Assembly (NCBI GenBank): GCA_947461145.1 | Contig: CANHJD010000007.1 | Coordinates: 1-38,105, forward strand | Length of the DNA stretch: 38,105 nucleotides | Direction of reading: 5' to 3' | From: Bacteriovoracaceae bacterium | GTDB lineage: Bacteria > Bdellovibrionota > Bacteriovoracia > Bacteriovoracales > Bacteriovoracaceae | Shown here: positions 1-38,105 of the stretch, one piece after another | Numbering within the stretch: the stretch's first letter is position 1 | How the letters are laid out: each line of letters starts with the position of its first letter | Notes under the pieces: generated by a model | Seen by the model: only the letters and a program-made list of their open reading frames with translations | Database searches by the model: none | Told to the model about the DNA's origin: nothing | Position numbers and translations under genes: made by a program

Positions 1-55
1 ATCTGGACAAATAATTTAGTGGGGTTTATAAAATACAGACCTTTTGACTATGAGT

Positions 56-132
56 TGGGAAGTGGCGCAGTTGGTTAGCGCAGCAGACTGTTAATCTGTT
101 GGTCGAGAGTTCGAGTCTCTCCTTCCCAGCCA
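56..132 (+). tRNA. tRNA-Asn (anticodon GTT), CCA encoded
   Basis: Acceptor TGGGAAG pairs with CTTCCCA; anticodon loop CTGTTAA; TTCGAGTC T-loop; terminal GCCA. Confidence 0.95.
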
Positions 133-138
133 CTTTTT

Positions 139-1377
139 ATGCAATTTTCTTCTACAATCTACTCACGCTTAAAATCACGCCTCAAACGAAGATATAAGTC
201 GAATTATCTAAGAACCCATAAAGAATTGAAACGCTTTCCAGACACTTATACCGCTAAATGGTTAAGTGAAAATAAAGATGAGTTTATTGAATTTACTCCA
301 CAGAGATGGTTTTTTTTAAAGCAAGTAGAAACACTTTTATTTTTTCTAACAAAAAATGAGAAATTAAAAAATTCAGAAGACTTTACTCAGGAAGATGATG
401 AGATTTTTGAGAGATGGAATAAAAGTGAGTTTGCTGATGTTTTTTTGAAATTATTAAATAAAAGAATGTCTTTAAGACAGGCCTCAATAAATACTTCAAA
501 AGTTTTTGATGAGCATTTAGTAGCTCTTGGTAATCTGCATCTCTTAAAATCCAGCAGAGCGACGCCAAACTATCGATTACAGCCTTCTCTAGGAGATATA
601 AAAAAAGGCACAAAAGTTTCCAAACTTTTAGAAACGACTCTCCATCTAGATGGGAAAGAGTTGGCCCTATTAACTTCCACCTTAAAAGAGATGAAGCAAT
701 TCTCAACTAAAATTGAAGTCGCCCTAAGAGTGATTAAGTACTTTTCAAAGGATTCATGGGATCGTTTTTCAGCCTTCACAGAAATTATTATTCCTATTAA
801 GCAAGAAGAGTTTGTCAGTTATTCTCATCAGGAGTTGCCGGGAACGTCGATGATTAATCTCTTTCATAGAGATTTTGTTGATCTTCTAGATGATCTTTTG
901 CATGAAAATGGCCACCATCACCTCAATTATTATCTTAATCTTCAAACTCTGATTCAGGAACCAATAGAATGTATCTACTATAGTCCCTGGAGACGAACAC
1001 TTCGTCCGATAAGGGGAATTTATCACGCTTACTTTACCTTTTTTTGGGCGTTTAAACTTTTCTCAGATATGGCGCAGTCTAAAGAATTGGACTCGATTTG
1101 GTACATTTTCAGTAAAGATGAGCAGGAGAAAATCATTTGGCGTGCTGTTGAAGAATATTGGATGCTAGATTATTCATACCAAGATCTTCTATGGGCAAAA
1201 CAGAAAGGCCTTATCACTATTGAAGGATGGAGCCTCATTCAAGAACAAAGAAAGAATGTTACTAAATTAAAATCAAAAGTATTAATTTGGGAAAAATCTC
1301 TTAAAAATTATCGAAAAGATTTTAAAGAATTAAAAAAGACACTTACCCACGCAAGAAAACATTATCACAAAATCTAA
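139..1377 (+). CDS. HExxH-motif protein resembling the alpha-KG-HExxH-type peptide beta-hydroxylase (mod_HExxH) family
   Basis: Motif run SYSHQELPGTSMINL...LLDDLLHENGHHHLN...YYSPWRRTLRPIRGIYHAYFTFFWAFKLF matches the family pattern (PG.., HExxH, SPWR..RP.RG..H..Y). Confidence 0.65.
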   Translation: MQFSSTIYSRLKSRLKRRYKSNYLRTHKELKRFPDTYTAKWLSENKDEFIEFTPQRWFFLKQVETLLFFLTKNEKLKNSEDFTQEDDEIFERWNKSEFADVFLKLLNKRMSLRQASINTSKVFDEHLVALGNLHLLKSSRATPNYRLQPSLGDIKKGTKVSKLLETTLHLDGKELALLTSTLKEMKQFSTKIEVALRVIKYFSKDSWDRFSAFTEIIIPIKQEEFVSYSHQELPGTSMINLFHRDFVDLLDDLLHENGHHHLNYYLNLQTLIQEPIECIYYSPWRRTLRPIRGIYHAYFTFFWAFKLFSDMAQSKELDSIWYIFSKDEQEKIIWRAVEEYWMLDYSYQDLLWAKQKGLITIEGWSLIQEQRKNVTKLKSKVLIWEKSLKNYRKDFKELKKTLTHARKHYHKI

Positions 1378-2909
1378 AGCTTTTGGATTTCAATCTGCAT
1401 TTGATTAGCAGGCATAAGATCACCTTTTTGAGCAGCAATTTTTATTCCCTCTCGCCATATTTTCTCTGCCATTAGTTTTTCTCCTAAACCTTTATAGGCA
1501 AAACCAAGGGATAAATAGGCCACTGAATAACCGGGATCTTGTTTCAAAACTTTTTCTAAATGACCTACAGCTTTATTCCAATTCTTTTTTTCTACAGCGA
1601 TTGAGCCAATCCCATAATTGGCAAGAGTATCTTCGCTATCAATTTCAAGAACCTGAGCAAACATCGATTCACGCTTTACCCATTCATCTTCTTTTAATTG
1701 TTGCTGCTTCTGTAGTTCTTCTTTTAGTCGAGCCTCATCTCCAAATCTTTGAAATGATTTTACTGTCGCAAGAGACTTTTGCTCTTCAGCTTCATCAATC
1801 TTTCCGAGCTTCATCAAAAAAAGGGACTTATTGGTATGTGCAAGAACTGACCTTGGATCAATTTTTGAGAGTTGATCCATGAGGTCAATGGCCTCTTGAT
1901 AACGCTCAAGTCTACCAAGCATTACACCTAAACTCTCATAAGCATCAGCAAATTGAGGATCAAGATCTAAGGCCAATCTTAGCTTTGCTTCGGCTTGTTC
2001 TAAATCATCTTTTTTAAAACAATCCATAGCCTCATAAAAAAGTTCATGAGATTTACTTTCAAAAGACGAAGAGAGAAGAGGGTAGTATCTAACAAAACCT
2101 TCGATTTCCTCAGAATTTTGTGTGAAATCAATTTTTAAATCTGCCACACGAAAGTCTCGAAGTAATTTAGCTGAGGAAAAATAGGATCCTTTCCAATGAA
2201 AGCAATTTTCAATATCCCCTATTTTTTTACCGAATATAAAAATGGGGCCTTTAAAAGTTTCCTTCGCTGTTTGGATTAAAACTTCAGAATAAGCAGCACC
2301 TCGACGAGAATTAATTTTTAAGACTGTCTCCTGACCCGGGTAGCACCCCTTATTTAATGAAAGACTTAATTCAAATAAACGCGAATTATTAATAAGCTCT
2401 GATGAAAAATGATTACCGCTAAAATCAGGCCAGCCATTCAAAAGGCGCCAGAGCTCAAATTCCTCATTTGAAATTAAATCCGGTGAGGCATCATCGTAAT
2501 TTCTAATAAGTATTGAAGACTCTTCAAGCATGGAGCCCTTATAACTTTCTGGAGTTATGTAATCTTGGCTTTTAGGGCCAAAGATAAAAGTCCAATTTTC
2601 AGGACCTTTATCTTCAATGATGACGTCTTCTGAAATTAAAAAACGCTCCAATCTGGCCAATGCTGTATCTCTGAGTTTATGTGGAATTAAGAGGATGGAT
2701 GATGACGAGCCCTTAAGGGCCCAGCAGTAAAACTCAAGCCGTCCTTGAGGATCGAGAAAACTAATTAAGTGAAACTCTTGATTCGCTAGTGCCTTAAAAT
2801 CATAGGTGGATTGTTTCTGAAGAAATTCCTGAACATCTTGACCAGACAATTCAAAGACATGAAATTCTAAAGAGTATTTGCCGGCAAAATAGCGATAAGG
2901 TTCTAGCAT
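1374..2909 (-). CDS. YgfZ/GcvT-like folate-binding protein fused to C-terminal TPR repeats
   Basis: YgfZ signature LNKGCYPGQETV; N-terminal GcvT-like segment; C-terminal repeats such as FADAYESLGVMLGRLERYQEAIDLMDQLSKIDP. Confidence 0.8.
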   Translation of the reverse strand: MLEPYRYFAGKYSLEFHVFELSGQDVQEFLQKQSTYDFKALANQEFHLISFLDPQGRLEFYCWALKGSSSSILLIPHKLRDTALARLERFLISEDVIIEDKGPENWTFIFGPKSQDYITPESYKGSMLEESSILIRNYDDASPDLISNEEFELWRLLNGWPDFSGNHFSSELINNSRLFELSLSLNKGCYPGQETVLKINSRRGAAYSEVLIQTAKETFKGPIFIFGKKIGDIENCFHWKGSYFSSAKLLRDFRVADLKIDFTQNSEEIEGFVRYYPLLSSSFESKSHELFYEAMDCFKKDDLEQAEAKLRLALDLDPQFADAYESLGVMLGRLERYQEAIDLMDQLSKIDPRSVLAHTNKSLFLMKLGKIDEAEEQKSLATVKSFQRFGDEARLKEELQKQQQLKEDEWVKRESMFAQVLEIDSEDTLANYGIGSIAVEKKNWNKAVGHLEKVLKQDPGYSVAYLSLGFAYKGLGEKLMAEKIWREGIKIAAQKGDLMPANQMQIEIQKL

Positions 2910-2912
2910 AAA

Positions 2913-3245
2913 TTAGAGAGAGAAAGACTCTCCACATCCACAAGTGTTCTTAGCATTAGGATTATCAAAACTGAAACCTTTGCCATTAAGGCCGTCTTTA
3001 AAATCTAGAACAATACCCTTGAGATAAATAACTGATTTGGGATCAATCAGGACTTTGATATCCCCAAATTCTAAAACGTTATCTCGATCTTTTTTGTCGG
3101 AGAATTCGATTTTATAGGACAAACCGGAGCATCCGCCTCCAGTAACGGCCAATCTAAGCCCTTTTGTACCTTCGGTATTTTCTGTTAAAGCGATCTTTTT
3201 AATTTGCTCAAGCGCCTTATCTGTAATGCTAATAATTTGATCCAT
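2913..3245 (-). CDS. A-type Fe-S carrier (IscA/ErpA/HesB family)
   Basis: GGGCSGLSY...NPNAKNTCGCGESF conserved Cys pattern. Confidence 0.92.
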   Translation of the reverse strand: MDQIISITDKALEQIKKIALTENTEGTKGLRLAVTGGGCSGLSYKIEFSDKKDRDNVLEFGDIKVLIDPKSVIYLKGIVLDFKDGLNGKGFSFDNPNAKNTCGCGESFSL

Positions 3246-3269
3246 ACATTCACCTCTTAAAACAATCGC

Positions 3270-3298
3270 ACTATAGTCAAATCATATCACATTTTCAA
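3270..3298 (-). promoter_or_regulatory. Predicted sigma-70-type promoter of the A-type carrier gene, TTGAAA-N17-TATAGT
   Basis: Minus-strand TTGAAA (3298-3293), 17-bp spacer, TATAGT (3275-3270), bracketed by inverted repeat CGCACTAT/ATAGTGCG. Confidence 0.6.
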
Positions 3299-3379
3299 TT
3301 AAATAGTGCGTCAAAGAAAGGCTTGCTCCGTGGAAAAGCAGAGACTTATAGGTATAATAATTAGAGCTTAGGGGAATTG

Positions 3380-4033
3380 ATGAGCTTTACGTTGTATCAT
3401 TATGTACATTGTCCGTTTTGCATACGAGTCCGTATGGCCTTTGGCCTACTTAATGTAAACTATGAATCAGTGGTTTTACCTTATGATGATGAGCAAACCC
3501 CAATAAAACTTACTGGCAAGAAAATGCTTCCGATCCTTAAGCATGATAAGGGGATCCTTAATGAGAGTCTTGATATCATCAATTTTTTAGATAAAGATAA
3601 TTTGCTAAAAACTAAAGAATACCTTTCGAGTGAAGAATTTAAACATGTTGAGTCTCTCTTAGAAAAAATTGGTAAACCAGTCCACTCATTAGCAATGCCT
3701 TACTGGATTTTCACACCGGAATTTACCCCAGCTTCAAGAAATTATTTTCAAACAAAAAAAGAAGAAAAAAGAGGATTATTTACTAATTTAGTAAAAAGAC
3801 GTGATGAATTTATCAATGAAATAAATACGATTCTTTTGGAGATTGAAAATGATCTCAAACCATTTTATAAATCAGAAACACTTACTCTCTTTGATCTACT
3901 TTTAGCTGCCCACTTATGGGGACTTTATATCGTTCCGGAATTTCAGTTTCCGTTTAAAATTCATCTCTATCTTCAATCAGTAAAAAAGATGTGTCGCTTT
4001 GATTATCATTCCGATTTTTGGAGCGCTAAATGA
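3380..4033 (+). CDS. grxB: Glutaredoxin 2-like protein
   Basis: LYHYVHCPFCIRVRMAFGLLNV; ATG at 3380 with GGGG upstream is preferred over the TTG at 3377. Confidence 0.85.
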   Translation: MSFTLYHYVHCPFCIRVRMAFGLLNVNYESVVLPYDDEQTPIKLTGKKMLPILKHDKGILNESLDIINFLDKDNLLKTKEYLSSEEFKHVESLLEKIGKPVHSLAMPYWIFTPEFTPASRNYFQTKKEEKRGLFTNLVKRRDEFINEINTILLEIENDLKPFYKSETLTLFDLLLAAHLWGLYIVPEFQFPFKIHLYLQSVKKMCRFDYHSDFWSAK

Positions 4034-4827
4034 AAGTCATTTTAAAGCTCCAAACAAATAAAACTATATCTGAAGTAAGCCTAGAAGCTAAACAAACAAT
4101 TACAATAGGTCGAAATGAGAAAAGCGACCATAAAGTTCCAGATGAAGTCATGAGTGGAGTCCATCTAAAGCTGCGCTTTATACCCCCTCGTTTGGATATT
4201 TTTGATTTGAATTCAAAAAATGGGACATTTATTAATGGAATAAGAATTGAACAATCAGATATTTTTGTTGGAGATGTTGTAAGAGCAGGAAATACGAGTC
4301 TTACAATTTCAATTGAAAAAACAGATTCTGCTGTTCTGCAAATACTTCGCTTTCCAGGTGGAGATGATGATAGGGCTACTAGATTTATGCAATTAGATTT
4401 TTCTCCAACTCCTATTAAACAGGAACCTAGTCTTCCAGAACAAATTAAGAAGGAAATTTCACCCACTGAAAAATCTGTGCGTATTAAACCGATATCCGTT
4501 GTGCAGGAAATAAATATTAGGAAAAATGCGAACACAAAACTAAAGCTTTCCAAACAAGAAATAAAACTAAGAAACCAATCGAAATCTTCTCTTGCATCAA
4601 CTATTGACATTATAGTGCTACTTTTTGTGATCGCACTGCCTCTGATTTTATTGAATATCTTAATGGTAATTGATTCAGGGATCCTTTCTACCTACCGACT
4701 AGAATTATTTTTAATTTCAGAAGTTACTTTTACCATTGTGTTCTATTATTTAAATTTTAAAACGTGGAAATTTTCTATCGGTGAAAAGCTATCGGGGATT
4801 CAAAAATTATATGAAGACCAGGACTAA
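4030..4827 (+). CDS. FHA-domain protein with C-terminal membrane segment (RDD-like)
   Basis: TIGRNEKSDHKVPDEVMSGVHLKL...LNSKNGTFINGIRI is FHA; C-terminus IDIIVLLFVIALP...FSIGEKLSGIQ resembles RDD. ATGA overlap with grxB. Confidence 0.8.
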   Translation: MKVILKLQTNKTISEVSLEAKQTITIGRNEKSDHKVPDEVMSGVHLKLRFIPPRLDIFDLNSKNGTFINGIRIEQSDIFVGDVVRAGNTSLTISIEKTDSAVLQILRFPGGDDDRATRFMQLDFSPTPIKQEPSLPEQIKKEISPTEKSVRIKPISVVQEINIRKNANTKLKLSKQEIKLRNQSKSSLASTIDIIVLLFVIALPLILLNILMVIDSGILSTYRLELFLISEVTFTIVFYYLNFKTWKFSIGEKLSGIQKLYEDQD

Positions 4828-5396
4828 GACCTAGCCTTCCAAAGTATTTCTATGGATCCAGATTTTTTATTAACGTATCTTGCAAGAACAAAAAGATAGT
4901 CCGAAAGTCTGTTAAGAAAAATGATACTCAAATTAGGCAACTCTTCTTTCGTTAAATGTTCATAATGCACAAATCGTCTTTCAACAGATCTAGCAGAAGT
5001 TCGGGCCAAATGCACGGCAGAAGAAACTAAGGCCCCTCCAGGAAGAATAAAGTTTTTCAAAGGCTCTAAAAACTCGTCCATTCGATCTATTTCGGCTTCC
5101 ATTTCAGAAATAAACTCTTCACTCAATTGAGGCAAATTAAAATTTGCCCTATTTTCAAACTCACACGCCATATTTGAACCAAGATCAAAAAGACATGACT
5201 GAATAGTATGGATAAAATCAATTTCAGATTTAAATTGAACATCTAGAAGGGAGCAGGCAAATCCAATCCTTGAATTTAACTCATCAAGTTCACCGTAAAG
5301 GTCAATGCGCAAATCTGACTTAATGATTCTATTTCCACTCACGAGACTAGTCTCACCTTCATCACCAGTCCGAGTATAAACCTTAGATTTTTTCAT
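4824..5396 (-). CDS. Cob(I)alamin adenosyltransferase, PduO/MMAB type
   Basis: KVYTRTGDEGETSLVSGNRIIKSDLRIDLYGELDELNS...R(S)VERRF. Confidence 0.92.
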   Translation of the reverse strand: MKKSKVYTRTGDEGETSLVSGNRIIKSDLRIDLYGELDELNSRIGFACSLLDVQFKSEIDFIHTIQSCLFDLGSNMACEFENRANFNLPQLSEEFISEMEAEIDRMDEFLEPLKNFILPGGALVSSAVHLARTSARSVERRFVHYEHLTKEELPNLSIIFLNRLSDYLFVLARYVNKKSGSIEILWKARS

Positions 5397-8300
5397 TACA
5401 TATTCCTTCTATAACGTCCGCCGACCTCATAGAGAACTTCAGTTATCTCGCCTAGGCTACAATAACGTACAGTCGACATGAGTTGTTCAAAAATATTACC
5501 ACCAGAGAGCGCAACATCTCTTAGCTTTTGAAGACTTAATCTGGAATTATCTTTATGTTTCAGTTTGAATTCAGTTAATCTCTTAATTTGATCATCTTTT
5601 TCATCACCTGATGATCTGGAAAGCTCTATTGGCTTCCATTCTTCGAACTTTTCTGGAAGATACGTATTCACTCCAATGATAGGATATTCCCCAGAATCCT
5701 TCATTGTTTCATAATAAAGTGATTCCTCCTGAATCTTTCCTCTCTGATACATGGACTCCATTGCTCCTAGAACTCCACCTTTGTCAGAAATCCTCTCAAA
5801 TTCATTCAGGACAGCCTCTTCAACAAGCTCTGCCAGCTCATCAATAATAAATGAACCTTGAAGAGGATTATCCGTTTTATTTAGGCCATATTCACGATTA
5901 ATGATTAACTGAATGGCCATTGCTCTTCTCACTGATTCTTCTGTTGGAGTCGTAATGGCTTCATCGTAAGCATTTGTATGAAGGGAATTGCAGTTATCCG
6001 AAAGGGCGAGAAATGCTTGAAGGGTCGTTCTTATATCATTGAAGTCAATTTCTTGGGCGTGTAAAGAGCGACCAGAAGTCTGAATATGATACTTTAATTT
6101 TTGTGATTTTTCTGAGGCACCATATTTTTCTCTCATCGTGACGGCCCAGATTTTACGGGCAACTCTACCGAGAACAGAATATTCTGGATCTAAACCATTC
6201 GAAAAAAAGAAGGAGAGATTTTCACAAAACTCATCAATTTTCATACCACGACTCAGATAATACTCAACGTAAGTAAAACCATTTGAAAGAGTTAGTGCTA
6301 GTTGAGTGATCGGATTGGCCCCGGCTTCAGCGATATGGTAACCAGAAATTGAAACAGTGTAATAATTCTTAATCTTGTGTTTACAGAAAAACTCTTGAAC
6401 ATCCCCCATCATTTTGAGGGCAAATTCTAGTGAGAAAATGCAGGTGTTTTGTGCTTGGTCTTCTTTAAGAATATCGGCCTGAACAGTTCCACGTACCTGT
6501 TGCATCACAGAAACCATCTTATCCAGTTTTTCCTGTTCATTTTCAGGCAGGGCCCTATTAATTGCCGTATTCATAAACATAGCAAGAATGATGGGAGCAG
6601 GACCATTAATGGTCATAGAGACAGAGGTCGAGGGTGATGTTAAGTCAAAGCCGTGGTAGAGCTCCATCATATCTTCAAGAGTACAAATAGAGACTCCAGA
6701 CTCCCCAACTTTACCAAAGATATCTGGTCGCTTGGCCGGATCCTCTCCATAAAGAGTAACTGAATCAAAAGCCGTAGAAAGTCTTTTGGCGGCATCATTT
6801 TTTGAAAGATAGTGAAAGCGAGCATTTGTTCTGTGAGGTCCGCCTTCCCCAGCGAACTGCCTTTTTGGCTCCTCATCGGCGCGCTTAAAGGGGAAAACCC
6901 CTCCCGCAAAAGGAAAGAATCCTGGCAAGTTTTGTGAGCGGATAAATTTATACTTCTCTGAAGTATAGTGAATTTTAGGAAATCCTACTTTTGAAATTTC
7001 CATCTGTGAAAGTGAGCGATGTTTTGTTGGGACACTCACATCTTTTCCGCGCACCTGGTAGGTAAATTCTCCGCGAGAATATTGATCAATAATGTTATCA
7101 AATTCTTCAACTTCTTTAAGTTGCGGGACTAGTTGATTTTCTAGAGAGTTCAGTTTTATTGATAATGACGAACTATCAGTCACTACTTTTGAAGCCTCTG
7201 CAAGGCTTTCGTAGAGACGAAGTTTTTCAACTGAGATCAATGTGTGGTTATTATAATCTTTAACATTATCAGCAATATCTCTTAAGTAATTAATTTTTGA
7301 GGCAGGAATGATGGCATGTTTCTTCTCCGGTGCTCTCTCTGAAGGAATCTTGTCGATTTCAGGATTGTGAGAAAAATTGATTGCCTTGGCCATTTCCTTG
7401 AAAAGAGCATTTACTCCAAGATCGTTAAATTTAGAGGCCATTGTTCCAAAAACTGGCAGCTCACTATCTTCGGGTGAGCCTGGATGGTTAGCAAAAAGCT
7501 GCCTATTTCTTCGGTACTGCTTGCGAACATCCCTTAGGGCATCTTCGCTTCTTGGCTTTTCATACTTATTGATGGCAATAAAATCTGCAACCTCAAGCAT
7601 TTCAATTTTTTCAAGTTGAGTAGCAGCTCCAAATTCTGGAGTCATAACGTAAAGAGTTTTATCAGCTACTTTTGTTATTTCATCAGACGCTTGACCAATC
7701 CCAGAAGTTTCAACAAGGATGAGGTCAAAATTTTGAGATTTTAAAAACTCGACAACTTTTTTAATTTCTGGAGAAAGCTCATTCTCCGAGCCTCTCGTTG
7801 CAAGTGAGCGAACATAAAAATTTTCAAACGAGGCGGAACCTAGTCGTATACGATCACCAAGTAGGGCACCTTGAGTTTTTTTCTTTGTTGGATCAACAGA
7901 GATGAGAGCAATCTTTTTTTCTTTGTAATAACGATGAAAACGAAGAAGCAATTCATCGATGAGTGATGATTTACCAGCTCCACCAGTTCCTGTGATACCA
8001 AAGACGGGAATATTTTTTGCCTTAATTTCAAATGGAAACAGACCATTATCTTCGATATAGGTGATGACTTTTGCGATCTCATTTACAGTTAAGGTTTTCT
8101 CTTTTAATTTTTTAAAATCAATATTATCAATTGTAGAAAAATCGCATTTATTAATCATGTCATCGATAATGCCATTTAAGCCAAGCGAGGTCCCATCATT
8201 AGGGTGATAGATGCGGGTAATCCCTCTTTTATGAAGCTCTTGAATTTCTGGAGGTGTAATAACTCCACCGCCTCCCCCAAAAATACGGACATTATCGGCA

Positions 8301-8551
8301 CCATTTTTATTTAATAGTTCTCTGACATAAGTGAAGTACTCCATATGCCCACCCTGATAGGAACTAAGGGCAATGGCATGAGCGTCTTCTGAAAGAGCAG
8401 CTTCCACTACTTCCTGCGCCGAACGATTATGGCCCAGATGGATAACCTCAACCCCTTTGGCCTGTAAGAGCCTGCGCATGATATTGATTGAAGCATCATG
8501 ACCATCAAAAAGACTGGCCGCCGTGACAAAACGTAATTTTCTGGTGTTCAT
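5396..8551 (-). CDS. icmF: Fused isobutyryl-CoA mutase (B12 domain + MeaI-type GTPase + mutase)
   Basis: B12-binding DGHDASINIMRR; P-loop GITGTGGAGKSS; mutase segment RPDIFGKVGESGVSICTLEDM; ~1050 aa architecture. Confidence 0.92.
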   Translation of the reverse strand: MNTRKLRFVTAASLFDGHDASINIMRRLLQAKGVEVIHLGHNRSAQEVVEAALSEDAHAIALSSYQGGHMEYFTYVRELLNKNGADNVRIFGGGGGVITPPEIQELHKRGITRIYHPNDGTSLGLNGIIDDMINKCDFSTIDNIDFKKLKEKTLTVNEIAKVITYIEDNGLFPFEIKAKNIPVFGITGTGGAGKSSLIDELLLRFHRYYKEKKIALISVDPTKKKTQGALLGDRIRLGSASFENFYVRSLATRGSENELSPEIKKVVEFLKSQNFDLILVETSGIGQASDEITKVADKTLYVMTPEFGAATQLEKIEMLEVADFIAINKYEKPRSEDALRDVRKQYRRNRQLFANHPGSPEDSELPVFGTMASKFNDLGVNALFKEMAKAINFSHNPEIDKIPSERAPEKKHAIIPASKINYLRDIADNVKDYNNHTLISVEKLRLYESLAEASKVVTDSSSLSIKLNSLENQLVPQLKEVEEFDNIIDQYSRGEFTYQVRGKDVSVPTKHRSLSQMEISKVGFPKIHYTSEKYKFIRSQNLPGFFPFAGGVFPFKRADEEPKRQFAGEGGPHRTNARFHYLSKNDAAKRLSTAFDSVTLYGEDPAKRPDIFGKVGESGVSICTLEDMMELYHGFDLTSPSTSVSMTINGPAPIILAMFMNTAINRALPENEQEKLDKMVSVMQQVRGTVQADILKEDQAQNTCIFSLEFALKMMGDVQEFFCKHKIKNYYTVSISGYHIAEAGANPITQLALTLSNGFTYVEYYLSRGMKIDEFCENLSFFFSNGLDPEYSVLGRVARKIWAVTMREKYGASEKSQKLKYHIQTSGRSLHAQEIDFNDIRTTLQAFLALSDNCNSLHTNAYDEAITTPTEESVRRAMAIQLIINREYGLNKTDNPLQGSFIIDELAELVEEAVLNEFERISDKGGVLGAMESMYQRGKIQEESLYYETMKDSGEYPIIGVNTYLPEKFEEWKPIELSRSSGDEKDDQIKRLTEFKLKHKDNSRLSLQKLRDVALSGGNIFEQLMSTVRYCSLGEITEVLYEVGGRYRRNM

Positions 8552-8661
8552 AAATTCAATTCCAGGTCATAAATATTAATTATTTAACAGAGTGTGTTAT
8601 AAGATCATTCCATGTCTAAGCTGATTCAACCATGAGAGGCACAAATTGTATAAGGAAATGC

Positions 8662-8690
8662 TTTATCGCTCACTCTGCAGAGTGTATAAT
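8662..8690 (+). promoter_or_regulatory. Predicted ferredoxin promoter with 14-bp palindrome CACTCTGCAGAGTG (8671-8684) between -35-like TTTATC and -10 TATAAT
   Basis: Direct reading; palindrome abuts TATAAT at 8685-8690. Confidence 0.6.
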
Positions 8691-8721
8691 AGGGATGATT
8701 TTTGAAAGTTAAGGAACACAG

Positions 8722-9108
8722 ATGAGTGATCTAATTAAAGTTGAGAACCCATTTCATACAGCGCGGTTTAAGCCAAATCGTAAAGGTAAAAAACCACCTA
8801 AACTTCTGGCCGTTGTTCATCAGTCTGGATGCACTGGTTGTGAAGTCTGTATCGCTGGATGCCCGGTTGACTCTATTGAGTTGGTACCAGGACCAGATCC
8901 GAAGAATCCTACTTATCAGCAGATGGTAGAGATTGATCTTGCTCGCTGTATTGGTTGCCAAAACTGCTCCCAAGACTGTCCTTGGGAAACTATTACGATG
9001 TATCAGCACGATGACGCTTTTACGGCCTGGGGGAATGAAACACTTTCTTCAAAACTCTACGTAGAAGAGACTGAATTAGAACAAATTAAAGAAACTATAG
9101 CTGAATAA
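8722..9108 (+). CDS. 2x[4Fe-4S] ferredoxin-like protein
   Basis: CTGCEVCIAGCP and CIGCQNCSQDCP motifs; SD AAGGA upstream. Confidence 0.9.
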   Translation: MSDLIKVENPFHTARFKPNRKGKKPPKLLAVVHQSGCTGCEVCIAGCPVDSIELVPGPDPKNPTYQQMVEIDLARCIGCQNCSQDCPWETITMYQHDDAFTAWGNETLSSKLYVEETELEQIKETIAE

Positions 9109-9112
9109 AAAA

Positions 9113-9137
9113 AGGCTCCTTAAAGGAGCCTTTTTTT
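9113..9137. terminator. Bidirectional intrinsic terminator
   Basis: AGGCTCCT-TAA-AGGAGCCT followed by T8 (+) and preceded by A-run. Confidence 0.85.
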
Positions 9138-9141
9138 TAGA

Positions 9142-9723
9142 TTAAAAAGCAAAAGGTGCAGAAAGACCGAGCATCATCGACTGATAGGTCACTTCCTTAT
9201 TAAACTCAATACCGCCAGCTTCATAAGAATCAAATTTCCCGGATCTAAATTCAAGATTGATATCGATAAACGGAAGTCCAGTAAAACCAACACCAACTTT
9301 TGTTCCTGTTCCTTGGCTTAGCTTAACATCTGATCCACCATCAAAAGTTGTTTCACCATTAGCGGAAAAAATATAGCCTGCATAAACTCTTAATAGAACT
9401 GGGAACTCGAAGCCCACAAAGCCTGCAAACTCTGATAGAGAAACGTTTTCATCAAAATCATTATCATCCATATCAATACTGCTGTTAAGGTAATCTAAGC
9501 CTAATTGAAAACCAAGATTTTGATAACCTAAACGTGCACCAAAAGCTCCTCCACTTCCACCTGTGTAACTCTCAGAATCTTCAATATCTATTTTGGATCC
9601 AAGATTGTAACCAATCACAGGTTCAACTAGAAGGGCGGCATTTGATTGCGATGTAAAACTAATAAGAAGTGCTAAAAGAAGAGCGAGTTGGGTAAGCTGT
9701 TTCACTTGGAAACTCCTTTTCAT
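9142..9723 (-). CDS. Outer-membrane beta-barrel-like protein with signal peptide
   Basis: Internal start MKRSFQVKQLTQLALLLALLISFTSQSNA; alternating Gly/aromatic barrel-like sequence ending in FAF. Confidence 0.65.
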   Translation of the reverse strand: MKRSFQVKQLTQLALLLALLISFTSQSNAALLVEPVIGYNLGSKIDIEDSESYTGGSGGAFGARLGYQNLGFQLGLDYLNSSIDMDDNDFDENVSLSEFAGFVGFEFPVLLRVYAGYIFSANGETTFDGGSDVKLSQGTGTKVGVGFTGLPFIDINLEFRSGKFDSYEAGGIEFNKEVTYQSMMLGLSAPFAF

Positions 9724-9766
9724 AAGTAGGTATGTACTTATCTTAAAGAGTTTCAAAAAAACTGCA

Positions 9767-10981
9767 TTACTTTTGTATCTTACCAATTAAGTCTTGCAAT
9801 CTAATCATGACAATTTCATTTTGATTACCTAACTTTATAGCAACGTGACCTGACGGAACTTCTTGTATATTTTCGCTCGCAATAATTCTTCCCTTCCTAT
9901 CCTGAGAGATTTGCCCCACCATCTCTCCTTCTATCGCCATCACTTGACCCAGAACACCCTTGCCAAACATTATAAGATCACCGTCTTTAACTGAGAACTT
10001 ACAGGCCAGGCAATTATAGCGATTATCTATGACAACGGTATGACCAGATTTTAAATTGAAACTTGTAATATCTTCCTTGATTTTAGTTAGAGAAAATAGA
10101 TTCATATCCGATCGCACGATAAGACCGAGGGCAAAGCATACAGTTGCAAATTGCATTAACTTTGATCTTTGAAGAATGACACCTTCAAATTCTATATCCC
10201 TTAGTTTATCTCCAGCTTCGCGACTTATTTGAATAGCAATTTTTTTATCGAATACAAATTTCTTGAGAATAATTGAAAAGAACAATGTTGTTAACAAAAG
10301 AACAAGGGCCGAGTACATGACTAGTCTAAAAAAATACATCCCTTCTTGATGAATCAAGACTTCTCGACTTTGAATTGTGTAGGTACTAATGAGGAAAACT
10401 AAGGGAAGAATGATCCAGTTCACTAGATCCACTAATTTGTGACGAAAAAACCACTCTTTTCTTTTCTGATGGTGATCATACTGAATGAGCTTTGTTCTAA
10501 AGTGTTCATATTGATCTACGGATAGAAGATCAGGTCTAGCCTGATAAATACCTTCCCAAACGTAATCAATTCGCTCCAAACTTGAGCTAAAGTAATGTTT
10601 CAATCCATCTTTCATTTTAAAATAAAAAACAGACCAACAAACAATACCTACAGATTCTATTTCATTGAACGAAATATTTTCAGTTTTAGCTAAGTTATGA
10701 ATACAGAGGTGATCTTGGTACACCTGAATCGAGCGATTCAAACGGCTTCTTAACCAGGAGAAATAAAAAATTGCGAAACTAAAAAAATAGGCAATAGAGC
10801 ACCAAAGTTCGACAGAATAGTCTGTATAGACCTCAGGCAAACGGGAGTATGAAAGTCGGTGTCCCCAAAATGAGAGAACAAAACCTGAAAGAGTGAGAAG
10901 GGCCACAAAGTAGACTCGATAGTGACTCCTATAATGAAGTAAGCGAGGTGAGGCAGAGTGAGCCGATACTGTCTGTTCCAA
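9767..10981 (-). CDS. Multi-pass membrane protein with PH-like segment and C-terminal region resembling a degenerate S26 signal-peptidase domain
   Basis: TM segments; C-terminus VKDGDLIMFGKGVLGQVMAIEGEMV...GRIIASENIQEVPSGHVAI resembles S26 'RGDxVxF...RVIGxPGD...VPxGHxxV'. Confidence 0.4.
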   Translation of the reverse strand: MEQTVSAHSASPRLLHYRSHYRVYFVALLTLSGFVLSFWGHRLSYSRLPEVYTDYSVELWCSIAYFFSFAIFYFSWLRSRLNRSIQVYQDHLCIHNLAKTENISFNEIESVGIVCWSVFYFKMKDGLKHYFSSSLERIDYVWEGIYQARPDLLSVDQYEHFRTKLIQYDHHQKRKEWFFRHKLVDLVNWIILPLVFLISTYTIQSREVLIHQEGMYFFRLVMYSALVLLLTTLFFSIILKKFVFDKKIAIQISREAGDKLRDIEFEGVILQRSKLMQFATVCFALGLIVRSDMNLFSLTKIKEDITSFNLKSGHTVVIDNRYNCLACKFSVKDGDLIMFGKGVLGQVMAIEGEMVGQISQDRKGRIIASENIQEVPSGHVAIKLGNQNEIVMIRLQDLIGKIQK

Positions 10982-11046
10982 GAAAAGCTCCTGTTTTATT
11001 CCAAGGCTTTTATCGGCAGTCGTTTGTTAAAACTTGATTACTTTGC

Positions 11047-11769
11047 TTATCCTTTCTCTAACTTGATGAATTTATTATTTAAAATAAGTACAAACCCCAT
11101 AAAAATTAAACCAATGGAGATCCATTGTGATGGGGAAAGCGCACCCCATTGTCCCCTTATGTCATCTCCTCTGAGAAACTCGATGAGTATTCTTATGCCC
11201 CCGTATGAAACAAAATAAATAGGCAGAACAAAAGAATCCTTAACTTTCTTAAGGATTACTAGACCCATTATCAAGAGAAGAAAACTTTCGAATAGTTGCG
11301 TTGGATGTCTGTGAACACCTTCAATATTTATGGCCCACCACTTATCTGTAACTTCTCCAAAGCAGCATCCTGCCAAAAAACATCCCAGTCTACCAATAGA
11401 ATGGCCAAAAATTGTAGCAAGAATTAAGGCATTCAGAGATTTGAGTGTTAGGGGAAACTTAAACGATCTATAAAAAATTAGGTATATTAAACCAAAAAGG
11501 AATCCACCATAAAAAACAAATCCTCCGCCTGTCCAAAAGGTTGACTCTGATAGGACACCTATTTCGATTTTGTTGGAGTTAAAAATATAAAGTAATTTAG
11601 ACCCAACCCAAGATAAAATAAAAAGTCCCCAAAAAAGGAGGTTTTTGAATTTTGTGGGAATGTCAGAAATTGAAAAAAATATCTGATGACCCACCCCCCA
11701 ACCTAGACCCATGAGGAGTGGGTAAGAATAAATGATGAAATCTTTATTTTGGTAAAGAATTGGAAGCAT
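11047..11769 (-). CDS. lgt: Prolipoprotein diacylglyceryl transferase
   Basis: GRLGCFLAGCCFG Lgt signature; HPTQLFES; start chosen at MLPILYQNKDFIIYSYP. Confidence 0.92.
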   Translation of the reverse strand: MLPILYQNKDFIIYSYPLLMGLGWGVGHQIFFSISDIPTKFKNLLFWGLFILSWVGSKLLYIFNSNKIEIGVLSESTFWTGGGFVFYGGFLFGLIYLIFYRSFKFPLTLKSLNALILATIFGHSIGRLGCFLAGCCFGEVTDKWWAINIEGVHRHPTQLFESFLLLIMGLVILKKVKDSFVLPIYFVSYGGIRILIEFLRGDDIRGQWGALSPSQWISIGLIFMGFVLILNNKFIKLEKG

Positions 11770-12274
11770 GCTCTCCATTTGCAGCAAGTTTTTTTGCTTT
11801 TAATTGTATAAAGAAATCGATGATGAGAAGTCCAGCGGCTACAGTAATGCAACTGTCAGCTACATTGAATGCAGGAAAATGGTTTGCCTCTTCTTTCCAA
11901 TAGAAAAGAAGAAAGTCCACAACGTACCCAAGGGAAAATCGATCAATCAAATTTCCAACAGCTCCAGCAATAATTAGGGCATAGGCCGTTGATAAATAAA
12001 GAGGCCCCTTGATCGTTTTTATCAGCATATAGAAAATCCAACCGCAAAAAATTACTGGAAGAGCGAGAAACATAACCTGTCTAAAGATTTCATGTGCACC
12101 TGCACCGAAGCCAAAAGCAGCACCAGTATTTTTGACATAAGCAATACTAAAAAATCCATCTATCACTGGTATTGATTGACCATAATAGAGAGATGATTGA
12201 ATTGCTCCCTTTGAAAGCTGATCAATAATTATTAATGTAGCCATAATAAGGCAGAGAGACCAAAATCGCGCCAT
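11744..12274 (-). CDS. lspA: Signal peptidase II
   Basis: YVKNTGAAFGFG, GAVGNLIDR, VVDFL, FNVADSCI motifs. Confidence 0.95.
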   Translation of the reverse strand: MARFWSLCLIMATLIIIDQLSKGAIQSSLYYGQSIPVIDGFFSIAYVKNTGAAFGFGAGAHEIFRQVMFLALPVIFCGWIFYMLIKTIKGPLYLSTAYALIIAGAVGNLIDRFSLGYVVDFLLFYWKEEANHFPAFNVADSCITVAAGLLIIDFFIQLKAKKLAANGEHASNSLPK

Positions 12275-12282
12275 AAATTTTC

Positions 12283-13785
12283 CTAGTAATAGTCTTTAGG
12301 ACTTATTTCATATTTTTCAATTTTACGAAGTAACGTTTTCTTAGGAATATTTGCATTTAATGCTGTCTGATTAATACGCCCACGATTTATTTTAAGCGCC
12401 TGAACAATAAATTCTTTTTCAAATAAATCTTTTGCCAAGGCAAAATCTAACTTCCCACCCTCTCCCACTTTAGTTCCAAAGGAAAAGTGAACTTCATTTG
12501 AATTAGAAGATTTTGCTGTTGGAGCATCAAGGACAGAATTCTGAATATCCGCAAGATCAATAACACTATCAGTAGTAATCTGGTCTTTAGGCTCAACTTT
12601 CTTTTGATCTTTGAAAACAATCGCCGGCAATGAATTTACATGAATCATGTCAGATGATTCCATAATAAAACAATGCTCGATTATGTTTCTGAGTTCACGA
12701 ATATTTCCTGGCCATGAATAGTTAGTTAAAACCTCAAGGGCCTCTGGCTCTGCTCCGCCAACTTTAAGATTATGAACATTATTAAAATAATTTATGTAAT
12801 GATTCACAAGATGAGGAATATCCGTTTTTCTCTCCCTCAGTGGAGGAAGATAAACTGGTAGAACATTCAAACGATAAAATAAGTCTTCCCTAAAAGTCCC
12901 TTCCTTGATCATTTCTTCAAAGGGCTTATGAGAAGCTGCGATTATTCTTACATCTACTTTTATTTCTCTATTTGATCCAACAGGCATAAAAGTTTTTTCT
13001 TGCAGGACTCTAAGTAATTTAACCTGCATAGCCGCTGAAATATCTCCAATTTCATCTAGAAATATTGTGCCACCTTCAGCGAATTGGAATTTGCCTATTT
13101 TCCTTTGATCAGCACCTGTAAAAGCACCTTTTTCATGGCCAAATAATTCCGACTCAATCAAGTTTTCAGAAATCGCTCCACAGTTAATTGTGACAAATTT
13201 CTCATCTTTTCTTGGTGAATTATAATGGATCGCTTTAGCGACCAATTCTTTACCTGTTCCAGATTCTCCACGAATTAAAACAGGTGTATTAACTTTTGCA
13301 AGTTTTGAAATGACATCAAAAACCTTTTTCATGGCCGTTGATTCACCAACAAACTTATCTTTTGAAGTCGAAGTTTCACCAATTGAAAGAGTTGGAGATG
13401 AAAAACCGACGGTTTCCACCATTGATCTTGCTTTGAGGGCTCTCTTAATGAGAGCTACCAGGTTTTCAGAGGTGATTGGTTTCTCAAGATAGTTATAGGC
13501 ACCTTCTCTCACGGCCTTTACAGCGTCACCAACATTTGAATAAGCGGTAAGAATAAGAACAATAACAGAGGAATCATGCTTTTTGATTTCTGAGAGGGCC
13601 TGTATCCCGTCCATCTCAGGCATGTTTACATCCATAACAACGAGATCATATTTTTTGCCGTAAACTTTATTTACAGCTTCCTTACCATTGTCAGCAACAT
13701 CTACCACAAAATGATGATATTCCAGGGCCTGTTTTACCGATTGTTGTAAAACCTTATCATCATCAACCACTAAAACCTTATGCAT
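12283..13785 (-). CDS. NtrC-family sigma-54-dependent response regulator
   Basis: Receiver domain VVDDD..VMDVNMPEMDG; AAA+ GESGTGKE, GAFTGA; C-terminal Fis-type HTH. Confidence 0.95.
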   Translation of the reverse strand: MHKVLVVDDDKVLQQSVKQALEYHHFVVDVADNGKEAVNKVYGKKYDLVVMDVNMPEMDGIQALSEIKKHDSSVIVLILTAYSNVGDAVKAVREGAYNYLEKPITSENLVALIKRALKARSMVETVGFSSPTLSIGETSTSKDKFVGESTAMKKVFDVISKLAKVNTPVLIRGESGTGKELVAKAIHYNSPRKDEKFVTINCGAISENLIESELFGHEKGAFTGADQRKIGKFQFAEGGTIFLDEIGDISAAMQVKLLRVLQEKTFMPVGSNREIKVDVRIIAASHKPFEEMIKEGTFREDLFYRLNVLPVYLPPLRERKTDIPHLVNHYINYFNNVHNLKVGGAEPEALEVLTNYSWPGNIRELRNIIEHCFIMESSDMIHVNSLPAIVFKDQKKVEPKDQITTDSVIDLADIQNSVLDAPTAKSSNSNEVHFSFGTKVGEGGKLDFALAKDLFEKEFIVQALKINRGRINQTALNANIPKKTLLRKIEKYEISPKDYY

Positions 13786-13794
13786 GGAAAACTC

Positions 13795-15666
13795 CTATTC
13801 ATTCTTAAGCTTAATTATAAACGCAGTTCCCTCTCCTAGGTGAGAGGTTGCAGAAATGACCCCGTTATGAAGTTCGATAAAATATTTTACCAGATAAAGG
13901 CCCAAACCAGAGCCTTTTATCGAATGGGTTGAGTCATTTTTCACCCGATAAAATTTATCAAAAATATAAGTCAAATCGTCTTGCCCTATTCCGACCCCAT
14001 TATCCTTAACTTCTATATATACCCAGTCAGGATCGTCCCAAGTCTTTATCCAAACAGTTTTGCCCTTACCAGCATACTTTATAGCATTTTCAATTAAATT
14101 CGAAATAACCCTATTCATTAGTACGGTATCTACCTGAATTGGATAAAGAGGGGATAATTCCGTTTCAATAAGCATTTGCTTTGAAGTAGCTTCAAATTGT
14201 AGCTTTTCAACTATACCTTCTATAATTTTATTAATGTCTTTTGATTCTTTTTTAAGTGTCAGGTTCTGGGATTCAATCTTTGTTAAATCTAAAATTGAAT
14301 TAATAAAATTATTTAGTTCTTTGGTCGAATTTAGAACATTATCAATAAGCTCCGTTTGCTCGGCCGTATTATTAAATTTGATCTTCAATATGTCAGCAAT
14401 ACCCGTTATTTTTGCAACAGGTGTTTTTAGATCATGACTCATGAGTGAGATAAAATTCTGTTTCAAGTTATCGACTTGTTTCAGTAATTTTGTTTCTTCT
14501 TGAATGGCATATCTTCGCTGATATTCTTCAATCGCCCGAAATGGGACCCAGATATAGTAGACCACGAAAATACTCAATACGACATGTGAGAGCTTAATCC
14601 ACCATCCAAATGAAACAAAAAGCACATAGCTTAAAACGAGGATTCCAATAATCATGACTATCGTCAGAATTAATCCTTTAACTGGCTGAACACGGGATAT
14701 AAAAGACGAAAGGATAAGAGCAATAATCAGGGAGGCAATTTGAGTGTAGATATCAGGAATTTCTAAAATTGTTTTTTCACCTGCAAGTGCCTCAATCACA
14801 TGAGCATGAACAGCTAATTTGGGAGTCGTAGGGATATCTTTTTCAAAAGGTGTGAGGACAAAATTATTAGCATTTGAAGTATATCTCGGCCCTACCAAAA
14901 CGATTTTATTTTTAAAAAATCCCTGTGGATAATTACCTGTTACAACTCGATAAAAGGGAATTGAGTTAACCGAGCCGGAATTTGGATTACCCGAATATTT
15001 AAATAAGGCAAAGTTTGCATCTGCACCAGTGCTATAAGTATGGCCTTGATAAGAATTTGCATCCTTCGGAGAGAAGCTTTGGAACTCCCGAATTTTTTTT
15101 GCGGCCCAAAGATGGATGGAATCATCACCTGAAATGTTTAATATTGCCCTTCGAACAACATCATCTTTAGCAAAAACTTGTTGATCTATATGAAGCTGAC
15201 CCAGATGATAGCCCACATCTCTCAAGCCCTCAGGGGGAATTTGTTCTCCAAAATTATCTAGTTCCGTTGCAAATTTAAATTTATTTCCATCAGGAGAATA
15301 ACTTCTTATTGTTTCTCGAAATTGGTTTAGATAGCGCAATTCTATGTCTGAATCTGGTTCAAACAAAGATACAAAATATCCAACAAGCAATGGCTTTTCT
15401 TCAGATATTCGATTCATTAATCTTGAATGTGAAGCATATGAATAAGGAAAGGATTCACCTAAAAATTGATCTGTTTCGACATCCAAAGTCACAAGCACAA
15501 TCGGATTTTTTAGATTTCTTGAAGTAAGATCACTCTTAATAAGAAAATCATAAAATATAGATTCAAGAGGACTAAAAGAGTATTGAATTAATATAGTGAT
15601 AAAAGCAAGAGTCACCAGAAGTGGTGCAAATTTTGAAAACTCAATCGATTTTAATTTACTAAACAC
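13795..15666 (-). CDS. CHASE2-domain sensor histidine kinase
   Basis: N-terminal CHASE2-like periplasmic region, TM segments, LMSHDLKTPVAKI H-box, GVGIGQDDL, GSGLGLYLVK. Confidence 0.9.
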   Translation of the reverse strand: MFSKLKSIEFSKFAPLLVTLAFITILIQYSFSPLESIFYDFLIKSDLTSRNLKNPIVLVTLDVETDQFLGESFPYSYASHSRLMNRISEEKPLLVGYFVSLFEPDSDIELRYLNQFRETIRSYSPDGNKFKFATELDNFGEQIPPEGLRDVGYHLGQLHIDQQVFAKDDVVRRAILNISGDDSIHLWAAKKIREFQSFSPKDANSYQGHTYSTGADANFALFKYSGNPNSGSVNSIPFYRVVTGNYPQGFFKNKIVLVGPRYTSNANNFVLTPFEKDIPTTPKLAVHAHVIEALAGEKTILEIPDIYTQIASLIIALILSSFISRVQPVKGLILTIVMIIGILVLSYVLFVSFGWWIKLSHVVLSIFVVYYIWVPFRAIEEYQRRYAIQEETKLLKQVDNLKQNFISLMSHDLKTPVAKITGIADILKIKFNNTAEQTELIDNVLNSTKELNNFINSILDLTKIESQNLTLKKESKDINKIIEGIVEKLQFEATSKQMLIETELSPLYPIQVDTVLMNRVISNLIENAIKYAGKGKTVWIKTWDDPDWVYIEVKDNGVGIGQDDLTYIFDKFYRVKNDSTHSIKGSGLGLYLVKYFIELHNGVISATSHLGEGTAFIIKLKNE

Positions 15667-16498
15667 GGCCTTCCAATTTTTCGTTGAATATCAAATCCCA
15701 CTCATGGGGTAAAAACTCTAGTGTAATAATGCCCTGATAATGACTACTCTTATGCAAAGAGGATAACTCAATTAGCTTCTTACTTGGAAGAGAGTATATC
15801 TCATCAGGACGAGTGAGCTTGGAACTAACATCCATGAGTAGTTTATTTTCAACAGGATATTCTTTTAAAAAAAATTCGAGTTTATTAAAATATTTTTTTC
15901 CCATCAAAAGTGCATAGATAAGATCAATCCAGGGGTGAATCATAAAATAAACTAATCCATTTAAAGCCGCTTTAACGTCTTTTATAGGAATAAATTTAAT
16001 CACCAAATTAACCATCATTTGGAATATCCAGGTGATCATTCCAACAAGAAATAAAACTTTGGTTCTCTTACTTGCCATATTCTTTTTCACCTGAAGTAAG
16101 AGTTCAAAACATATGGCCGAAAGCTCTTCTTTTGTGCAAATGTCTAAAAGACCCTTGCTGACAATCAATCCAATATCTCTTCTTTGCTGAATGACAAAGG
16201 CCCTCTCCAGTGCCCCGTTATAGAAATATAATTTTGGAATTGTTACCCCTAGCTTGTACGCCTCCTGGATGGCGGCAGAATGAAAAGCCGCCTCCTCGGT
16301 GCTCTTTACCTCACGGGCGCCCAGAAAAACGAGGATGGCGATATCCATATAACCCACGGTAATTAATGATATAAGTGCTAAAATAGTCAGTCCACAGACT
16401 AACCAAAAGCCCGAAAAAGCAAACCAAGTACTCAATGTGGTTAAGGCAAAAAGGCTGATTAAAAATAAGGAGATACGCATACTTAGTTTTCCATTCAT
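15659..16498 (-). CDS. Membrane protein resembling an HtpX/M48 peptidase with lost HExxH motif
   Basis: Two N-terminal TMs, then DIGLIVSKGLLDICTKEELSAICFELLLQVKKN aligned by eye to M48 'GLLxxLxxxELxAVLAHExxH', then two TMs as in HtpX. Confidence 0.5.
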   Translation of the reverse strand: MNGKLSMRISLFLISLFALTTLSTWFAFSGFWLVCGLTILALISLITVGYMDIAILVFLGAREVKSTEEAAFHSAAIQEAYKLGVTIPKLYFYNGALERAFVIQQRRDIGLIVSKGLLDICTKEELSAICFELLLQVKKNMASKRTKVLFLVGMITWIFQMMVNLVIKFIPIKDVKAALNGLVYFMIHPWIDLIYALLMGKKYFNKLEFFLKEYPVENKLLMDVSSKLTRPDEIYSLPSKKLIELSSLHKSSHYQGIITLEFLPHEWDLIFNEKLEGRV

Positions 16499-16635
16499 TT
16501 AAGTAACTTAAGACTAGTTTATCATTTCATAAAACTTATTTGCATTACTTTATTACAAGCTCAAGCCTTTCCCATGGACATAAATCCGGTCCAAGGATAT
16601 AAACGCCAAGAACTTTTTGAAGAATGTAACAAGCG

Positions 16636-16902
16636 ATGTTTTGCACTGTGGTAGAACAAGATTTTGATAACGATTTTCTGAGTCAAATAGATCGTGTTGA
16701 GGAGCTTGTTTCTTTAACAGATAAACTTGATGATGAAACTCTTATTTGTGAGTGTTTTTGTGTAGATGTAGCCGACATTAGGCAGCTTTGTCACGAAAAC
16801 AAAAAACCAGATCTTGAGAAGCTGCAAAACGAATTTAATCTCGGGCAGGGTTGTCAGGGATGCTTAAAAAGAATTGATAGTTGGGTTAACAAGATATTTT
16901 AG
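16636..16902 (+). CDS. Bfd-like [2Fe-2S]-binding protein
   Basis: LICECFCVDVADIR...GQGCQGCLKRI (CxC...CxxC). Confidence 0.75.
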   Translation: MFCTVVEQDFDNDFLSQIDRVEELVSLTDKLDDETLICECFCVDVADIRQLCHENKKPDLEKLQNEFNLGQGCQGCLKRIDSWVNKIF

Positions 16903-16925
16903 CATAATAGTCTGAGGAGAATCCT

Positions 16926-17762
16926 ATGGCTTTTGATCGTTTATTATTTGGTACTGCTGGTGTTCCTAACAGTACAGCTAAGAAAAACAATCCCGTTGAA
17001 GGCGTAAAGCGAATCCATGAGTTGTCACTCGATTGCATGCAACTCGAGTTTGCCCATGGTGTACGCATGAAAGAAGAAGTTTCTTCAGCTCTTAGAAAAG
17101 TTTCTTACGAGCTAGGAGTTCCTCTTACTTCTCATGGTCCTTACTACATCAATCTTAATGCTCGTGAGCAAGATAAGATTGACTCCTCTGTTGAGAGAAT
17201 AATTCAGACAGCAAAGATTTCAGATCTATGTGGTGCAGAGTCTATGACTTTCCACGCGGCCTTCTATATGAAGGATTCTCCTTATGACGTTTTTGATCTT
17301 GTTGAAAAATCACTGAATGTTATTGAGGAAAGGCTTTCTCGCCTTGATATTGAGATTGAGCTACGTCCAGAGCTAACCGGCAAAACTTCCCAGTTCGGAT
17401 CACTTGAGGAGCTTATTAGCCTTTCTAAATCTGTGACTAGTTGTAAGCCTTGTATGGATTTTTCTCATCTCTATGCAAGAACAGGCTCAGTAAATGACTA
17501 TAAAGGTTTCTGTGAAACACTTGAAACGTTAAAAAATGAACTCGGCCCTAAAGCTCTTGAAGAGATGCATATTCATATTTCTGGGATCAGCTCTAACTCA
17601 AAAGGTGACTTAAAACACTTGAATCTAGAGAAGTCTAAATTCAACTGGAAAGATCTTATGAAGGCCCTTAAAGATATGGATTGTAGAGGTTATGTTGTTT
17701 GTAACTCTCCAAACCTTGAAGTAGACGCTGCTATGTTGAAACAATATTATATTGCACTTTAA
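16926..17762 (+). CDS. Endonuclease IV-like TIM-barrel protein
   Basis: FGTAGVP..., SHGPYYINLNA, CMDFSHLYARTG, HIHISGI; SD AGGAGA upstream. Confidence 0.8.
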   Translation: MAFDRLLFGTAGVPNSTAKKNNPVEGVKRIHELSLDCMQLEFAHGVRMKEEVSSALRKVSYELGVPLTSHGPYYINLNAREQDKIDSSVERIIQTAKISDLCGAESMTFHAAFYMKDSPYDVFDLVEKSLNVIEERLSRLDIEIELRPELTGKTSQFGSLEELISLSKSVTSCKPCMDFSHLYARTGSVNDYKGFCETLETLKNELGPKALEEMHIHISGISSNSKGDLKHLNLEKSKFNWKDLMKALKDMDCRGYVVCNSPNLEVDAAMLKQYYIAL

Positions 17763-17784
17763 TTTAGAAACGATTGTTCTGTTT

Positions 17785-17812
17785 AAAAAAGCCTCCGAAT
17801 GGAGGCTTTTTT
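17785..17812. terminator. Bidirectional intrinsic terminator
   Basis: AAAAAAGCCTCC-GAAT-GGAGGCTTTTTT. Confidence 0.85.
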
Positions 17813-17815
17813 ATT

Positions 17816-18238
17816 TTAAGCTGATTTATGCCACTCTTGGGGTGAGATTAAATCTCGTAAATGAGTAAGTTCACTTTGCCTTAATCCAACAATATAACAA
17901 AATCCATCATCATGTGTGATGAGGATCTTTTCTATCGGCTTGTTCCAAGCAAGTTTTATGACTTGAAAGAAATTATCAGCATCATTTTTTTCATCGAGAA
18001 GGGTGTACTGGGCGAGTGAATTTTCAACTGAGAAGATGGACCAATTAACAGGAACATCTAAGTTCCCAAAAGTTGTTTGAAATCTTAAAATCTGTGTCTG
18101 TGGGATGTATTCGCCTTTAAAAAAATTTAGTCCATAGTCTTTGATTTTTAATTCAAGGCTAGATAACTCTACCTCTCCACTCTTTTGAAGTTTGAATGTT
18201 TCATCTACTAAGAAAGAAACAAAGTCTTTTTTTGACAT
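17816..18238 (-). CDS. Hypothetical protein
   Basis: Intact 140-aa ORF between convergent terminator and neighbouring gene. Confidence 0.7.
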   Translation of the reverse strand: MSKKDFVSFLVDETFKLQKSGEVELSSLELKIKDYGLNFFKGEYIPQTQILRFQTTFGNLDVPVNWSIFSVENSLAQYTLLDEKNDADNFFQVIKLAWNKPIEKILITHDDGFCYIVGLRQSELTHLRDLISPQEWHKSA

Positions 18239-18281
18239 ATGAAATCTCCGAACTTCTCATCGGTATAGGTTATAGATATCT

Positions 18282-18725
18282 TTATTCAAGCGGATTTATA
18301 GGCTCCATGCTTTCATGATAGGTTTTAATATTACTAACATCTGCTATTAGCCACTTATTCTCAATTTTAATCAATTCAGCAATTTTCTTAACTTCTGAAG
18401 AGAAAATAGTCTTATTTTCAGGGCTTTTAGTTATGTAACTAACTGAATATGTGACAAAACATTTATTTTCCTGGCAGGACTTTGAAAGAATTTTAAAACT
18501 ATCGGCTTTAATATTTTGCATGTCCGCAAATTTTTTGAAGTCTTCTTCTGCCATATTTTCAAAACTTTGAAGCATTTTACCGGTCACTCTCTCCAATACG
18601 AAGTCTCTTTCAACAACTTTTCCAATCCTAGAATCAATAAAATCCTTGAGTGCAGACTCTGGACTCAGGTCTGTAGAGAGGCACGAAACGAAGGTGAAAA
18701 GTAAAAGGGAAAAAAAATACTTCAT
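18282..18725 (-). CDS. Putative lipoprotein
   Basis: MKYFFSLLLFTFVSC signal peptide with lipobox-like FVSC. Confidence 0.65.
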   Translation of the reverse strand: MKYFFSLLLFTFVSCLSTDLSPESALKDFIDSRIGKVVERDFVLERVTGKMLQSFENMAEEDFKKFADMQNIKADSFKILSKSCQENKCFVTYSVSYITKSPENKTIFSSEVKKIAELIKIENKWLIADVSNIKTYHESMEPINPLE

Positions 18726-19453
18726 CTAAGTCTTTCCGGTTTAAATCCCAATTCATGAACGAGTTCATTAAATTCGGCATAATTAAATACATTCAATCCC
18801 TTAGGGATTTTGTTAAATTTTATCCCAACACCTTTAAAATCAGTAGACTGAGCAACAACTTCCCCATCCTGTTCAAATGAACGACCACTAAACTCTATTG
18901 TCAGTCTCAAGTTTTTTATTTTTTCTGATAGAGGCTGTTCTAGCATTATGAAACAGCCCTCTTCATCCCAGTTTGTGAGATAGCCCTTAGAGACCATTTG
19001 GGAATTTGAAATTTCACAGTTAATTTTTTTTAATAGTGGATCAAATAGGTCTTGAGAGCTGTAATTTGGATTCAGGCTAGCAAGTGATAGGTAATAGCTG
19101 TAAAGCTGATAGATAAAGTAAGCTATCACCACATAAAAAAACAACGCAACAACTATAATTTTATTAAATTCAATAAAGAGTCCCTCAATTGCCTTAAAGC
19201 TAACAATACCAACAGAGAGAATGTACGCAATTTTTGACCAAGAGTTATGCCTCCAACACAACAGTGAAGCTATAATCATGGGGCAAAGGGCATACCAAAA
19301 GAGTTCTATGCTTTTTCTAAAGTAAGCCATAGAAAAGGGTGAAAGGTGATAGCGATACGCATACTGGAGATAGAGAAACAAAAAGGAAAGAATTAAAAAA
19401 AAGATTAAATTCACAACAAGAACATCTTTCTTTTTTACTTTTAATTGTTCCAT
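18722..19453 (-). CDS. Membrane protein with C-terminal PilZ-like domain
   Basis: N-terminal TM segments; KGYLTNWDEEGCFIMLEQPL...GEVVAQSTDFKGVGIKF PilZ-like pattern. Confidence 0.6.
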   Translation of the reverse strand: MEQLKVKKKDVLVVNLIFFLILSFLFLYLQYAYRYHLSPFSMAYFRKSIELFWYALCPMIIASLLCWRHNSWSKIAYILSVGIVSFKAIEGLFIEFNKIIVVALFFYVVIAYFIYQLYSYYLSLASLNPNYSSQDLFDPLLKKINCEISNSQMVSKGYLTNWDEEGCFIMLEQPLSEKIKNLRLTIEFSGRSFEQDGEVVAQSTDFKGVGIKFNKIPKGLNVFNYAEFNELVHELGFKPERLR

Positions 19454-19472
19454 CAGTTTTTTCCCTTATAAT
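19445..19472 (+). promoter_or_regulatory. Predicted promoter TTGTTC-N16-TATAAT
   Basis: TATAAT at 19467-19472 lies 6 nt from ATG at 19479, implying a leaderless transcript. Confidence 0.5.
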
Positions 19473-19478
19473 AATTTT

Positions 19479-19667
19479 ATGCAAAAAACTAAACTTGAAA
19501 TTTCTCCCATATGCATCTCTTGTGACAACTGTCGCTTAGTGTGTCCAGAGAACTGCATCATCACCAATGGTGTAGAGTATTCCATTGAAACTTGGAGCTG
19601 CACCGTCTGCGGTCTTTGCATCGAAGTTTGTCCCATCGACTGTATCAAAGAAATCTCAACTAAGTAA
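19479..19667 (+). CDS. Small 2x[4Fe-4S] ferredoxin
   Basis: CISCDNCRLVCPENC and CTVCGLCIEVCPIDC. Confidence 0.9.
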   Translation: MQKTKLEISPICISCDNCRLVCPENCIITNGVEYSIETWSCTVCGLCIEVCPIDCIKEISTK

Positions 19668-20613
19668 TTTCTTCATTTAAACTATTCCACCAGATCCATT
19701 GGCCTTTTAATTTTTTATAATTTGAAGGACAGAGAATAATGGAAGGATTTATTTCTTCCATGATTGAATCCGGAGTCAAATTAATTACTCTTGGCACGGA
19801 AGAATTATAGGCTATTTGCTGTAAATTTATCTTCCATGTTTTTAAAGCTCGGGAGGCAACCAAAAATCTCAAAAAAGGGTGATTTGAATTCACTTTATAT
19901 GTTTCAAGAATTCTGAAGGATGTTTCCCAATATCTTTTTAGTGTGCCAAAATCCCAGTAATCAACATCTTTTAATAGAATCGCTTTTATTTCATTTTTTT
20001 TAAAATCGCAGACACTTTCAAAAAATGCGCTTGGACCATGTTTTTTCATCAACAATGACAGTTCCACAATAGCTATACCAGTATAAGTCTCAACTTTTGA
20101 ATTCAATGTGAGATCCTTATTTTTTATAATAGATCTGACCACTCTTTCTGAAGAAATTTCAAGTGCATTATAACCAAGGTTTGATTCAACCCAATAACTA
20201 AAGAGCATACAGGGTGAGTGGTTAAATCCCTCAAGATATTTTTCAATCTCCGCCTTTGAGAGATAAAAAAATTGATCTGCATTAAGTACCAGTAATTTAC
20301 CTTTATAACTAACTTCTTTTAAGGAAGCCAGGTTATGGATCGCCCCACCAATGTCGAGGATTTCAGGGGCTTCCCAAAGGAACTGAACACCCTCAAATGC
20401 TTCCTTGCCCTTACAATAAAGCTCTATCTCTTCACCCATGTGATGAAGATTAATAAAAATTTTCTTAATTCCTAAAGATTTGGCGTAAGCCACTTGTAGT
20501 TCGAGAAGGGATTTTTCAAATACTGGCCATAAAACTTTGGGTAATTTTTTACCAATAGAGCCCATTCTCGTTCCGAAGCCTGCAGCCAGAATTAAACAAT
20601 AATCAATTTGCAT
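19660..20613 (-). CDS. Sugar-phosphate nucleotidyltransferase, MurU-like
   Basis: LILAAGFGTRMGSIGKKLPKVLWPV signature; overlaps AmgK-like kinase. Confidence 0.75.
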   Translation of the reverse strand: MQIDYCLILAAGFGTRMGSIGKKLPKVLWPVFEKSLLELQVAYAKSLGIKKIFINLHHMGEEIELYCKGKEAFEGVQFLWEAPEILDIGGAIHNLASLKEVSYKGKLLVLNADQFFYLSKAEIEKYLEGFNHSPCMLFSYWVESNLGYNALEISSERVVRSIIKNKDLTLNSKVETYTGIAIVELSLLMKKHGPSAFFESVCDFKKNEIKAILLKDVDYWDFGTLKRYWETSFRILETYKVNSNHPFLRFLVASRALKTWKINLQQIAYNSSVPRVINLTPDSIMEEINPSIILCPSNYKKLKGQWIWWNSLNEEIT

Positions 20614-21634
20614 AATAATTTTGGAAGAGTTTTGTTTTTAAATCAGCATAACGTGGATTATCCATCATCACTCTTCTTATCTTTTCCATTGCAAAGCCTA
20701 TATATTTTAAATATCTGTCATCTTTTCGCCAGTTGTAGATATAACAGAAACTTCCCACCGCCTTAAAAACTCGCTGAATAGTCATGTCCTGGTAAAGTGC
20801 TTCAAATTCATCATAACTTTTTTGACCATGAATCGACTGATCTAGACTTTCATAATAATAACGCTTCAACCTCGTTCTATTTTCCTCTTTCAAATCGTAG
20901 TAGCAATCCTCTAGCAATGATACGAGGTCGTACTGAGGAATACCCCAACGGGCATCCTGAAAGTCGATAAAAACAAACTGTCCATTTTTAACCATGATAT
21001 TTCGAGAATGAAAATCACGATGAGTGATTACCATTTTCTGAGTCGAAAGGCGTTTCATGATTGGATCAAAGAGGTTCTCTAAGTCCTTTATCAAAACCTC
21101 ATCATGGCATTTATTAAAGAAATTAAAAAAGTATTTAAATGTAAATTTTGTTTCATCCATGAGCTTGGTGTGATCAAACTTTAATTGAAATAAATTTTGA
21201 TTCGTTACGGATGAAGCAGGAATCCTATGCAACTCAAGCAGCTGATCAACTATCGTCTTGTATATTTTAAATTCTTCATCAGAGCTTCTGATTCCAGATA
21301 TATGGTGCAAGAGGGTCTCATTGCCTAAATCTTCCTCTAATAAATAACCTCTTGATAGGTTGTGATCGAGAATTCCAGGAACTCTGATATTATTTTTTTG
21401 AAAAAATTGCTGAACGCTTAAAAATGGATGCTTTTCAATTTCTTCATCAAAAGCGTTGTCTAAGCAAACAACATAGCTGTCTTTGTTCGTGAAAATTCTA
21501 TAGTATCTTCTCGTAGATGCATCACCCGTGAGCTTATCTACTTCTTCCAGTTCTTCGGTGTTGAGAATATTTTTATCTTGGGTTTTATTAAATAATTCCT
21601 CGATAAAAAATCTTTCTGATTGCTCTGGTTTCAT
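20603..21634 (-). CDS. Aminoglycoside-phosphotransferase-fold sugar kinase, AmgK-like
   Basis: LTGDASTRRYYRIFTNKDSYVVCLD; THRDFHSRNIMV; FIDFQDARWGIPQYDL. Confidence 0.78.
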   Translation of the reverse strand: MKPEQSERFFIEELFNKTQDKNILNTEELEEVDKLTGDASTRRYYRIFTNKDSYVVCLDNAFDEEIEKHPFLSVQQFFQKNNIRVPGILDHNLSRGYLLEEDLGNETLLHHISGIRSSDEEFKIYKTIVDQLLELHRIPASSVTNQNLFQLKFDHTKLMDETKFTFKYFFNFFNKCHDEVLIKDLENLFDPIMKRLSTQKMVITHRDFHSRNIMVKNGQFVFIDFQDARWGIPQYDLVSLLEDCYYDLKEENRTRLKRYYYESLDQSIHGQKSYDEFEALYQDMTIQRVFKAVGSFCYIYNWRKDDRYLKYIGFAMEKIRRVMMDNPRYADLKTKLFQNYYAN

Positions 21635-22479
21635 AATACATCCCGTATACGATTTATAAATGAGTAAAAACTTTTTGATGAATTCTTTTTTGAAACTACT
21701 TTGTCCTCTTGAGTAGTTTTAATTAGAAAAGCTTTAAACAAAGATTCTTCTCTTGTGATTTGATTCGGATCACCCACTTGAAGAATAAAGTCCGCTGTAT
21801 TTCTGTTTTGTGCTTGAAGCCATGAAAGATAGTACTCTCCGTCAAAGCCGCTTCTTACAATTATATGATGTGCCCATTTATGCACTTCCAGTTGCTCTTC
21901 TAGGTTAAGCCTATTTAGAAATAAGAGCTTTTCAAGTGGGATATATCCAGTTGGAATGACTGTCTGCTTTGGATAAAGCAATTTTTCACTTTTCACGAGT
22001 TCAAACGTTAACACACAGGCAAGCATGCTTTCATTTTTTAAATATTTTGTGATTAACCCTTTTGAAAGAAATACTTCGCCCTTTGGAAGTGAAAAATGTA
22101 GAGGTGTCTCGGTATTTAAAATTGTTACTTTTGCACTTTTATTTTTTTTAAAAATATTCTCGTTCCCATTTAGAATTTCTTCCATCAATGATTCGAGGTA
22201 ATTTGCTGCCGAAAGTTCTAGTTTGATTATTTTTATTTCTGGATTATTTAAAAAAGATTTTTTTAAGTCAGCATAGTGATCTTCAAAATCTTTTGCTGAC
22301 ATCACTTTATATCCAGAGACGAGGGAATTTTTTTTGGCCCTAGTTGGTATTTTAAAACTCGAGCAAGAATTCATTAATAAACATATTAAAAAACATAAAA
22401 CCCCCGCACTAGGCAGGGGTTTTATTATAGTCAGGGAAAACTTAAATTTAGAGTTCAGCTGTAGCGACGTCGCGGCCAT
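21631..22479 (-). CDS. Putative lipoprotein resembling M48 metalloprotease with lost HExxH
   Basis: LHFSLPKGEVFLSKGLITKYLKNESMLACVLTFELVKSEK and LEVHKWAHHIIVRSGFDGEYYLSWL parallel M48 'NAFALPGGxxxxxxGLL..ELAxVLAHExxH' and 'EADRxGxxxxxRAGYDPxAAxxFL'. Start uncertain. Confidence 0.55.
   Translation of the reverse strand: MAATSLQLNSKFKFSLTIIKPLPSAGVLCFLICLLMNSCSSFKIPTRAKKNSLVSGYKVMSAKDFEDHYADLKKSFLNNPEIKIIKLELSAANYLESLMEEILNGNENIFKKNKSAKVTILNTETPLHFSLPKGEVFLSKGLITKYLKNESMLACVLTFELVKSEKLLYPKQTVIPTGYIPLEKLLFLNRLNLEEQLEVHKWAHHIIVRSGFDGEYYLSWLQAQNRNTADFILQVGDPNQITREESLFKAFLIKTTQEDKVVSKKNSSKSFYSFINRIRDVL
22395..22425 (-). terminator. Terminator-like hairpin after LysM gene, embedded in next ORF's 5' end
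   Basis: 10-bp inverted repeat ATAAAACCCC...GGGGTTTTAT followed on the minus strand by GTTTTTT. Confidence 0.65.
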
Positions 22480-23134
22480 TTTCTAGGTAGTAAAGAGTAA
22501 ATCCCGCAAATATTTTATTAGGATCTTTGATTAGTGGTCGGTTATTTTCCCAAAGCATCTTCCATTTTTTAGGTGTCTGATAAACTGTTGAAGAAATAGT
22601 CCCTAAAGTGTCGCCAGTTCTGATCAAGTAAGGAAGTCCTTCTGGATTCCATACAAATTCTTGTGCTGGGGCGATGTATTTTAAAGTCATACCCTCTTTA
22701 ACAGATGTATTCCCTTTCAGAGATTCACGATTGTAATTTGCAATTTCTTTCCATTTTCCGTAATCGCCATACAGCTTGAATGCAATCATCATGAGTGTTT
22801 CATTTTTCTGAACTTGATAGGATTTTTCTGATCCACCCGCTGCGCCCTCAGTAATTTCTACTGGACTTGCTTCTTGAGAAATTTCAGGTGAGCTATCATC
22901 TACAATGGTCGCTTCAACTGGGGCTGCTTCTGTTGCAGAAGAGTCTTCGACTGAAGTTACTGCTTCAGTTGGCTCCGTAGATGGAGTTTCAGTTGGATTT
23001 TCTACAAATTCATCAGAATCTGATAATTCAACTTGAGGTGTTTCTTGATCAACAGATTGTGCGGATTTTGGACCGGAACAACCGACTAGGCCTATGCTTA
23101 AAACTACCAACCATGGTATTAGCTTCATAATCAC
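22448..23134 (-). CDS. LysM-domain lipoprotein
   Basis: MKLIPWLVVLSIGLVGC lipobox; Glu/Pro/Thr-rich linker; YQVQKNETLMMIAFKLYGDYGKWKEIANYN and YLIRTGDTLGTISSTVY LysM repeats. Confidence 0.88.
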   Translation of the reverse strand: MIMKLIPWLVVLSIGLVGCSGPKSAQSVDQETPQVELSDSDEFVENPTETPSTEPTEAVTSVEDSSATEAAPVEATIVDDSSPEISQEASPVEITEGAAGGSEKSYQVQKNETLMMIAFKLYGDYGKWKEIANYNRESLKGNTSVKEGMTLKYIAPAQEFVWNPEGLPYLIRTGDTLGTISSTVYQTPKKWKMLWENNRPLIKDPNKIFAGFTLYYLENGRDVATAEL

Positions 23135-23208
23135 TCCCTGATAATGACACGTAGATAAAGTGTATTATAACTTTATTTTCAGGGGAGATGGAAAAAATTG
23201 CTAACTAC

Positions 23209-23904
23209 TTAAAAATAAAAAAACATATCTTTTTGGTCAATTGAATCCCAGATACGCTTAACTAATCGATCAAAATGCTCTTCATTGTCTAGAAAATCTA
23301 ACTCATCTGTGTCGACAATAAGTGATTTACCTAAATTATAGTTGGCATACCAATCATCGTAATAATTGTTAAGGCTTGTCAGGTAATCAACAGGAATCGC
23401 CTGCTCATAATCACGGCCTCTTTGCTTAATTCTTTCTTGAAGCTTAGGTACAGATCTTTTGAGAAAAATCATAAGAGTTGGTGGATTTAAATATTGAATC
23501 ATCGATTCATAAAGTGTGCGGTAATTTTCATAATCACGAGCATCTAGTTTGCCTTGGTCAAATAATGATCGGGCAAAAATATTTGCATCTTCATAAATTG
23601 AGCGGTCCTGAACACTTGAAGCGGGAGCGTTCTCAATCACTTTATGTGTATTAAATCGATGAGTAAGAAAATAGACCTGAAGGGGAAAAGACCAACGGTC
23701 CATATCAGCGTAAAAATCTGCAAGATATGGGTTGTCCTGAACCGACTCAAAATGCGGCTTCCAGCCTAAGCGCTCGGAAAGTTTTTTGGTTAAGGTTGTC
23801 TTTCCGCTTCCAATATTGCCGGCCACAACCACAAACATAGGGTTACTCGCACTACTGAGGCGCTGATAGGCCATATCTGACATTTGAATCTCCTGAATTT
23901 GCAT
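23209..23904 (-). CDS. Deoxynucleoside kinase family protein
   Basis: VVVAGNIGSGKTTLTKKLSERLG; QDRSIYEDANIFA; LKRSVPKLQERIKQRGRDYE. Confidence 0.88.
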   Translation of the reverse strand: MQIQEIQMSDMAYQRLSSASNPMFVVVAGNIGSGKTTLTKKLSERLGWKPHFESVQDNPYLADFYADMDRWSFPLQVYFLTHRFNTHKVIENAPASSVQDRSIYEDANIFARSLFDQGKLDARDYENYRTLYESMIQYLNPPTLMIFLKRSVPKLQERIKQRGRDYEQAIPVDYLTSLNNYYDDWYANYNLGKSLIVDTDELDFLDNEEHFDRLVKRIWDSIDQKDMFFYF

Positions 23905-24014
23905 AGGTAAATGTTAATATGAATGATGCCACAAATCTTGACTCAATTGATCAAATTTTTATTTTATTCCTCTTGATTGAAGTTGTTGCGTTAATTCCTT
24001 AGAATAATTAGGAG

Positions 24015-24998
24015 ATGAAATTATTAGCACTTAAAATTATTTATCTACTTCTATGTATTGGATTATCCAATTACCTATGGGCCCAGTCCCTTGTAGATGA
24101 TGCGAACCTGAGTCTTTCTACGAGCTCAAACTCAAACACTTTCGCTGAGACAATAAAAATTATTTCTAGTTCAAAAAAAATATTTATTCTTACAAATAAT
24201 AACCAACAACTTGGCGCGGGAGATTTTGTGTCTCTAGCGGTTGGAGAGAATCTAGCAGCTCGCGCTCTTGTTGTTAAAACACATCAGGAGCAAGTTGGTA
24301 TAAAAATTCTCAAAATCTACTCACTTGCTCAGTGGTCTCGCCTCAGAAGGGATCAGGAAGTTCAAATTGTTAAAGGTGACGACTCTGCTTTTGGTAAAAA
24401 GCAGGAGAAAAAAGTTGAAGAAACTGCCAATACAAGAATCAAGTCTGAAGAGGATCTTTTCTCTGGTGAAGTCATTTCTGAAGATGAATTAGGTAATGTT
24501 GATGAAGGCAAAGCACGCAATATAAAGCCAGATAACCTCGTTTCACTTTCAGGGGCATACTTTGAGGCCAATGAGGTCAAATCTAGGGGCGGCAAAATGA
24601 AACAACCTATGTTTGGACTTTCTTGGGCCTACCAATTTACTGATAACTATTTCATTGAAGGAGTTTACGGAAGGGCGCTTCTAGACAATTATCCATCTGA
24701 TGAAACGCAAACATTAGTAAACCAAGTTGTAGCAAGGATTAAGTATAATTTTAAAGGCCCGGCTTACACTTTCTTTATGCCCTATCTTGGGTTTCAAAAT
24801 TATACAATCTCTAGTCCAGATGCTGGCAAAGGTCTGAGTGCCAGCCAGAACCAAGAGGAATTAGACGTCATCAATCAATTAAAGAAATCAGGACCAGTGT
24901 TCGGAGTGACATTTTTACGAAGACTAGTCCCAGGTTGGTTTATAAAAGCTGATCTTGGTTCAGACATTATGAACGTAGGATTTTCAATTGAATTCTAA
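24015..24998 (+). CDS. Exported protein with C-terminal outer-membrane barrel-like region
   Basis: Signal peptide MKLLALKIIYLLLCIGLSNYLWA; barrel-like C-terminus ending MNVGFSIEF. Confidence 0.6.
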   Translation: MKLLALKIIYLLLCIGLSNYLWAQSLVDDANLSLSTSSNSNTFAETIKIISSSKKIFILTNNNQQLGAGDFVSLAVGENLAARALVVKTHQEQVGIKILKIYSLAQWSRLRRDQEVQIVKGDDSAFGKKQEKKVEETANTRIKSEEDLFSGEVISEDELGNVDEGKARNIKPDNLVSLSGAYFEANEVKSRGGKMKQPMFGLSWAYQFTDNYFIEGVYGRALLDNYPSDETQTLVNQVVARIKYNFKGPAYTFFMPYLGFQNYTISSPDAGKGLSASQNQEELDVINQLKKSGPVFGVTFLRRLVPGWFIKADLGSDIMNVGFSIEF

Positions 24999-25149
24999 AT
25001 TTTATCATCTCATCATTTTACTTTTTCTCAATTCTTGCGGAGTCAAAGGATTCCCAGTAGCACCAGAATCTCAAAAATTACCTTCCGTTCTGGATAATTA
25101 TCCTGAGGTTAAATTAGAAAAACCCCTGGACGAAAATAAAATAAAATAA
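24988..25149 (+). CDS. 53-aa TTG-start micro-lipoprotein, LptM/YifL-like
   Basis: Translated by hand: MNSKFYHLIILLFLNSCGVKGFPVAPESQKLPSVLDNYPEVKLEKPLDENKIK*; lipobox LNSC followed by CGxKG; TAATG overlap with folK. Confidence 0.65.
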   Translation: MNSKFYHLIILLFLNSCGVKGFPVAPESQKLPSVLDNYPEVKLEKPLDENKIK

Positions 25150-25607
25150 TGTCTTTAATAATAGCCACAGGCTCTAATCTTGATCAACCAATTGAAAATC
25201 TCCAAGAAGCTAAGTTGATCTTGGCAAAAAAATTTGATCTTGTTGCTGCAAGTCGAGTTTATCGGTCCGCAGCAGTAGATTATATAAACCAGCCTGATTT
25301 TTTTAATCAGGTTCTTGAATTTAAAATCCCAAATCTATCTCCAGATGATGTGATGAAATGGCTGCTAGAAACAGAAAAATCCCTCGGAAGAACCAGAGAT
25401 ATCTCCCGCGGGCCCAGAACGATAGATATGGATATTATTTTTTGGGGAATGGAAACGCATCACACAAAACTTGTGTCAATTCCTCACCCTCGCTGGCCTG
25501 AACGAAGTTTCGTCATTAGACCACTACAAGAGTTACCGTTCTTTAAAACAATTGAAAAATGTTTTACAATTCCTAAGTCTTTCCAAGTGGAAGCATACCC
25601 GGTCTAG
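25149..25607 (+). CDS. folK: 2-amino-4-hydroxy-6-hydroxymethyldihydropteridine pyrophosphokinase
   Basis: ATGSNLDQP, FFNQVLEF, LGRTRDISRGPRTIDMDIIFW, IPHPRWPERSFVIRPL. Confidence 0.95.
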   Translation: MSLIIATGSNLDQPIENLQEAKLILAKKFDLVAASRVYRSAAVDYINQPDFFNQVLEFKIPNLSPDDVMKWLLETEKSLGRTRDISRGPRTIDMDIIFWGMETHHTKLVSIPHPRWPERSFVIRPLQELPFFKTIEKCFTIPKSFQVEAYPV

Positions 25608-25627
25608 CATTAATCAAGGATTAGATT

Positions 25628-26764
25628 ATGGACTTTTCTCTTTCAACGGAACAACGAGAGATCCGAGAACTTGCTCTCAAATTTGCTCGTAACGAAATGA
25701 TTCCGCTTGCTCAGGAGTACGATGAGCATGGAACATTCCCTACTGATATTTTTAAAAAAGCTTGGGAACTGGGGCTCATCAATACTTGTATTCCTGCAGA
25801 ATACGGCGGGGCAGGTTTTAGCTCTGTTGACGGAATCATTATTGGCGAAGCTCTTGCTTATGGTTGTATGGGAATGAATACGGCATTCATGGCAAATGAT
25901 CTTGCTCTTCTTCCTATCGTCATTGGCGGAACTGATGAGCAAAAGAAAAAATTTCTTACTCCCTTCACACAAGAATTTAAAATAGCTTCCTTCTGTTTGA
26001 CTGAACCTGGTAACGGCTCAGATGCAGGTGGAATAAAGACACAAATAAAAGATGGCGGGGATCATTGGATTGTTAATGGTGAAAAAATGTGGATCACCAA
26101 TGCCGGACATGCAGATCTTTTTGTTGTCTATGGAACAATTGATCAAAATTTAAAACATAAAGGTATCTCTGCTGTGGTTGTGGATCCAAAAACCCCAGGT
26201 GTGGAGATTGGGAAGAAAGAAGATAAAATGGGTCATCGCGCTTCTGACACCAGAGGTGTGAGATTCAATAACGTGAAAGTTCCAAAAGAAAATATGCTCG
26301 GAAATCCTGGAGAGGGTTGGGCTATTGCAATGAGTACACTTGATCACTCGCGTCCCTTAGTTGCTTCGTCTGCTCTTGGGGGGGCCCAAAGAGCGATGGA
26401 TCTCTCGGTTCAATATTCAAAGGAAAGAACACAATTTGGTGTCCCTCTGGCAAAACACCAGGCCATTCAATTTATGATTGCAGAAATGGGAATGAAAATT
26501 GAAGCGGCAAGACTGCTGACCTACAAAGCAGCATGGTTATGCGATCAAGGAATAAGAAATACCGAAATCGCCTCTTACGCAAAAGCTTTTGCCTCTGACT
26601 CCTGTATGCAAATTACAACCGATGCAGTACAAATTTATGGGGGCTATGGTTATTCCAAAGAGTACCCTGTTGAGAAACTTATGCGAGATGCAAAGCTCAT
26701 CCAAATTTACGAAGGGACATCTCAGATTCAGCGTCTTGTGATGGCACGAGAACTTTTAAAATAA
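25628..26764 (+). CDS. Acyl-CoA dehydrogenase
   Basis: CLTEPGNGSDAGG, WITNAGHADLFVVY, QIYGGYGYSKEYPVEKLMRDAKLIQIYEGTSQIQ. Confidence 0.95.
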   Translation: MDFSLSTEQREIRELALKFARNEMIPLAQEYDEHGTFPTDIFKKAWELGLINTCIPAEYGGAGFSSVDGIIIGEALAYGCMGMNTAFMANDLALLPIVIGGTDEQKKKFLTPFTQEFKIASFCLTEPGNGSDAGGIKTQIKDGGDHWIVNGEKMWITNAGHADLFVVYGTIDQNLKHKGISAVVVDPKTPGVEIGKKEDKMGHRASDTRGVRFNNVKVPKENMLGNPGEGWAIAMSTLDHSRPLVASSALGGAQRAMDLSVQYSKERTQFGVPLAKHQAIQFMIAEMGMKIEAARLLTYKAAWLCDQGIRNTEIASYAKAFASDSCMQITTDAVQIYGGYGYSKEYPVEKLMRDAKLIQIYEGTSQIQRLVMARELLK

Positions 26765-26789
26765 TTTTTCTAGATCTAAAGGAGATACT

Positions 26790-27578
26790 ATGAATATTTT
26801 TGTGTGCGTGAAGCAAGTTCCAGACACAGAAACTAAAATCACTCCAACTGGTGATGGAAGTTTCATTGAAACGGCCTCTATAAAGTGGATTATGAATCCT
26901 TATGATGAATTCGCTGTTGAGCAAGCACTTCTCATTAAACAATCAAACCCGGCAGCAAACGTAACAGTCGTTCGCGTTGGCTCGGTTAAAGACACTGAAG
27001 CCCTTCGTACGGCGATGGCGATGGGTGCTGATGAGGCTTCTTTGGTTGAAGCTGCAGATAATCTTGATTCTTATTCAATCGCGAAGGCCCTTAAAGGTGC
27101 GATTGAAAAGACTGGTAAAAAGCCTGACTTAATCCTTTCTGGTAAACAGGCCATTGATGATGATTGTCTTCAAGTTCCACAAATCCTTGCTGAAATGTTC
27201 GGACTTCCGTCTGTATCAGTTATCGTGGGTTTTGAACTTTCTGGGACAGCTATTAAAGTAAAAAGAGAAGTTGAGGGTGGAGCTTTAGAAGTTTATGAAG
27301 TTAACACTCCGGTTGTTCTGGCCTGTAATAAGGGTCTAAATACACCTCGATATGCTTCACTGCCAGGAATTATGAAGGCAAAGAAAAAGCCAATGGCCCA
27401 GCTTTCTTTATCTGATGTTGGAGTGTCTGATGGTGACAGACGAGTTAAGTACTCTGGCTTCAGACTCCCTCCTGAAAAGCCACCTGGAAAGAAATTTGAT
27501 GCCACAGATGCAGCAAAACAAAAAGATGTAGTTAACCAAGTTGTAGGCCTTCTACGTACAGAGGCAAAAATACTTTAA
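26790..27578 (+). CDS. etfB: Electron transfer flavoprotein beta subunit
   Basis: VCVKQVPDTETKI..., WIMNPYDEFAVEQAL, VREVEGG-type KREVEGGALEVYEVNTP. Confidence 0.95.
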   Translation: MNIFVCVKQVPDTETKITPTGDGSFIETASIKWIMNPYDEFAVEQALLIKQSNPAANVTVVRVGSVKDTEALRTAMAMGADEASLVEAADNLDSYSIAKALKGAIEKTGKKPDLILSGKQAIDDDCLQVPQILAEMFGLPSVSVIVGFELSGTAIKVKREVEGGALEVYEVNTPVVLACNKGLNTPRYASLPGIMKAKKKPMAQLSLSDVGVSDGDRRVKYSGFRLPPEKPPGKKFDATDAAKQKDVVNQVVGLLRTEAKIL

Positions 27579-27600
27579 TTATTTTTGAAAGGATGAATAT

Positions 27601-28563
27601 ATGGCAAACGTATTAGTTTTTACTGAGCTTCATGATGGTCATGTTAAGCCAGTAACTTTAGAAATTCTTGGCAAGCTTGCAGGCCAATCTGCTGATGTTG
27701 CTGTTATCGGTGATATAGCTGCTGACCAAGTAGCAACACTGGCAAAATTTGGTGCTCAGAATGTTCACAAACTTAAAGGTGGAAACCTTGATAAATACTC
27801 TCCTGAAGGGTATGCCAACGCTCTAGCCGATTTCATCAAGTCAAAAAGCTATGACTATGTCTTTGCTGGTGCAACCTCTATGGGTAAAGATTTACTTCCT
27901 AGGCTTGCAACCAAGTTCAATGCAGGACTGGCTTCTGACGTTGTCAATTTTACGATGGATGGCGGAGCCTTTGCAGGAACTCGTCCTTTGTTCGCTGGTA
28001 AGTGCCTCGCTAAAGTAGAAGTTACTGGACCAAAGCCACACTTTGTTTCAATCCGTCCCAATGCACTTGGTATGACTGAAAATCCAACCGCTGGTGCTGG
28101 GGCTGTTGCTGATGTTAATGCAAATGCGGGTGAAATTCGCGCCGCCATTAAAGAAATTATTAAAGCAGCATCAACAAAAGTGGATCTTACTGAAGCCAAC
28201 ATTATTGTCACTGGCGGACGTGCGATGAAAAATGCTGAAAACTTTAAAATCCTCAATGACATGGCAGATGTTATCGGTGCGACTGTAGGTGCAAGTCGTG
28301 CTGCAGTCGATTCAGGATTTGCTCCACATGCGATGCAGGTTGGTCAAACTGGTAAGACAGTGGCTCCATCTCTTTATATTGCTTGTGGTGTTTCTGGTGC
28401 CATTCAACACTTGGCCGGAATGAGAACTTCAAAGGTTATCGTCGCAATTAATACAGACCCTGATGCTCCTATTTTTACAAAAGCTGATTACGGTATTGTT
28501 GGTGATCTATTCACAATAGTGCCTATTATGACTGAGGAATTTAAAAAGCTTCTTGGTAAATAA
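27601..28563 (+). CDS. etfA: Electron transfer flavoprotein alpha subunit
   Basis: IIVTGGRAMKNAENF; GASRAAVDSGFAPHAMQVGQTGKTVAPSLYIACGVSGAIQHLAGM. Confidence 0.95.
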   Translation: MANVLVFTELHDGHVKPVTLEILGKLAGQSADVAVIGDIAADQVATLAKFGAQNVHKLKGGNLDKYSPEGYANALADFIKSKSYDYVFAGATSMGKDLLPRLATKFNAGLASDVVNFTMDGGAFAGTRPLFAGKCLAKVEVTGPKPHFVSIRPNALGMTENPTAGAGAVADVNANAGEIRAAIKEIIKAASTKVDLTEANIIVTGGRAMKNAENFKILNDMADVIGATVGASRAAVDSGFAPHAMQVGQTGKTVAPSLYIACGVSGAIQHLAGMRTSKVIVAINTDPDAPIFTKADYGIVGDLFTIVPIMTEEFKKLLGK

Positions 28564-28573
28564 TACCTAAAAT

Positions 28574-28607
28574 AAAAAAAGCCGGCGTTGCCCGGCTTTT
28601 TTTATTT
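28574..28607. terminator. Bidirectional intrinsic terminator
   Basis: AAAAAAAGCCGG-CGTTGC-CCGGCTTTTTTT. Confidence 0.88.
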
Positions 28608-28622
28608 TGTTTTATAGATTTC

Positions 28623-29492
28623 TTACATAGCCTGAGTTTGTTCAAAATTAAATGTCTGGGCTTGCTCTTCACCTTGCTCCATCATCCCTTGTTCCTGTGC
28701 GATCATATCTTGATTCGCAAAGTTTTCTGGCTGACTCATCTGATTCTCAACCGGCTCATTATCCGTTTCAACAACTTCCGCTACTTGTTCCTGTCCTTGG
28801 GCGGCTTCTGTATTTTCCGCTAATGTCATTTGAGATTGTTGAATTTGTTGTTCTTGTTCAACTGATACTTCACCAACAAATGTCAGTCGAGTTCCTTCAA
28901 GTGGGCCATTTGTCAGAGAGACTGAATAGGAATTTTCTCCATTCTGATACATCATCCCACTATAGAGCTCACCTTCAAAATCATATTCAAACACGTTCCC
29001 TGTCATTTCTGAAAAAGAAACAGAGATTCCCTCACCATTAGGAAGTGATACGGATAAGCTTTCAATAACTCCATTATTAGTTGCTAGATTTCCATTGAAT
29101 TGGGAGCTATTTAAACCTTGTTGCCATTTTTTGGGATTTATTACTTCAGTTAAATTCAAATTTAATGCTTCTGTCACTGCCGCTTGTGAGACCTGCACAA
29201 CTTCATTTGAAGATGAAGAGGTGTCTCCGGATTGTAAATTGCGATCTACTTGATTCGCCTTATAAGCAGCTGCCTGATTGACTGATAATTTCTGCCAATT
29301 CAAGGATGCTGCAACTTCACGCTTAGAAACCACCACGCCATAGACTTCATCAAGTCTTTTAGCAAACTTCACCTCAGATCCGGTGATACCTGATTCTGAA
29401 TTTATAACCACAGCATTATAAGTGCCTGTGACCACCATAAATCCAATGGCAAATCCCGCAGCTATCTGTTTTGAGTTTTGTGACCATTTCAT
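28623..29492 (-). CDS. Uncharacterised exported/membrane-anchored protein with Gln/Glu-rich C-terminus
   Basis: N-terminal hydrophobic segment AAGFAIGFMVVTGTYNAVVI; low-complexity QEQQIQQSQ...MIAQEQGMMEQGEEQAQ tail; SD AGGGG. Confidence 0.75.
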   Translation of the reverse strand: MKWSQNSKQIAAGFAIGFMVVTGTYNAVVINSESGITGSEVKFAKRLDEVYGVVVSKREVAASLNWQKLSVNQAAAYKANQVDRNLQSGDTSSSSNEVVQVSQAAVTEALNLNLTEVINPKKWQQGLNSSQFNGNLATNNGVIESLSVSLPNGEGISVSFSEMTGNVFEYDFEGELYSGMMYQNGENSYSVSLTNGPLEGTRLTFVGEVSVEQEQQIQQSQMTLAENTEAAQGQEQVAEVVETDNEPVENQMSQPENFANQDMIAQEQGMMEQGEEQAQTFNFEQTQAM

Positions 29493-29522
29493 AAATTACC
29501 CCTAAGCTTTTCTTAGTATTCA

Positions 29523-29537
29523 GCAAAGGGAGTGCCA
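29523..29537 (-). promoter_or_regulatory. Sigma-54 promoter, TGGCAC-TCCCT-TTGC
   Basis: Exact match to TGGCAC-N5-TTGC, placing +1 about 19 nt upstream of the 29492 ATG. Confidence 0.8.
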
Positions 29538-29642
29538 ATTTTGATACGGTTAATCCTCGGATTTTGTATAAAAAATATATAATAAGTGATGAATTTCTTA
29601 AAAAGTGTCAAAAATTTAGTCAATTTGAGGGAAAAGAACAAA

Positions 29643-29665
29643 AAAAAAGCTCCTTTCGGAGCCTT
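29643..29665 (-). terminator. Intrinsic terminator
   Basis: Minus strand GGCTCC-GAAA-GGAGCTTTTTTTT. Confidence 0.8.
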
Positions 29666-29668
29666 CAA

Positions 29669-29860
29669 TTATTCAGTCATTGGAACTTGTTTTAAATAGT
29701 CGGCATGGGATGATCGAAATCTTTTAAGAGCGATGACAACTAACTCATCTATCGTAAAATTCGTGTTTTTAACCATTTTTTCAAAATCTTCGACAACGTC
29801 CTTTTCAATTTTAACTTTAATCTCTTTCAATTCACCCTGATTGTGTTTTTGAGATTTCAT
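29669..29860 (-). CDS. Small ribbon-helix-helix-like protein
   Basis: KEIKVKIEKDVVEDFEKMVKNTNFTIDELVVIALKRFRSS is RHH-like (strand then two helices). Confidence 0.55.
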   Translation of the reverse strand: MKSQKHNQGELKEIKVKIEKDVVEDFEKMVKNTNFTIDELVVIALKRFRSSHADYLKQVPMTE

Positions 29861-29919
29861 ATAGACCCCTGGATAAAATTTTGGATCATTTTACCTCTTT
29901 TTCCTCTACTGTCATCGGC

Positions 29920-30471
29920 CTAATTTCTTGTTCCTACTATCTTTAAGGCATTTTTTTTGCGCAGACTTACAAGAGCGCCTGTAATTTCATGATCTAAGAG
30001 CCTGCAATGCTGATAGATGTCAAAAGGTCGGTTCCATTCTGCCAAGGTTTCCAAGACTTGAAACTCCTCCGGTGTTACCGGCATGATGTCAGTCATAAAC
30101 TCTGCATCAATAAGAATCTTCACGTTCTCTGGAGGTCTTAGCTTTAGGGATTCACTGTAATGCTTTATTACATCGGCCATCTTATTTTTCATCACCCCAT
30201 AGGGGTAATGAATCTGCCTCTCTGACTCATCGACAACTTCTGGCTCAACAACATAATCAAATGAATTAAGAGAATATTCCTGAATAATCAGTTGATAGAA
30301 CGCCTTAATTCCTTTGAAGTTTTGAAAAACAACTTGAAAGATTTCTCCATTTCGAAAAAGTATATGGCCCAAAAACTGGCGATTAAATGTTGAGAGGATA
30401 TTTACTTTTCCAGTAAATTCTACCGCCATCTGCTCTTCAATAGTGCCAAGTATTTTAGATGTGTTCTCCAT
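29920..30471 (-). CDS. DUF4388/PATAN-like domain protein
   Basis: FTGKVNILSTFNRQFLGHILFRNGEIFQVVFQNFKGIKAFYQLI pattern; coupled to Mrp gene (TAATG). Confidence 0.5.
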   Translation of the reverse strand: MENTSKILGTIEEQMAVEFTGKVNILSTFNRQFLGHILFRNGEIFQVVFQNFKGIKAFYQLIIQEYSLNSFDYVVEPEVVDESERQIHYPYGVMKNKMADVIKHYSESLKLRPPENVKILIDAEFMTDIMPVTPEEFQVLETLAEWNRPFDIYQHCRLLDHEITGALVSLRKKNALKIVGTRN

Positions 30472-31649
30472 TATTTATTTAATCCCAAGATTTTACCAAA
30501 AAATCCATTTTTTACCTGAGAGGGATTAGGAGCAGGAACAAAGAAATTTTCTACTTGTTCTGCGACACTCATGAAGGCATTCCAAACTGGACGGGTGCTA
30601 AATTTTTCCTGAGCCATATAAGGCTCACCTTTATCAGAGCCAGTTCTGAGCTCTATTTCTAAAGGAATTTTTCCTAAAAAATTGAGCCCCATAATCTCCA
30701 CAGCTTTCTTAACACCACCCTCTCCGAAAATGAAATGCTCTGTTCCACATTGATGGCAAACAAAAGAGCTCATATTTTCAACCATTCCAATAATAGGGAG
30801 ATTTAATTTTTTAAACATTTCTGCGCCCTTTTTTGCATCTAAAAGAGCTATGTCCTGAGGAGTAGAAATAACAATGGCGCCATCAACATGGGCATTTTGA
30901 ATCATTGAAAGTTGAATATCACCAGTTCCTGGAGGAAGATCAATTAAGAGATAATCTAATCCAGTCCAATCAACATCAAATAAAAATTGATTTAATACAC
31001 CACCAAGCATCGGACCTCTCCAAATGACTGGGTCTTGCTCATTGATAAAAAATCCAAAACTCATAAATTTAATACCAAATGATTCAACCGGTATTATTTT
31101 TTTATCAGCATTAGATCTTGGCTTCTCATCGCGTTTTCCAAAAATCATTGGAAGAGAAGGCCCATATATGTCCGCATCAATAATACCAACTTTTTTTCCT
31201 GACTTTGAGAGAGTTAGAGCAAGGTTGGCAGTAAAAGTTGATTTACCAACACCACCTTTACCAGATCCTATGGCAATGATTTTCCCTACCCCTGGAACAG
31301 ATTTTTTCTTATCAATAGTTCCGTGTCCGGCTTTTATCTGAGCAGGTTCAGTAGCAGGTGAAGGACTCGGTGAACTTTTGTTATTATCAAGTGCCTTAAA
31401 AACGTCCTGAGACTGAGTGGAGACCGTTTTGATCATAATTTTATCAGCAATTATCAGGTCATTAAGAGATTCAGCAATTTTTTGCTCGATTTCTCTTTTT
31501 TCTGAAGGAGAAATCCCGTCACGCATATATTCAGCGACAAGCTTATCACCCTCCATCGCTATGTGCTTCCAGCGATTCTCTTGCTCAAATGTTTTTCCTG
31601 TAACGGGATTTATAAGTAGATTTAAACGCTTAATTATTTCTTCTAACAT
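30471..31649 (-). CDS. mrp: Mrp/NBP35-family P-loop ATPase (Fe-S carrier)
   Basis: GSGKGGVGKSTFTANLAL, DADIYGPSLPMIFG, CHQCGTEHFIFGEGG; start at internal MLEEIIKRLN. Confidence 0.93.
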   Translation of the reverse strand: MLEEIIKRLNLLINPVTGKTFEQENRWKHIAMEGDKLVAEYMRDGISPSEKREIEQKIAESLNDLIIADKIMIKTVSTQSQDVFKALDNNKSSPSPSPATEPAQIKAGHGTIDKKKSVPGVGKIIAIGSGKGGVGKSTFTANLALTLSKSGKKVGIIDADIYGPSLPMIFGKRDEKPRSNADKKIIPVESFGIKFMSFGFFINEQDPVIWRGPMLGGVLNQFLFDVDWTGLDYLLIDLPPGTGDIQLSMIQNAHVDGAIVISTPQDIALLDAKKGAEMFKKLNLPIIGMVENMSSFVCHQCGTEHFIFGEGGVKKAVEIMGLNFLGKIPLEIELRTGSDKGEPYMAQEKFSTRPVWNAFMSVAEQVENFFVPAPNPSQVKNGFFGKILGLNK

Positions 31650-31747
31650 TTTTGCCCTTAATAGTTGAGTTATCTTGTTTAATAAATGATGTCCAAATTT
31701 TCTATCTAGTAGAAACTTCAAGAACATTTTATGATTCTTGCATAACC

Positions 31748-32323
31748 TTGAATAGGAATAAAAATTTGGCATTTTATAAACGATCGATCTTTTTAGTGAA
31801 TCCGGGTTTCCAATTAGGCTTCAGTCTTATTGTCTGTTCAATTATTTTTATTTCGAGTCTTATCTATCCCATTATTCTTATGGATTTTTTCAAAGAATTG
31901 ATGGAGCGTTTTCCCGAAGCAAATACTAACCTCAAATTGGCCGAGTCAAATTTGCTCGTTTTTTTAGGAATCATTCAGTTGGTGTTCATTACAATGGTTT
32001 TTGTGATGTTTATTTTTGTCACTCACAAAATTGCTGGACCAATGCATAAATTAAAAATCCATCTCTCGAGCATCCGACAGGGAGCTCCTATAGGGCCTAT
32101 CGTGTTTAGAAATGGTGACCATTTTCATGATGTAGCTGAGGAAGTTAGTTTATTCCTTGAAAGCGTAGCCCAAAATCAAGAGAACGATTTTGAGTATCTA
32201 AAAGAGGTTGAAGCATTTCTGCAGAATTTATCTCCTGTTGTGCCCGATGATAAAAAACCAGTTATAAATGAAATTTCTCGTCGCCTTTCAGAGATTTCAT
32301 CTCGCTACAAAAACTCACTTTAA
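31748..32323 (+). CDS. Membrane protein with HAMP-like segment
   Basis: Two TM segments then THKIAGPMHKLKIHLSSIRQG; TTG start at 31748 gives MNRNKNLAFYKRSIFLVNPGFQLGF. Confidence 0.7.
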   Translation: MNRNKNLAFYKRSIFLVNPGFQLGFSLIVCSIIFISSLIYPIILMDFFKELMERFPEANTNLKLAESNLLVFLGIIQLVFITMVFVMFIFVTHKIAGPMHKLKIHLSSIRQGAPIGPIVFRNGDHFHDVAEEVSLFLESVAQNQENDFEYLKEVEAFLQNLSPVVPDDKKPVINEISRRLSEISSRYKNSL

Positions 32324-32386
32324 TTACGTGATAATTTTCCCAAATTTGCTATACTAATACCTAGTTTCCATGAGGGAGACTAAGAC

Positions 32387-32398
32387 ATGAGGCCATGA
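32387..32398 (+). other. Minimal upstream ORF ATG AGG CCA TGA (M-R-P-stop) overlapping slt ATG
   Basis: GAGGGAG at 32372-32378 is 8 nt from this ATG; TGA (32396-32398) overlaps slt ATG (32395-32397). Confidence 0.5.
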
Positions 32399-34482
32399 AG
32401 TTCTTCTTTTTATTCTTCCTATTCATTTTTAATTCACAGGCACAATCAAATGGGCAGATTCAAACATATGAAGAATTTCTAACATCTTCTACCTTAACAC
32501 TTACTCGCTCAGACCATATTACTGGTGAAAATATCATCAGTCTTATGAAGCTAATTCAAAAAGGTTATGTAAATAAAGACATTCTGAAAAAAGTTCAGAA
32601 TGAAACTTCTAAGTCAAAACATTTCCAGCCTTTTATTCCTTGGCTTGAATCGATTAAAGAGATTATTAATAAAACAGATGCCTCTGCTTTAATTCAATTT
32701 TGTTCCCAGTATTCTCAAAAAAAAGAAGATCATATTCTGGAGAGAATTCTTTTTAGGATGGCAGGAAATCTTTGTCGAGAAAGAGCTCTCGAATCTATTT
32801 CTCGCCAAATTGAGAAAACCAATATTATTACTGATGAAGCTACAGAATTTATAAAACAAAATTTAAAATTCTATCTTACAAAAAAAAATAAAAAGAATTT
32901 TTCATTTTTCATGCAATCAATGGCAACTAGGCCTGAAATTCTAAAAAAACTATCTCAAGAAGTAACGGCTTATAGTGTTCAACATGAGATTGTCCCCTCT
33001 CAGGAAGTACTTCAAGATATTTTAATCAATGAACAAATTACAAAACTCATACAAGATAAAGGTTTTAATTTGGTTCAACCTAAAAATATTTTTTATGCTG
33101 AATATGGAAAACTAATTGAGCAAAGCTACAAGGCCCTTGATAATGAACCATCTGCTGAGAGAGTTAAGGAGCATTTAAGTTTTCTCAAAAATTACCTTGA
33201 ACTCAACCAGGATCATCTACCCGTAGGGATGTGTCTTTCTCGATTAAATGATTTTGCCAAGGCCGTCTTTAGAGCAAAATTTGATGACCTAGCACGAGAT
33301 ATTTTTAAATACATCGTAAAAAAGAATAATAAGGAGATCTACGAAGATGCCCTTTTCTTTTATCTTTGGACCTATCTTTCGAAAGGAAAATACGAAGAGG
33401 CCCTTTCTCTAGCTAAAAAATATGATCTTGTTGGTGCAAAAGCAAAGGTCATGGATCCAAAACTCAAATTCTGGATAGGCCATCTTTACGAGGAGCTTAA
33501 AGAGACCAATGAAGCCTTGAAATATTATGAAGATATTATCAAAAATAGCCCATTAAGTTTTTATGCCATCATGGGCGTTAAGAGAGTTCAACATATTAAG
33601 CCAGGCTCTGATTCGGTTAAGTTTTATATTTCAAGCTCTAACCAAAAAAACCAGCCTATTTCTTTTGATCCTAAGTCCATTGATCAGGACTACCTCTCCT
33701 CATTAATAAGACTTAAGGCATGGGCAAAAATTGATTCTCAAAAATTAATGCGTATTGAACTTAAGCGGTTAAAAAATCACAGTATGCCTTCGTTTATTGT
33801 GACTTTGCCCACCCAGAAGCAACTTGAGGTTAGATCAGACCTACATCTTATAAACGCCAAGATCCTACTTGAATCTAAGAATTATCTCTCCTCTTTTAAA
33901 TATCTCTACGAAGTTTTAGAAAAAAAAGAAGTTTTCTTCCAGAGACAATTATTAGAACAACTTTATCCAATGCCTTACATTAAGGATTTAGTCATGACGA
34001 TCAAGAAAGACAAACTTGATCCAATTGTCGTCCTTTCACTCATTCGTCAGGAATCTGTTTTTAATCCACTTGCTCGCTCACGCGTAGGTGCTCGAGGCTT
34101 AATGCAAATTATGCCAACCACTGCAAAACGTATGAAGAGATCAGTAAGAGATAAACATTTAATTGATCCAAAGACCAATATAGAATTAGGAACCAAATAC
34201 CTTAATAATTTAATGAATCGCTACGAAGGTAACCTTGTGTATGTCTTAGCTGCTTACAATGCTGGTGAATCAAGAGTTGATCGTTGGAAGGTTTCGCATT
34301 TTGATTCAGATGAAACAATTTTAAAAAATATTGAGGCTATTCCATTTTTAGAAACTCGTAATTATGTAAAATTAATTTTTAGAAATATATTCTTCTACAA
34401 ATTACTTGAAGGAAAAAGTGAGCTCACTGATACCAGTGAGCCCAATAAGATTTTTGATGTGAAACTTGGTTTTAAACGTTGA
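32395..34482 (+). CDS. Soluble-type lytic transglycosylase (SLT family)
   Basis: IRQESVFNPLARSRVGARGLMQIMPTTAKRM...NIELGTKYLNNLM...VLAAYNAGESRVDRW. Confidence 0.93.
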   Translation: MKFFFLFFLFIFNSQAQSNGQIQTYEEFLTSSTLTLTRSDHITGENIISLMKLIQKGYVNKDILKKVQNETSKSKHFQPFIPWLESIKEIINKTDASALIQFCSQYSQKKEDHILERILFRMAGNLCRERALESISRQIEKTNIITDEATEFIKQNLKFYLTKKNKKNFSFFMQSMATRPEILKKLSQEVTAYSVQHEIVPSQEVLQDILINEQITKLIQDKGFNLVQPKNIFYAEYGKLIEQSYKALDNEPSAERVKEHLSFLKNYLELNQDHLPVGMCLSRLNDFAKAVFRAKFDDLARDIFKYIVKKNNKEIYEDALFFYLWTYLSKGKYEEALSLAKKYDLVGAKAKVMDPKLKFWIGHLYEELKETNEALKYYEDIIKNSPLSFYAIMGVKRVQHIKPGSDSVKFYISSSNQKNQPISFDPKSIDQDYLSSLIRLKAWAKIDSQKLMRIELKRLKNHSMPSFIVTLPTQKQLEVRSDLHLINAKILLESKNYLSSFKYLYEVLEKKEVFFQRQLLEQLYPMPYIKDLVMTIKKDKLDPIVVLSLIRQESVFNPLARSRVGARGLMQIMPTTAKRMKRSVRDKHLIDPKTNIELGTKYLNNLMNRYEGNLVYVLAAYNAGESRVDRWKVSHFDSDETILKNIEAIPFLETRNYVKLIFRNIFFYKLLEGKSELTDTSEPNKIFDVKLGFKR

Positions 34483-35581
34483 ATTTGAAGTGAATGACAT
34501 CACCGTCTTTAACTTCGTATTCTTTTCCTTCCATACGAAATTTTCCAGCTTCTTTAACTTTTGATTCTGAACCGAGGTTGAATAAGTCGTTGCAATGGTA
34601 AACTTCAGCTTTGATGAAACCTCTTTCAAAATCTGAGTGAATAACACCCGCGGCCTGAGGGGCCTTTGCACCTTTAGGAAAAGTCCACGCTCTTACTTCT
34701 TTAACCCCTGCTGTAAAGTAGGTGTACATATCAAGCATTTCATAACCAGCTCGAATCATTTTCGAAAGACCAGATTCTTCAATGCCAATGTCTTTTAAAA
34801 ATGCTTCTTTTTCCTCTTTTGATTCAAGAGCAGCAATTTCTGATTCAATTTTTCCACAAATTGTTATGACCTTTGAGCCTTCTTTGGCAGCAATCTCACG
34901 AACTTTTTTTACATATTCATTTTCTTCAAGAATATTGGCCTCATCTACATTACAAACATAAAGCATCTTTTTCATAGTAATGAGATGAATATCAGAGATG
35001 GCTTCAATTTCATCCGCATCAAGATTTAATGATCTCGCAGGCAGACCTTCTTCTAAAGTCTTCACTAATCTTTCAAGAATGGGTTTTGAAATTTTTGCTT
35101 TTTCTTGAACTTTTTTATCCTGTGACTTGAGATATTTATCAAGAGTTTGGATTCTTTTTGTTACAGATTCAAGATCAGCAAGGGCCAGCTCGATATTAAT
35201 CACTTCAATATCTGAAACAGGATCAACTTTACCTGCAACGTGAATTATATCACTGTCATCAAAACAACGAACAACATGACAGATTGCTCCAACTTGACGG
35301 ATATGGCCTAAGAATTGATTTCCTAACCCCTCGCCTTTAGAGGCTCCTTTCACGAGACCAGCAATATCAACGAACTCTGTGATAGCTGGAATTACTTTTT
35401 CTGGTCCAACAATTTTAGCAATTTTCTCTAAACGCTCATCTGGAACATGGACAACGCCAACATTTGGCTCAATGGTGCAAAATGGATAGTTTGCTGCTTC
35501 AGCTGGTGCTGAAGTCAGGGCCGAGAAGATGGTTGATTTACCAACATTTGGTAATCCAACAATTCCACAATTCATACCCAT
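34472..35581 (-). CDS. ychF: Redox-regulated/OLA1-type ATPase YchF
   Basis: GIVGLPNVGKSTIFSALT, FVDIAGLVKGASKGEGLGNQFL, RAGYEMLDMYTYFTAGVKEVRAWT. Confidence 0.96.
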   Translation of the reverse strand: MGMNCGIVGLPNVGKSTIFSALTSAPAEAANYPFCTIEPNVGVVHVPDERLEKIAKIVGPEKVIPAITEFVDIAGLVKGASKGEGLGNQFLGHIRQVGAICHVVRCFDDSDIIHVAGKVDPVSDIEVINIELALADLESVTKRIQTLDKYLKSQDKKVQEKAKISKPILERLVKTLEEGLPARSLNLDADEIEAISDIHLITMKKMLYVCNVDEANILEENEYVKKVREIAAKEGSKVITICGKIESEIAALESKEEKEAFLKDIGIEESGLSKMIRAGYEMLDMYTYFTAGVKEVRAWTFPKGAKAPQAAGVIHSDFERGFIKAEVYHCNDLFNLGSESKVKEAGKFRMEGKEYEVKDGDVIHFKFNV

Positions 35582-35589
35582 AATTACTC

Positions 35590-36159
35590 CTAAGCTAAAA
35601 GATTCTTTTTATTATAAATACCGACTTTACCTAATCCCTCTACCACACAGGAAAGCATCGGGTCATGTAATTTTTCAATCAAAAGCGGTAACTGAAGCTG
35701 TTCTTCTTTTGAGAAAGGGCTAAGTACCCAATTGGCCACGGATCCATGTACTGGACGCCCAATTCCAACCCTCATTCTGGCAAATTGATCCGTTCCAAGG
35801 CAAGCCGCAATGGACTTTAGGCCATTGTGGCCGGCGAGCCCTCCACCCATTTTGAAGTGGACTTGGCCAAAGGGGATATCGAGTTCATCATGAATAACAA
35901 GAATTTTTGATGGCTCAATTTTAAAGAATGCGGCCATCGGCTGAACAGATTCACCGGATAAATTCATAAAAGTCTGAGGCTTTAGGCCATAAAATTTATG
36001 CCCTTTGTGCGAGCCCTCAGCATAAAGACCTTTAAACTTTGCTTTCCATACACTCGAGCGAAAGGCCGGTGATTCATCTAAAAGCATCCACGCAACATTA
36101 TGCTTTGTATTTTCATAATCTGGACCTGGATTTCCGACGCCAACAACTAATTGGAACAT
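35590..36159 (-). CDS. pth: Peptidyl-tRNA hydrolase
   Basis: VVGVGNPGPDYENTKHNVAW, KPQTFMNLSGESV, VIHDELDIPFG, GGLAGHNGLKSI. Confidence 0.96.
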   Translation of the reverse strand: MFQLVVGVGNPGPDYENTKHNVAWMLLDESPAFRSSVWKAKFKGLYAEGSHKGHKFYGLKPQTFMNLSGESVQPMAAFFKIEPSKILVIHDELDIPFGQVHFKMGGGLAGHNGLKSIAACLGTDQFARMRVGIGRPVHGSVANWVLSPFSKEEQLQLPLLIEKLHDPMLSCVVEGLGKVGIYNKKNLLA

Positions 36160-36160
36160 A

Positions 36161-37105
36161 TTATATGAATAAGGAACTTACCGAATCATGATTAAATGTT
36201 CGATGGATGGCCTTGGCCAAAATATCTGCAGTTGAAATGACTTTAATTTTATCGACTTTTCTACCTTCTTCACTCAGTGGGATGGTATCAGTCACAATCA
36301 CCTGTTCTAAGGCCTCACATTCAGCAAGCCTTACAATGGCAGGATGAGAAAATACGGGATGGGTTGCTGCTGCGTAAATACGATTGGCGCCATTCTTTTT
36401 AAGAGCATTTGCCGCTTGAACAAGAGTGCCGGCAGTATCAATCATATCATCTATAATGATACAATCTTTACCCTTAACATCACCAATGACATTCATGGCT
36501 TCAGCTACATTAGGCCCAGTTCTGCGTTTGTCTATAAGTGCTAATTCTGTTGAAAGCTTTTTAGCAAAGTGACGGACCCGCTCTACACCACCTGCATCCG
36601 GTGAAATACAAATGAGGTTTTCACGGTTTAAATTTTTAGTGATGTACTCAAGAAGAACAGGAGAGGCAAAAATATTATCAAATGGAATGTTAAAAAAGCC
36701 CTGAATCTGTCCCGCATGGAGATCCATCGTCACAACGCGAGAGGCACCTGCAACAGTCAACATATCAGCAACAAGTTTCGCCGTAATGGGAGTTCTTGGT
36801 GCACTTTTTCGATCTTGGCGGGAATAACCATAATGCGGCATGACGGCCGTAATAGAGTTCGCAGAGGCACGCTTTAGTGCATCAATAATGATCAAAAGCT
36901 CCATCAAATTTTCATTCACTGGAGCACAGGTGGATTGAATAACAAACACATCGGCACCACGAACATTTTTTTCAATTTCACAGTAAACTTCGCCGTTGGC
37001 AAAACGTCTGAGCTGAGGATTTACGAGAGGAACATCTAAGAATTCAGAGATTTTCTTGGAAAGAGTAGGATTTGAGGTACCAGAGACTAGAACGATTCGT
37101 CTCAC
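36161..37105 (-). CDS. prs: Ribose-phosphate pyrophosphokinase, GTG start
   Basis: PHYGYSRQDRKSAPRTPITAKLVADML; DDMIDTAGTL; SD AGGAG upstream. Confidence 0.97.
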   Translation of the reverse strand: MRRIVLVSGTSNPTLSKKISEFLDVPLVNPQLRRFANGEVYCEIEKNVRGADVFVIQSTCAPVNENLMELLIIIDALKRASANSITAVMPHYGYSRQDRKSAPRTPITAKLVADMLTVAGASRVVTMDLHAGQIQGFFNIPFDNIFASPVLLEYITKNLNRENLICISPDAGGVERVRHFAKKLSTELALIDKRRTGPNVAEAMNVIGDVKGKDCIIIDDMIDTAGTLVQAANALKKNGANRIYAAATHPVFSHPAIVRLAECEALEQVIVTDTIPLSEEGRKVDKIKVISTADILAKAIHRTFNHDSVSSLFI

Positions 37106-37128
37106 TCTTAACTCCTAAAGATAAAAGG

Positions 37129-37203
37129 TGGTAGGGGTGGCAGGGTTCGAACCTGCGCATGGCAGAATCAAAATCTGCTGACTTACCACTTGTCGACACC
37201 CCT
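37129..37203 (-). tRNA. tRNA-Gln (anticodon TTG), CCA encoded
   Basis: AGGGGTG/CACCCCT acceptor, D-stem GAC/GTC, loop TTTTGAT, GGTTCGAACC, ACCA end. Confidence 0.94.
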
Positions 37204-37362
37204 ACAAAAGGTCTTTTAAACGTCCAATGATCATAATTTACACCGACTCTTTTTGCAAGTCTCTCAGTTAATCATTTCTCTCTTTTTTAACTACGGGCTT
37301 TCCACATCCCGAGGGATTTTATAAAGTTTTGAGATTATATTTTGTTCTACCAGGGAGCTTCT

Positions 37363-38105
37363 GTGACCGTTAGAAGGTTTCGTTTAATTTCTAGTCTTTT
37401 TATTTCTACTCTAAGCATCAATTCTGCCTTGGCCCTTCCGATTGATTGGTCCGGGGTTTTTGGAGTTGATAGTCATTTGATAAACAACACCTGTCGCACA
37501 CAGGATAATGTCGTTAAAGATCTTAATGACAAAAACGGAACTCAAGGTATTTCAGGAGACTGTGATGCCAATTTTCAAACTTACATTTTCAAGCTTAATC
37601 CACAAATCATCGTCAATGATGGCGTGACTTTGAAAGGTGAACTTTCTACTGGCCACACGCGTGGAGGATTTGCGGGTGATAACTCTGCAAATAACCAAGA
37701 TGCCTCTGGCAATAATTCCTATTTTTTCACCACTCCAGCTCAGAGAAGTACACTTAATGTTAATCAAATGTACATGGAGCTTTACGCTGATACCGCTCTT
37801 GTTAAATTGGGACGCATGAGCAAACACTATGGTCTTGGAATTGTATTCGATAATGGCAGTGATGCTTGGGATCGATTCTTTACTATGTATGATGGTGTTC
37901 AAGCCGAAATGAAAATTGGCAACTTTGGGCTCACACCTTATTGGGCAAAACTTTCAAGTTATAATGACAAGAATACCACTGAAGGAACTGTCGGAGCAAA
38001 ACCGGCCGGTGGTTGGGACGTAAGAGAGATGGGTGTGACGGCCAGTTACGATAATAAAAATCGTGATCTCATTGTCAGTGTTCTCTACGGGAAAAGATTT
38101 TCAGA
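37363..38105 (+). CDS. Exported porin-like outer-membrane protein, truncated by window end, GTG start
   Basis: Hand translation VTVRRFRLISSLFISTLSINSALALPIDWSGVFGVDSH...; open through 38105; not in ORF track. Confidence 0.7.
   Translation, partial: MTVRRFRLISSLFISTLSINSALALPIDWSGVFGVDSHLINNTCRTQDNVVKDLNDKNGTQGISGDCDANFQTYIFKLNPQIIVNDGVTLKGELSTGHTRGGFAGDNSANNQDASGNNSYFFTTPAQRSTLNVNQMYMELYADTALVKLGRMSKHYGLGIVFDNGSDAWDRFFTMYDGVQAEMKIGNFGLTPYWAKLSSYNDKNTTEGTVGAKPAGGWDVREMGVTASYDNKNRDLIVSVLYGKRFS

Follow-up and report, generated by a model that had tools for sequence, protein, structure and literature searches.

The closest known architecture to the one described here appears to be that of glmY in Escherichia coli, where TGTC-N10-GACA sites for the enhancer-binding protein GlrR/QseF lie upstream of the promoter together with IHF (PMC6075780, PMC8745638). 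FleQ reads a palindrome with a similar beginning, GTCAAT-N2-ATTGAC (PMC10723142), and on a broader scale sigma-54 has been regarded as a controller of the bacterial exterior, acting through precursor synthesis and transport, in a study from which Bdellovibrio was absent (PMC3162934). Our searches of the open-access literature turned up no account of a sigma-54 regulon in Bacteriovoracaceae. The locus presented here, from a contig stretch of 38,105 nucleotides of a Bacteriovoracaceae genome (the window), is read as a further case of a known arrangement, namely a sigma-54 promoter with an enhancer and a probable IHF site. Its features, all on the minus strand, are as follows:

29606..29622, minus strand, candidate upstream activating sequence TGACTAAATTTTTGACA, 85 nt before the -24 element
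29551..29563, minus strand, IHF-like site AATCCGAGGATTA, 26 nt before the -24 element, with one mismatch to WWTCARNNNNTTR
29523..29537, minus strand, putative sigma-54 promoter TGGCACTCCCTTTGC, with -24 TGGCAC at 29537-29532 and -12 TTGC at 29526-29523
29499..29503, minus strand, ribosome-binding site AGGGG
28623..29492, minus strand, gene of a class-specific exported protein of 289 aa

An earlier note on this DNA had proposed that the minus-strand string TTGGCACTCCCTTTGC (29538-29523) matches TGGCAC-N5-TTGC exactly, with a +1 about 19 nt from an ATG preceded by AGGGG. The match is indeed exact and is the only one in the window (the mean of shuffled sequences being 0.04). Counted from the -12 C at 29523, the predicted +1 falls at 29511, which gives a predicted 5' UTR of 19 nt before the ATG at 29492, with AGGGG (29503-29499) in between. 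In the whole 2.65-Mb genome, which encodes rpoN, there are seven exact copies of TGGCAC-N5-TTGC against none of the reversed pattern, and 22 copies of TGGCAYN5TTGCW against one. By eye, the gene is flanked by two hairpins, one terminator-like and following a small upstream ORF, the other common with etfA, so the gene looks monocistronic. The small ORF (63 aa, window 29669-29860), whose hairpin lies just upstream of the sigma-54 gene, is by eye perhaps a ribbon-helix-helix protein.

Homologs were collected by family search, by genome scan and by search for genomic place; those of the records that carry names are Halobacteriovorax, Bacteriovorax and Bacteriovoracaceae. A near-consensus -24/-12 site precedes 59 of the 61 homologous ORFs, its TGG starting 34-68 nt before the start codon, while its five spacer bases vary freely; two homologs have no clear site. 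Among 186 other ORFs of the same loci only one reached the score threshold and none the higher threshold. The promoter was likewise present in 10/10 homologs outside the set from which the motif had been defined, and where the block is syntenic in other genera, it holds no sigma-54 site but the one preceding this gene. The invariant GG and GC of a sigma-54 promoter, at their fixed spacing, are found at 29523..29537. Perfect 10-base matches do arise by chance in genomes, and some of the 22 genomic sites have no gene downstream, as would be the case if the string were fortuitous and the gene used another promoter; however, retention of the site across the homologs with a changing spacer, set against its near absence from the other ORFs, makes this explanation extremely improbable.

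Reading of the aligned upstream regions of the homologs revealed a palindrome, TGTCTAA-N3-TTAGACA, present with up to two mismatches in 35 of 58 distinct regions (0.08 expected) and with up to three in 49 of 58 (about 1.2 expected); these counts, as for the IHF-like consensus below, were first made in the same sequences in which the motif had been noticed. In homologs outside the motif-defining set, 9/10 carry the palindrome within three mismatches. Helical phasing of the enhancer distances, with a period of 11-12, was suggestive and not significant on distinct distances. The earlier note had advised a search for NtrC-binding palindromes upstream of 29537, and this does yield a candidate at 29606..29622, albeit a degenerate one: with two mismatches it is not above chance by its letters, and we credit it for its position, 85 nt as in relatives. 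The same palindrome stands 85-89 nt before four other sigma-54 genes of this genome, one of them a paralog with 49% identity. The upstream enhancer expected of a sigma-54 promoter is thus represented by the palindrome of the homologs and by the class-wide composite pattern described below, the window copy being degenerate.

Between palindrome and promoter lies the WWTCARNNNNTTR element, which occurs with at most one mismatch in 45/58 homologous promoter regions as opposed to about 11 expected, and only at 25-27, 36-38, 48-49 or 58-61 nt, that is, in steps of approximately 11 nt or about one helical turn. The element is looser than the E. coli IHF consensus, and among the IHF genes of the genome IHF-alpha scores above the curated cut-off and the IHF-beta-like candidates below it. 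It is probably a DNA-bending site, and a candidate for binding by IHF. Since the -24/-12 site, the candidate palindrome and the IHF-like site are all conserved class-wide, the reading that a sigma-54 promoter drives this gene is strongly supported by comparative sequence data, and the original promoter call seems right and better backed than the single sequence could show. The resemblance to glmY extends to inverted TGTC...GACA enhancer sites, the probable part played here by IHF, the -24/-12 promoter and an envelope theme. Unlike in glmY, the class consensus spacer is 9 rather than the 10 of the GlrR/QseF regulon (TGTC-N10-GACA), one clear enhancer site is seen instead of three, and the target is a protein gene, not a small RNA.

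The predicted product has the following parts:

29400..29486, minus strand, N-terminal membrane anchor, residues 3-31 (AlphaFold2 helix; hydrophobicity)
28872..29165, minus strand, small beta-barrel, residues 110-207 (AlphaFold2, pLDDT mostly above 90), with invariant G134, F168 and G179
28626..28805, minus strand, acidic Q/E-rich disordered tail, residues 230-289 (low pLDDT; composition)
28644..28655, minus strand, C-terminal TFNF motif, of the form [FYH]-x-F

The membrane anchor and beta-rich middle of which the earlier note spoke are borne out by AlphaFold2, which models, in order, the helix 3-31, a disordered stretch, eight strands over 110-207 with high confidence, a further helix and a disordered, low-confidence tail; modelled alone, the barrel reaches pLDDT 83 and pTM 0.72. 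Sequence and model both support an exported, membrane-anchored protein, which we infer to be periplasmic, with the N-terminal helix fixing it to the inner membrane. The extreme Q/E-richness claimed for the tail applies to the window protein (42% Q+E in residues 210-289); it is not conserved, as Q+E makes up 9-40% of the last 65 residues across homologs. What the homologs do share is an acidic, low-complexity tail, and an aromatic-x-Phe motif ([FYH]-x-F) within 28 residues of the C terminus in 46/58 of them, compared with 2.2 expected from shuffled tails. We suggest, with considerable doubt, that this motif docks on an envelope partner, making the protein an envelope adaptor or sensor produced on demand.

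Scans of 58 family members against Pfam and NCBIfam gave scattered weak matches only, a profile search of solved structures (PDB) gave no match, and Foldseek returned no significant match for either the whole model or the barrel alone; the family is new to the libraries searched. The best Foldseek matches were lipocalins and neisserial surface barrels, many with probabilities of 0.9-1.0, and the antiparallel meander barrel of about 100 residues is indeed shared with lipocalins, fHbp and NHBA, which could indicate that the ligand of this protein is a small lipid or a cell-wall component and not another protein. Yet the E-values of these matches were 0.005-0.16, the TM-score was about 0.4 at best, Pfam, NCBIfam and PDB offered no sequence match, and the membrane anchor and acidic tail are extra to those barrels; no significant fold or sequence match places the protein in the lipocalin/calycin superfamily, and we consider a ligand-binding barrel unlikely.

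Of 129 class genomes, 114 have the family (70/73 when only good genomes are counted), and the 240 genomes sampled from elsewhere in the phylum all lack it; within the sampled phylum, it is found throughout the class and is absent outside it, as befits a class signature. Loss of rpoN was ruled out as the reason for the missing gene, since 13 of the 15 gene-less genomes have rpoN; the two without it are at most 72% complete. Other genera keep the gene order around 28623..29492 over 20 kb, from which we take the window copy to be the class-wide locus and the paralog (G000:C185:1356-2123) to be the duplicate seen in the genus, where two gene copies are usual. This paralog, with 49% identity, has a perfect enhancer palindrome and a sigma-54 promoter of its own.

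The composite of enhancer and promoter (TGTC-N9-GACA, 50-80 nt, TGGCAY-N5-TTGCW) was then sought in 125 genomes of the class, with the reversed pattern as control, and 89 listed matches were obtained against one for the control. About 21 of these 89 belong to the present gene family, as judged by coordinates and a profile check, and the rest to other genes. Exported-like hydrophobic starts were found in 55 of the 69 readable downstream genes of the fetched loci, in comparison with 10/35 window genes (p = 1e-6), the export call being a crude hydrophobicity rule and the background of 35 genes small. Half of the non-exported targets (7/14) belong to a single recurring family with a length of about 500 aa. 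This protein without signal peptide, the main non-exported target, stands behind the composite promoter in L228, L265, L268, L271, L275, L277 and L283. An exported peptide of about 60 aa (CPMMREMN-type) occupies the same position in L269, L270, L272, L274 and G000:C16:21296 (L071); it recurs in several genomes, this one included, and a family match was not found for it.

Among the sigma-54 genes that share this enhancer across the class and mostly encode exported proteins, 28623..29492 is the most widely retained one found. Named members of this bacterial family prey on other bacteria. It is conceivable, although we would put this well below an even chance, that a single enhancer-binding protein of the class controls, through sigma-54, a whole regulon of exported proteins, among whose targets this class-specific membrane-anchored protein is the most conserved. 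Such a regulon would amount to a dedicated switch by which the predator turns on its envelope and secreted tools at some step of its predatory cycle. The dominance of exported and envelope proteins among the composite-promoter genes agrees with the exterior-control view of sigma-54 (PMC3162934), whereas the targets here, unlike in that study, are mostly unknown exported proteins. What makes the finding interesting is the enhancer shared across the class, together with its exported targets. The conserved enhancer offers a precise handle, in that mutating a single regulator should silence a definable group of proteins, most of them exported and most of them unknown, at the head of which stands a gene that almost all class members retain and that is absent from the rest of the phylum sample. 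Which proteins mark this lineage's mode of life, and which signal deploys them, can through this handle be put directly to the test.

Two genes of the window bear on the identity of the activator:

12283..13785, minus strand, response-regulator-type enhancer-binding protein (GAFTGA, PF00158), one of three candidate activators
13795..15666, minus strand, CHASE2 sensor histidine kinase, adjoining the enhancer-binding protein

The GAFTGA-containing NtrC protein of the earlier note is real, and its proposed role as activator is plausible; on the other hand, two further enhancer-binding proteins are equally universal. All three (the window's, a FleQ-like one and a third, whose ortholog adjoins CoA carboxylase) are reciprocal best hits in 10/10 genera. 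The 15-kb proximity of gene and regulator reflects the conserved synteny of the whole block and was rejected as evidence. Autoregulation of the three core enhancer-binding proteins, considered as a clue to the activator, gave no lead, as no consistent palindrome was found near the three genes.

That the palindrome is bound by the window response regulator, driven by the adjoining CHASE2 kinase, has in our estimate a little less than an even chance. This protein is 72-80% identical across the 10 genera, with an invariant recognition helix, and is the enhancer-binding protein of the genome most similar over its length to E. coli GlrR (43% identity over 378 aa, about 24% in the C-terminal part), which binds TGTC-N10-GACA with IHF (PMC8745638, PMC6075780); moreover, the lipoprotein-processing genes lspA and lgt come after it. 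Its link to the gene, however, belongs to the 20-kb syntenic block, its helix PKKTLLRKI is unlike those of FleQ or GlrR, readers of GTC...GAC sites, and no palindrome lies near 12283-13785. The minus-strand arrangement at window 11047-16498 has the CHASE2 kinase and the NtrC-type regulator directly upstream of lspA and lgt.

The FleQ-like protein (G000:C115, L092) has an invariant helix, NRTTLIEK, close to the RRTTLVEKM of FleQ, whose box resembles GTCTAA-N3-TTAGAC in that both half-sites start with GTC, and its ortholog in another genus (L212) adjoins flgBC-fliEFG. If it were the activator, the gene would be co-regulated with motility. The half-site nevertheless differs from that of FleQ, as does the spacer (3 instead of 2), and the targets are mostly exported, not flagellar: the flagellar cluster of L212 has no strict-pattern sigma-54 site, and no flagellar gene is among the identified sigma-54 genes of the present genome. 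We regard this candidate as possible but somewhat doubtful. Also next to flgBC-fliEFG, and near the FleQ-like activator, L212 encodes a short protein with PF00158 (L212:4563-5504, about 315 aa). Its copy in the present genome (G000:C44:5218-5682) is devoid of GAFTGA, which suggests that it is a degenerate or a regulatory partner.

Whichever activator is concerned, the computed features (promoter, conserved palindrome, phased IHF-like site, class restriction and export bias) would fit a scheme in which the enhancer-binding protein occupies the palindrome (29622-29606) as a dimer, a bend introduced by IHF at about 29563-29551 brings the activator to the closed complex, and ATP hydrolysis by the activator opens this complex, so that RNA polymerase with sigma-54 transcribes the gene from the -24/-12 promoter at 29537-29523. 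The product would be periplasmic, tethered to the inner membrane through the N-terminal helix, and would have a small beta-barrel as well as an acidic, flexible tail ending in aromatic-x-Phe. We consider this scheme as a whole, with a sigma-54 promoter, enhancer and IHF driving a membrane-anchored periplasmic protein of a class-wide set, to be highly probable. Elsewhere in the window (5396-8551), B12-binding, MeaB GTPase and methylmalonyl-CoA mutase domains are fused in a single protein.
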